Of a stretch of DNA of 64,000 nucleotides, positions 1 to 64,000 are shown piece by piece. Origin of the DNA: Lineus longissimus (taxonomy: Eukaryota > Nemertea > Pilidiophora > Heteronemertea > Lineidae). The notes beneath the pieces were generated by a model that was given only the letters and a program-made list of their open reading frames with translations, had not been told where the DNA came from and did no database searches. The stretch is from contig NC_088323.1 of assembly GCF_910592395.1 (NCBI RefSeq), forward strand, positions 6,696,001 through 6,760,000. Direction: 5' to 3'. The translations under genes were made by a program, and so were the position numbers. Within the stretch, counting starts at the first letter, position 1. Each line of letters opens with the position of its first letter.

Positions 1-353
1 TTATCAAGGCCAGACATTGAAGTGGATGAACACTTGCGCTGGATCAACAAAGGACTTCATTTCTTTGCACGTTCGACCCAATAAGATATGCTGGTGTCAA
101 ATCATTTCTCTTTGTTTCAGTCATTGTCAGAAGGAGCATCACTTTACTAGTCCTGGCATGCGCACTTGACTTATTTGCTTGCCACAAACTCGAATCCAAT
201 CGTGTTCCAAGTACTGACACTATCAACGCCGAGTTACCACATGCAGATGTACGTACATGTTATATGTGGGCAGCGCTGTAGCAGACCTGGCTGTGTAAGG
301 CTTGTAGCATTTCTGCTTTCAATGACCAATAACTGGAGTTGTGTGTTTTTCAG

Positions 354-1427
354 AGGTGCTCTGATCAAACCGTGGATATTCACCGAAATCAAGGAGAAGA
401 GAATCTGGGATATTTCCTCCTCTGAACGATTCGACATGTTGAAAGATTTCTCAAACTATGGTCTTGAGCACTGGGGCTCTGATACACAGGGTGTCGAGAC
501 TGTTAGGCGGTTTCTACTGGAGTGGCTGTCATTCCTTCACAGGTAAGTCTGGCAGCCGGTCAACCCATTCTAAATTCAGAGATCATGTGATCTTTCTCAA
601 AACAGAATCAGCTGTGGCGAAAATGTATCCATCTGTTGGAGTGGGGTAGTGGAAACATCAGCACTTGTAAAGAGTTTTTTTTGTTATAGTGTCACCCCCA
701 ATGAAAGGGCCAGCCAGATTTGGCTTATGAGACACTCTTTCCTTCCAAACTCCTATCTCTAATGCCAGGCACCTGGCGAGAAGGCAGTTTGTACCCTATA
801 TTTAACTAGCCGGCAGCTAACCAACCACCTGCATCGGAAAGAGCTACCAACGTGGCTTGAACTTATAACCTTCTGTTTATGAGGCAGATGCCTTAACCAC
901 TAAGCCATTGGGAGGATCTACCTGGAGGGTGAGGTTAAGTCTCATCTTAATCTTCTGATTTGTTAGGTACATCCCTGTTGGCGTGTTGGAGCAAGTTCCG
1001 CAGAAGATCAACCACCGTCCGCCGCGCTACCTCGGCAGGAATGACCTTGAGACGCTCATGGCCAGCGAGAACTGTGGCGATTGGGTCAAAATCAGGTGGG
1101 TTCTTATGTATACAACATGTCAACATGATGCTGGGAACTAACATGCTTTATAACAATCGAGCCCTGGGATTGACATGTCAACATGTTGACATGAAATGCT
1201 AGGAACTAACATGCTTTATAACAATCGAGCCCTGGGATTTAAAATGAAAGGACTGAGAAGCAGCTCTCAGAGAGGATAAAAACTAATTACCAAATGATTA
1301 ATCAACTCTCTATGAAATAAAAACTAGCTTGATGCATTACCATCTGCTTTTCAGTGAGATGTTGCTGGGACCGGTGCATGACGATTTCACCTTCCTGCCG
1401 AAGCACAAGGCAAACTCATATAGATAG
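354..1427 (+). CDS. DUS3L: tRNA-dihydrouridine(47) synthase DUS3L, C-terminal part
   Basis: Last three exons: 354..542, 967..1095 and 1355..1427 (TAG). Phases agree at both junctions (split Arg codon, split Ser codon), giving 129 residues. The first exon begins [14 protein letters not shown], the end of the flavin-binding TIM barrel, and runs into [13 protein letters not shown]. The second and third exons carry the helical domain ([27 protein letters not shown]) and the tail [21 protein letters not shown]. All match the C-terminus of animal DUS3L closely. The family reduces uridine 47 in the variable loop of cytosolic tRNAs to dihydrouridine, using FMN and NADPH. The catalytic core and zinc-finger N-terminus lie upstream of the window. 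Bases 1-353 are intron. Intron 1 of this part contains a reverse-oriented SINE. Confidence 0.93.
685..915 (-). repeat. tRNA-derived SINE, family 1
   Basis: The reverse complement begins with a tRNA-like head (GGCTTAGTGGTTAAGGC, an A-box match) and ends in a body containing GCCCTTTCATTGGGGGTGACA. A second copy lies in the opposite orientation at 18199..18421, with a body fragment at 18440..18530. It sits in an intron of DUS3L. This copy's B-box is degraded. Confidence 0.7.
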
Positions 1428-1677
1428 TAATACTTACTAACGAGATGGTATTTCTAGTAGGACTATCTGGTGCAATTATTACCAGTGGAAAGTGACTGTC
1501 TTCATCGTAGAGAACTCTAAATGGAAGACACACGAATAACTGGTACAAGTTGCTCCAAAATGACATTCAGAACTTACATGGAACAATTTCACCTAATTGT
1601 ATTTTTGTACATCCAAGATGGAGGGATCTATTCATTTAAGATATATCTTTTTACTTGTGAATGCTACTTGAGGCTCT

Positions 1678-1820
1678 GTCCCGGGTTTTTCAATACAAGT
1701 TTTGTCACTAACACTGGTGTTAACTTGACTTGGTGTTAAGTCTTAGGGCTTAACTGAAGAAGATAACACCACGTTAAGTTAACATTGGCATCAGTGACAA
1801 CATTTGTATCGAATGACCTT
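1678..1820. repeat. Palindromic MITE, family B
   Basis: Imperfect inverted repeat. The left arm reads AAGTTTTGTCACTAACACTG and GTGTTAACTTGACTTGG; the right arm is the complementary ACGTTAAGTTAACATTGGC and CAGTGACAACATTTGT. Similar copies lie at 14270..14428, 24907..25125 and 49975..50115. The better copies end in GGGCC(C/T)GG-type termini. It lies in the 3' UTR or just downstream of DUS3L. Confidence 0.6.
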
Positions 1821-1893
1821 GGCCAGAAGCGAACTGATGCACAGACTTTATGGTGAAATATATTTGTGATGTATTCAGGACTAATGCATTTCA

Positions 1894-1899
1894 AATAAA
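1894..1899 (+). terminator. Polyadenylation signal, probable DUS3L 3' end
   Basis: AATAAA on the plus strand about 470 bases after the DUS3L stop codon; the first canonical hexamer I found there. Position only; cleavage is not proven. Confidence 0.45.
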
Positions 1900-2250
1900 T
1901 TTGAGATATTGGTAATTTGTGTTTCTGTGTTACTGTTCTATGCAATGACTTTTGTTGTCTTCAATGGTTCAATAGACGTGTGCTGTACGAATGCGCGCAT
2001 TGTCGAGGTGGCACTACACAGTGCGGAGGACGGTGTCAAGGGCAGCGTCAAATAGGCCCCCAGCAACAGACACAAGGCAATGTTTCATTACCTACCAAGA
2101 CCAAATCATACATCACAGGCACCATAATCTATACATCTCTGGGTTCGTATGAATCCAGAGAAGTGGCAGCTACACATCTTTTTCCCTTTGTAAGGTCTTC
2201 TGACGCATTCGGGCAAAATAACCACAACCATAATTTTGTCACAATTGAAT

Positions 2251-2256
2251 TTTATT
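2251..2256 (-). terminator. Polyadenylation signal for a minus-strand transcript
   Basis: TTTATT on the plus strand reads AATAAA on the minus strand. It lies about 90 bases past the stop of the open frame at 2344..2766. I found no closer minus-strand AATAAA after the MOB4 stop at 3579, so it could serve either a long MOB4 3' UTR or a separate small gene. Confidence 0.4.
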
Positions 2257-2343
2257 AAGAGGTTTATATACACAATAAATAATACAGTACGTAAAAATAA
2301 CATGCAAACAGAAGAGCTGTTCAAAGACACTTTTCAATTTTAA

Positions 2344-2766
2344 TCATACTACTGATAAGATTATACGGGCATGGTCGTTCAAAGCTCGCACCAACTCGAC
2401 ACGTGCTATCTTGTTGTCGTATATTCCCAAGGAAGTTGGCCAAGATGTCTCTAGTCTACGAGACACTTCACAAACAAACTTCTCTCCCCCGGGAGTAAAG
2501 TCAAAATACGCAACAGAGTAAATAACAAGAGGATCCCGATGTTTTAAATCAAGACGATTTAATCCAAGATGATAACACGAATTCTGTTGCAATGACACTT
2601 TTCCTGTGATTACCAAGATATTGAGAAATGGTCGACAATGCAGATAACCGTACCATCCAAAGGAGAAACTTGCAAATTTCAATTTAGGCATTCCATGTGT
2701 GGAACACTGAGGACAAACATAACAGCTCTCCGTCATTGATACACAAGATACAACTGTATATAACAT
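2344..2766 (-). CDS. Unassigned minus-strand open frame (possible terminal exon)
   Basis: A 140-codon frame between DUS3L and MOB4. I do not recognise the family. It contains one CPQC pair and an aromatic stretch (FGWYGYLHC). A possible splice acceptor (ATATACAG) lies just inside the first ATG, and a minus-strand AATAAA follows the stop by about 90 bases, so it could be the last exon of a gene. It may equally be chance open frame inside a long MOB4 3' UTR. About 1 kb of DNA between it and MOB4 shows no further exon. Confidence 0.2.
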   Translation of the reverse strand: MLYTVVSCVSMTESCYVCPQCSTHGMPKLKFASFSFGWYGYLHCRPFLNILVITGKVSLQQNSCYHLGLNRLDLKHRDPLVIYSVAYFDFTPGGEKFVCEVSRRLETSWPTSLGIYDNKIARVELVRALNDHARIILSVV

Positions 2767-2900
2767 TACAGAACCAACCTCTGCTTATAGTCTACATTTT
2801 TGTTATTCTGCGGTCGAGCGAATTTCACCAAGATAATATTCTGCACGCCAACAACCACAGACTCAATGCTCCAGTCTATCACTGCCTTAGGTCGAGATGA

Positions 2901-3100
2901 TAGGGCCGTTTAGACGACAGGCGAAAAGACCGCATTCGGATCGAATCTGGATGAATCCGGATTAAAACCACCCAAGGCGATGGTACCTTTTTAGTCCGGA
3001 TGCAACCACATTGATCCGGATCTTTTTGCGTTTACACGACGAAAAATTAATCCGGATTCGGGACGCATCCGGATTTTTTCGCGTCGTCTAAACGGCCCTA
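2901..3100. mobile_element. 200-bp palindromic MITE with 18-bp terminal inverted repeats
   Basis: The left end TAGGGCCGTTTAGACGAC is perfectly complementary to the right end GTCGTCTAAACGGCCCTA. The ends include TA, consistent with a TA target duplication. The interior repeats ATCCGGAT-type motifs in both orientations. No coding capacity. The perfect TIR suggests recent activity. Confidence 0.8.
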
Positions 3101-3578
3101 ATATGTCAATGATGGTCACTGGGCACACAGTGGGACACATCTGTAATCATACCTATGTATCTACTTATAAGACTAGAGAATAACTTTGTATTATTGTAAC
3201 TGTGAAGATTCAACAAAACAGTATGATGAATAAATAGCTGAACAGTGCTTTTTGGTCCAACTTCTTTGCACGAATATTCATGCTTTTCAGGTTCCCAAAT
3301 ATTCATAGCTCCTGGGCCATGTGCTAAGGATAATGCTATTCTGGTTCCAAAGAGTTGTTCCCCTATAATCCTTGTCGGAAAAAACAAAAGGGAAAGTCAA
3401 AGTGACGCAGTTCCAACCTCAAGTATCATGGATTCGATTCCCTCTTCAGCGGTATTGAAAGGTAGCTGCTCAGATGTTTCACATTTAGAGAGGTTGTTGC
3501 ACATTTAGAGTCAAAGCTCGATAAGCATTGCTCTTCCACCTGAGGCTCCTTAAACATCACTCTCCAGGCAGATATTGC

Positions 3579-6500
3579 TCAAGCGTCGCTCTCCCCCGCC
3601 GACTCCAGCTGCTGCTCCTCCAAGATGGGCACGATGAGATTATCTTTCGACATTAGATTGTACTTCATGACGAACGTCGTGAACCTCTTACACAGGGCAG
3701 TCTCGTTCTGCAAAGAAACAAATTCTGGTTAGAAGGGAAATCGGTTTGAGAGCAAGAAAACGACTACGCACAACCTTGTTGTTCCTCCTTCGACTAGAAC
3801 ACACAAGAAGCCGTTGCGGTGTTGTGGCTCGGATCTCAACTAGCAGTCAAGATGACCCTGGTTTGATCCTCTCTGTCAGCGTGAGACTGTAGGCAGGTCT
3901 CTTCGTCAAAAATAACTCGCCTCTCTCCACCCAGGTGTATAGATGGGCACAGAATTTTTCATATCCTTCTTGCAAAAGATACTTAGTTGACTCTAGAATG
4001 TGACCAGATCACATTGACCAAAAGACAGTGGTGTTGCACAACGCTGGATTATCTTATATTAATTAGGGTAGGCCTAACTAATGCTGAAGAAACAGGGTAT
4101 AACTCTTTAACGCTGTCAACTAAAGCCTGCTGCCCAGGGCTGTGATACATTATTATTATTTGTGATCACACTATTACAGTTTCATGAAAAGAGGTCAGCC
4201 AAGTACCCTTGGCCAGATCTATCTCAAAAACACTTCACCTGAAAATGTTTTCAAAATAGCCCCACTACAGCATCAGTTGCATACTTACCTCGTATTCATC
4301 AAATATCTGTTTATGATGGAAGTAAGCGTGAGAGAAGATGCGATAGACTCGACGACAAACTGATCCTAGTTTTGCTACGGATGACTCCTTTATACTCACT
4401 CTGGAATAGAAAACATGAGAAAGGGTTAACATAACAAGGATTTCAAGATATTTCCTCTTTGAAATTTCAAGCTACAGATTGAAATAAAATTAGACAATCC
4501 ATCTTGCAAACAGAATCGTCTTGTGTTTCTGTGAGATCATAGTCAAAATTCTGGCAACAATCAGGTTACCGTCTTACCATACTTTGAAAATCAGAAGAGT
4601 TCTTCTGGCTCTTCAGGTTGCATTCACATGTGCATCAATTCTAACATTGAATCAGTGAAGTACTAAACTTTACCTGCTTGGGAAATATTTGTTACTGTTG
4701 AGTAAGCAGGCAGCACCATCTAGAGTATGACGCGTGTAGTCAATTGCCGGACACTGAAATAGAAATTTGTGATCAGTGAAACATTAGAGTCTGCCCCTGT
4801 AAACTTGAAAACTATATGGCCTGCTCAGTTAAAGTTGGTGCCTGTCACATTTGGATCAACGTGAGTTTGGTAGGTTGCCCAACTGGCCCCTTGACTTGAA
4901 GTCTTAACATTGACCACTTGAATGAAAACTGTATGATTCTTGCCGTTAAAGAATGCCACTTGCACTTTTTTGGACAAATTTCTACCCTTATCTCTCAGTT
5001 TTCAGAGAAATTATGAGCACGAGTACAAATAGAGTAAATTTCTAAATTCATTTTTTCCAACTGAACTCTGACAATCTGTCAATGAATAAGTGGGTCTCAT
5101 CAATAAGGATGAGGATAAGATCACCTCATCAGAGCAAAGGACTGGTCTCTCACCTCTTTAGGAGTTTTATGCGCTGCACATAGAAATATCCATTGTTCTG
5201 TGGCGGTCATCTGGGTACAGGTCTCAGGGTTACAGTCCTGTTGTAACCTCACGGCCAGTCCATTCAATTCCATACAAAATTGCCTGGAAAGAGGTTCGAA
5301 CGGTTAAATGATAAAGAAGTAAACCAGTGTGATTCTTTTTAACTGGAAGGGGAATAAGTGCAATGGGAAGGGCAGGGGAAGCCCTGGTTCCTATGCAGAT
5401 TGTTAGAAACCACAAGACAATTTTCTGAAATCTTTTTAAAGGGGTACGCCAATGGCAGTGGGTCAGGAAAGTAGGTTGAATGTAGGTTTGAATTTGGATC
5501 TGAAAGGCAATAAATTCTCCTCAAAATTCTATAACGCTCCGGATTTTCAACAGCACTAAACAATATGTACCTGAGGTGCCAAAACCAGAGAGTGACTGTA
5601 CTGCCATCCAGCATAACAGGATCCTCTTCACATGCCATCACCCACAACTCATTAATCCACAACAGCGTCAAAATCAACACACTTCACACAACACACTTCA
5701 TACTAAGGTCCTATGAATCTTTACTCGGGGCAATCATGAGCCTTCTTCTAAGCACCATTCATCTTGTTACATGTACTAGAAGACTGGAGATGTTTTATTC
5801 AAAGCTACTCTGATCCGAATGAGATGAGCCATAACTTTCAAATAAGCCCACTAGTAATAGACCCCCACAATGTAAGCAATGCTTTAGTATAGCACGTTCA
5901 GTAAACTGGTTCCCCATGAACACTCACTTGTACATATCAGATATTTGACCATTGAATCGCGCAACACTGCACACGAGCCTTTCAAAACTACTTGATCACA
6001 ACACGGTCACGACTGAATGGTCTCTTATTGAGGTCATGGTCTCGGATTATTTGCATTCACCTAGCTGACAATATGCATGGGCCACCGACGGACAAAGAAT
6101 GACTCCAATCAGGGGGAACCTGACCTCTTAAAGAATATCATTTCATAATTTAAATATGTTCTCAATTCACATTTTTTCCCTTAATCGTAATGGGTGAACC
6201 CCAAGAATAGGCCTATGACATGTATGATAATAAATAACTCAACTCAACTTGATATATTCTTTTAGCACAAAATTATTCAAGTGCTTTAAAACAATAAATG
6301 CAGCATTTTATGAAAATCTTCTCTTTACCTGAGATGTTCATACTTCCATACCCCTTCATCCTGACCTTCTGGTGGATTAAGGATCTCATCGATGTTGGAG
6401 AAATCTCTTCGTATCGCTTGTTGGATGAACTGCTGGACGGCGAGGGTGCTGTCCATTTCATCAAACGACTCATCGGGCCATTTGCACCAGTTCTGAGAAA

Positions 6501-7763
6501 GTAAACAAGGATCAAAGATTTTTACAGAAGTTATGGTCACAAATATCACAAGTACAGTCATCTCTTTCAGCCTGTGGTGTCCCTGGCGGTTGTGACATTA
6601 GTCTTCACTCACAATACTACAATCAAGATGTACAGACCGGGGGAGCTGGCGGTACGTACCCATAAGTCTTTGCGGTAGTCTCGCGCGTACCGGATATAAC
6701 CTATCAAGCTTTTCTCCTTCAGAGAAATACTGCGTTGCGCTCAACTGCCAATTATGCATTAGTCTGGTGGACACGAGGTTGGCCTTAAACTTGCTTGAAA
6801 TCGAAAATTTGGACAACACACGTGAACTACAGCGCAAACGGCAGCATTCTGACATATAGAAACATGTGGTCTGATTCTATTTTTACTTGTCACTAAGTGA
6901 TCACGCATCCAACCTCGTATGCAGGGTAATGTGGCTTTCTCATTGGTCGAACGTTAATTTTGTTCACAGCCTTTTATAAGGCACTTGAGCGCAACGCAGT
7001 ATTTCTCTGAAGGAGAAAAGCTTGATGGGTTATATCCAGTACGCGCGAGACTACCGCAAAGACTTATGGGTACGTACCGCCAGCTCCCCCGGTCGGTACA
7101 TCTTGATTGTAGTATACACTTGTCATGGATTGCCAGCCGGTCATCTTCTCATTGGATTATTAAGAAATTTATACCAAACCTGAGGTCCCTGTGGACCTTT
7201 TCGAAAAAGACAAACAAGGCCCAAATGTTGGGTGTCTTGGACATACAGTGAAGGGCCACACTCTGACACTGCTCATCGTCTTTTTGTGGCAAGGCACGCA
7301 TTCTTATGTCTGTCGCTGGCTCTGATAGTGATAGGAAACTAAGGAAGTCATTATTTGGAACCACGCCTGCGACGATCATGATGCGACAGTCGTAATGCGC
7401 GCCTTGCCATGCACCACAGGCTACTTGAGCTTTCTAAATAAAGATCACGTGTGGGGAAATACAATAGGGTGGGATAGTGTTGAACGTTATGACTGATCAT
7501 GATCCGGATACACAGTTAGGCACAGCTTCAGGCTTGGGGTCTTGTAGAAGTTTGAGTTTGACATTTTTGTAAAAATAGTTGGTCACTGAAATGATGCTAG
7601 CTCGAGAATGAATTCATTGATTACAATGAAAATTGGCACACATATACTTGAGACCATGCTCTTTGGCACTGTAGTGATAAGAAATCGTTAAAAAGGTCCG
7701 AACCGTAGTTTTATTGCCTGATCTGTTCCTCCTCAAAACTGCAGTAGCATCGGCCATCTTCAT
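3579..7763 (-). CDS. MOB4: MOB4/phocein, MOB-family kinase-complex adaptor
   Basis: Six exons read leftward: 7704..7763, 6329..6492, 5154..5283, 4674..4753, 4289..4400 and 3579..3707. They total 675 bases, giving 224 residues against about 225 in vertebrates, with every phase consistent. The protein starts [16 protein letters not shown] and matches phocein throughout, including [46 protein letters not shown] and [18 protein letters not shown]. The zinc-site residues of MOB proteins are present: C92, C97, H169 and H174. MOB4 is a core subunit of STRIPAK (striatin-PP2A-kinase) complexes, which restrain Hippo-type kinases and act in membrane trafficking. The start at 7763 gives the length and N-terminus of relatives, although the frame stays open upstream. 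Intron 1 holds a 502-bp foldback element. The stop is at 3579..3581. Confidence 0.97.
6614..7115. mobile_element. Foldback element with 131-bp inverted repeats in MOB4 intron 1
   Basis: Left arm 6614..6744 and right arm 6985..7115 are the same length and near-complementary, with only scattered differences, around a 240-bp spacer. The arms contain GAGAAATACTGCGTTGCGCT or its complement and end in ATACTAC/GTAGTAT. Open frames in the arms are mirror images of each other and do not resemble a transposase. It looks like a non-autonomous foldback transposon. Confidence 0.75.
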
Positions 7764-7971
7764 TTTTTCCTGAAGAAAGCGATATCTGTGATTGGTCAAA
7801 ATTATTTTATTTAGTTTTTTCTTAAATAAATTGTCACCTACTAAAAATGAAATATGAAATAAACAAGCTTTCGATTACACATATGTCCTACTAAAGGACT
7901 TACATATTTGTAATTTGCTTTAAAGTGGATCTCACCGTGATGAAATTTGCCCTTGACCTCCAAAAATCAAC
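7764..7971. promoter_or_regulatory. Bidirectional MOB4/PYM1 promoter interval
   Basis: Only 208 bases separate the divergent start codons of MOB4 (minus) and PYM1 (plus). Both 5' UTRs and both core promoters must fit here unless a UTR exon lies elsewhere. No TATA box is convincing. Both genes are constitutively used housekeeping factors, which suits a shared promoter. Confidence 0.6.
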
Positions 7972-9398
7972 ATGGCGGCGAATGTCTCACGAGAAGGCGT
8001 TGTGCGTGATGAAAAAGGTAGAATTCTCAGCATTCCTACAATATTAATGCAAATAAACAACTCCATGATGTTGATCAGATCAATACCTTTCCAAAAATGT
8101 ATACTTTTGTGGGGTTTAATCGATTATCCTTCGTGTAATTGGCGTTATTATCTCCAAATGTCCAGAAAAAGCTGCACCCGTAATTCGACAGGTCCCCAAA
8201 TACCTCACTTTGTTATGTTGGATATAGGAAGAAAAATATCGTTCCGAGCGCATGAAATGTGTTAAATTGTTGCATATGCCATTATTCTGTAGGAAGACAC
8301 AGGCCTTACTTGCCCTTAGCAGTCTTTTTGGGTAAAAGGGTATAGTGGCGCCCTCTACGCCCAGGGTACGATGGCACGGCGACTGCCGGGGGTACGGTGG
8401 CACGGCGATTCCCAGGGTACGGTGGCACGGCACAGCACCTTTCTAAATATGCTGAGACCAAGTACTGGTTAGGTCTTCGGCATTCTTAACATTGGGTGCA
8501 ACAATACATTTATGAAAGATCTGTCTTCAGCTTCTTATCCCTGTCCAATTTCCCTTCCAGGCGACATGTATCTGCCTGCTACTCAACGACCAGACGGTAC
8601 GTGGAGGAAGCCAATACGTGTCAAAGATGGCTACGTGCCTCAGGAGGAGATGCCTGTGTAAGTACATTGGAACCTCCCTTAATGGACACCTCTCTATTGA
8701 GGACACCCTCTTTATTACTTTCCCAAATTGTGTCCATTCAATTTGAAAGGTTTCAGGGCGGACCGGGGTTAAAGTGTAAAGTCAGCTGATAATCTATGTA
8801 GTACTCAGTAGTAGTAGTGTATGTGAAACTAAAAACCCCAAACTTTAACTTTTTAACAAAGGTAACTTACAAAACTTTCCTTGTTGCTTGCATTCTTTAA
8901 TAAGTCACACTTATTTCTTCCTATTATTTCAGCTATGAGAATAAAGGTGTTCAGTGGTTGAAGAGTAAGCCGGCATGCCCTGGCTTACCCGTTGGATATA
9001 CTCAATTGGATGTTGCTGGACAAAGCGGTACGGCCAGTAGCACGGCTAATATGTCGAAGTCGGCGAAAAAGAATGCGAAACGAAAAGAGAAAAAGAAACA
9101 ACAAAAACCGGAGGAGGAGGATGATGTAACGGCTATAACGAGTGTGCTAGAAAAAGCCAAGATTGGCTACAAAGGACCAAAACCACCATCACAGGAACGG
9201 GACGACGGCCCGAAAGACCCCGAGAAAAAACTGAAAAGTCTCCGTAAGAAACTCAGACAAATTGAAGACTTGGAGGAAAAAATACAAAGTGGTGCGCTGC
9301 CAAATCCCGAAAAAGAACAATTGGCCAAGATATCGAAAAAACAGCAAATACTCGATGAAATTGAGGTCTTGATACGACTTGAATTGTTGGCGGAATAA
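7972..9398 (+). CDS. PYM1: PYM1, partner of Y14 and Mago (WIBG)
   Basis: Three exons: 7972..8017, 8561..8657 and 8933..9398 (TAA), totalling 609 bases and 202 residues against 204 in human. Phases match at both junctions. Exon 2 encodes the conserved N-terminal Mago-Y14 binding motif, about residues 17-54: [14 protein letters not shown] followed by [17 protein letters not shown]. The middle is a lysine-rich segment ([17 protein letters not shown]). The C-terminus is a charged coiled coil ([19 protein letters not shown]) that in the family contacts the small ribosomal subunit. PYM removes exon junction complexes from spliced mRNA during early translation. The short first exon carries the ATG 208 bases from the divergent MOB4 start. 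Intron 2 begins with a MITE only five bases into the intron. Confidence 0.95.
8663..8760 (-). mobile_element. Family A MITE, partial copy abutting the PYM1 exon 2 donor
   Basis: Starts TACATTGGAACCTCCC, the family A terminal repeat, at intron position +6 directly after GTAAG, then runs through CACCTCTCTATTGAGGACA and degrades near 8760. Family A ends are TACAGT(A/G)GAACCTC and GAGGTTC(C/T)ACTGTA, with the inner motif CTCTCTATTAAGGACA repeated in both orientations. About 16 copies lie in this window. Confidence 0.75.
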
Positions 9399-9867
9399 CA
9401 TGATAACTTAAAGAATTTGCCGTTTTAATACTTGTCTGACTCTGATGCATGTTTTTGTGCAACGTTTACATGTGCTTAGAACAATGTCTGGATCCTTTTT
9501 TCTTAGAAACTACCGTATTACATGAAATGTTGCATGCTATTTGAAAAATTATTTGAAAAGTTTTTGGTTCTTTTTTCGATTATTGCATCAAGAATTGTTG
9601 TGCAAAGTTTCCTGTTTCAAATTCATGTAAGGTGAAATAAGGAAACGGGAACAAGAGCAACACCACAACAGTTAACCAGCTTAAAGTTGAGTCTGGGAGT
9701 GTCATCAGTTAAATGACATTTGTAAAGTTCGAACAGATAAATGTTGGGTTTTTTCTCATTCACTGTGAGTCTGTACTCATTACTGCCAAGATCTCGGAGG
9801 TTGAGGTGAAAGTGATCATGTTTTGATAGGTAAGTGTCTTGTCAGATTTGTTGCGAGGCTTAAAAAG

Positions 9868-9906
9868 ATCGTCGTCATTGTCATTGTCATCATAATCATC
9901 ATCATT
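9868..9906 (+). repeat. TCA-rich microsatellite in the PYM1 3' region
   Basis: Short run of GTCATTGTCATCATAATCAT-type triplets between the PYM1 stop and its likely polyadenylation signal. Non-coding. Confidence 0.55.
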
Positions 9907-10078
9907 GCGGTATCATTAATAAGCCACTACAGATTATATTTTTCCCTGAAAAGGTACGTGATTCGTTGGGTAGCAAATCCATGTTTCTGTCTCTAGACCT
10001 CATTATCAGAATGTGAAATCTTTTCATCATCGTCTTCATGGCATGTCTTAAATATACTAATAAGTTATTTTCAGTTTG

Positions 10079-10084
10079 AATAAA
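10079..10084 (+). terminator. Polyadenylation signal, probable PYM1 3' end
   Basis: AATAAA inside GAATAAAAAAATTAAATG, about 680 bases after the PYM1 stop. Nearby sequence is AT-rich, as expected of a 3' UTR. Confidence 0.4.
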
Positions 10085-10134
10085 AAAATTAAATGTTTTA
10101 CAAAAGTGTTGTGATTCTATCATGAATGTACGGG

Positions 10135-10220
10135 AAAGTCAAGTTGCCTTGACTGAGATACAAACCACATATCTTTGGATTGCTGGTCCACTGCTCTACC
10201 AGTCGAGCTACACGGAGGTT
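10135..10220 (-). repeat. tRNA-like sequence (SINE head or tRNA pseudogene)
   Basis: The reverse complement reads GTAGCTCGACTGGTAGAGC, an A-box/D-arm match, then an anticodon-arm-like GGACCAGCAATCC and a degraded B-box (GGTTTGTATCTC). It has no clear acceptor stem or intact T-loop, so a functional tRNA is unlikely. Confidence 0.45.
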
Positions 10221-10407
10221 CATCAATTTTCTTCACAGTGTGACACCATTATTGGAGCCGGAGACTTCTACGTCCATCTAACTCAACATGATTGGTCACA
10301 TACCATTTTATGTGTATCCATTCAAGTACAGTGGAGTCCTCCTGGGGAGGTCTAGAAGTCACTTGACCAATACCTGTATCCTTGCGGTGTCTTGAATGGG
10401 GTGCAAA

Positions 10408-10966
10408 AGGTGCTGAATCGGTCTTCATGAATCGCAGCGGCTCACTAGTGCCATCAAAAGGTGCCGAATCAGTCTTCATGAATCGTAGCGGCTCACTAGT
10501 GCCATCAAAAGGTGCTGAATCGGTCTTCATGAATTCGTTACGGCTCACTAGTGCCATCAAAAGGTGCCGAATCGGTCTTCATGAATCGTAGCGGCTCACT
10601 AGTGCCATCAAAAGGTGGCGAATCGGTCTTCATGAATCGTAGCGGCTCACTAGTGCCATCAAAAGGTGGCGAATCGGTCTTCATGAATCATAGCGGCTCA
10701 CGTGTGCCATCAAAAGGTGGCGAATCGGTCTTCATGAATCGTAGGGCTCACTAGTGCCATCAAAAGGTGCCGAATCGGTCTTCATGAATCGTAGCGGCTC
10801 ACTAGTGCCATCAAAAGGTGCCGGATCGGTCTTCATGAATCGTAGCGGCTCACTAGTGCCATCAAAAGGTGGCGAATCGGTCTTCATGAATCGTAGCGGC
10901 TCACTAGTGCCATCAAAAGGTGCCGAATCGGTCTTCATGAATCGTAGCGGCTCTCGTGTGCCATAA
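10408..10966. repeat. 51-bp minisatellite, 11 copies
   Basis: Eleven head-to-tail units of about 51 bases beginning GGTGCCGAATCGGTCTTCAT and ending near CACTAGTGCCATCAAAA, with variants GGTGCT/GGTGGC and a few one-base length changes. Because 51 is a multiple of three, long frames stay open on both strands (GAESVFMNRSGSLVPSK on plus, FMKTDSAPFDGTSEPLR on minus). One-base indels in units 3 and 7 shift the frame, and no promoter, start or splice context is evident, so I treat it as non-coding. Confidence 0.9.
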
Positions 10967-11049
10967 AAAAAAACCTCTGTGTCTGCGGTCGTGTTATACC
11001 CACACAAGGGATTCAGAGACGCGTCATGATCTTCAGACATATCCACTCG

Positions 11050-14000
11050 GCAGTGTAAGAGTGAAATAAATCTTCAGTAGATCTGTGTGACATCGTCTTG
11101 GATACCTAAAAGCTGGATGTGACACTCTCTGAAATGGGACTGTCTGGATGTGACATGGTATTCAGTACTAGGGTGTGACTTTGCCTCAATACTCAAGTAC
11201 TGTGCTGGTTGTGACAGTGTCTTCAGTCCCTCAGAGCTGGATGTGACACTGTATGATTTCACTTGAGATTAAGGTATGTACTGGCAGGCGGCTAGCAGCC
11301 GGTTAGGGACATACAGACGAAAATCAGTTGCCGGATATTGGCCAGTTAGGATCTAAAGGGTTAATGAAGAAGACTCTTATGGGAGTTAACACATTCAAAG
11401 AAATAAGACAACAAGTTTTGCAAAAATCAAAAGAACACTAATATATTTGCCTATATTCTCTGTTCGAACTGACTTTAAAATTTTACTACAGCTTCAAAAA
11501 CATACTGTATACAGACGACATTGCTATATATAATATACAGTGACATCCAATTTGAATAAAAATGTTAAGTGTAACCTTGGACTTTGAATATTACAGCGGT
11601 TTTTTTGTGTGGCACAAAGAATTACAAAATTCCTGCTTGAGAAAATAATTTGGCGGACCAATAGGGAAACAGAGTTTTCTGCAGAACTTTTGATCAATTC
11701 GGTTAATTACAACTAAGTATTTTAAGTACAGATACAGGCCTAAGACAAGTTTGAAATTGGCTGACAAAAAGTCTGAGACAGACAATTCAGGAAATGTCTA
11801 CTGGTAAGGTAAGTTGGTACAATTATGGCCTCAGTGTGCATTGATGTGTACTGCCAGCTGTTTTCTGCACTACGTTGGCTATAATTGTATAACCTTACCT
11901 CACAATAGGTGAACATAAAACTCTAAAAGTCCAAGTCACACTCAGCAAAAAGTCACCTCTGCTTCAAAATAGATTCTAAAAGTATACTACAATAACGAGA
12001 CTGGATAGACATGCCTATACATTGTACATGAACATTACTTTGAAATGACTACAGATATTCACGGCCATTTATATCTTATTGTTTGTCTGAAGCGTCAGAT
12101 TGCCCAGCCCAGAAAATGTTGGATTGCCAAGAAAATGTTGGAGCGCCCAGAAAATAATGGATTGCCCAGAAAATGTGGGGGCGCTCAAAAAATGCTGAGG
12201 AAAAATTAGCACCGATTGGTCTAAGCCTAGTAATAGCTGATAATTAAAGCCAAAATATAGGAGTCATCATATTGACATATATGTCAACACCTTTAAACAC
12301 ATTTTTCAATATAAAAATTTATGCGACAGAAGTATTGTTGAAAGTACCCATGATATTGCTAAATATTACCCCAAGCCATTTTCCTCACAACTCCCCCTCC
12401 AAAAAAATTTCTGCACCAATTCATGACTTTCTGCACCACACCAATTCAAGATTTAGTGCACCAATTCATGACTTTCTGCACCAATGGAAGATTTATTCCA
12501 CAGAGAAAATACGGCACCTCTCAGAAAAATCACCATTTATCATTTCAGTGGTGCATTATGTCACTGCACTGCCAATGAAAACTGATACATTTGATCCCAG
12601 CTTCATTATAAAATCAATTGACTAAATGCAAAATATCGTAAGCCTTTCCAAAACAATTCGCTACAATATTCACTCCCATGTTTTTTCTGAAACACCCTGT
12701 ATTCAGGTTCACACCATCTTAAGTACTCATCAAACTGATCCAATGCAAAAATAATAAAAGACAAATGGCCCTGTTATTGGTGAACATGAAAAATAACTTA
12801 ATGATACACGTTTAAATGCAAAATTGGCAGATTTGTCACTCATTTTGAAAATGTCACATTACCAATTCTCGACAAGACGTCAGAATTCAATTAACTCTTC
12901 AATGCATTCACTATGCAGGCAAAATTCAAATAGCAGAACTAAAAGGACATTAAGGCCGCCAGGGCGTATGCCAATAAACAATTTCTAAGTCAAGTCAACA
13001 TTTTTCGTTTGAATATTAACTGCCAAACACGCTGAGACAAGTCAAAATCAAAACAACCTTTCCCCAGAGTTATCGAAGTGCCCAAATCAAGGGTCGAATA
13101 AGATTTATATCACTTCATGCCACCTGCAAGTCAAACTTACAAAGTGTGCCAAGCGGCTGCTTAAAATGAGACTAAATCTCCTCAACCTACCTTCCAACCC
13201 ATCAAGGATTATCTGGAAATCTTGAAATTTTCAGTGCACTCGGGGGTTACACCTTGAAAGTTGAGTTATAACCTACCTTTGACGTCTGCTACCCCATTGT
13301 ACATTCAGGACCGTCCCCTACTATGAGGTAAATAGGCGCTTTTTGGTCAAGGGCTCAGAAACAGAAATATATATCATAAGATGGTACTATGATGAACATC
13401 ATTTTACACTTTTTGAACAACTCAAGTTTCCACTATAGAAAATGCTGCCTAAATCATCGAAAAGAAAAGGTTACATGCATTCGAAACACAGCTACTCGTT
13501 AATAGAAATAAAATGTAAAAAATATTCTTTCAGAATCTCTTCCAAGTAAAGTGACTCTGCTTCATTTAGAGTTTTCACAAGCATAAAGAGAGTGCCCATA
13601 CCATCCCAATGCTATTGGGCAATATGAAATACACATACTCCACAACATCTTGTCTTGTCGCCAGCCATCTTGTCTTATCCGCCATGTGAGTGTCCATCCA
13701 TCCGTAGCACGGGGCATGATATTACCCAAGTCATAAAACTTACGCAATTCTGTCTCTTTGCTGACAATTGACCTTTCTTGTACTGATGGCTTGCCATCAT
13801 AAATTCTACCCGATTGAGTCGCGCCTTTCCTTGTCACAAGACGTACAGTGCAGGCCTCTCAATTACATGAACATTAATATACCCTGCTTCCCTCAATGTG
13901 GGACTATTTTAGCGTGAATTCAAAGCATCTTTCACACCCAAAGTACGTCTTTTTGCACAATCATGAGACTCAGTCGAGGTCTAATGTGATCTAAAGGTGT

Positions 14001-14463
14001 TTAGGAACATATTTGACCATTTAACCTCCAGAAAATCCTCCAGCAGGGTCAAAAACGATATTTTTGGGGGGTAATTTAAATCCCCCCTAATTTTGGCACA
14101 CATAATATAATCATGAGGCCTGCGGTACAAGCTTTACACAGTCATTCGGACCCTGCACCCCTCAGACTCAGAGTAACAGCGCTGTGTAAGAATTTCTAGG
14201 AAATATTGGAAATCAGTCTAAAAAACAACATTTCCTGCAATGAACTTAAAGGATTTTACAGTAAAGGTCAGGGCCAGGTTGTCCAAAAGAAATTCAGTCA
14301 CTAACGCTGGCGTTAACTTCACCTGGTGTTATCTCCTTCAGTAAAGCCCTTCGCCCTTCACTGTTACAGCTCCAAGTTAAGTTAATGCCAGCGTTCAAGA
14401 CAAAACTAGCTCTGAACAACAAGGCCCTGCTTGAAAATTCGCCCAATCACCTGTCCCAGGAAA
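11050..14463. other. Intergenic DNA between the minisatellite and POU6F
   Basis: AT-rich sequence with no supported gene. It contains two minor local repeats: 12100..12185 (units around TTGCCCAGAAAATGTTGG) and 12400..12490 (CACCAATTCATGACTTTCTG twice). Part of it is probably the 3' UTR of the POU6F long isoform, which reads leftward from 14464. Confidence 0.5.
14270..14428. repeat. Palindromic MITE, family B
   Basis: Left end AGGGCCAGGTTGTCCAAAAG and right end CTCTGAACAACAAGGCCCT are complementary, as are the inner CACTAACGCTGGCGTTAACT and AAGTTAATGCCAGCGTT. It lies just past the stop codon of POU6F alternative exon A, so probably in its 3' UTR. Confidence 0.7.
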
Positions 14464-14651
14464 TTACATTTCCCCATCGGGGACGTGCGACTCTAAAATA
14501 CTATCGTCCACTTTGATGACCGCGTATGGCTGCTCCGGAGCTTTGAACTTTTTAATCGTGTTTTTGAGACCTTGACGTTTGTTACAGAACCAGACGCGAA
14601 TCACCTCGCGATCGTAGCGCAGCTTACCGGAGAGGTCCGTCATTTCAGCAC
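14464..14651 (-). CDS. POU6F2: POU6F alternative last exon A (canonical helix 3)
   Basis: Joins exon 17914..18134 in phase 1 after ...THPSG and encodes homeodomain helices 2 and 3 with KLRYDREVIRVWFCNKRQ, then LKNTIKKFKAPEQP and an acidic tail ending VPDGEM before TAA. The YDRE and NKRQ residues and the longer tail match vertebrate POU6F2, so this is the conserved version. Acceptor: TACTTCCAG. Confidence 0.9.
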
Positions 14652-17600
14652 CTGGAAGTAGTAGAACAAACAGACATATTGTACACACGGGAGCAAACCA
14701 CTTAGAAACGAGTATAACAATATTTTTGGCCTAATAAAAAGATTAGGAAACTGTCTGTCACTTCAATTGCCATCACATTGGGTGACTTGGAACACTGGGG
14801 TAACTTTGACCCCCCCCCCAAGAAAGACTTGTTGTGATGAGAAACATCTGTAGCCCAGTTTTCAAACTAACCCCACAAAGTTCAAAGTTGCCCCATGTGA
14901 CCATATTGTAAACCGCGAAATTCTTTCGAACGCTTTATTTTCGCGATTTTTTTGTGCATGCACCATCAAATCCAAACTTAAGAAGTGCGAGACTTTCAAC
15001 TCTTAATGCATTAACTTTTAAATTTCAGCAGGACGCCAACAAAAATTGGGCGATTTTACATTTGTACAAAGTGACTTCTGGATAACAGCAGAAGAATTAA
15101 AACATGACTGAGAGCAGATATAATAGTACAATGTAGAGAATCTATTCTATATTTGTCGGTACTACTGTCAAATAACTTCTCTCGTAAATGTCGCGACTCA
15201 AGAACTTTACACCGTCAAGAAATGTGCAAACGGAAGATAAGAATACATGCAGAGGTTGACTATAAAGCAGTACACATTGAGAAAAGAATGAACCGTCCTG
15301 TTCCAGACAGTATAAACACAAAAAAAGCACTCGGGGAACAGCCCCAGGTGGTGGTTATCGGCTATGTCACTTACCTGGGATTTTTACCGTCCCCAGGTAT
15401 GCTACCAGGGAGCAACAGTGCTTGTAATGTACGCAATGTATTACAAGACCACTCATTTATTAAAGACATTACTCATTAGTCGTACTTCCACCTATCAAAT
15501 CCCCGTGTCTTTTGCGCATACACCTATGAATTGCCGTGTCTAAATAGATCCGTGTGTCAAATCCCCGTGTCTATTAGCCCCATCGAGCCCGATGGGGCTA
15601 ATCGGGGGCTAATTTAGACCCGTGTTCAACACAGGTTTTTTGATAGGTGGAATAGATGGCGCGGTGTAGTTGCCTCGGTATTGCGCATGCGAAATTCCCC
15701 TCCAACTGGAAAGAAACACAGGAGAGCACCCTACCTACAGCGCACCTGTCGCCGGGGCTATTAACCATTATCTAACACCACTGATAGGTGTAACTGCGCC
15801 CCGGGTTTTTTGACACACGGCAAAGACACGGGTCTTGAAAAAACACGGGGTTTTATGATAGGTGGAACTACGACTGTAGTGATTTCTTTGCCCAAACATA
15901 TAGTTTATGTATCATTTGTTCATCAGTGAAAACTTCATGCCTATGTCTCCAGAGGAAATGGTTTTAATCCACCGTGAAAGAAATTCCATATGGTACGTAA
16001 AAATGTATAGAGGAATTTACCACCATGATGGAATCTCGTAACGTTAAAAGTTAATATGACATAGCTGACAGACACCACCTGGGTCGAAAGCAAAGTTCAA
16101 GATTCAACTCTAAATGCACTAGCTAACATTGCAATGTCGTCCAAACTGTTCAAGAGATCGACAGCTTGGGTAGAATTTCCAGAGACAATCGAATCCAATT
16201 CTAAAACACCCCGGTTACTATGTACAACCGTTTACAGTGTATAATGTACTGTACCTCGTTTTGGTGGCAGCAGTTATGGTAAGGCATCATAACCGCTTGC
16301 GTTGGTGCAAAATCACATTTCGTCAAAAATCACATTTCGTTGTTCAGTTAGAGGTGTTTTAGAATAGAAATTGACACCTCACGCGTCGGTATTGCTTGTC
16401 TCACCAAACATGGCTGTGGGGAGCCATCATTTCCCCACAACCTTTGCAGAGCGCCTTAGTTTTCGACATTTTAGTTCCACCCATGCTAAGACAACCAATA
16501 CCTCCAGTTTGTTATCAATTCCTTAAACGTTACACTGTCCGTAGTGCGAACTAATAAAGTTCTCGGCAGTTAATCAGATCGAAATGGGAAAATTTCAGCT
16601 CCAAGTTCCAGAATTTCAATCCATGTTCTTACAAAAAGTCTGAAGAATAAGGAACCACAGTTGTGTCCATTACTCTGTGGCACTAGCACAAGGTAGCACA
16701 AGAAACTTCCACTTTTTTATATATACTCCTCCAAGTTACTCCTCCGAGGATTCCTCCAAGGATTCCTCCAAGGATTCCTCAAAGTTACTCCTCTGAGGAT
16801 TCCTCCAAGGACTCCTCCGAGGATTACTCCAAGTTTCTCCTCTGAGGATTCCTACAAGGACTCCTCCGAGGTACTCTTCAACGTCACTCCTCAGAGCCAC
16901 TTGTGTTCTTAGAGAAGGAAATTAGTCTGAGAGGTTTTGAAAGTGAATGACGATCGAAATATGACTCTCAATTCCATCTTTTCATAAGTGGGCCCTACTA
17001 ATCCTTTCCTACAGATTCTACACTGAACCCTTCAACTTTTATTTTTTTAATCGTATTCTTGAGCGCCTGGCGTCTATTACAGAACCAGACGCGTATGACT
17101 TCCCGGGCGAGGCCAATCTTATCGGAGAGATCGGTCATCTCGGTACCTGTCAAGAGAACAAATAAGCACATTTACCGAAAGAAAACCATTGAACAAAGCA
17201 TGCAAATTAAACCTCGGGGACTGAGCATTCAATCCAATTACAGAGGAACTGCCCTTCTAAGGTCACTAGTTTTGGTCCTGCTATCTATTGGGTCAGGTTT
17301 TTTTCCTGTGGGTTTTTTGGAACAGAATCATGCTCAGGCCTTGAGGGTTAACGTGAGGATACAAAAGGGACAGACAACTCAAAATCTACAAGACGCAAAT
17401 GAAAATGAAAGAAACATGCTCGTTTTAAAGGTTCAGGTGTATCCATCTACAAGGCGTGAAATTTTAGATACATTCAAAACACAAGAAAGTAGAAAGAAGT
17501 CATCAGTGGCCTCTCTGAGGAGTAAACAGCTAGGTTGAAGACAGACACAACACTGAACTGAGTGAGCACAGATGTCAAGACGAAACACAGCACAGGTGGT

Positions 17601-20600
17601 GCAACCTGAATAGGGGGTGAAAAGTCTGAGAGTATTCTTTTACGAGAGAGCAGACGCCTGAGGGTTGAAATCAAACATTTCAACAGCATCAAGGCCCACA
17701 TATACCAACCATTCCAACACTGTCCCTACCCCCAACTTAGGAGCTACCCGAGACCTCCTCTCTCTGGATTTTGCTTCTGGCAAAATCTCCAGGTGGGGTA
17801 TCATGCCAGCAGAATAGCCACCACGAGGAGGGTCATCCTAAACAGTGTCAGAGTGACACCCTTCCCTGGCCCCTTTTCCCACGGGTCACCCTTTCTGTGC
17901 CCCAACTACTCACCAGAGGGATGTGTATTCCTCTCAAAATGTTCATTCAACACTTCCAACGCTTGCGGCGTAAACGACGTCCGTCGTTTTCGTTTCTTCG
18001 ATGGCTCGCTACCGATAAATTCTGTAAGATTTTGTACGCCATTTTTATACCGTTCCTCGGCTTCCCGCATCCACTTTTCAAGAACTGGTTTGATTTTTTG
18101 TGCACTTTTTGGTGTAATGTCTAATTTTTCAAATCTAAAAGACAGGAAGAAAATTATGTATAAAATTAATCAAGGGAGGAACAAGAGACAACAGGTGACA
18201 AATGGCCTAGTGGATAAGGACTCGTGAACAGAAGGTCGAAGGTTCAATCCTCATTGGTACCTCTTTTCCGATGTAGCTGGTTGGTTAGCCACTAGCTAGT
18301 AAATATAGGGTAGAAACAGCCTTCTTGCCAGGCGCCTGGCATTAGAGTTAGGAGCTTGGAAGTAAAGAGTGTCTCACAAGCCAAAAATCCAGGCCCTTTC
18401 AGTAGGGGTGACACTAATAAACAAAGATTATAGCTGAGATTGCCCTGCAAGGATAGGAGTTTGGAAGTAAAGAGAGTGTCTCTTGAGCCAAAATCTTGCT
18501 GGCCCTTTCATTAGGGGTGACACTATGATTCCCTGCAACGATGTAAGGAAGTTTGAGAAAAGCCCTTTATCAGTGTTAACGTACCTGCAAATGGCTGATT
18601 GACTGTATGCTGGCCCTTCCGTCGCGCTCAGCGCCTGTCCGACTTGTGTTTGTGTGAGTCCCAGTGATAACCGCCGGATTTTGAACTGTTTAGCAAACTC
18701 TTTTATCTCGTCTAAATTGATCCCGTCGACTGTGGTGCTTTCACTAGACTGACTGACTGTATCTGTGTAAAGTAAGCAAACCAAATCAAAACCAAAACAC
18801 CCAAAGGGGGAGCAGGCCAAGGGGGACCTGTCCAGTCATCCCATGTGACCACCTCACTCCAATAATCAGGCAACTCCAGTTGCTTCCAGTCAAGGACCGA
18901 GTAGAGTTCAAATACTCCTACTAACATATAAGGCACTTAGCAGACTTGTGCCCGCTTACCGGAGTGACACCGTCGAGCTACAGAGAGGTCTAGATACATT
19001 CTGCATTCTGTAGGAGTCATGCACCAAGACATTTGGTGACAGAGCATTCTATAAGGTTTTCTCCATTCTACAAGGTTTTCTTCACACTTGTGGAATGAGG
19101 ACTTTCATGAAACTATATCATAGTTATATTGACCGGCGGTTTTGGTCAATATTGACTTACATTACTCAGTTGTGAAAGATTGAAGAGGCGATACAATCGA
19201 GGTAAAACAGAGAAATATGACTTACTTGGTAATAACTGACTAACATTGGGTGGGAGATGATTGGTGACCGGCGTTGAGACTGGCGTCGTCAACTGCGGCG
19301 TTGTGACTTGTATCGTGGTTGGCTGCGACGGCATTGAATGAACGGCCGGGGTGACGGCAGCTTGGCTGATGAGAGTTTGAGGTAATGACGCCACCTGTGA
19401 CTGGGAAAACAAAGACGTGAGAAGTTACCCCCTGTCGGAATTATGCAGAATTGAGAAAATGGTCGTCCATGTATCATTGATGTTGATGTGAAAGAAATTG
19501 TTGATCCCAAACGTAATTTTTTATCAGTTATGGGGAAGGGGGTTTAGAAAGAGAGAGTTGACCAAATGTCATCTCTCAAGGAATCAAGCTTTGAGATGGT
19601 CCCTTACCTGTGCAGTGAGTGTCTGTGGGGCCATCTGCGCCGTGTTCATAGCTGCAGAGTGCAGTATCGTACCGGAGGACTGGCTGACGGCGACTTGCTG
19701 AGGAAGAACCTGGGGGGTGCCGAGGGCGATGATCTGACCTTGAGCGTTCGTGAGGATTTGAGGTATGGAGGCCATCTGTGTCGTCGCTGGGGCTGGGGCC
19801 GGGGTTGGTGGGGCCGTGGCGACAACTTGGAGAGGAAAAAGAAGAAAACGTTCTTACACATGTTATATAGCACTTTAGTAATACAGTAGAACCTCTCTAT
19901 TAAGGACACCCTCGGGACTGACAAGTGCTGTCCTTAATAGAGAGGTGCCCTGATTAGAGAGGTCAAATTGAATGGAAACAACCAGTTTGGGACCAAAACT
20001 AGTGTCCTTAATAGAGAGGTTGTTCTTAATAGAGAGGTGTCCGCTAAGGGAAACTCACCATTGTTAGAAATGCCACCCCCTAACGTCTGTATCCCTGGCA
20101 TATTGCCAAGATTCGTTGCTATGATCTGTCCATTTGCCGTCGTCAGGAGATGGATCTGCTGTCCGCTTCCCGCTGCCAATGAAACTGGAATACTGATGAG
20201 CTGTTGCGTACCATTACCTGCAATTCAAAGAAGGTCAAGGTCAATGTGGACAAAGGTCAAGGGTATTGTGTAACAAGGTCAAGGTCACTGTGCAACAAGG
20301 TCCAGGTCAATCTGAACTAAAGTATCTGGAAACAAGGCCAAGCCCAACCAAAAAAGACAAAGGATCAGGGACAAAGCCAAATAAACCATGTTTATTTAAA
20401 TATCATAAGGCCTTCAGACAGCCTCACATAAATTTTGTGAATACACCAGGTCTTTTTCTATACATCCTAGCATCTTGGATGGGGTCTTTTGCTTGCCCTC
20501 GCATAGGAATCTCAGTTTACGTCTCATCCAAATGATGAAGCAATCCAAGTAAAGCGACTTGCTCAAGGTCGCAAACAAGTGTAGCAATGCCAGGCTTAAA

Positions 20601-23600
20601 ACCATGATTGGATTAGGAGGCCAAGAATATAACAACTACACCAGGCCACTACTCATTTGTACAGGTAAAGAGGTATTTGGTTTTCAACGAAGACCATCAT
20701 GGCAATTTCAGCAATGATTTTCAGTTCCAACAATTGCCACCAGATGGCTCTGCTGTGTATCTTTTATGACAAACCTTCAGGTGAATTATCGTTACCTCCA
20801 TATTATCGATCCAGTCGCGACAGCTCACGGGATGTTGACACATCTTGATTTATCTGCATTTCTGATTTATCTCATTGGTTGAACAATTATGTCAATAGTC
20901 CTCTATTCATTTCTTACATCAATCAATCATATTCACCTGGCGAGGACAGCGTCGTCTGTGTTCATTTCAGACTCGCAATTCAAATCTCTTCGGTTCAATA
21001 CCCATTGCAGACATATTGCTTGCAACTTTGGGCAAGACAATTTACTTTGACATTGCTACATCCTTTGAATGACAAGTAAAACTGAGATTCCTTGTACCTG
21101 GTGACAAGCAAAAGACCCCAGCCGAGAGAGAAACGTGATGGACTCCTTGTACCTGGCTGAAGACTGAGTCACTTTGCCAATAATCTCAACTGAAGCCCAA
21201 CAATAGTGACACCAAAAAATAGAAATGCTCACTAAGAAGAGGCTAAGCACCCCCAAAAGAGTGATTTTCGTTGCTGCAACATGTGACAATTATCGCTGCA
21301 ATAAGCGATAAAAACAAACTTGTAACCGCTGGGTTTGATCTACATTGCAGGTCCAAGTGATCAAAATCACTCGTGTGCGGGTCACTTTATCAGAACACGA
21401 AGAGAGACGTACCCGTCGAGACAGGAATAAGAAACGATTGCTGCATCTGTCCGCCCTGTCCAGCGACGATGAACTGTGGCGCCACCTGTGGCTGACCGAG
21501 GAGTTGAGTTTGCGAGGAGGAGATTGCTAAAAAGTAAAGAAGCCATGATAAGTCCGGAAATGATGGAAAACACACTTCAAAAGATTGACATTTTAACTAC
21601 TGTAAAACCTCTCTATTAAGGACACCCTAGGCCAAGGGACCGACAAATGCTGTCCTTAATTGGGAGGTGTCCTGATTACAGAGGCAAAGTTGAATAGAAA
21701 TTACCCATTTTGGACTTTAAACCACTGTCCCTAATAAGCAGGGTGTCCTGCTAAGAGAGGTGTCCACTATGGGAGGTTACACAGTAGTATCTTACCATGT
21801 TGCCCTAGCTGATTTGATATTAATTTTGTATTCAAAACATTCAGATCTGGTTTCTGTTCGGTCATGGTCTGTGTCATCATACTATCGCCGGCTGATGCCA
21901 CCGACATGAACAGCTGGTCGGCGAGTCCTGGCGTGAGGGCGGCGCCGATCGTCGACGGCATGGCGACAGTCGGTAACGGCATTGACATGGCTGGTAGCGA
22001 AAAGGAAGAGGTGGCTGGTGATTGGTGGCTCGAACCAGATAACATGACATCCTGAAAAGAGACAATCAGCACGACATAAGGAACAAGATATGACAAAGTT
22101 ATTGACCAATTCTTTATTCTGAAAAAGAAAGGGAGATAAATGATAGACAGGGATCTGAAATTGCTCTATCCTCTTGTTAAGACATAAAATGGCAAATCCA
22201 AAACCACGTATTTTCCAAATAGCTTACCACTGACTTCACCCCTCCTTGGCCGAAATGGACTTCTGTCCTGTTTTTCATGTACGAACACAGTTACTTCAGT
22301 TTACTTCATCTCCACTTGTCGAGCTAGTTTATTGCTGTGGCACTTAAGAGAGTAGTTTACTTGGCAGACACAATTCATGCCAGCAAGTAGTCCATTTACA
22401 TAAAAGAGCCATCGGAATCTGACTATTTTCATCTTGAGTGAGTTCTGTCGAGTAACAAGTGTTAATGCATGGTGTTATATCGATGGCCATTAGACTGGCC
22501 AGATTGCATGACACCTCACTGAATTAGTGTTACTGACAGAGTGATGTCGGGATCTTTAGGGATAGCGCATTCATCGAGATACCCAGCTGAGTTCAAATCA
22601 ACTCGAGTTCCATACTGGTTCAAAAACAAGTACAGTCTTATGATAACAGCACTTCCAGCTTCTTTTTTCCAAAGTTTTGAAAATACATGAGTTGGTAGGC
22701 AACATGTAGGCGTTTCTGGACCTGGCAGTGAAAGATATAATCGCACATCCAAATTCTTCTTCTGTGACATATGGATTAGATGACACAGCTCTGAAATCTG
22801 ATCGATGTGCAATACTATACATTTTGACCTTTTGTCTCAACATATCATATTTGACATTTTAGCGATAGTGCTCTAGCTTCACCGAACTAAGACCACTTCT
22901 GTATATTCAAGAAATAGGAGATATTAAGCACATGGTTAGTCAATGCCATTCAAATAATAACGATCGTTTGAAAACATTGGATAATACCACCAACGATATT
23001 GTGCAGATGCACCAGAAGTGCATCACCACGGCAACCGGTACCAGTGGCCTGTCAGATGATGGAAATGTAATTTGGCTTGAGTCAACAAAGACCAATCGTC
23101 ATGGTAACGAGTGTCAGGGTCTTCAGGGGTGACATTAAAAACAGTTGCTTGGCTGCAGACTTCGTTAACTAAACCCTGCCATTTCTGCTTTCATTTCTCT
23201 GTACCATCAGGAAATTCGACTCGATTCAAAAAGAATCGACTCAAAGACGTCATTGGCACCCAAAAAAATGTTTTTTTCACTTTGATTCAAGAAACTTCGT
23301 AAAAAGGTCATTTAAATGTGCGCACCAAACCTCACTTTACACGAAAACGATGGGTGAAGGAGGTGAAAGGCCAAAAATTTCCACAAAGCATATATTCAGA
23401 AAGATTATGACCAACATCATCATTATCTCTTCAACAGCGAATTCTATGATCTGAAAAAAGTCAGAAATGTTGTTGACGTTTTTCTAAATTTATGGCCCCA
23501 ATGAAATTATTCTCATTTTTTGGACCATACTCCACGCATATTCTTGAAGTTTAACGATTTCAAATCCCTGTTGGCGACTATCTCGGATAGTTCACTTAAA

Positions 23601-26600
23601 TTTAGTTTTCATGTCTAATTGATACGAACAGATAATTCCACGATGACAGATTCTCCGAGTATCGTTAGCAACCGTTGCTATGGAAGCAAAAGAAGTAGCG
23701 ATTAAATTCTTGTGAAATATCGAATGAAAAAACAGCTGTAGATCCTTACCGAATTATGAACATGGAAAAGAAATTTGTAGGGATGGAAATTCGTCAAGGG
23801 ATTCTTGTCAATTATAATCAATTGCATCATTATTGGACTTTTTCTCTCCAAAAGCGACATTTTCTAGCCAAACCATTAGAGTGGGGATATGTATACAATT
23901 TTTCTAAAAAAACCCCAAAACTTTAAGAGGTTATAATGTATTTTGTTTAGACGCCCTTCCGATTTTCAGTTCCTTGGGTATAATGAGTGCATAATTGAGG
24001 CAATCTTAACGTTAGAGGGCCTACTTGGGTACAAGAATGAAGGACGTGATCCCCTGAACCCACACACACACACACCAACCCCGGCACTCGGTAGGATGCT
24101 TCAAATTGACGCTAAGAGATCAAGGCTAGCATCACGGTCAATACAATCAGAATTGGCACTGGCGGACTAGCGTTCATGATCTCGGAGACCAATTGCTGTT
24201 TATTGAACACCGATATCGGCGATAAGAGATGTCGTGTGTGTAGTCAGAGCTACTGGTCAGAATGGAAGTTGTCTGTGGTCGATTCATTTTTTCTTCATTG
24301 GGCAGTATAACAAGCCAAACACCAGGGGAACATTCATCAAAACAGTGATGCCATGGTCACCGCCACTGGTCATGAGAGCCAAACATAATGTAGGAGGAAA
24401 CCGGAGACCCCGGGTGAAGCCTACTCAGTCAGAGAGTCACCCTCTTCTGTAGATAACAATGCCATGATCCGCTTGATAAGCCTGACACCCTTCAAAGCTC
24501 AATAAGGATATCAGTTTTAGGATGACGTTGCCTGTCATACCATGGTCAGATAAAAAGCAAGCTGGAACAGAATAACATACCGTTAGTACACGACCTTCTC
24601 ATCTTGACGCCGCACTTCTTTAACATTGCAAGAAATCCAGTATGCCCCTGACAGATCATTAGAGATACCAAACAAAGGGAGCCTGGATGGTACGTTCTCT
24701 GAGCTGCTGAGACACTTAGTCGATAAACCACGACTGAATGGACATTATTCCACATGGTGACCACCACTTTAATATCACAAAGGAATGAGAAGCACGTGGC
24801 CATTGGCGCTCTTAGAAAACTAATTGCATCAGTAACTCATGGAATCAGTGGGTTGGCGGGTTAGGGCAACATCTGCAGCAGATATGTTTCCTTCGAATGG
24901 TGGCACAGGGCCCGGGTGTTCAAGACAAGTTTGTCACTAACTTGGTGTTAGTTTGGCCTTTAGTCAATTTGGCTTCGACTGAAGGAGATAGCACCAGAGC
25001 CTGATGGTTGTCCACAACAAGTTTTGTCACTAACACCGACGTTAACTAACTTTACTTATGCCCCAGTTAAGTTAATGCCAGCGTTAATGACAAAACTTGC
25101 TTTTTTTACAATTAACCAGGCCCTGTTCAAAAAGCAATGTCAAATTATGAGTAAACTTATTTTGAAACCGTTGAACAACTGGCCACGGGTCTCTATTGTT
25201 ATACGGTGCCAAAACAGCTTCCTTCTCAGTTTGTAATGTTTTTAAAGATGATATTTGAAATTGAAATTTCACCATTTCCTTTGCACCATCCCAGATAAAA
25301 TTTTCGTCAAACGTTAGGAGAGAAATTGCCTGACGGTCAGAACAATCAGCCATAACATTCTGCGATTAAACAGGAACGGGCAAACCACTAAGATATCCTT
25401 CACGACCAGACCATGATCTGAATACTAAGCACACAGAAAAGCTTTCACGGGCCTCTCCATTTCCAGCCATCAAGAGGGTGACATGCGTTCCAGTAATTGC
25501 TTGCTCAAGGATGTGATGTCAGACTGGACCTGTCTATAATGGTGTACCGATAACTGAACTGTAAGGCTCAGGGACGGTGTCAACCAGCTCTCTCTCACTG
25601 GGGGAGGATCCGATGTCAAACTGGACCTGTCTATAATGGTGTACCGATGACTGAACTGTAAGGCTCGGGGACGGAGTCACCCAGCTCTCTCTCAGTGGGG
25701 GAGGATCAGATGGGGGAGGATCAGATGTCAAACTGGACCTGTCTATAATGGTGTACCGATAACTGAACTGTAAGGTTCGGGGACGGAGTCACCCAGCTCT
25801 CTCTCAGTGGGGGATGATTTAAAGATAGACTGATGACCAATCCTGGCAAAGACACCAAGTGAAATACGCCCGAGTTTCACATCTCAATTGAAGGATGAAG
25901 CATTCATTGAGTGTTTTGCTCAAGGACACGAAGACGAAACAGCAGTGATCCTTCCGACAGTGGAACCCATGACCTCCTGATTATGAGCTAACCACTATCC
26001 CATTCGTCTCCCAACAAAAAAAGCATTCATTTTCTCTAATTAGATATTTATTTCCCAGGAGATGGAAACAAATCGATGTTTACCAGAACTGTACCGACAC
26101 TTGTCATTATAGGAAGGAAATGATTATAGATTTTTTCCCGTAAAAGATTACATCAGGTGCATCAGGTGACAAATGGCCACACCTCCGCCAGAGTATAAAA
26201 ACGACGGATGTAGCACAGATGCTGACATTATGGATTCGTTAGCGTAGCTCTGTCCGTAATGACTGGTGGTCCAGGAAAATAGAAATGCAGTTATACACAA
26301 TGTCGTAGTGCAGTTGTTATGCATACGAACTTGCAATGCTGGAGTTTATATTAAGAACATATTTACGCAACAGGACATTTTCAAATTCAATTTCAAATTT
26401 GTAACAGTGCCAAAATGTGCACAGTGTTAACAGATGGAGGGACAGACACCATTCTGAATAGTTATTTTACGAGCTCTGCTGACTTTCGTCAGCTAATAAT
26501 ATAAACCATTTATATCAGGTTAGATCTCATCTATCAAAAGAGAAATTAACTTTACCTTCAGATCATCACAGTCGATATCGTGAGTGATATGCCGTAAAGA

Positions 26601-28341
26601 TCACATGATATCTATAGTACTACATCACGCTGAGACAATACTATGTATCTTATCATAGACCTGCGATGCGTTGCCATGGTGATGATTGACAGGGTTAGTG
26701 GGTGTGGGGGAGGAACCAGTTCCATACATTGAACATCGATATTGAAATGTCACGCCAGTAGCATGATCGTCTTTAGAGGCGACTCTTTTTTTCCTTCAAT
26801 TGTTATGTCTTTGACGCTTCAGGGGTATGCTGTTTGAAATTACTGGTGATCTAGGAAAATAGAAATGCATTTATACACAATGCCGTAGTACATGAAGTTA
26901 TTATGCATACAGATTTGCCGAAACTTAGTGTTGATACAATTTGTATATCTGTTTACAATACAACAATGCGGAAATTCATATATAAGTACGTATTCATGCA
27001 AATGGAAATGTTCAAATTCAATTACAAATTTACAAATCTTTAACAAATGGCGAAGGCCTTTAATACACATATACCTAATGAGCACGACCTAGGCCTACGA
27101 CCTTTGAAAAATAAGATTGTCTACTTGCAATGGCCTTGACCTTTACTGAATCTAACCTCCAGACACAAAACTACTTTGACGGCTTTGAATCAGCACTGCA
27201 GTTGGCAGAAGTAAGAAAAGAATTTCACATTTTGTCATCCGAAATACAGATGCTTCTGACTGTGCATGTGAAGCATATGAAAATGCCATTTGAGTACATT
27301 TTTACCAACAAGAATGTCCACATTTTGTATCAGGTTAAGCACATACATGAATGAGTGTCGCAGCAGTGTCTGGTACGTGCATAGCCTCATTTAGATAAAC
27401 TGAAAGAAATCCATCATGTATTTTGGCCAGCAAATGTTCTTGCACACTGCAAGAAGAAGCCCACGGTATTGATCAGGGTCATAAGCACAAGAATCTACCG
27501 GGTCGTTTTCCAGAACTGCGCATAAAATTCTGCCGTCTTTCCAACAGGGCATGTTGGAATGAAGAGAGACATCTGGTTGTGAAGTATTCAAGCGTCTGTT
27601 TGTCTAAATTATGTTCAATGATATTGTCATCCGTGGAATGATATGTTAATTATAGATGTCTCCGAGGAGTCTCTAGAAAGCACATGTTTCAACCACCATC
27701 AATTGTGCCAGGAACGTCAGTCATGTCATGTCGAGACTCTCGGCCGAAATTCACGTCAGAAGTCAACTTCTGCAACGTGGCTACACATATTTGTACAAAT
27801 CACAAAAAGGCTCAAAGTTTTCTGTTCTTTTTGATATTAGGGAGAAAATATCAATTTCTTCTCGAGTGTTTTAGTTAGAGAAAGCAACATGTCAAAATAT
27901 TTGTCTAAGAATAATATGGAATACTGTGCTTTAGGATGAAACAACTTTTTGCTGATTTTTCACAGAAGGGGAGAAATTACAAATTCTTTTAGGATGTTTT
28001 TTGTTTAAACCTGCAGAGAGTCACGTCTTTGAAACAACATTGAGGTATCAAATTTCATCGCTGATAAAAAGGGGACAGCACTAATCATAGACAAAATGCG
28101 ACCAATCTATCGGAGTGTAAAACTATCTAACAAAGCTTTTCAAATATTTCATCAATCCTTCCCTACCTGTTTAATAATCGCTGTTTGCGCTAACTTTGCC
28201 GCATCCGGTTTCGTCTCGCCATTTATCTCCGCGACTGAGTTTGTATCACCATTCTCTGAATCCATCATTTGGAGGATTTTCCACGGTTTCTCCGTATCCG
28301 GCCAAACGAAAGCCTTTGCAGGAACTTTCACACTATTATCT
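14464..28341 (-). CDS. POU6F2: POU class 6 homeobox transcription factor (POU6F1/2-like)
   Basis: Exons read leftward: 28167..28341, 21796..22051, 21413..21526, 20059..20217, 19608..19825, 19226..19400, 18585..18762 and 17914..18134, then one of two last exons, 16998..17146 or 14464..14651. All phases fit. The Gln/Thr/Pro-rich N-terminal half contains QILTNAQGQIIALG, typical of POU6F. The POU-specific domain spans two exons (EIKEFAKQFKIRRLSLGLTQ, ATEGPAYSQSAICRFEKLD). A short linker leads to the homeodomain arm KKRKRRTSFTPQALEVLNEH. POU6 proteins bind octamer-related AT-rich DNA in neurons. The 5' end is uncertain: the 28 kb exon has a good acceptor (TTTTTCAG), so at least one exon lies further right. 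The first methionine inside it, at 28266..28268, could be the start if the upstream exon is untranslated. POU6F1 and POU6F2 cannot be separated by eye. Confidence 0.93.
15478..15875. mobile_element. 398-bp palindromic element in the POU6F locus
   Basis: The left end AGTCGTACTTCCACCTATCA and right end TGATAGGTGGAACTACGACT are complementary with one gap. The arms carry the repeated motif CCCCGTGTCT or its complement (AGACACGGG), and an inner hairpin (GCCCCATCGAGCCCGATGGGGC) sits at about 15577..15598. GC-rich compared with its surroundings and without coding capacity: a non-autonomous DNA transposon in the intron between alternative exons A and B. Confidence 0.75.
16724..16895. repeat. 12-bp minisatellite beside POU6F alternative exon B
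   Basis: Degenerate array of CTCCTCCAAGGATT / CTCCTCCGAGGATT units on the plus strand. In the POU6F transcript (minus strand) it reads as repeated GGAGGAATCCTTGGAGGA, starting about 100 bases after the exon B stop. Confidence 0.75.
16998..17146 (-). CDS. POU6F2: POU6F alternative last exon B (divergent helix 3)
   Basis: Has the same entry phase as exon A. It encodes TEMTDLSDKIGLAREV, then IRVWFCNRRQALKNTIKK and a short tail ending ESVGKD before TAG. It therefore supplies a second version of homeodomain helices 2 and 3 with NRRQ instead of NKRQ, loses the YDRE turn, and has a different C-terminus. The acceptor TCTCTTGACAG is good. Open frame, conserved DNA-contact residues and phase argue for a functional alternative exon rather than a decayed copy. 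Confidence 0.85.
18199..18421 (+). repeat. tRNA-derived SINE, family 1 (more intact copy)
   Basis: Starts ACAAATGGCCTAGTGGATAA (A-box) and has a canonical B-box GGTTCAATCC, then a body ending CCCTTTCAGTAGGGGTGACA. A body-only fragment follows at 18440..18530. Located in a POU6F intron on the strand opposite to the gene. Confidence 0.8.
19882..20051 (-). mobile_element. Family A MITE abutting a POU6F splice donor
   Basis: The plus strand begins TACAGTAGAACCTCTCTATT at 19882. The other end stops at CCGCTAAGGG, 8 bases from the donor of exon 20059..20217, so in transcript orientation the intron reads GTGAGTTT and then the element (CCCTTAGCGGACACCTCTCT). Confidence 0.85.
20525..20615 (-). repeat. 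SINE tail fragment
   Basis: The reverse complement contains GCGACCTTGAGCAAGTCGCT, the CCTTGAGCAAG-type motif shared with the family 2 SINEs at 25905..26012 and 33340..33480. No tRNA head is recognisable. Confidence 0.4.
21050..21215 (+). repeat. Dispersed repeat, family 3
   Basis: Shares CCTTTGAATGA, (A/G)TTCCTTGTA(C/T)CTGGTG and GCCAATAA blocks with 45055..45280, and weaker parts with 33510..33660. Probably a retroposon body. Located in a POU6F intron. Confidence 0.45.
21599..21787 (+). mobile_element. Family A MITE
   Basis: Runs from ACTGTAAAACCTCTCTATTA to GGGAGGTTACACAGTA with the inner blocks CTGTCCTTAATTGGGAGGTG and GTCCACTATGGGAGG. Its right end lies about 10 bases from the donor of POU6F exon 21796..22051. 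Confidence 0.8.
24907..25125. repeat. Palindromic MITE, family B, nested or partly duplicated
   Basis: Begins GGGCCCGGGTGTTCAAGACA and ends ATTAACCAGGCCCTG. The left half AAGTTTGTCACTAAC occurs twice, followed by the complementary GTTAATGCCAGCGTTAATGA, suggesting a partial internal duplication. It lies in the long POU6F intron. Confidence 0.65.
25510..25815. repeat. Three-copy tandem repeat of about 97 bp
   Basis: Units share CTGGACCTGTCTATAATGGT and CCAGCTCTCTCTCA(C/G)TGGGGGA. The first two starts are 97 bases apart; the third is offset by 112 because a 15-base block (GATGGGGGAGGATCA) is duplicated. Non-coding, in a POU6F intron. Confidence 0.85.
25905..26012 (-). repeat. tRNA-derived SINE, family 2
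   Basis: The reverse complement has the tRNA-like head GGATAGTGGTTAGCTCATAA, then GGAGGTCATGGGTTCCA (degraded B-box) and the tail motif GTGTCCTTGAGCAAAACACT. A related copy lies at 33340..33480. Confidence 0.65.
26255..27045. repeat. Two diverged copies of a segment of about 190 bp
   Basis: AGGAAAATAGAAATGCAGTT to CAAATTCAATTTCAAATTTG (about 26270..26402) recurs about 600 bases later as AGGAAAATAGAAATGCATTT to CAAATTCAATTACAAATTTA (about 26853..27031). They are in the same orientation. Non-coding intronic DNA. Confidence 0.6.
28167..28341 (-). CDS. POU6F2: POU6F 5'-most supported coding exon
   Basis: An open frame reads DNSVKVPAKAFVWPDTEKPW and then MMDSENGDTNSVAEINGE, ending IIKQ in phase 0 at a GTAGGG donor. 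This joins exon 21796..22051 (DVMLSGSS) cleanly. The acceptor is a pyrimidine-rich TTCTATGTTTTTCAG. I recognise no domain in it. Assignment to POU6F rests on strand, phase and composition; it may also contain the initiator at 28266..28268. Confidence 0.65.
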
Positions 28342-28991
28342 CTGAAAAACATAGAAGAGGAACCCGCTCTGGTTAAATCCTTAAACCGTCAAATACGTAT
28401 ATCCTAAACTTTCCAAAATCCTAAAATCCTATGCGGAATCCTATGCCGAATTGGATTCCCGATCTAAACCACATCCACGGAAACAGAACACAAACGCAGA
28501 TCGCTGGCGGAATATTCCAAATTTCGGACAGAAAAACACCACGTGTGTTTATAGAAGTATCCATGGATTGACACATGCACAGAATGTACTGCAGTTACTT
28601 CAATGTATGCTATATTATTCAATCCCGTTCATCAATGAGCTCCCATAATTAATACAAGCGCGCTGACTCACATTTAATATTAATTCACCAAGCTTTAAGA
28701 AGATGCACGATGTCTCCGCTGCCGACAACATAAGCAAACGTGCCTACGCGAAATAATTATGTTGAGCGCAGAATGCTGCGGCCCCCTGACTCAGGCGGAT
28801 AATCAATGACGTTGTTGCCATGGTATTTGCATTAGGAGCTGTTACCATGGCGACGGGCCATGAGGGGAATAAGTTATTGAAGCAATACATGCGGCGACTG
28901 TGAATATTTGCGCCAATGATTTATTTTATGAGCGTGTAATCTTTGGCGCCGTTTAAGGTGCCGAGCAGGGCGTGTCGGGATCTATTCTAGA

Positions 28992-29345
28992 AAATGCACA
29001 TGGCTCATTGAATCCTGCCAGACCACATGTTCTATGAAATATGAAACATTTCGAATCAATGCAGGAATAACCAGCTTGTTTGGCATAAGAAATGTGAAGA
29101 TCCTTCATTTTTTTATCATACTCATCAACTGGGTCCTGATTGAACGAATGATCATACTTTTAGAACGCTGCACATGGCTCATTGAATCCTACGAGTCCAC
29201 ATGTTCTAAAAGTTATGAAAAATGTCCAACTTTCTGAAGCTAATGCATGGATTACCAACTTATTTGGCATAAAAAATTAAAAGATCCATCAATATTGATC
29301 ATACTCATCAACAGGCCCGGAATGAACGCATTATCATACTTATGT
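28992..29345. repeat. Tandem duplication of about 175 bp
   Basis: GCACATGGCTCATTGAATCC recurs about 175 bases later, followed in both copies by CCACATGTTCTA, TTTGGCATAA and ATCATACTCATCAAC. The copies have diverged. Non-coding. Confidence 0.75.
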
Positions 29346-30354
29346 TATCCAGCAACTGTTCACTAGTTAACCTCCTGAACCTCATGGTCTCAAGATGCAA
29401 AAACCTTGGTGGTCAAGATGACTAATTAACAAATCTACTAGATTGAATGAAAGATCAGACTTATGATATGCGGCAACTGTCTGTCCTCTTACTTTTCAAT
29501 CACAACCTAAAAGACAGAGTTTCATAAGAGGTTTTGGAATAAAATGTGTAAAATGCCCCTCTTGCCTTCAGCCATGAAGTGATTTTGAAGTGACTTCCAC
29601 AGATTCTCTCCCATTTTGCACAAGGTGGCTAACACTAGCAAAACAACTGCCCTACAAAAGACATATTCACATAACAACAACCAGCTATACTGCATCCGTC
29701 TCATGTACAACATAAACGAGAATATATCCATCTATAATGGCTTCAGAAACCCATGGCTGATTAAACTACGAATAAATCACAGGACGTGACGAGAAAATAC
29801 TCATTAAAAATTCATTGAGTGATCAGGGGTGGATCGGGGAAAACAAAGACACAAGATGCCAGGATGAGGAATAAATGGACTTCTATTGATTTTACAACGT
29901 TGGGGATTTGGCGTGCAACTTTTTGTGGGATGGACAGGTCGAATCACTCGTAGGTGACTTTGCTGTCAAATGGACTCTATTTTGGAAGGCAAAGACAGCA
30001 GAGGTTTTGTCCTGGAATTGGGTTTGCAGGCAGAAATACACGCAACCTAACTCTGTAGACTTGTACGGTGGCTGGGAAAGGACATGGTGATTTTTTGTTC
30101 AATGACAACGTTTATTTTTTATCTCAGGCGCCTGACTTATCAACCACCCGTTTAGAACTTTCAGATTTGTTGTTTAGAACTCTGTTAAGTGCCGACATAG
30201 CCGTCTCTCCTCCTTTAAGTTGGATTTAATCGATAATTGTATTTTATCCTCTTTCCATGATTCGACAATGTTTGTTCTTTCTCTAGTTTTTTTGACAAGA
30301 AACCTTAAATCAATTTCTCTTGGCCTTATATCGAACATCATATAAAATATACAT

Positions 30355-30520
30355 AATGCACTAATGGAATATTGGAATTAATTATCGCCAGGCAGACGAC
30401 AGATGCGGCACGCATTTCTAATTAGTCCATTTCATTAACTTAATAATGAGTCTACATCATCATATTGCCAGATAATCTATAAGCCTCATTAGGACAATTT
30501 TCATAATTCAAGGCTGGGAC
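30355..30520. promoter_or_regulatory. Homeodomain-motif-rich block (possible conserved element)
   Basis: Within about 165 bases there are ATTAATTA, CTAATTAG, TCATTAAC, TTAATAATGA, CTCATTAGG and CATAATTC, around the less AT-rich stretch TCGCCAGGCAGACGACAGAT. The clustering in otherwise plain DNA near a developmental gene suggests an enhancer-like element. No alignment was possible here. Confidence 0.3.
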
Positions 30521-30546
30521 TGCTTTCAGGTTTATGCAAATCTCAT

Positions 30547-30678
30547 TACAGCAGGACCTCCCTATTAGAGACATCTTAGGGACTAACAAATGATGTCCTT
30601 AACTGAGAGGTGTCCTGATTATAGGGGTAAAATTCAATGGTAATGACCAATTTGGGAATAAAGGCGGTGTCCTTACAG
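30547..30678 (+). mobile_element. Family A MITE, truncated
   Basis: Left end ACAGCAGGACCTCCCTATTA, then AATGATGTCCTTAACTGAGA and CCAATTTGGGAATAAAGGCG. The right terminus is lost. Confidence 0.7.
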
Positions 30679-31798
30679 CATCAATACAATACAAAGTTGC
30701 AATTTTCACAGGCATCGGCAATAAGAACATTTCTTATGGACAGAACTGTAATGAGGAGATATGCATCACAATTGGCTGTAATCAACTTGCTTTTGAATAT
30801 GAATAAGGTGAGGTGGAATGTTTGAAGACATAAAAGTGGTGTCTTTCCGCAAAAAGTTTCCAAAGATGAAAGAAACCTTCTTGCTAGAGACGACCAGGGA
30901 ATGAAATACTAATTAACCAGAAAAAACACATCAAAGACATTGAAAATAAACACGAACGGATTGGCAAAGAAAACGATGCGATGTGTTTTATAAAGGGTCA
31001 GCCACTCGAGCAAATTGAGTGAAATTGGGCGGTTTTAAGCACGGGCTCGTCCCTCGAGAATCGCAGGAGAAATTCCTCATTGATTGAGATCAGAATGAGA
31101 TAAATATACAGTTTCCTCGACAGCTGAGTGAAATACTCCCAGTATCCCGGCAACATAAAATATTCATTCCAGCAATCAGTGCATAAAAGGTTGGGACAGC
31201 AGACAAATTAACCCATTTCTACCAGTGTTTGGAGGTAGTTCTAGATTTTTGTCACCTTCCCAAACTCGGTGCTTCTTTGTTGTTTTTTTACATTCAAGGA
31301 CAAGTAGTTTGGCAATTTACCGCAGCTAAGTGGATCACCCTGTACACACCAGCTAAAGGGACCACCATTCTGCGGAATGCCACCTGACACCAGAAGGAAC
31401 TACTATCCATTGAGAGTCCACCACGACACTCTATGATGTCCTTGGCAGACCACCGACACCCGCTAAAGGGACCACCATCCAAGTAAATGCCACAGTGCAA
31501 TAACCTCACATCCGTGCCACGCCACCTCATACCATTAAGAACTTGGTTAAAATAAAGCAACATAAATATTTCAGCTCGTTGCCCGCTGCCAAGCAATTCC
31601 CTTCATTATTCAGTGGCAGCGTCCTCCACAAAAGCCACTTACGGAAACGATAAAAAAAATCTCAACACGAATGCAACGTGGTTGAGCAAGACTAATCTGG
31701 ATTAATGCGGTGGGGAAAAATTGACACAGATGCCAATAATATGAAAGATATGATAGACGAAGTAAGATGAAATTGTCTGACCCCTTGGTGAACAAGCT

Positions 31799-31888
31799 AC
31801 ATTAGAACCTCTCTATACGAACGCCCACAGGACTGACAAGTTATGTCCTTGAGAGAGAGGTGCCCCGATTAAAGAGGTCAAATTGAAG
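31799..31888 (+). mobile_element. Family A MITE, left half only
   Basis: Starts ACATTAGAACCTCTCTATAC and continues to CCCGATTAAAGAGGTCAAAT, where the family sequence stops. Confidence 0.7.
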
Positions 31889-31926
31889 ATAGCCGTTGAA
31901 CATCCAAAGATCAGGAGTGGCTTCTG

Positions 31927-32030
31927 CCAAGGATGTTTATTGTTCCTTCTGGCCAAGGATGTTTATTGTTCTTTCTGGCCAAGGATGTTTATTGTTCCTT
32001 CTGGCCAAGGATGTTTATTGTTCCTTCTGG
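31927..32030. repeat. 26-bp tandem repeat, four copies
   Basis: Unit starts CCAAGGATGTTTATTGTTCC and ends TTCTGG, starting at 31927, 31953, 31979 and 32005. Nearly identical copies, so recently expanded. Confidence 0.9.
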
Positions 32031-32769
32031 TCATTTCCGTCCTCTCTCAAGGAGACGTACACCATATCTCCTACAGATGCTCCCAGGTGCTAATGACATT
32101 AATTGTTTGCTAAACGCAACACCATGCCTTCATATCAGGGGATGGCCACTGAACAGTCTGAGATCAGAGGTGACTTCCTCCAACATACATTTATCGATCC
32201 GTCAGGTGCCTTCCGTCCCCTATGTCTAATCAGGAGTTGAGTGAGTGAGTTCAGCAGCTGCTGATTGCCCACTTCAAATTGTATATTATTTCCAAATGTT
32301 CCATTGGTTTTTCTGGTGGTGTGACCCCCTCACAACGTTTTCTCATCAACGGTTAAGATTTGATCAACACTTAGTACTCCCCACTTCCGACTGCGTCTTA
32401 GGACTGCATCTTGGTCTCATTGAAGAGGGGCGCAATTCTCCAGGCAAGAACTGCCGTCTCAGGTCCGACGTACAGACACCATTTCTGAAAAGAACATCTT
32501 TACAAGACATCCTGTATCTGTCTCATAAACATTTACCGAAAGTACGACCTCCTAAACAACATGACTAAGCGCCCGACATGTTTAATTCATGAGCGAATCG
32601 GAATGGCAAGTGACACACAGACATTCAGGTAACCACGGTTACGAGGCCCCTAAGAAAACCAGCAACTGTAATAAAACACCATTGAAGAGATTCAGATATA
32701 TCGGCTGAAAGAAATGATTAGTGATACAAAAAAATGACAATTTCACGGATTAGAGGACACTTTTAAAAA

Positions 32770-32935
32770 TACAGTGGAACCTCCACAAGCGGATACTTCT
32801 CTATAAAGGACACCCTCTCTATTAAGGACACTAGTTTTGTTCCCAAATTGGTTGTTTCCAATTTATTTTACCTCTTTAATCAGGACAACTCTCTATTAAG
32901 GACAGCACTTGTCAGTCCCAGGAGGTTCTACTGTA
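32770..32935 (-). mobile_element. Family A MITE
   Basis: TACAGTGGAACCTCCACAAG to GGAGGTTCTACTGTA, with CTCTATTAAGGACA blocks between. Near full length. Confidence 0.85.
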
Positions 32936-33339
32936 CACTTGTGACTGAAAAAAGTTCCCAATTCACCTTTATCAGTCGGGAGAATAGATGCACTTTAAGT
33001 CACTTTCATGTTTGCGATCCTATCGCAGGTTGCAGCAACAAAAATCCCTTGTTTGCTGGGCCCCTAACCTCCTCAAAGCAACCCAGGAGATAAAATCTGA
33101 AATCTTCTCAACAAGACGCCAATTTCAATCAGGTAACTTCACAATGTTGCTAATGAACATGGAAAGATGAAATCGATAGAACATCACTGGAGACGACGAA
33201 ATTATGGACTTGAATTATAAATCATTAGTTCTGGTGGAAAGGAATCGACAACCAGATGACATTCGAGCTATTCCAAAAGAAGCAGAAGATATTTGATAAT
33301 TTGCATCAACTTTAAGTCTTTGGATTGAGATTTGTTGCA

Positions 33340-33480
33340 CTCGCTGGTTAAAAAGCTAGGCTCATAATCAAGAGGTCGTGGGTTCAATTAGAAACAGATC
33401 GCTAAGGAAGGATTACTACTGTTTTGTCTTAGAGTCCTTGTGGACCTTGAGCGAGACACTTAATCCTAAATTGCTTTGTC
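33340..33480 (+). repeat. tRNA-derived SINE, family 2
   Basis: The head AGCTAGGCTCATAATCAAGA is followed by GGTCGTGGGTTCAAT (B-box-like) and the tail GGACCTTGAGCGAGACACTT. Same family as 25905..26012. A fragment of family 3 follows at 33510..33660. Confidence 0.65.
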
Positions 33481-33509
33481 TATTAAATGAAGCATAACAC
33501 CGAGGTCAT

Positions 33510-33660
33510 CAAAGTGGACAGTAGCTTGCTATGAACTCCTCCTTTGGTCAAAGACAAAGTCACCAGACCAATAAACCCAATTGGTGCCTAACTGTAGTGG
33601 CACACAGAAATGCTCATCCCAACTTGAGGAGGAATACTCTCTGGAGGATAACACCTCCAA
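33510..33660 (+). repeat. Dispersed repeat, family 3
   Basis: Shares CTCCTC(C/T)TTTGGTCAAAGAC-type sequence and GTGCCTAACTGTAGTGGCAC with the copy at 45055..45280 (GTGCCTAACGGTAGTGGCAC). Confidence 0.6.
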
Positions 33661-34499
33661 TTGCAGAGCGAAGGCTGTCGAAAATTGCATTCACACCACT
33701 AAGTAGCATGTTTACACATTCGGCAAAGAAAAGATCAGACTATGCTAATCTGAAAAGCGTAGCTTGTGAGATAATCCCTGTCTATGAATTAGACTCAGCT
33801 ATCAATGAAATGCTATCATAGCTACACATAGCTTCTTCATTATGGACACCATTCATAACATACCCGTCATTTATATTAGTACTACTGACATCGACAGTTT
33901 TAATTATTCCCAGATTAGCATAAGCATATAGGGAATGAGATACAAACATATAAATCGGCCCGAACTTGGAATACTGTTCGGAAGATCTCGAACCATAGGC
34001 TAACAAAAACACATGACGGTCACAACACACAATGATACATGTAGCATTACATAAGTGTTTGCCTAATGGTTGTCACGACGACCGGTCATTGTCATAATCC
34101 GAGCATCGTAAACTCCACTGATTACATATTAAAGTGAGTCGATAATAGACAGACAGATAAATTAATTTATTAATATTTTCTTTATGTTATGCCTCACGAA
34201 GCAGAAGACACAGTTCCACAAACCTGTGAGCAGATTTTGCCGAGATTTCACCGAGAAACGCGCCACCCGTCCAAATTCTCCATTTTCTTTCTGGTGCTAT
34301 GGATTAGATTCGCTAACGGTGGTTCCCAGCGCTAGCTGACGGATATCAAATGCAGCTAGCGCGTTCCATCTCTCAGCTTGTGAGTATTGACTAGACCATT
34401 AGCGATTCTTCTCGCATATGTTTACATCAAGAAAGATGGACATCTTTCGCTTGGGTTCCTTCAATCAAAACATACCATTCCATTCATCATTTAACTAAA

Positions 34500-34710
34500 T
34501 CTGATATTGAACCTGAAAGTGAACTTATCCTTGCATTCTGGCTGTTAATTTGTCATAAAAATACTAATTAAAGACAAATGGAAATCATAAATAAACACTA
34601 TCAAATCCTTCACTGAACGCAAAAGTGAACTTATCCTTGCATTCTGGTGGATAATTTTATCTTAAAAAGGCCAATTTGGGACAAATGGAAATCATAATTA
34701 AATGCTATCA
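34500..34710. repeat. Tandem duplication of about 115 bp
   Basis: AAGTGAACTTATCCTTGCAT followed by GACAAATGGAAATCATAA occurs twice in a row. AT-rich and non-coding. A degraded family A MITE fragment follows at about 34792..34850 (GGGACCAAAACCACTGTCCT). Confidence 0.75.
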
Positions 34711-37700
34711 GCTTAAGATGATTTGTTATATCTTCCTATTATCACCTTGGTCAATTTGCTCAGCTAGGCCTATTGGAAATAGGAGGTGCAGTAGAAATGA
34801 CCCACTTGGGACCAAAACCACTGTCCTTAAGATAAGGTGTCCTACAAACAATGCATTTATAAAGATGAATTATTTTCCCAAAAAATTTCTCCAAACCATT
34901 CGGATTAATTTCCTTAAGTCATCATGTTTCAATACATAGGCATAGAAAAGTCGAGCCCTATCTCAATTCTACCGAGATTATCCCGAAATCATAAAAATGC
35001 TATTTCCCTCCATACCAGAAATTCCAACTCTACGTTTCATCACCTGCGTGCTTTCCTAGGCCACCGACAATTAGTCATACCATATTTGACAGACGACCAG
35101 TAGATGCTTAATCCTCCAGTTGCCCGTTTCCATGGTTACCGCCAAATTGGGTGATATTTCAAAGTAGAGATGATGCGTTGGTGGGGGATGATGGGGACTG
35201 TATACAAGCAACATGGGAATCTTGGTATGGATAGCGCAGTTGGGAACCATGCATGATGGTGTCGACTCTGGTAGCCGGCAAACTTGGTTGCCAATTCATT
35301 CTATCGAGGAGACCACAGTAACTGGGAATGGTATAACATAATCATTGTCTCCCCAGGTTTCGGAGTTCGGGCAATCTTGGAACAGGACAAAAACATGAAA
35401 AGCTCTAGATACAGACACCCGACCATTTGATGCTCCCTAATACTTGGGGCCATTATCACACTTGATTTGATTTGATTGCTCGCTATCTGTTTCTGGTTTC
35501 ATTCTTGATAGTTACATACACTTCCATTGAAATACCATCTTGAACCCTTCGCCTTTCAAAGATGTCGTTTGGTGCTTTTCGAGCCGAGCAAGGTCGTCTG
35601 ACACTAAAATTGACTCGTAAGCCTTGGGACATTTATCACACTTGATTTTCTTTTATTACACGCTATCTGTTCTGGTTTCATACTTGAAATTTTCATGTAC
35701 AAGGAAGGAACTCTCATGTGTAGTTGCCATGGAAACGAGCAACTGCTATTGAAACAGTTGTCATCCATTCATATTGAACGCTTATCCCTGGAGACGAATG
35801 CAGCATATAGATGTTGCTAGCAAAAACTTACTGCGCCAAAAGCGATTGCTTGGTAATGATGGCTTGTTTTAACCATCTTTGAAAGAGCAGTCAAGAGAGC
35901 TCGCCAGGAAGACTAGTGCGAGGGTCACAGGGTCCAATTGTGTTCAAAGAAGTCTACCAATGGTACTTCATTCATCTTGATCAACACAGAAACTTCCTAA
36001 TCCCCCACATCCTGAGGAAATCAGGGGTTAATATTTGCTTCTCCGGCCTTACAGGCAAACCCCGAGACATTAGCCCTCATTTTTTGAAGTACAGCAGACA
36101 CGTGACCATTAAGTCAGCATCTGAGATTTAACTGTTAACCTCAGTTCATGAAGTACCGCACAATGTACTTCTAGAGTAGCCAATAACAGAGGCCCTTGTG
36201 ATCTCAAATCATCGTATCAGATGGGGTGGCCAACAGGGACTGACTTAAATTGAGATGCTGACGTGACCAAGAAACTGGTGAAGACATCTATTTGACAACT
36301 TCGCCTTACTTGTCACGGCATCCCCCTTTCTTTCCAGTCATCGACTAAACCAGTGAGTCTTTTCACGGTACTGAATCCCGTCAATAAGAAGCTGTGACGA
36401 TCATCAGATATCATCAATCTATCCATGGTCGATATGAACCAAGGTAGTTTGCATTGTTTGTGGTCTGATGATCGCCTGGTTGTCGATACGATGTCATGAC
36501 AGGCAGAACTGAAGATCTCACCACTGTCACAGTGTGTACCTCATGATGCAACCCACTGATCAAAGCTTTGCACAAAACACTGGCACTGAATCGTGCTAAA
36601 CTAAATTCAAATGGCTTGCTTGTTTGTGCAGCACTTTATCTGATCAAACACTATCGATAACTGCATCTGAATTCCCACAGAGCCACATAGTAACACATCA
36701 AGGAACTGACCAGGAATGCCAAACCGACAAACTTGACTATCTTGACAGTTGAACGCAAAACTCCTAATTTTCTGGTTGTCCTTATTAATAAGAGGACAGT
36801 TGCCCTGCGGTAGATTTTATATCAAAACTCAAGAATTGTCCGCAAGGCTACTACTTTAGCAAAGAAACTTGTCCGTCTGATAATTTGGTTGGCCAGAGTC
36901 AGTGGACATTCGTGGAGGAAATCGAGCCCTGAAGCAGAAGATGATGAGATAGTCATCAAGGAATCTGAGTGTATTTTCTTAAACGTTTCATCAACTGATT
37001 AATCAATTTTCAACCTTACCATATACTAGAAACACATCTTTTTGAAACAAGTTTTGGATCCACTCCACTGACTGATCGGACTACGTTACACCAAGAGGGG
37101 AGGAACTGGTTACGGACGGCATACCTCTGATGGTTCAGAATGATAGAAAGTGCTTCTTGGCAGCAGTTTTTAGTGACCAATATTTAGGATAATCTTTAGT
37201 TTGTATATTATCAAACCAGATATCAAATACAGTTGTATGCCTGTCTCCCTCTATACACATGGGGTTGAACTAGATACTTCAAAGCTGCTAGCCTTCGGCA
37301 AGTCAGTCATTTCAACCATTCGATAATGTATCTCAAGAAAACAATTTCAAAAAAACGTTCTTGTTTATTTGTTACACATACACTGCGTTTATTTTAACAA
37401 TTTCCAATTAAAATCAGCCAATACCAAAAGAGCTGGAAGAATCCTGAAGGCGTAGAGCATTCTGTGCCACGACATAGACATTGCTGAATAATCAATAAGC
37501 TAGCGAGGCAAAAATACATCCTTGCCAAGATTATCACGCAAGCCCCAACTCGTTAATGTTCAGAGCATACCAAATCAAGCATTAGTGATTCACATTCATT
37601 TTCATGTATTATGTAGAGCAAACTTTGGTTGCCATGGCGATAAACGCAGTGACGGGAGCGATATTCCCTAATGTACATTACAGGTCGATCTGAAATTCAC

Positions 37701-37771
37701 GGCTCTGACACTGACAGATAACGATATCACATGGGTAGACTGGGTGGTGGGTCATAATTCATAGTAAGGAA

Positions 37772-37866
37772 ATACAGTAGAATGGAAATAACCACTTCGG
37801 GATCAAAGGCAGTGTCCTTGATAGAGAGGGCTGTCCTCACTAGATAGGTGTCCGCTAAGGAAGGTA
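37772..37866 (+). mobile_element. Family A MITE, internally deleted
   Basis: TACAGTAGAATGGAAATAAC joins the left terminus directly to the central block, then runs GTGTCCTTGATAGAGAGGGC to GTGTCCGCTAAGGAAGGT. The right terminal bases are lost. Confidence 0.75.
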
Positions 37867-38099
37867 AATCCACTCTCACAAGCCAACAGTGTGAAGTGCA
37901 AAGCCGTGGACCAGGTTTAAACTTAAAAGTGCCTTATCTTTTAGATGAAAACCATTGTCCACAACTTTTAATAAAACAGGCCTCATTCAAAATGGGACGT
38001 TGGGACAGGGACCCCTTTTTCCCCTGAAACATATATTTTTATCACAATATCAGACCCGTCAAGATGGAGACTAATGACAAAAACTTTGATAATCAAAAA

Positions 38100-38360
38100 T
38101 AGCAAGAGACATTTATTACACCTAAGAGCAGCCGTAATTTAATTAAACTCGTAACTTCCCTCATGAAAAAATCTCCCGCCATTATTTTCTGTCCAGACAA
38201 TAGCCGCTAGTGATGGATAAGGCGTAATCATGGGTTAGCAATGTAACGACATGACTAGCATATTAATGCAGCTGTATTTTCGCAGCACGGTCAATAAAAA
38301 TTACCAGCTCCGGAGGCTGGATAATGTTGGATAAAAATATGCATTTATTCGCATAATGAA
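38100..38360. promoter_or_regulatory. Second homeodomain/POU-motif-rich block
   Basis: Contains TAATTTAATTAAAC, GCGTAATCATGGG, GCATATTAATGCAG and AATATGCATTTATTCGCATA, the last an octamer/POU-like palindrome. Base composition is less repetitive than its flanks. Possible enhancer of POU6F; only motif density supports this. Confidence 0.3.
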
Positions 38361-38903
38361 ATTTCAACACAATGTGAAAAGTTCCGGGGTATAGAATGTA
38401 GAAAATCAATAAAATAAACTTTTTAGCTAGGAAAGATATATTAGAAACATGGGTGTGGTCTATATATTACAATGTATTATGTCGATTCTATCAAATGTAT
38501 TATTGGAGAATTCCGAACTAAAAATACACAGATTCGATCCAGAACATTTCCAAATCTATGAAAAAAAAATTGTGCAAAGTACGAAATTGTATACCGGGTA
38601 GTCTTCTGTTGTTTGTAGAGCTCTTTTAAAGGGGAAGCTGTTAGACTCGTGGAACTTTTTCTACTTGGAACTAATGGATGCATCATGGTAATTAGCAAGT
38701 TCACAGGGATATATCATGTCATTGAATAATGCAAACAGATACATAATGAATTAGAGCGCTAATGTATGTCACTTGTCAGCATATTTTGATAGATGTTTAC
38801 TTTGTACTGTATTTCTCGTTCAAACATCTTATTGTAAGGTACCCCCTCCACCCACCCCACAACCTTCTGAATAATATAACTGAGCCCAGCGCTCTTACCG
38901 TTA

Positions 38904-39063
38904 TACAGTGGAACCTCCCTTAGCGGACACCACTCTATTAAGGACACTTCTTTTGGTCCCAAATTGGTTGTTTCCATTCAATTTGACCTCTCTAATCAGG
39001 ACACCTCTCTAGGACAGCAATTGTCAGTCCCATGGGTGTCCTTAATAGAGAGGTTCTACTGTA
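38904..39063 (-). mobile_element. Family A MITE
   Basis: TACAGTGGAACCTCCCTTAG to AGAGAGGTTCTACTGTA, essentially full length. A copy with very similar sequence lies at 46939..47120. Confidence 0.88.
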
Positions 39064-39832
39064 CCCGGGAACTAATCTTCATAAATTTGGGAAAAATGGG
39101 CATTTACCAATTAAGTCATCTTGAACACACAGAGAGCAAGAAACCTGAAAAAATACAGTGACCTCAATCAATGACACAAAATCCTTTACTATCCACTAAT
39201 TCCTATAAATCACGAATCTGTTTCCATGACAACGGCCAAGGAAACGACACACTCACTGCCGCCAACATCTTTTGATTGGATCCTACACCATAATCTTAGG
39301 CCAAGATTCATCCTTCTTTAATAATTAGCATTCAGTCGGGGAAGACAATGTCTGCACCTTTTATGTCTGAATCATCGGGTTTCACCAAAGGTGACCTCTA
39401 TTTGTCTTTCTATTAAAACCCTTCCTGTATCCTGAATTAGAATGGGCCAAGCTCAGGGGAAGGCTAAAATGCCATGGTTTCTAAAGACAGCCTTGAAACC
39501 CGACAGAAGTACATTTCATTCCCAGCATCAATTAAGGGTTCAAGGACATTTTACTTTGGAGGATCATTTTACATTTCCCATGGTTCGAATTTAACTAAGA
39601 CCATGCACTTCTGCCATGGCAGTCAGTGCCCTCAAATATGGCCTTTGTGCCCCATTTAAAAATATTCTTTTTCATTTTCCAATACCCAACTGCTGTAAAA
39701 TGTTTGACTTGATATTTTTTTAATTCGAGGCCACCATTTCTCACCTTTGATGAGAAATGCAGTTCACAACCCCTCTTTTTTCAGCTCCTGGATTCAACCC
39801 TGACCACTTGTCAATTGCACCAGCCTGAAGTT

Positions 39833-40030
39833 GGCTTCTTATTCCTTATTCCTTATTAGATTTCCCGATTCTCAACTAAATTACTTATTTCTTGTTCTCA
39901 ATGTGAGCACTAAGTCAGTAATTCGATAGTGAGGGCTAAATACAGTTATTATTGGGCAATAAAGGGCTATGCTAACCCCAACCATAACCGTCCAAGGATT
40001 GGGAATAAGGAATAAGGAATAAGTAACCAA
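39833..40030. repeat. Inverted-repeat element of about 200 bp
   Basis: Left arm TTCTTATTCCTTATTCCTTA and right arm TAAGGAATAAGGAATAAGTA are complementary. The interior also shows opposed motifs. Probably a MITE; too AT-rich to assign a family. Confidence 0.55.
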
Positions 40031-40240
40031 CTAGGTGCCAATTGCACCCAAATCATTTTACAAATTTTTAGCGAACACCTTCATTGAAAAACATTGACCA
40101 TTGGTAGCCTCAGAATTCTTCAGATTCCATTACCTGGATGCCCCATCAGGAGCCCTAAATAATAAACCCCCATTCAATGATTATGATTACTCATAATTAT
40201 AATTTCAATGGGTTTATACTTGTGAGCCTCTAATTACTTA

Positions 40241-40251
40241 ATAAATTATGC
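40241..40251 (-). promoter_or_regulatory. POU6-type binding motif, site 1
   Basis: ATAAATTATGC, reverse complement GCATAATTTAT, equals the published Brn-5/POU6 consensus GCATAA(A/T)TTAT as I recall it. Site 2 at 40453..40463 is identical over 14 bases (ATAAATTATGCTAA), and a 10-of-11 match (ATAAATTATGA) lies at 40648..40658. Confidence 0.4.
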
Positions 40252-40452
40252 TAAATAAATAAACAACCTGGTTGTCACAACTGGTGACATGCATTTTTGG
40301 TGTAAAATACGAAAGTATGCTTATGTAAGGGATGTTTTTTCTGACAGCGACTGTGGGGCCGCCACCCTTTGTGACCCTCAAACAATAGCCCAGCCCTTTG
40401 TTTTCAAAAGAGGCCAGACCCCCAAATAAAACCTATTTCAACCACGTTGTTT

Positions 40453-40463
40453 ATAAATTATGC
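40453..40463 (-). promoter_or_regulatory. POU6-type binding motif, site 2
   Basis: Second exact ATAAATTATGC, 212 bases from the first, close to the candidate upstream exon at 40518..40590. Suggests autoregulation of POU6F or co-regulation with VPS41. Confidence 0.4.
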
Positions 40464-40517
40464 TAAGCACTTTTTATACCGGTGGAAACGTCAAAATTAA
40501 GGCAAAATGAACCTTAC

Positions 40518-40590
40518 CTTCAATAGATTGGAAAGGTCCCGAAGTTCGCTTAGATGCTTTGGCAGCTTCGATATTTGACCACAAACCAAT
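40518..40590 (-). CDS. Candidate 5' exon, possibly POU6F
   Basis: 73-base segment with a good acceptor (CAGTTTTCAG) and donor (AAG|GTAAGGT) on the minus strand, open in two frames. One reads LVCGQISKLPKHLSELRDLS. It does not join the 28167..28341 exon in frame at the most obvious acceptor, so it would be an untranslated exon, use an acceptor two bases further in, or belong to something else. Nothing in it is recognisable. Confidence 0.25.
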
Positions 40591-41301
40591 CTGAAAACTG
40601 TGGAGAAATATTTCTTGATAAAACGAGAAAAGCACATGGATTGTCTAATAAATTATGATAATAATCAATTCGTCTGATTAGATATTTAATGAACGCAGGA
40701 CGGCATAATGACGTGAGGAATCTACTTACTATTGCTTTTGAGAAAACAACGCCACGATTGAAGCAAAATGGTGGATTTGTGATGGGAATTACCTCCATCT
40801 GTGGATGAAATTACAGAATATGGAGCACCCTGGCCTCAATATATGTTAATTGAACGGGGGCAGTCATTAGTTGTATTTACTTCCCCACTAAAACAAAATC
40901 AAAGAGAAAATAAAGAAAACCGCAACAAATATTAATAAAATACACTTTAACTGTGGTTTAGATTGATAATTACCATTTTTGAAGATAAGTACTTTGATTA
41001 CGGCTAATCCGTTGATTTAAATAATGCGTAATTGGTAGAGTGCCAATTAGTGTAATGAATGCTCCCTAAACCAGCACCTGCGATGAAATCACTGCGCAAA
41101 TTGTGCGAATATAGTTCTTTTAGCTTTTGTTGTATAAAATAATGGGGACATGCTGTTTATCGCCGTTTTCTTTGTATTCAATATAAGTTATATGTATTGT
41201 AACAATATGAAATTTGGAATCAAATCTATGTTTTCATCTTTTAGGTGAATGGATATTATTGCACTTGTGCGCGACACGGCTCAACTACGTCACAAAACAA
41301 C

Positions 41302-44300
41302 ATGGCTGATCAGGAAGCAGACAGCTCAAATGCAAAAGCAGAAAACACGAGCGAGGTGGGGTTCAAAAGCTGTTTTAGACTCAAAAAGAAAGGTTTCAGC
41401 TTCACCATGACTTACCATAGCAATTGCAGGGTCATTAAATGTGACACCAATTGTTGTTATATCAGTGATTGAGTGATTTCTTTCTTGAAACATTCGGTCA
41501 GAAATGAAGCATGTGACTGTGCCGTTCATCACGTACATACAATACACGCCAATGCGTACTCGTGTACTACAGGGTGGCCCAGAAAGGTTTTCCCTTGCAC
41601 AATAGAATTCTGTTGTGTATCCATTGTGTAAGGGAAAATAATTATGGGCCACCCTGTAGTACTATATGCTGTAATGATAAGTTGGCAGTAGCCAATATCA
41701 CATCCATACTCCATCATGCATGTCCATAGATCCCTCGGCCCTAATGCTTCGCACTTACTCATACTGACTTAGTTTGTTTGGCTTTCTACGTCACCAGGTC
41801 TTTTGTCCGGCCCATTGTTCGGGCCTATTTTTAGACCAACTAGTGCTCATTACTCATATAACGCTTTATTTTGGCTAGCAAATGCACATGTGAAGTTGTC
41901 GATTGCAGTAAGGAGAGCCCAGCTGGGGCGCCAGGCTGGTGCCTGCTAAGTACAACTGCCCTATTTTTGCTGACTTCAGTCTTGGGATGAAAAGTGATGT
42001 CCCCCAGTTAAAAAATCGAAGAAACTGGGGATAGTTCTCGTAATTCAGTGCCTAATTTGGTGATTGCTTTGTATCATGAAGAAGAAACTGGAGATAAGGC
42101 TCCTTCTGTAGTACAACACTTCGGAACTTCAGTCCCGGACGACGATGGTACGGTTTGAGAAGTCTCCCACTCTAAGGAGTAATCAGCCTTGAGTTCAAAG
42201 AGTAAGCCTGTTCATGGTGTTCTCCAAATGTGAGATAAGTCAAGAAATGTTTTTTTTATTTAAGGAGGAGTCTGACTCTGAGGAAGAAGAGAAAGATGAC
42301 GAGGGCTCCGCAGAAACATCAGAGGAGGACGATTCTGAAGAGGTACAGTAGAAGTGATGTCCTTAATAGAGAGGTGTCCTGATTAGAGAGGTCAAATTGA
42401 ATTGAAAGAACCAATTTGGGACCAAAACTACTGTCCTTAATAGAAAGGTGATCACTAAGGGAGGTTCCACTGTAATTTGAAAGGACAAATATATAGGCTG
42501 ACTGGCTGAATAAAGGTGCCCAATTTTTAAGTTTGGTCATTTAGTCATTGGTGCAAATAGGAGAATAGCATTCCGCGGCGTTACTATTTATAGCTCACTA
42601 GGTCATTTGAATAAGATATTGATGACGTTTTAGTCACGTGACAGTCGGACATCGACACTCATTTCTACGCATTTGAGCTTATTTCAAAGTCAATTATCTT
42701 TGACCCTGCATTGTTTTTAGCATGAATGATACCAAAGAGTCAGAGAGAGAAATATTCAGAACAATTATGTAGTATTTCCAACACTCGGACATGTGCCAGA
42801 TTGAATCTAGCTGCCCTAGTTAGAAAGCCTGAGTCCATTACGAAACCGCATGTTTGTCCGACATTGCCTGTAATTCAGCGCTGGGGAAATAGAGGGCAGC
42901 AGCTGCAGTGACGTCATTATCGCGGAATGCTATTGGTCAGCTCAGCCAGCACTGATTCATTAGTCTTAAACACAGGCTGCCACTTCGAATAGTATTGGAA
43001 ATCATCCAACGTTGTCTTAAGTTCGCTAAGCAGATCCACTTAGTGTAAAGGGGACTGCTGCAGCGGCCAGTGCCTCTCATCACTTAGCTACTAGGAAGGT
43101 GAAACTCGCAGATATCAAAGGATTTGAAATAGGAAACTGAATATCATTTTCGACCGGAAATCTTTCTCTGATTCAAAGTATCAATATTCTTTTCAGGAGG
43201 GTGAACCCAAGTTGAAATATGAGAGAATTGGCAATGACCTCATGAACATTATGACCAAGGACTGTGCCAGCTGCATGGCAGTCCATCCAAAGGTATTACA
43301 CTCATTTGTGCTGTCTTCATGGGTTTTGTGATCGGCAGCCGTCTTTTTTGCAGAGTCATCTGAGAAATATTGCTAATGATTTCTCTCTCTTGCATTGCTC
43401 TTGCACGTTAGTGCCCCAGTGCTCTCTAGTCTCTAGCTGTCCGCATAAGATTTAAAAACGTACACATTTCGGGGACAAATGTTGCCTTTGGAATGGAGCG
43501 CATAGTCCCAATTCTTCACAGCACCATCAATAAACATTGTCCAAGATCTTTTGGAAGAATCCATTAACACCTTCAGCGCCGAACCACGTAGATCTACGTA
43601 GATCTACGTGGCCCAAATCCCCCCTCTTTGAGCTGGTTATCGGAGTCTCATGGACTTCATGAAAGAACTACGCCATCGCCATCTTCAGGGTAAGGTAGGA
43701 ACTGAAAATACCGTGAAGGACCGTTTGGTCTTTTCAGTTCCTACCGTGCCCTGAAGATGGCGATAGCGTAGTTCATGACAGTTCTGAACTACGCCATCGC
43801 CATCTTCAGGGCAAGGGTGGAACTGAAAAGAAACCACTGAATGACAAAATAAAGCTGTTCTGACACCAGGAACTTTTAGGGGGGGTCGGGGGGTGTTGGA
43901 AAAGGGGGTCATTTTGGTCATTTTTCAAAAATAGAATAAAATATAGTTAAGGAGTGCTAACATAACTCTATTGATTCAAGAAGACCTTGTCTTGGAGAAG
44001 TTACTGCAAAAGACCTCATGCAGCCATCTCTTATACTTTTTTTTCTGGGGGCCTGAAAAGGGGGTGTTCGGGAGTGAAACACCGGCGCTGAAGGTTTTAA
44101 ACACGTCAACGTTTGTTTGCAACATATTTGTTGACAATAGAAAATTCTTCTCACTTGCCTGACATGTTATTTCAGTTCCTTGCTCTTGGTACACACTGGG
44201 GACACATCCATATCATGGACCACATGGGATACAACATCAGAGACAAAGAACTCGCTGTGGTAAGCTCTTCATGATAGCAACCTATAAAAAGATGGTCGCA

Positions 44301-47300
44301 AACCCCCCTCCCTCGATGCGTACATACAGTAGAACCTCTCTTAGTGGACACCTCTCTATTATTAAGGACACTAGTTTTGGTCCCAAATTGGTCGTTTCCA
44401 TTCAATTTGGCCTCTCTAATCAGGACTCCTCTATTATGGACAGCACTTGTCAGTCCCAAGGGTGTCCTTAATAGAGAGGTTCTACTGTACTTTATGGATG
44501 CTCCCTTACTGAATTTGTAGCAATCATAATGCAAGTGATATTGTCATGAACATACTGTTCATCGAGAACTTTTCAAAGATTGTCATGGAGGTATGTTTAT
44601 AGAACTCTTTGCATGTAAATGTCACTGTCCTTTTAGGCTGTTGTGCGGAAACTACTGGGCCAATTTCTTTAAAGTTGAGCTTTTCTTAAATCCACTTTTC
44701 GATGATAAGATCTTTTACCAGTCTCCCTCAATTTCAGCATACGACTACGGTGAACCAGATAGCTATCGATGATAATGGTGACAACATGGCTACCTGCTCA
44801 GACGACGGCCGTGTGGTGATAACCGGGTTATACAGCTCGGAAAATAACCAAACAACCAATTTTGACCGTCCTGTGAAGGCCGTGGCAATAGATCCTCAGT
44901 TTCACAGGTCCGGGACTGGGAGGCAATTCGCTACCGGGGACGACAGGGTAGGTCCACCTTATACACGTGGTGCTATTTTAAAATTATTTTCTATCCTCAG
45001 CTCAGTGCATAGCCCACAATATGCAGGGATGGCTTGCAAGGAAGTAAATTTCCTCTTCACTGTCCTTTGAATGAGACGTAAAACCGAGGTTCCTTGTATC
45101 TGGTGTCTATGCCAGGCCAAGCAAACGACCCCACCAAGTGAGAAACACGAATAGCTTGTGTGGGCTCCTCCTCTGGCCAAAGACAGAGTCACAAGGCCAA
45201 TAAGCCCAATTTGTGCCTAACGGTAGTGGCACATAAAGCTTATCCTACCTTGGGGGAGGAATACACCCTCACGAATGCCGAAAAGCATGTCAAGCAGTTT
45301 GTTTCCAGCTGTAATCGCTTTCTTCTTTTTTAAAACTTTCAGTTGTTGATGTATGAGAAGGGCTTCTTGAGTCGTAAATCCACCGTAATCCATAGCGGGG
45401 AGGGACCCATACGTAACATCAAATGGAAAGGAGCATTCGTAGCCTGGTGTAATGATTTGGTGAGTCCATAGATATTCTTCTTCTTGGGTTCGGTCCAGTC
45501 TTCCTTTTTCACGACGCTTGACTGTTGGTTCCGTTACACTGATTTTGGCGTTGGCGTAAATAAACCATACCTCTTCATTAATGACTGGTGATTTTTGGCG
45601 TACGTCCGAGCATTGTAGTTTTCTGGTAAGGTACACGGGGATAGAAAAAAACTGCTCCTTTTGTAGGTTTTGAGTGTATGTGTAAGGAAAGATGACCTTT
45701 TTTGTTTCAGGGCGTGAAAATATATGACACCAGCACAAAGAAAAGGATCACCAACATTCCAAGGGACCACAATAAGAAGTAAGAATTATTCCTGTCAAAC
45801 AGAATGGACGGACTAACACAGGCAGCGACTCAACACTTTTCTCAAGCAGGGATTTGGGGCTTGCAATCAGTATACAAGATACATTAGAACCTCCCTTAGT
45901 GGACACCTCTCTATAAAGGACATCCTGTCTTTTAAAGACACTAGTTTTGCTCCCCAATTGGTTGTTTCCATTCATTTTGACCTCTCTACTCAGGACATCT
46001 CTCTATTAAGGACAGCAGTAGTCGTTCCGAGGGTGTCCTTGATAGAGGGGTTCTACTGTATGTATGAAATAACATCACATACAAAGTGTCTGGACGCTAA
46101 TGAGGCCTGTCTGTTACGCACGTTAGATAGACCTTTTGTGCTGGAGCCTTCAACCGGCACAGAATTTTTGTCAAGATAATAATATTGTTGTCCTTCTCAG
46201 ATTGCGTCCCGAGCTGTACCGCTGCAGCCTGTGCTGGAAGGATGATACGACGCTGCTGATTGGCTGGGGTGACACCATCAAGATGTGTTCAATCAAGAAT
46301 CGCGTCTCCCAGGATGCCAGAGATTTACCGAGCCGTTATGTCGAAATAAGTAAGTACGGATGTTGTGGTGGAAATTTGTTGACAGGAAACAATGAAATCT
46401 AGGGCAACTCGAGGAGAGTTCCAAGAAACACAATCAATTATCTGCTTTTGCCATTACGTTTGGCTTGATATTATGAAATTTCCCAATACGCTTGGCTTGA
46501 GATAATGAAATTACCCATTACCCTTGCCTTGAGATGATGAAATTTTCCATTACGCCTGGTTTGAGATTATGAAATCACTCGTCACGCTTGGCTTGAAATT
46601 ATGAAATTTCCAATGGAGTTGGGCGATTTTCAAATGTAGCATCACTATTGGTCATTGTCTGACAGTCCCTTCTTGTATACATGGTGTGATATGTTACGAC
46701 CTGTGTACACTTAGTTTCACGTTGAAGGGGAGAGATCACCATTTGCCCCAATACTCCCCTTAGCTGTTGCCAATTCCTATGAGAAAACACCATCCTTTAT
46801 ATTTGTGATGGATAGAAATTCCACACAAAGCCAAATGAGTAGAGTGAAAAACAGCTCGCCTGCAACTTTCAAATGTGGAAGCCTGTTAGCCTTAGTTTGA
46901 CGGTGTGTTTCCTGAAATTGATCTAAAGGAAACTAAAGTACAGTGGAACCTCCCTTAGCGGACACCACTCTATTAAGGACAACCTCTCTATTAAGGACAC
47001 TTCTTTTGGTCCCAAATTGGTTGTTTCCATTCAATTTGACCTCTCTAATCAGGACATCTCTCTATTAAGGACAGCAATTGTCAGTCCCATGGGTGTCCTT
47101 AATAGAGAGGTTCTACTGTAAATGGTGTTGCTCTGTTGATGGCCTATGTGCAGCGAGGCATTGAATAATCACCCCGTAAGTAAACTAAAGTCTCTCATTC
47201 ATTTTCAGCGTCCATGCTGCAGATGGATTTCTACGTTTGTGGGTTGGCTCCGTTTGGTGAAAACATCATCATCCTTTCCTACAGTGAGGACGGGGCCGTG

Positions 47301-50300
47301 TCGGAGGTGAGAACTAGTCCTCAACTATCGTATATATAGGGTAGAACCTCTCTATTAAGGACACCCTCGGGACTGACAAGCGCTTAATAGAGAGGTGTCC
47401 TGATTACAGATGTCAATTTGAATGGAAACAACCAATTAGGGACCAAAACTAATGTCCTCAATAGAGAGGTTGTCCTTAATAGAGAGGTTGTCCTTAATAG
47501 AGAGGTGTCCGCTAAGGAAGGTTCCACTCTACTGTAAACTGTGAAATTTCTGCGAGAGTTTCATTTTCACAAATGCACAGTCGAACGCGAACTTAAAAAG
47601 CAAAAAGTTTCAACTCTAATATGATAACAATCATTTAGATTTGACGACAAACAGGATATTTTAAATCTAATGCCAAGAGAAGAAGTGCAAATTGGTCAAA
47701 TTTTAGCGTCGCCAAAATTTAAGGTCTACAGTAAGTAAGATATTTCTCAATAAAATAAAATGGGTACAGATCTGGCCGATGTCTCTGATAAACCTAGCCA
47801 TCGTCTCATGTTCCTTTTTCCCTTTCTCGGCCCCGACGCAGTGCGACATCGGGTTGTTCATTTCATTTCATTTTACCATTCCTTACCTTTCTACTTTTCA
47901 GAGTGGTGAGTTCCGTGCCAACCGGCCGCATCTGACAATCATAGAGCCACACTTCAACGACTACACGGACGTCTCCAATGACGCGTTGTCCATCCGTGGA
48001 TTTGAACTCTATAAATGTAACGACTATCACCTGGAGTCGCTGATCGAGGAGAATTTGTACTATATTGTCAGCCCCAAAGATGTGGTGGTGGCCAAGCTCA
48101 GGGACATCGATGATCATATTCAATATCTATTGGAACACTTTCTATTTGAGGTGCGTGGACATTAATTGCATGAAGTCCATGAGACTGATATCTGGCTCGA
48201 AGAGGGGGGATTTGGGCCACGTAGATCAGGGGTTTGGTCTTTTCAGTTCCTACCTTGCCCTGAAGATGGCGATGGCGTAGTTGTTTCATGAATCCGTCAG
48301 ACTCCGATAACCAGCTCAGAGAGGGGGATTTGGGCCGTAGATGAGTGGTTTGGTCTTTTCAGTTCCTTCCTTGCCCTGAAGATGGCGATGGCGTAATTCT
48401 TTCATGAAGTCCATGAGACTCCGATAACCAGCTCAAAGAGGGGGGATTTGGGCCACGTAGATCTACATTGGTCGGCGCTGAAGGTGTTAATGACCACACG
48501 GATGTCTCCAATGATGCGTTGTCCATTTGCGGATTTGAACTCTATTAACGTAACCATTTTACGTAGGCTTATCTTCTTTCACTCTTTGCAGGAGGCCATG
48601 CTGGCAGCCAATGAACACAGCAAGGAACTCAAGCGGCACGACCCCCAGGAGATCGGACGACAATACCTCAATCACCTAATCGAAAACGTCAAATTCGACG
48701 ATGCAGCGCGACTCTGCATCAAAGTTTTGGGGAAGAACAAACAGTTTTGGGAGGAGGAGGTGTACAAGTTTGCCAGGATTCAGCAGTTGAAGGCCATCGC
48801 TCCCTATCTACCCAAGGGAGACCCGAAGCTGGAGCCTGCGGTCTACGAGATGGTGCTTAACGAGTTCTTGCAGATAAATGAAGAAGTAGGTGACAATGAC
48901 CGGTACTGTTATTTTCGCGGCTTTAACGAATAACCTCAATTCACAAAAAATAAAAATTGTTGAGAAAAAAAATTTCAGAAAAAAAAATTGTTGAGAAAAA
49001 CTCAAAGAAATTTCATAACCTACAAAAATAGAAGAAGGCAGTGAAACTCTTGCTGGATGACTTGGACAAAGTGCCGATGAGTATAGTTCTCTGCGGTTTC
49101 ACTCATATACTGTAAACATGTAAAGCGCTTTGAGATGTTGTACAATTTTAAAGCGCTATTACAAGCACTTACTTCTCTTTTATGCAGTGAAACTTCCCTA
49201 TTGGCCATGAACGACACCCGTGTGACTGACAGAAATTTGGTCAGTTATGATTTTACTTGATGGTATCTCACCAGTAAACTGTTCTTAATTAAAAAAATAT
49301 GAAATGCGATCTTCTGACTCAAGTTATTGTTACTGTTCTATTTATATATATATATGTTTATTTATGTCTATTTTCAGGGCTTTAAGAAGTATATTCACGA
49401 GTGGCCTTGTGATTTATACAACATCCAGACCTTGGTGCGTGCCGTCAAAGATAAACTTAGCAGGAGTCTAAACCAAAACACGTTACTAGTTTGTCTCGCT
49501 CAGCTGTAAGTCTGACACCAATATTTGTGTTTTAAAACGTTTTTATTTGCCGAACGAAATTTACATAGCAGAGAGTTTCAATTCAACTTCTCTTCACCTC
49601 AACGTATTAATCCGAGTCTATTCTCTCATGAAATAGATCATAAACAAAGCTAAACAAATTTGAACTTTTCTTCAGCTATGCAAACGGCACGAGATTTTGA
49701 CCAAGCAATCACCATTTACCTCAAACTCAAGCATGACATCATAATTGACAAAGATAAGAAGTTCTGCGCAAACAGGCAATTATCTGCGATAAAAGTCGCC
49801 ACTATGCGCTGCTAAAGGAGGCAAAACCTGTTATTACTAGATTTGATATTGACTCGCAGACTGCTGCATCTTGCGACAACCATAAAAACCAGTGATTATT
49901 GTCGCAAGCGATTTAAATCGCAGATTCCAGCGATCTAAATTGCATCTGTTGGGCACTTTAGCTGCTGGGCCTGGTTGTTCAACACAAATCTTGTCATTAG
50001 CGGAAGCGTTAGCTCAGCATAGCGTTAGCTTAGCATAGCGTTATCTCCTGCAGTTAACCAATTAGACGTAACATCAGCGTTCGTTGCAGAACTTGTTTTG
50101 AATAACTTGGCTCTGGTGCTTGAAGTCGAATACTGAAATCTTGATTTTCTCTTCTGCAGATACACGTACGACACCAGGTTCGACCAAGCCCTCGCTATTT
50201 ACCTCCAGCTCAAGCACGATAACGTGTTCGACCTGATCCACCGCCATAACCTGTTCTATTCGATCAGCGATAAGATCGTCATGTTGATGGGTCACGATGA

Positions 50301-53300
50301 GAAGAAAGCGGTCAAACTCTTGCTCGATAATATGGATAAAGTGCCGGTGAGTGTAGCTCTCAGCAGCTTCATTCGTCCAGTGGACCCTCTCTCGGATCGG
50401 TTGATAACCTATATGGGACCCATCACAGCAAAACCTACCCTAAGTTGTATTCAACAGAGGCCCATAAGTCAGAAATTTTTTTGCTGAGAATAGACCATTA
50501 CTACAGATAAGGTAGACTGATGTCAGGAAAGATGTAAAATTCTACTGAAATTGTAAATTTTGAATGTTTTTTTCCAGATGGAGAAGGTCGTGAAACAGTT
50601 GGAAAATCATAAGAGACTTCTACACGTGGTAAGTAATAGCATGCAATACAATGTAACCAGTCCAAAGCAGAATACAATACAATGTTATGTGTAATGATAG
50701 AATACAGTACAACACAACAATACACAATGCAACGCAGCACAACAATACACAATGCAACACAACACAACAATACATAATGCAACACAACACAACAATACAT
50801 AATGCAACACAACACAACAATACATAATGCAACACAACACAATACAACGTGATCTTGTTTCTGCCCTGTGCATCAGATAATTCAGTTTTCAGCAGATGTT
50901 CGGGACACATTGATTCCTAAAAAAGTGGAAGCACCAAGCAAGTTTCTTATGGTACCCACATAACTTGTTAGACTGTCATCACCTAGTCTTCACTAAATGT
51001 CACCGACTCTGTACGTGGAACTTGGGTACTACTGATAGACTGTCAGTGTTCTCCAAAACAATTTTTTGGGTCGGGTGCCGCAGCCATATTTTAACACAAT
51101 TGAGAATTCACTTCAGTTCTGCCTGGGTTGGCAGCAAAATCTGTCCGGGTGCTCTAAAAGTAAAACCATTACCAACTCTACAAATATGTCGGGGTGCTAA
51201 CATTTTTTTCTGGGTGCTAGGGTGGGAAAAATTCATCTGTCTGGGTGCTGCGCTTGGACAAAAAGCATAGTGGAGAAACCTGACTGTCATCGCCCGGTGG
51301 TGTTGCGCAAAAACTTGTGACATGGGGATAAAATGCCCAGTTTCATTTTAAACATCGTAATCAGGTTACCTAATGACCAGCTGAGAACTATTCTGGTACC
51401 TCAAAGAAAACACCTACTAAAAGCCAAGGAGTTATTGAAGTTTCCCAGTTTGAATAATCAGACATCTTCCGTGCTGATGTCGTATATACTGTACACCGAA
51501 CTTGGGTCCCGCTGGTCATCACCACCACCCGCGATATCCCCTTGAGAATCTCGCTGGTACAGAGCTCGCACAAATCTCGCCATGATCTTTGCTACCTTGG
51601 CACACTTTGGAACGTCAATCTTTATTCCACTGAGAGCGCTCACGTTCGGTAGGAAGAAGAGAGGAATGAAGTTCTTGGACAAACCCAGCACAAGGTCATC
51701 GTAAACTTTGCAAACCATTTCTTCCAGAGACAGGTCATCATGTTGGCGGAAATACGCCACGTTTTTGAAGAAGCACATTTTCAGCTGGTAGCTTGTGACG
51801 TATTTGCCAACGGTTCTGGGCAATGAGTCCTCGTCTGTGATCATGATGCGACACACGTCTGGATTTCTCAGACACTTTGCGGTGATATACACATCCTTGA
51901 CTCTCTGTTCTAGTCTCTGCATGTGTTCGGTCTCCAGATGTGGGAAGGAGATTTTCCACAGAGTATGCAGCTCCTCATCTGTGCACTTTTTGGCCAATTC
52001 ACTTTTGGCGTGTGGAGGCTTTGGCACCAATACGTACCCACGGCTTCGTAGTTCTTGTTCATCCATCAGCCATGTCCTGGTGGTGGCACCCTCTGGCCAG
52101 TTGTCGATGAGTAGGCCCGGCACAATATCGACTGGTATAGTAAATACGGACTCGCCATCATTCCATATTAATGTGAATAATGAGCATGCTTTCCTATCAG
52201 TATCTTTGATCCCCGGCGCACCTTGCGTTGCGACTGATACTTTTTCACCAGACGCGGCGTTTTGCGAGTGAAGGAAAACACCCATCATTATTTCTTCAAT
52301 GAACTGAGTGTGAAAACCAGCACTTCCACGTGCCACCTTGGGAAGCATATACTGTTCAGCTTCACCTCTGTTTTTGTGGACCTGATGCAACCTCATGAAG
52401 CCGTCCATTACGTAATCATACTTGACATAGCCATTTCCCAAGTCTATGATTTTCCTCTCTTCGTTATTGGCCAGCGGCACTCCAAAAAGGAAATCCATTT
52501 CGTTAGGTAATCCAACTCTAGTGCCTTCAGCACTGCTGCCAATATTTCTCAAATTTCTCCCAGGAATTGTCTGACACTGCTGTGTGATGGATTCTAGAAG
52601 TCTCTTGACCCTCGCTGATACTTCTGCTGCACTTGGGCTGGGTATGAAGCGGACAGCACCTATGCCTGGCGTTTGAAGTGAAGTGGTCATGTCTTGACAC
52701 CCCAATGTTGATACAAAGCCAGCCGCAACCTGTTTTGTAATACTTGCCGCCTTTGCAGTCTCCTGGAGAACGTGGTAGTCTGCTGTTTTGACCAGTGGAA
52801 GGTATTCCAAGGGCGTGTTTCCATGACAATCTTCTTTGCTGACATCACTGCCTTTAATGATCAGGAGCCGCGCCTGGTCAATGTGGCCATGTCTACATGC
52901 CTCGTGAAGAGGAGATGACCCAATCGTGTCATTGTAAGCGCCCATGTTCTGACTCCTCAACAGTAAAGCGCAGACCGCTTTGCCTTGCTTCAAGGCGACA
53001 TCAAGGGGAGTCGCGCATACATTCTGTAGACAGTTCAGATCAGCCCCATATTTCAGCAGAGTCTCAGTTATATCTGCATTATCGCGAAATATGCTCATAT
53101 GAATTGGCGTGAATAACTGATGTTCGGTCTGGTCAGGTGGGAATTTTTCATGTTCAATCTCGTCGGGATGTCTACTGCTACTATCTCCGAGCGTGCATAT
53201 CATAGCTAGTTGTGAACTCCCAACGGCATCGTGCAGTGCACTAGTGTTAGAATTTACTTTGGCATTGATGTCTGCACCACATTTGAGAAGACACTTTACG

Positions 53301-56300
53301 GCTTCCTTGTGGCCTGTGGTTATTGCAAAGTGCAGGATTGTAACTGTATGTTTCACAGATTCTCTACGCGCACCAGAGTTGATGAGGACATTTACCACAT
53401 CAGCATATCCAAGTCCAACTGCATCATGGAGTGGGCTCACTTTCATTGTCATCCTGCTGTTAACATCCAGACCATTTTCTGCAAAGTATCTGATCATATC
53501 TGTTATGGGCCTATCTTTCCTAAGAATCTCTAAGACTTGGAAAACTGGACTCTCTCCTTTGTTCTTTGTTGCATTCATGTCAGCTTTGAGTTCTCCCAGA
53601 ATTCGAACCATGTCAGATTTTCTATGTCTCACCGCATCATGCAGAGGTCTAACACCACTAATGTAGCATTGATTGAGGTCAAGTCCTGCCTCAACCAGCA
53701 GTTTTATCATAGCGACATAGTCTGTTGCCTTCTCAGAGTCCACGTGTTCTATTATAGAATGAATTACAGTTACCCCCTCGGCTCTTTTAGAATTCAGGTC
53801 TCCTCCGACATCAGCTAAAACTCGCAGCATCTCTCCATTGCCCAGTTTTATTGCCTCGTGAACTGCATAATGCGCATCGTCATATTTGCCATTGACGTCT
53901 GCTCCATATCTTAGAAGCAATTTCATGACATTGGGGTCTTTGTCATGCGCGCAGTAGAGCGCAGTGATATTTTCAATTTGCGGTATGAGATGGACGAGCC
54001 TGGGTTCCAGTTTGGCTAGTGCCTTCACCATGTCAGTGTCTCCCAGCCTCATTGCGGTGACAAGCGTTGATATCCCTAGATCGTACCTGGCATTCACATC
54101 TGCGCCATGTTGCAATAAGCAATCCATCATTCCATGAACATTACTCATTACTGCTATACCCAGGGGTGTGAGTCTTCTAAACCCTGGAGAAAGTGCCTCT
54201 GCGCACGCGCTATGCCTGAACAAGAGTTTGAGAACATCTACACTCCGAAGTTTGACTATTTCATTTACAAGGGAGCTGTAACAAATGTTTGCATTAACGT
54301 CTGCTCCAAGTTGTGCCAAGGTTTTCACTAATTCAGAGTTTCTGTGGGTAACTGCATATATAACTGGTGTTTTGTTGTCTAATCTCAGGATGGTGACATC
54401 TGCATCATGTTTAAGAAGCTTCTCGACGATATCCATCCTGCCTAACTCCACAGCTTGAAGCAATGGTCCTTGTTCGGTGAATCCTGAATTGACATCGGCC
54501 CCTAATTCAACCAAACGTTTCATCAGTGCAGTCTGTGTCCTATCAAGAGCAAAGTTCAGCGCTGTACAGTTTATCCTTCTGATGGCATTCACGTCAACTC
54601 CTAAACTGAGCAATGTTTTTATCCCACGAATGTTATTCAGCTGAATAGCTCTATGTATTGAAGTGACATTCTGGTCAAAACGTGCATTTATATCAGCACC
54701 AAGTCCAACCAAAAACTCCACTGCCTGTGCTTTCCTTCTACTTATTCCCGTTTCTATAACCATTAGAAGTTGTTCGTCAGTTTGTATCACCGTACTAGGT
54801 CCAAAAGTTTCCGACATCCGATGCCTTAGCTCATTCCTCTTTGAAAACACCTCGTCAGCTGTGCTCCGACCTGCATCCCCTAACAGAGGATAGTGCAATG
54901 GTGTCTTCCTCTCCATGTCCCGGGCATTTATATCCGCCCCTAAATCAACCAGAGTCCAAATAACGCCCTTGATTACGTGAGTGTTGTGAGCCCCCACAAA
55001 CTGTTCAGCTGCATGGTGAAGTACAGTCCTCTTCTTACTGTCTCTACAATTAATGTCTATACCTTCATGTACCAGTTGTCGCAGTCTAGCACAATCACGC
55101 GCCTCCACTGCCCGATACAAGTCACTAAACTTTGCCATTGTCCTGAATTGACAAATGGATACTCACCGCAGATCAAGTCTATTATCCTTGAAAACACACA
55201 AATGTTTGTCACCCAACATATGTCCAAGTCCTCACTATTCAAAAAATGTTTCGATTGATTCCTACGAGTTTATTCAGCAACTAAATCCGTGGATGAAATC
55301 GTGACATTATAACCGTCATGGGATGTGCTCTCTTACCGAGAAATGATTATGTTCTGTTGGCAAATTATAGTTGTGAATAGGAAGTGGCCCATCCCTGATG
55401 ACCTGACCTTATTTCCTGACCCCGGCCTACACTAGCAAACACGACGAATCGATTGCTCGCAAACATGAGCAAACTTCGTGTTTGGCCTAGTTTGCCGAAG
55501 CATGTTTGCTCTTGTTTGCCAGTGGACTTTTTGGGTCCGAGGTTCTCAACTTTTGAAGGAGACAGTGATACGCCCCGTGCCTTTCCCTTAGGAGGATCCA
55601 TGCCCTGGTCTTGATATCTTAATGCCCTATTCAAGAAGGACCCTGACATTGGCCAAGAGTACCACGGCCTCAAGTAGCTCTCTACGTTGATTATAACGCC
55701 ATCTCTTGTCATGTTTCCAGTATCTTGATGCCCTTTTCAAGAAGAACCCTGACATCGGCCAAGAGTACCACGGCCTTCAAGTAGCTCTCTACGCTGATTA
55801 TAACACCACCTCTTGTCATGTTTCCAGTATCTTGATGCCCTATTCAAGAAGGACCCTGACATCGGCCAGGAGTACCAAGGTCTTCAATTAGCTCTCTACG
55901 CTGATTATAACACCACCTCTTGTCATGTTTCCAGTATCTTGATGCCCTTTTCAAGAAGGACCCTGACATCGGCCAGGAGTACCACGGCCTTCAAGTCGCT
56001 CTCTACGCTGATCATGACCCTGCCAATCTGATCAAGTTCCTTCGGAGTAGCAACTACTACCCGCTCCAACATGCCATGGAGGAATGTCAGAAGAGGAGAC
56101 TCACAAAGGAAATGGTCTATTTATTGGGTAAGAATCACCAACATTACTAACATCAAGAATGAATAAATAGCAATCTGTGTTTATTCTTGCTAATACTGGA
56201 TCTGAAGAAGAAAATGTACTTCTGGATGTGTACTGTGCTAGATTTACGGAATTAACCCCCCCCCCCCCACTGGCAGGTTTCTGTCCTAAAATCGAGATCA

Positions 56301-58207
56301 GAAGGATGAAGCTGTTTTGTGTGGAATTTAAGCTCCTCTTGATGGTCTCAATTTTAGTACAGTGACCTAGCAGCGTGGTGTTGATTTCCATTCTTTCACA
56401 CCTAAAATTCAGTGAATTGTCGAGACGACACCCAGGTTTATTAGGCCTAGAGACGTTGGCCTGGTTCTGCAGTACAGCCATAAAAAGAAAACGCAGGGCA
56501 ATGAAATACTGGAATAGAATTGTCGAGATGACGACGCTGGCAAGACCTCATTGACTTCTCAATGGACGACGACGTTGATGATTTTGATGTTACCTTTTCA
56601 GAGAAGATGGGCAACCGTAAACAGGCGTTGCGGCTCATCAACCAGGACCTGCGCGACGTCAACCAAGCGATTGAGTTCTGTAAGACGCACGATGATCGAG
56701 AACTATGGCAAGACCTCATTGACTTCTCCATGGATAAGCCGAGTAAGTTGAGAATTGACCTCCCTCAGCGGCCACCTCTCTAATATGGACACAGCTTAAG
56801 CTGCAGCGGTACAAAACTTTCGTTAAAAATAGCAAATGTACTTGCTCAAAAGTGACTTTGATGTGAGAAGGATGTTTCAGACATCACTGTGGTTTATTTG
56901 CGAGTGATGTAGAAGGAAATGTTGAATAGGGGTTGAGGTAAAAATGAGTTTCCGACTTCATTTTAGTTAATTTCTTCTGAAAATGTTTTCTGATCATTGC
57001 CAGTTGACTTTAGAGTATGATTCCTTGAAAATACAGAAAAGTAAACAAATTTTGATAAAAACTTCAGTTATTGAACTTGTCTTAGGGTTTAAGCAGCAAT
57101 GTGAGTTCCTCGGTGACTGTTGTTGTAAAGCGCCTCCAGACCAGCGTATGAGGACAAAAAGTGCTATTACAGACTATTACAAAACAGGATTATTCTCCAA
57201 AAGCTGTCCATAAAAACACAACTTTATCTTGGTTTCTGTCTCGTCAGGTTTCATTACAAGTCTCCTCCGAAACATCGGCACTCACGTCGACCCGATCATC
57301 CTCATCAAGAAAATCAACGAGGGATTAGAAATCCCCGGCCTACGCGACTCCCTCGTTAAGATACTCCAGGATTATAACCTCCAGATTGCGTTGAGGGAGG
57401 GATGTAAGAAGATACTAGTGTCCGATTGCTTCGGCCTTCTGACGCGACTCGTCAAGACGCAGAAGAAAGGCACTTGTATCGAGAGTATGCAGCTGTGTCA
57501 CGAGTGCCACGGACGGATTATCGTTAACGGTACGATTCTATCTAATCTTACGAAAAGACTCAGTTTTAACTTTAAGAGAGTGCCATGCCCGTGAGCCTTT
57601 TTACATCCTAGTCACATTCCTGAGTTCAACTAATTACGTTTGGCCAGAACAAAATGAAAAACACAAGAAATCAAAGTCATGAATTTGTTTTTCATCTACA
57701 TGTATTGTTGTTTTGTTTCAGATCTTCGACTTGCCAGCAATGTGTCGGTGTTTTATTGTAAACATGCATTCCATGAAGAATGCCTTCCTACTCATAGTAC
57801 AGTAAGTACAGTTAGGACAATGTAAAAACTCCCAACCCGGCTGAATTGTGTTGGTTTTTCAGGCAAGAATGTCTTCCAAAAGTCATTAAACTCTAAGAAA
57901 AACGTCACTACAATGAAATGTATCTGTCGGCCGACACTGACATTTGCAAGCCGTGTCAAATAACCACCTTGGAACTCTAGCAAAAGACATGATAAGAAAT
58001 CAGCGACAGTGTGATGCTAGTACATGTGGCGATGCATGGTAGAGTCACGTAAACTTCCTGGCCAACTAAATCCCACGCCCGAGTTTTCCCTTTTAAAGTC
58101 CAATTCAAGCAGTATTTGATGGCCTCTTCTTGCCGTTTTAGGAAGTCTGTCCAATTTGCAACTCTCAGAGGAGGGGCCCGGGTACGAGTCGGGCTGGGAG
58201 GACGTAA
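41302..58207 (+). CDS. VPS41: VPS41, HOPS complex subunit
   Basis: Nineteen exons: 41302..41355, 42265..42342, 43197..43292, 44176..44259, 44738..44947, 45343..45459, 45711..45778, 46201..46349, 47209..47306, 47902..48150, 48592..48885, 49378..49505, 50160..50346, 50578..50628, 55935..56127, 56602..56742, 57248..57529, 57722..57801 and 58142..58207. They total 2625 bases and 874 residues against 854 in human, with all phases consistent. An acidic N-terminus leads to a beta-propeller (KLKYERIGNDL, FLALGTHWG, CSLCWKDDTTLLIGWG, DLPSRYVEI), the clathrin-heavy-chain-type helical repeat (EGFKKYIHEWPCDLYN-like, KDPDIGQEYHGLQ), DPIILIKKINEGLEIPGLRD, and a C-terminal RING-H2 (CHEC, CKHAFHEEC, CPIC). 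HOPS tethers late endosomes, autophagosomes and lysosomes for fusion. Introns are loaded with MITEs and partial exon duplicates, and intron 14 (5.3 kb) hosts an antisense gene. Confidence 0.97.
41565..41661. mobile_element. 97-bp hairpin MITE in VPS41 intron 1
   Basis: TACTACAGGGTGGCCCA at the left is complementary to TGGGCCACCCTGTAGTA at the right. The inner AGGTTTTCCCTTGCACAA is partly complementary to TTGTGTAAGGGAAAAT. Mariner-like CAGGGTGGCCCA terminus. Confidence 0.75.
42344..42474 (+). mobile_element. Family A MITE forming the VPS41 intron 2 donor
   Basis: Starts TACAGTAGAAGTGATGTCCT and ends GGGAGGTTCCACTGTA. The first T is the T of the GT donor of exon 42265..42342, so the splice site GTACAG is one host G plus the element's own terminus. 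About 45 internal bases are missing compared with full copies. Confidence 0.85.
43561..43850. repeat. Family D palindromic repeat in VPS41 intron 3
   Basis: Terminal ATTAACACCTTCAGCGCCGA, then GTAGATCTACGTAGATCTAC, AAATCCCCCCTCTTTGAGCT and repeated ACTACGCCATCGCCATCTTC or its complement. The reverse-oriented relative is at 48160..48492. A terminal fragment (GGCGCTGAAGGTTTTAA) sits at about 44083..44099. Confidence 0.75.
44325..44489 (-). mobile_element. Family A MITE
   Basis: TACAGTAGAACCTCTCTTAG to GAGGTTCTACTGTA, near full length, about 65 bases after the VPS41 exon 4 donor. Confidence 0.88.
45055..45280 (+). repeat. Dispersed repeat, family 3 (longest copy)
   Basis: CTGTCCTTTGAATGAGACGT, TTCCTTGTATCTGGTGTCTA and GTGCCTAACGGTAGTGGCAC link it to the copies at 21050 and 33510. 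Located in VPS41 intron 5 just before exon 45343..45459. Confidence 0.6.
45880..46060 (-). mobile_element. Family A MITE
   Basis: TACATTAGAACCTCCCTTAG to GGGGTTCTACTGTA, full length, in VPS41 intron 7. Confidence 0.88.
46453..46612. repeat. 32-bp tandem repeat, five copies, VPS41 intron 8
   Basis: Units around ATTACGCTTGGCTTGAGATT and ATGAAATTTCCC. The GGCTTGA core recurs at 46462, 46494, 46526, 46558 and 46590, an exact 32-base spacing. Units differ at several positions. Confidence 0.88.
46939..47120 (-). mobile_element. Family A MITE
   Basis: TACAGTGGAACCTCCCTTAG to GAGGTTCTACTGTA, with an extra AACCTCTCTATTAAGGACA block compared with 38904..39063. Confidence 0.88.
47338..47536 (+). mobile_element. 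Family A MITE with internal block repeat
   Basis: GGTAGAACCTCTCTATTAAG to GAAGGTTCCACTCTACTGTA. The block TTGTCCTTAATAGAGAGG is repeated. It starts about 32 bases after the VPS41 exon 9 donor. Confidence 0.85.
48160..48492. repeat. Family D palindromic repeat after VPS41 exon 10
   Basis: Three tandem-like passages of GTCTTTTCAGTTCCT(A/T)CCTTGC, CCTGAAGATGGCGATGGCGT and CATGA(A/G)(G/T)(T/C)CC(A/G)T, ending GGCGCTGAAGGTGTTAATG. Reverse relative of 43561..43850. It begins almost at the exon 10 donor and ends at the exon 10 fragment. Confidence 0.72.
48490..48546 (+). pseudogene. Partial copy of VPS41 exon 10
   Basis: ACCACACGGATGTCTCCAAT through GCGTTGTCCATTTGCGGATT to GAACTCTATTAACGTAAC parallels exon 10 bases coding DYTDVSNDALSIRGFELYK, with about ten changes and an in-frame TAA where the exon has TATAAA. 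No acceptor. It directly follows the family D repeat. Confidence 0.8.
49031..49107 (+). pseudogene. 3' part of a duplicated VPS41 exon 13
   Basis: GAAGAAGGCAGTGAAACTCT to GACAAAGTGCCGATGAGTAT matches the end of exon 13 (KKAVKLLLDNMDKVP) and continues past the splice site into intron-like sequence. The donor GTGAGT has become ATGAGT. It lies in intron 11, upstream of exon 12. Confidence 0.85.
49659..49752 (+). pseudogene. 5' part of a duplicated VPS41 exon 13
   Basis: An acceptor-like TTTTCTTCAG is followed by CTATGCAAACGGCACGAGAT and TTACCTCAAACTCAAGCATG, parallel to exon 13 coding YTYDTRFDQALAIYLQLKHD. One extra T in TTTTGACC shifts the frame and creates a stop. It lies in intron 12, between exon 12 and the intact exon 13. 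Confidence 0.85.
49975..50115. repeat. Palindromic MITE, family B
   Basis: GGGCCTGGTTGTTCAACACA to GTTTTGAATAACTTGGCTC, with TAGCATAGCGTTA repeated inside. Ends about 45 bases before exon 13. Confidence 0.65.
50690..50850. repeat. 25-bp tandem repeat of ACAACACAATAC type
   Basis: Units of AATACATAATGCAACACAAC, with the remainder ACAAC, repeat about six times at the start of VPS41 intron 14. Long frames on the complementary strand (cysteine/valine-rich) are a by-product of the repeat. Confidence 0.85.
51458..55138 (-). CDS. Ankyrin-repeat Mab-21/cGAS-like nucleotidyltransferase (ANK-cGLR)
   Basis: Intronless 1226-residue protein nested antisense in VPS41 intron 14. Residues 1 to about 780 form roughly 20 ankyrin repeats, shown by recurring GADINA/GADVNA turns and TPLH-type helices. 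A linker leads to a Mab-21/cGAS fold at about 840-1200. There the nucleotidyltransferase loop is GSSAEG (G867-S868), LPNEMDFLFGV supplies E880 and D882, and VDIVPG supplies D1004, so the metal-binding triad is complete. Later cGAS-type landmarks include GYVLVPKP (1034-1041), WKISFPHLE (1061-1069) and TSYQLKMCFF (1115-1124). The zinc-ribbon insertion of vertebrate cGAS is absent. Family members with a full triad make cyclic or linear nucleotides on sensing nucleic acid; the product and ligand here are unknown. The start at 55138 opens directly into the first ankyrin helix. A possible acceptor (CAATTCAG) two bases upstream of the ATG hints at a 5' UTR intron. Stop at 51458..51460. Confidence 0.93.
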   Translation of the reverse strand: MAKFSDLYRAVEARDCARLRQLVHEGIDINCRDSKKRTVLHHAAEQFVGAHNTHVIKGVIWTLVDLGADINARDMERKTPLHYPLLGDAGRSTADEVFSKRNELRHRMSETFGPSTVIQTDEQLLMVIETGISRRKAQAVEFLVGLGADINARFDQNVTSIHRAIQLNNIRGIKTLLSLGVDVNAIRRINCTALNFALDRTQTALMKRLVELGADVNSGFTEQGPLLQAVELGRMDIVEKLLKHDADVTILRLDNKTPVIYAVTHRNSELVKTLAQLGADVNANICYSSLVNEIVKLRSVDVLKLLFRHSACAEALSPGFRRLTPLGIAVMSNVHGMMDCLLQHGADVNARYDLGISTLVTAMRLGDTDMVKALAKLEPRLVHLIPQIENITALYCAHDKDPNVMKLLLRYGADVNGKYDDAHYAVHEAIKLGNGEMLRVLADVGGDLNSKRAEGVTVIHSIIEHVDSEKATDYVAMIKLLVEAGLDLNQCYISGVRPLHDAVRHRKSDMVRILGELKADMNATKNKGESPVFQVLEILRKDRPITDMIRYFAENGLDVNSRMTMKVSPLHDAVGLGYADVVNVLINSGARRESVKHTVTILHFAITTGHKEAVKCLLKCGADINAKVNSNTSALHDAVGSSQLAMICTLGDSSSRHPDEIEHEKFPPDQTEHQLFTPIHMSIFRDNADITETLLKYGADLNCLQNVCATPLDVALKQGKAVCALLLRSQNMGAYNDTIGSSPLHEACRHGHIDQARLLIIKGSDVSKEDCHGNTPLEYLPLVKTADYHVLQETAKAASITKQVAAGFVSTLGCQDMTTSLQTPGIGAVRFIPSPSAAEVSARVKRLLESITQQCQTIPGRNLRNIGSSAEGTRVGLPNEMDFLFGVPLANNEERKIIDLGNGYVKYDYVMDGFMRLHQVHKNRGEAEQYMLPKVARGSAGFHTQFIEEIMMGVFLHSQNAASGEKVSVATQGAPGIKDTDRKACSLFTLIWNDGESVFTIPVDIVPGLLIDNWPEGATTRTWLMDEQELRSRGYVLVPKPPHAKSELAKKCTDEELHTLWKISFPHLETEHMQRLEQRVKDVYITAKCLRNPDVCRIMITDEDSLPRTVGKYVTSYQLKMCFFKNVAYFRQHDDLSLEEMVCKVYDDLVLGLSKNFIPLFFLPNVSALSGIKIDVPKCAKVAKIMARFVRALYQRDSQGDIAGGGDDQRDPSSVYSIYDISTEDV
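55615..55934 (+). repeat. Tandem 107-bp array of partial VPS41 exon 15 copies
   Basis: Three units precede the true exon 15 at 55935. Unit starts (TATCTT(A/G)ATGCCCT) lie at 55615, 55721 and 55828, 106 then 107 bases apart. Each contains about the first 77 bases of the exon (YLDALFKKDPDIGQEYHGLQ) followed by intron and, from unit 2 on, its own acceptor TCTTGTCATGTTTCCAG. Because 107 is not a multiple of three, splicing to an upstream acceptor with read-through shifts the frame and meets stops. Very high similarity between units implies recent origin. Confidence 0.92.
56539..56566 (+). pseudogene. 28-base copy of part of VPS41 exon 16
   Basis: GGCAAGACCTCATTGACTTC continuing TCAATGGA differs by one base from exon 16 at 56707..56734 (QDLIDFSMD). 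It lies only 35 bases before the exon 16 acceptor. Confidence 0.8.
56748..56795 (-). mobile_element. Family A MITE fragment abutting the VPS41 exon 16 donor
   Basis: Directly after the donor GTAAG, the intron reads TTGAGAATTGACCTCCCTCA then GCGGCCACCTCTCTAATATG and GACAC, a diverged family A left end. Only about 48 bases remain recognisable. Confidence 0.65.
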
Positions 58208-59320
58208 GGAATGGATACGAATGTCATTTTTGGAATCGATGCAGACACGGACACACAGACATTACTTGGTGTTTGTCCAAATGGAGATTGGTGATTGGAC
58301 ACTGTGAAAGGACTTCTAGTTTCGGACAGATTCACGGACTCCTAGTTTCGGACTGATCTATGGACTTCTAGTAATGAACCGATGAAGTTTTTGGAAACAA
58401 AGGGTGTCTAGGTGCCCTCCCCAAGAAAAACTTGTAAATTTTTTTGAAATTTTTAGTGCCAAGTATGCATTTTCTTGGCATCTGAGGCCTGAAATTGGGC
58501 AGTATTTTTTACCTTCCCCTATAAAAATTGTGGATCTCCGTCGAAAAGGGGGTAGGGAGCATTGTGGATAGGACAGATGTCGTCTGTCTGTGTCCCCCTT
58601 GCTCTAAATGAATGTGCTCATGACTACTGTAACTCTGGAACTTGGTGTGGGATTTTGCCGTTGTCGAAGTCTTTCCTCCCCTTCCTATCTCGTGCGTCTT
58701 TGAATGGAATCGATTTGGGGATCCTGAAAATACAAAAGTGTGGTTTTGTTTATAGGCAACGATGACTATAAAATGGTTTAGAAGACTTCACAAGAACTTT
58801 CTTGTTGGAATATATGAAGTGTTAAGCGGAAAGATTTGATACTGAACTGGTTGTATGAGTACAAATGGACTCACCAATCCTGCAAGACGGAGTTTGAGCT
58901 TGGGATTTGGCCCAAACCTCTCATGTCAGCTTGGCAGTTTGGTCTAAAACCTGTTCAGCTAAAGTCTTGCTGTTTTGGTGAGACAATTATACCTTGAAGT
59001 TCACTATCAATTCCTGAATTCAGTTTGAAGTTTTCAATGGCGGTTAGATATTTCAGGGGACTAGATTCTTTCGATAGATTTAGAGTTTATCATGAAGACT
59101 TATTATAACACGAGTTCCAGTTAAACAAGATATGCTACAAGCAGATTTTCGTTGAGCTGGAGTTTGACTGTAAAGGGTGAAGAGATTTTCCAGATTACAG
59201 TGGTCATTTGAGTTATAAAGCGGTGCTAGTAAGGTTGTCCAATGGACACAAACTCTGTATATAGACCTGTTAATCTAATCTTGAATGTGGTAAATTCACG
59301 GGACACCTCCTTAAAACTTA
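58208..59320 (+). other. VPS41 3' UTR and downstream DNA
   Basis: Follows the TAA at 58205..58207. A short repeated motif (GGACTTCTAGTTTCGGAC, GGACTCCTAGTTTCGGAC) lies near 58309..58370. I found no canonical AATAAA and no other gene. Confidence 0.5.
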
Positions 59321-59500
59321 TACAGCAGAACCTCTCTATTAAGGAGATCCTCGGGACTGACAAGTACTGTCCTTAAAAGAGGGGTGTTATTAGAGAGGTC
59401 AAGTTAAAGAGAAACAACCAACCTTGGGACCAAAACTAGTGTCCTTATTAGATAGGGTGTCCTTAATAGAGAGGTGTCCGCTAAGGGAGGTTCCACTGTA
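59321..59500 (+). mobile_element. Family A MITE
   Basis: TACAGCAGAACCTCTCTATT to GGGAGGTTCCACTGTA, near full length, downstream of VPS41. Confidence 0.88.
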
Positions 59501-59812
59501 TGTGATATTATACTTGTACATATGACAGAACATTGAGTAACACGTGTTCACCTATTCTGAAATCCTAAAACAAAATTGAACTTTTCCCAAAAGGCTGATT
59601 GGTTCATTTCCAATGAGCACGCGAAAAGCAGAATTCAACACTCTTGATTTTAAAGTTGGGATCCATAATTTATCATTTGTTTTAAAAAGCATAAACAATA
59701 ACCTGCTCAGTGTCAGGACCATTTCGGCTAGCTGTATGTTGCTTTGATTTCAAGTGTCTATTTATCCTAATCACCCGTAATAACGTCGCCGTTTTTGTTG
59801 GTGCGTCGTTAA

Positions 59813-60130
59813 ATAACACTTTCCGCTACCCTGGCGGGCATTTTGGTAGCTAAAGGTAGTACTGGATCGATTTCGGCGGCTACTGTATCTTTAGCTTCAC
59901 AAGGTGATCCCTCATTATCTGGCTTGTTGGTGGCGGCTGTGATCGCTTTGGTACGAATTGGTGGAGGAGATATCGTGACTCCCCAATCTGCCCTGCGATC
60001 CTTTATGGCTAGGGTACGAACAAGGGAACGATCGGTTGATCCGATATCAAGGGGCATACGTCGACTCTTCCGTATCATACCTCAATGCGACTCAGCCTCA
60101 CCTTGGGTCAGACGTTTAGGGAGAATCAAT
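59813..60130. other. Locally GC-rich segment open on both strands
   Basis: Composition changes sharply from AT-rich flanks. Plus frame: VAKGSTGSISAATVSLASQG... to a stop at 60181. Minus frame (59809..60078): MIRKSRRMPLDIGSTDRSLV... I recognise neither. It may be a remnant of a transposon or retroposed gene, or an exon of the minus-strand candidate to its right. Confidence 0.3.
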
Positions 60131-60296
60131 TTGGTGATCCGATTTCTGTTTGCGACCAACTGGGTCTACTCTGGCGTGTGATCCACAATTAGCGTACTCT
60201 TCCATATAAGGCTGCGGCTGGGAACGAACATCGCCGTACTGGATCCTCGTCTGATAAGTGGGCAGTGACACCGCATCCAGATTTTGATGATGAGTT
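60116..60296 (-). CDS. Candidate terminal exon of an unassigned minus-strand gene
   Basis: Minus-strand acceptor TTAGTTATTTCAG at 60297, then an open frame reading THHQNLDAVSLPTYQTRIQY, GDVRSQPQPYMEEYANCGSH and KSDHQIDSP before TAA. Polar and Gln/Pro-rich, like a cytoplasmic tail. The same exon is duplicated at 60347..60509. Family not recognised. Could also be the end of a repetitive element. Confidence 0.35.
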
Positions 60297-60556
60297 CTGA
60301 AATAACTAATTGGTACACCTCCCGAGAATTGTCTGTCTAATAACATTTGGTGATCCGATTTCTGGTTGCGGCTAATTGGGTCTACTCTGGCGTCCGATCC
60401 ACAATTGGCGTACTCTTCCATATAAGGCTGCGGCTGGGAACGAACATCGCCGTGAATCCTCGTTTGATAAGTGGGCCGTGACACTGCATCCAGATTTTGA
60501 TGATGAATTCTGAAATAATAAATTGGTACACCCTGAGAATTGTCTGTGTAATAACA
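60131..60556. repeat. Tandem duplication of 216 bp
   Basis: TTGGTGATCCGATTTCTG at 60131 recurs at 60347, and all later blocks (GTACTCTTCCATATAAGGCT, CATCCAGATTTTGATGATGA, GAGAATTGTCTGT) match in order. The second copy has a few deletions. Each copy carries the candidate minus-strand exon with its TTTCAG acceptor. Confidence 0.88.
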
Positions 60557-61739
60557 GACACATGCAATCGTTAGGATAAATTAATCTATGTCATTAAAGC
60601 AACACCGACATTCGAAATGTTTGAAAGGAATTATCAAGATGTCATTATCAATCGCCTTTTTTTATCAAACATACTACCAGTCCAGACCTTTGATCCACAT
60701 CAAATGAAATGTATGGAAATCCATCCCCTTCCTGACTATTAAAGATATTCTAAAGAAAGTCAATTTACTGACAGCAATACTCTGTACAACAGATTTAGAT
60801 TTAGGCCTTAATCAATTGATTCAGACTGTGTAAAAATACTTTAATCTGACTTCTATAAGACCATCTAATGAACTTTAACGAAGGAAAGATTCCCGCTGTG
60901 GGATATCCTTTGACTTTCCATTTACAACTTAGGTTGGGTTGTGTTGAAATTCACGAAAATGGTCTAATACTTGTGATTTCACAGTATTTCGCCTCCCTTG
61001 CATGTACTGTGATAGAGAAATTGTGCTTTGAATAAAAACAGTATAAACAATTACCATTGCTGTTGTTTACTATATGGTCAATGCTGTGAACTAGGTCAGG
61101 AGTCATGACTTTGGTGGTGGCATCACATGGCTTGTTATGGAATATCCATTGCAAGTCCTGACCAGTTTTACAGTAGGCTATAAGATGTCTCCTACTGCTT
61201 GACGCTGAACATTCAGGACCGTACTCAGACGATGCATCGAGAGTTGTGATGGCTGAGATGATGTCAGAGTCGAGAGTTAGCAACAGCAAAATCCTTTACC
61301 AGGAGATGCCAAGGCTGATAGCTGTTTGGAATGTGACCTGGAATTATCCCATTGTAAACAATGAAGTCACTTATCAATAATTATTGTCAACATAGTCCCT
61401 TTAATAACGAATAGCATCAAAGAGCACCTGGATGCTGCCATTGTTATTATTGGATAGAGTCAACAGTAACCAACCTACAGGATCGCCCAAAAAAATACCT
61501 CACAGGTTTGAAATAGACCAAAGCATGCTGAAAAATTCTTGTGCTGCCCTCTATTGATCATTCAAGGAACTAAATTTTAATTGCGTCGGATCGGAACGAA
61601 ACCTCCGCCATTGGTAATTTTTTGCTCCAAAGAGCCTCCATAACGAATTTCAACCCGATAAACCCTTGGGAACATGGTTTTCTAGCACCCCTCCAAATTT
61701 CACCACTTTTTCCTCATCTGAATCCTAAACTACTGATTG

Positions 61740-64000
61740 TACCTTGGATCCAGGTCAAATATATTTTTAGATGTACACAAATGCATAGAGCTTAAAATGC
61801 CTAAGACCTAGGGTCCAGGCTGTTTTTGCAATTTTTGGCCATTTTTAGAGGGGGTCAGCATCCGCTAACGGTAGATGATATCGAGCTGAAAATTCATATC
61901 AGCCAAGATTGATACATAAACTGCTTCGTGTTAAAGTGAAATTTTGATATCATTGCTAGTTTTGTGATAATCTCAAAATATCACGAAACACTATTTTCAC
62001 CCTACCATCAAAAGTATCAAAAATTTATCAAACTTTTTTTGGTTTATGAATTGGCACAGTTGGAAACAACCCAGAATCAAGATCAATGGGCTAAAATATC
62101 ATTAACCCTCTGAGTACTGAGAAGTCAAAGTTTTGAGAACAACCCCAAATATCACAAATATCAAATGTCATTTGCTAACAAGTCTGAAATAATTTGAAAG
62201 GATATCACTGGAGTTGCCTAGAAAACAAAAAAAACCTCAGAATTGTCTGTCATTGGATGAATATCATTAGTTTCTCAATTAAAATCTGATTATGTAATAA
62301 TTGATATCAAATTATCATTGAAATAAAACGAAAACACCATAGATGCATTTGTTGACGTGCAAACATTATGCAAACCAAAATTCAGCTCAAAATTCCTCTT
62401 CCTTCACCGTTTTCCAGATTTTGGCCAAAAAACATCAGAAATCTTGCTCTGGAGTGAAAAAGTGGCCTTGGATCCAGGTTTAGCAGGTTGTTAATGTACA
62501 CACATGCATAAGGCTTAAGGTCACCTAAAGCCTGGGATCCAGGTATTTTTGAAGTGGTCAGCATCCGCTAACGGTAGATGATATCGAGCTGAAATTTTTT
62601 GTCAGCCAAGATTGATACATAAACTGATGAGTGTTCAAGTGAAATTTTGATATCGTCACTAATTTCATGATAATTCTCAAAATATCGCGAAATGCTATTT
62701 TCATACTATCATCAAATGTATCAAAAATTAACTCCTTTTTTCTGGTATAATTGATCAGCAAAGTATGACTGAACCCAGAATCAATAATTCTGGGCAAAAA
62801 TATCATTAACCCTCTGATTACCGAGAAGTAAAAATGTTGAGAAATAACCCAAATATCACAAATATCAAATGTTATTTGCTTAAAAAGTCTTAGATAATTT
62901 GAATGAGAATGTCTACAGTCACCTAGAAAATCAAAAAATATAAAGAATTTTCTGTCATTGGAAGAATATCATTAGTTTTTCATTAAAATCTTATTATGTA
63001 ATAACTGATATCAAATCATCATCAAAATTAAACAAAAACACCATAGTTGCATTTCTTCTGGTGCAAACATTATGCAAACCAAAATTCAGCTCAAAATTCC
63101 TATTCCTTCACTGTTTTCCAGATTTTGGCCAAAAAACATCAAAAATGTTGCTCTGAAGTGAAAAAGTGGCCTTGGATCCAGGTCTAGCAGGTTGTTAATG
63201 TACACACTTGCATAAGGCTTAAGGTCACCTAAAGCTTGGGATCCAGGTATTTTTGAAGTGGTCAGCATCCGCTAACGGTAGATGATATCGAGCTGAAAAT
63301 TTTTGTCAGCCAAGATTGATACTTAAACTGATGAGTGTTCAAGTGAAATTTTGATATTGTCACTAGTTTCATGATAATTCTCAAAATATCGCGAAATGCT
63401 ATTTTCATCCTATCATCAAATGTATCAGAAATAAACTCCTTTTTTCTGATATAATTGATCAGCAAAGTATGACCGAACCCAGAATCAATAATTCTGGGCA
63501 AAAATATCATTAACCCTCTGATTACCGAGAAGTAAAAATTTTGAGAAATAACCCAAATATCACAAATATCAAATGTTATTTGCTTAAAAAGTCTTAAATA
63601 ATTTGAATGAGAATGTCTAGAGTCACCTAGAAAATCAAAAAATATAAAGAATTTTCTGACATTGGATGAATATCATTAGTTTTTCATTAAAATCTTATTA
63701 TATAATAACTGATATCGAATCATCATCAAAATTAAACAAAAACACCATAGTTGCATTTCTTATGGTGCAAACATTATGCAAACCAAAATTCAGCTCAAAA
63801 TTCCTATTCCTTCACTGTTTTCCAGACTTTGGCCAAAAAACATCAAAAATCTTGCTCTGAAGTGAAAAAGTGGCCTTGGATCCAGGTTTAGCAGATTGTT
63901 AATGTACACACATGCATAAGGCTTAAGGTCACCTAAAGCTTGGGATCCAGGTATTTTTGAAGTGGTCAGGATCCGCTGACGGTAGATGATATTGAGCTGA
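61740..64000. repeat. 704-bp satellite array, truncated by the window end
   Basis: GGTCAGCATCCGCTAACGGT recurs at 61853, 62556 and 63260, with GGTCAGGATCCGCTGACGGT at 63964: spacings of 703, 704 and 704. The first unit is the most diverged, as expected at an array edge. Units are AT-rich and rich in GATATCA/TGATATC motifs. Open frames of 60 and 82 codons recurring in the units are repeat by-products. Confidence 0.93.

Follow-up and report, generated by a model that had tools for sequence, protein, structure and literature searches.

Does the gene that lies within VPS41 in the nemertean Lineus longissimus, and that joins a long ankyrin-repeat array to a cGAS-like domain, encode a receptor enzyme, and how did it arise there? 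In the window (the whole stretch of 64,000 nucleotides analyzed here), the gene forms one uninterrupted open reading frame of 1226 codons from ATG, with no internal stop, and none of the other five frames stays open here for more than 181 codons. In chromosome coordinates, the gene occupies chr16:6747458–6751138. It is free of introns over the whole coding frame and lies antisense inside one VPS41 intron, as VPS41 exons on the + strand flank it on both sides. The intact, intronless, and nested gene described in the initial annotation was thus recovered, and the N-termini of two relatives (L047 and L048) are homologous to that of the window protein, which bears on the choice of start codon. The features of the locus are as follows:

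51458..55138, − strand: ankyrin-repeat cGAS-like gene, single open frame of 1226 codons (ORF)
52739..55138, − strand: ankyrin-repeat array, residues 1–800 (Pfam and rough family HMM)
51461..52741, − strand: cGAS/Mab-21-type catalytic region, residues 800–1226 (Pfam, PDB phmmer, and family profile)
52535..52540, − strand: GS activation-loop motif, G867-S868 (sequence and family alignment)
52493..52501, − strand: E880-M-D882, catalytic acids 1 and 2 (aligned with their counterparts in cGAS and cGLR1)
52127..52129, − strand: D1004, catalytic acid 3, in PVDIVP (aligned to the cGAS and cGLR1 acid)
51788..51793, − strand: S1116-Y1117, in register with the cGAS SY pair (family profile alignment)
about 50149..50361, + strand: VPS41 exon before the host intron, TPR_Vps41 positions 119–189 (profile match)
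about 55929..56147, + strand: VPS41 exon after the host intron, TPR_Vps41 positions 200–272 (profile match)

For the N-terminal part, Pfam Ank_2 matched with an E-value of 1.6e-69, and a rough ankyrin HMM, made from five repeats of four relatives, picked out 17 repeat-like stretches, 14 of which score positive. The proposed figure of about 20 repeats is therefore plausible, even if the number is not fixed. No tandem repeats were found at the DNA level within the gene. Matches to NCBIfam bacterial ankyrin effectors were far below cut-offs and were taken as ankyrin similarity; as for viral relatives, one stretch fitted a pattern and none was confirmed. For the C-terminal part, Mab-21 (PF03281) matched residues 871–1073 (E-value 1.8e-5; score 25.3 bits, cut-off 24.1), and this domain is what PMC10732462 combines with clade to define the cGLR superfamily. 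Mab-21_C was not reported by Pfam for the window protein; it was reported in 16 of the 18 relatives scanned, one of these below cut-off. The net charge of residues 800–1195 is just +2, which says little, and a single-sequence structure model of the protein reached a mean pLDDT of 34 and was unusable.

Searching PDB with a profile of the family yielded 42 matches at E-values up to 0.001 (best 6.2e-13), 40 of which are named cGAS, cGLR1, or Mab-21/MB21D2, the other two being labeled ‘Uncharacterized protein’, which we take to be pig cGAS. Most of these matches align over family profile positions of about 33–362, and the profile spans nearly the whole cGAS catalytic domain. When the window sequence was searched alone (phmmer), the best match was the cGLR1 chain 8gjw (5e-5).

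The residues first singled out as a retained active site, i.e., GS at 867–868, E880, D882, and D1004, were all found at these positions, and their conservation extends across the family. In 21 aligned members, the three catalytic acids (E, D, D) are invariant, GS is present in 20 (GG in L038), and the SY pair is conserved for S in all 21 and for Y in 20 (F in L051). In cGAS, the tyrosine of this pair has a base-stacking role. The fit to published criteria is looser: the cGLR motif of Li et al. 2023 (PMC9980059), as given in the relevant passages, comprises h[QT]GS, [DE]h[DE]h, and a third acid after a spacer of 50–90. The window protein matches the second element (E880-M-D882-F883), but reads NIGS at the first, with Ile866 instead of Gln/Thr, and has a spacer of 119 before D1004 (121 counted between acids). 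Among the 21 aligned members, [QT]GS was found in one and a spacer of 50–90 in three, whereas the Methods of the same paper require merely G[S/G] at the activation loop, which all 21 contain. The triad noted initially is thus present, but the window protein departs from the published motif and spacing taken literally.

This mismatch would fit a pseudoenzyme or scaffold in which the cGAS-type fold had been kept as a binding module, as it may have been in Mab21L proteins, with the ankyrin array doing the work and no nucleotide being made. Retained acids do not in themselves prove activity, since Mab21L1 and Mab21L2 are described by Li et al. (PMC9980059, in the passage concerned) as having complete putative active sites without known synthesis. 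Yet the preservation of E, D, D, and G[S/G] in 21/21 members would be hard to explain without catalysis, and the solved chain named cGLR1 (8gjw) likewise lacks Q/T before GS, so that we consider a pseudoenzyme unlikely.

The window gene is not alone. A genome-wide count of paralogs, which had been proposed as a check, revealed a large family: a search with the catalytic region returned 86 matches that merge into 74 loci on 16 contigs, the window locus included, and a second query with a distant member recovered 73 of these loci and none besides. The match is free of stops at 69 of the 74 loci, 67 of which have frames of at least 600 amino acids, and the family genes are mostly intron-free, with long frames. 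The combined search for Mab-21 and ankyrin domains, also suggested at the outset, placed both in one frame in the window protein and in 17 of the 18 relatives scanned (including L048, with a Mab-21 score below cut-off), the 18th being a fragment behind a stop. In a tree with eight other Mab-21 genes, 18 family rows fell on one side of a branch with 99/99 support, although branches were long, and long branches can be grouped spuriously. Among the Mab-21 genes of this genome, the ankyrin cGAS-like family thus forms a single group; the trees included none of the cGLRs named in other animals. The best PF03281 match in the genome (L001) has no GS at the corresponding place and no ankyrin repeats, and was judged to be Mab21L-like.

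Long frames without introns at 74 loci on 16 contigs could also represent cargo dispersed by a transposon or virus-like element. We regard this as very improbable, because the expected traces are missing at the window locus and a different mode of duplication is visible elsewhere. In the 600 bases downstream of the window gene, runs of A or T did not exceed 7, the longest repeat shared between its flanks is 11 bases (as is the maximum of 40 shuffles), and its flanks matched none of 17 relative loci outside the coding region. Conversely, three copies compared on chr17 are also alike in the non-coding DNA to either side (~94–98% identity), as in segmental duplication.

The same observations bear on the origin of the window gene, for which retroposition or recent lineage expansion had been suggested. 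Its nearest relatives share 50–51% identity in the catalytic region, and together with the lack of a poly-A run or a flank repeat beyond shuffles, this does not support a recent retroposition of the window gene; age could have wiped out both an A-tract and a target-site duplication. Judged by its divergence, the window gene is an old family member without retrocopy marks, and the recent duplication that had been envisaged applies to other members, some of which later multiplied in local clusters.

Old and young members differ in their substitution patterns. In all six distant pairs (of 10 pairs computed), differences are fewest at codon position 2 and most frequent at position 3, a pattern which shows coding constraint between old family members at the sequence level. 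Among the young chr17 copies, this order is not kept and dN/dS in the catalytic part ranges from 0.29 to 1.45 over 10 pairs, so that recent copies are not clearly constrained. In three pairs involving the window protein, the ankyrin region is 31.6–35.2% identical, against 47.5–49.0% for the catalytic region; this faster change of the array could reflect relaxed constraint. Between young copies, array length varies by whole units of 201 bp (67 codons, two repeats).

These array dynamics help to weigh a further alternative, namely that the protein senses nucleic acids like other cGLRs and that the ankyrin array serves solely for localization or for binding a downstream adaptor. The shared fold family would fit such a role, and PMC9980059 reports that dsDNA or dsRNA, bound at the back face of the enzyme, triggers many cGLRs. 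A mere anchor, however, would not be expected to evolve faster than the enzyme and to vary in length between young copies. In addition, the absence of a zinc ribbon noted initially extends to the whole alignment, the pattern H-x(3-8)-CC-x(4-9)-C being found in 0/21 members and in a cGAS control stretch, even if, to our knowledge, insect cGLRs also lack this element. We thus view this alternative as quite unlikely.

The reading we favor, and deem somewhat probable from sequence evidence, is that the window protein is an animal cGAS-like receptor in which the long N-terminal ankyrin array would recognize a protein ligand, or be restrained by one, and would thereby gate the C-terminal nucleotidyltransferase, whose cyclic nucleotide product would be read by STING. 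Accordingly with the proposed search for STING homologs, a STING ligand-binding-domain exon is present in the genome (one exon, just above its cut-off). We infer that the enzyme is active and what it makes, and likewise that the array gates it, that it acts in immunity, and that it signals through STING; the family genes are probably immune sensors. More tentatively, the family may possibly parallel NLR or plant resistance genes, as an expanded repertoire of protein sensors that keeps changing, whose variable ankyrin arrays would detect pathogen or altered host proteins with a cyclic nucleotide output.

If true, this would represent an animal lineage with a large receptor repertoire built on cyclic-nucleotide signaling, with protein-binding arrays placed before the enzyme. 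The family also suggests that the published motif taken literally would miss most of its members (18/21 off the spacer rule, 20/21 without [QT]GS), so that animal cGLRs may have been undercounted; we suggest this cautiously, since Li et al. describe their set as curated by hand (PMC9980059).

Several known systems resemble this locus in part. The references of PMC10732462 include a title on a nested Mab21-Lrba/Nbea gene pair. Mab21L proteins have the Mab-21 domain in common with the family, while the Mab21L-like gene of this genome differs from it at the GS site and in having no repeats. Vertebrate cGAS aligns with the family at the GS loop, at the three acids, and at the SY pair, and the family profile extends over most of its catalytic domain, but the Lineus family lacks the zinc ribbon pattern and carries an ankyrin array in front, with the long spacer of 119 in the window protein. 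The cGLR1 of 8gjw is alike in its missing Q/T, whereas its solved chain is merely 355 residues. An architecture for which the initial annotation knew of no functional description is in print: in Li et al. (PMC9980059), 13% of cGLRs carry added domains, and ankyrin repeats, with Stylophora examples, are one of the architectures listed. The passages concerned report no activity for an ankyrin form, and words that start with Nemertea, Lineus, or Notospermus do not occur in the main text (as distinct from the tables). These ankyrin-fused cGLRs combine the same Mab-21/cGAS core and ankyrin repeats on one chain, and the Lineus family differs from those described there in its 74 loci within one genome, the presence of ankyrin repeats in 17/18 relatives scanned, and a longer third-acid spacer. 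New here are the scale of the family, this longer catalytic spacing, and young copies with arrays that vary by 201-bp units.

The minus strand of the window carries, as the initial annotation had proposed, a complete uninterrupted frame of 1226 codons at 51458-55138; none of the five remaining frames across this segment stays open for more than 181 codons. The predicted presence of ankyrin repeats and a Mab-21 domain on one chain was recovered with Pfam (Ank_2, E 1.6e-69; Mab-21 barely above the cut-off), and translation placed G867-S868, E880, D882, and D1004 where they had been read. Immediately upstream of the start codon, 55139-55175 (minus strand) contains an acceptor-like CAG and a donor-like GTGAGT, with which a 5' untranslated exon is possible. 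The gene was also said to lie antisense inside VPS41, and plus-strand VPS41 pieces on either side of it bear this out, placing it within one intron.

VPS41 exon pieces flanking the window gene
ends near 50361, plus strand, VPS41 exon piece, profile positions 119-189
starts near 55929, plus strand, VPS41 exon piece, profile positions 200-272

A 107-bp unit repeated 3.7 times at 55615-56012 (plus strand) includes an apparent 3' splice site and the beginning of a VPS41 exon. Since this exon piece matched Pfam in all three frames (below cut-off in two), several VPS41 acceptors may compete within the repeat, or the additional copies may be inert. Elsewhere, the window holds a 51-bp unit repeated 11.1 times with 94% match (10404-10969) and a tRNA-like match at 843-914 (minus strand; 29.1 for a gathering score of 29).

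The genome searched, in which the window occupies G000:C16:6696001-6760000, comprised 391,118,348 bases on 30 contigs, and the paralog count suggested by the initial annotation yielded a large family. Using the catalytic region of the window gene as query, 86 matches were obtained, resolving into at least 74 loci on 16 contigs, a count that takes in the window gene itself as well as some fragments; these and the following frame counts are lower bounds, as scoring was limited to the best candidates. The match contained no stop in 69 of the 74 loci, 67 of which had frames of ≥600 aa, 48 of ≥1000 aa, and 11 of ≥2000 aa, and 41 of the 74 had another family locus within 200 kb. A second query, the distant member L038, recovered 73 of the 74 and none additional, missing only a fragment on contig C14. 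The PF03281 profile gave 25 genome matches (16 in this family, 9 outside), from which the window gene was absent. Twenty relatives were fetched and aligned. Three were domain pieces and 17 were genes, two of these truncated at the boundary of their locus; all 17 genes combined ankyrin repeats and Mab-21 in a single frame (Mab-21 below cut-off in L048), and for the other 52 loci we infer ankyrin repeats from frame length. Locus L022, whose frame is broken by one stop, was excluded from this alignment.

Across the 21 aligned rows (window protein plus 20 relatives), G867, E880, D882, D1004, and S1116 were invariant, position 868 was Ser in 20 and Gly in one, and Y1117 was replaced by Phe in one. 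Two cysteines of a KCLRNPDVC motif were also invariant in 21/21.

Conserved cysteines of the window gene
about 51853-51855 and 51874..., minus-strand gene, KCLRNPDVC cysteines in the 21-row alignment (base range inexact, residues 1096 and 1089 exact)

A family profile (A1) built from 16 of the 21 sequences matched 42 PDB sequences at E ≤0.001, 40 of them named cGAS, cGLR1, or Mab-21/MB21D2 and two (4jlx, 4kb6) named "Uncharacterized protein", which we take to be pig cGAS. In the printed alignments, the three family acids coincided with those of cGAS and cGLR1.

In a tree of the genome's Mab-21 genes, which contains long branches and carries a tool warning, a branch with 99/99 support separated 18 family rows from 8 others; near-copies (L044, L042, L024), L022, and the partial core L037 were left out, and L049-L051 bear the family label by similarity alone. 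The window gene grouped with L047, L035, L040, and L048 (support 92/89, below the tool's star threshold). Retroposition or recent lineage expansion had been suggested for it; on its end branches (0.72 and 0.56 in two trees) and closest relatives (51% and 50% identity in the catalytic-region search), the gene is instead old. In 6/6 distant pairs, differences were fewest at codon position 2 and most at position 3, with dN/dS of 0.13-0.24 (5 of 6 computable), a rough estimate because synonymous sites are close to saturation.

Among five young chr17 copies, this codon-position order was not consistently kept (4 pairs), and ankyrin dN exceeded catalytic dN in 10/10 non-independent pairs, with wide dN/dS ranges (ankyrin 0.75-2.56, catalytic 0.29-1.45). 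Three of the five, compared past the gene ends, shared flanks on both sides. As non-coding flanks were ~94-98% identical and main coding blocks ~94%, the divergence rate of these genes may equal or exceed that of their own flanks. Tandem units occur within the ankyrin coding part of two family loci; a tandem-repeat search of the window gene found no such DNA-level repeat.

Tandem units in family loci
L041 3478-6543, 201-bp unit repeated 15.3 times, coding ankyrin part
L044 3596-4849, 201-bp unit repeated 6.2 times, coding ankyrin part

The genome-wide STING search, also proposed initially, returned one ligand-binding-domain exon, G000:C11:2036599-2036703, just above cut-off (27.4 bits for a cut-off of 27; 30.2 bits in a second search). 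Its 30 residues gave 75 PDB matches at E ≤1 (best 1.9e-4), and each of the best 60 carried the name STING or TMEM173 or that of a fusion thereof. The exon lies ~87 kb from C11:2123659, the locus most closely related to the window gene, a proximity that may be chance. The window protein would most likely be a nucleotidyltransferase gated by its ankyrin array, whose product would feed STING.

The window protein departs from a literal reading of the published cGLR rule (Li et al. 2023, PMC9980059), having NIGS for the loop motif and a spacer of 119 rather than 50-90; [QT]GS occurs in 1/21 family members and a 50-90 spacer in 3/21. We therefore call it a Mab-21/cGAS-type protein, probably working in a cGLR-like manner, and avoid the name cGLR in its strict published sense. 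The same study reports ankyrin-fused cGLRs, so the kind is already known, and describes enlarged cGLR sets in cnidarians and bivalves, with certain bivalves exceeding 200 genes; "ankyrin" is absent from the main text of PMC10732462. Relative to a literature search not directed at nemerteans, what is added here is the size of the family in the Lineus longissimus genome, together with the spacing and the modular build of the arrays.
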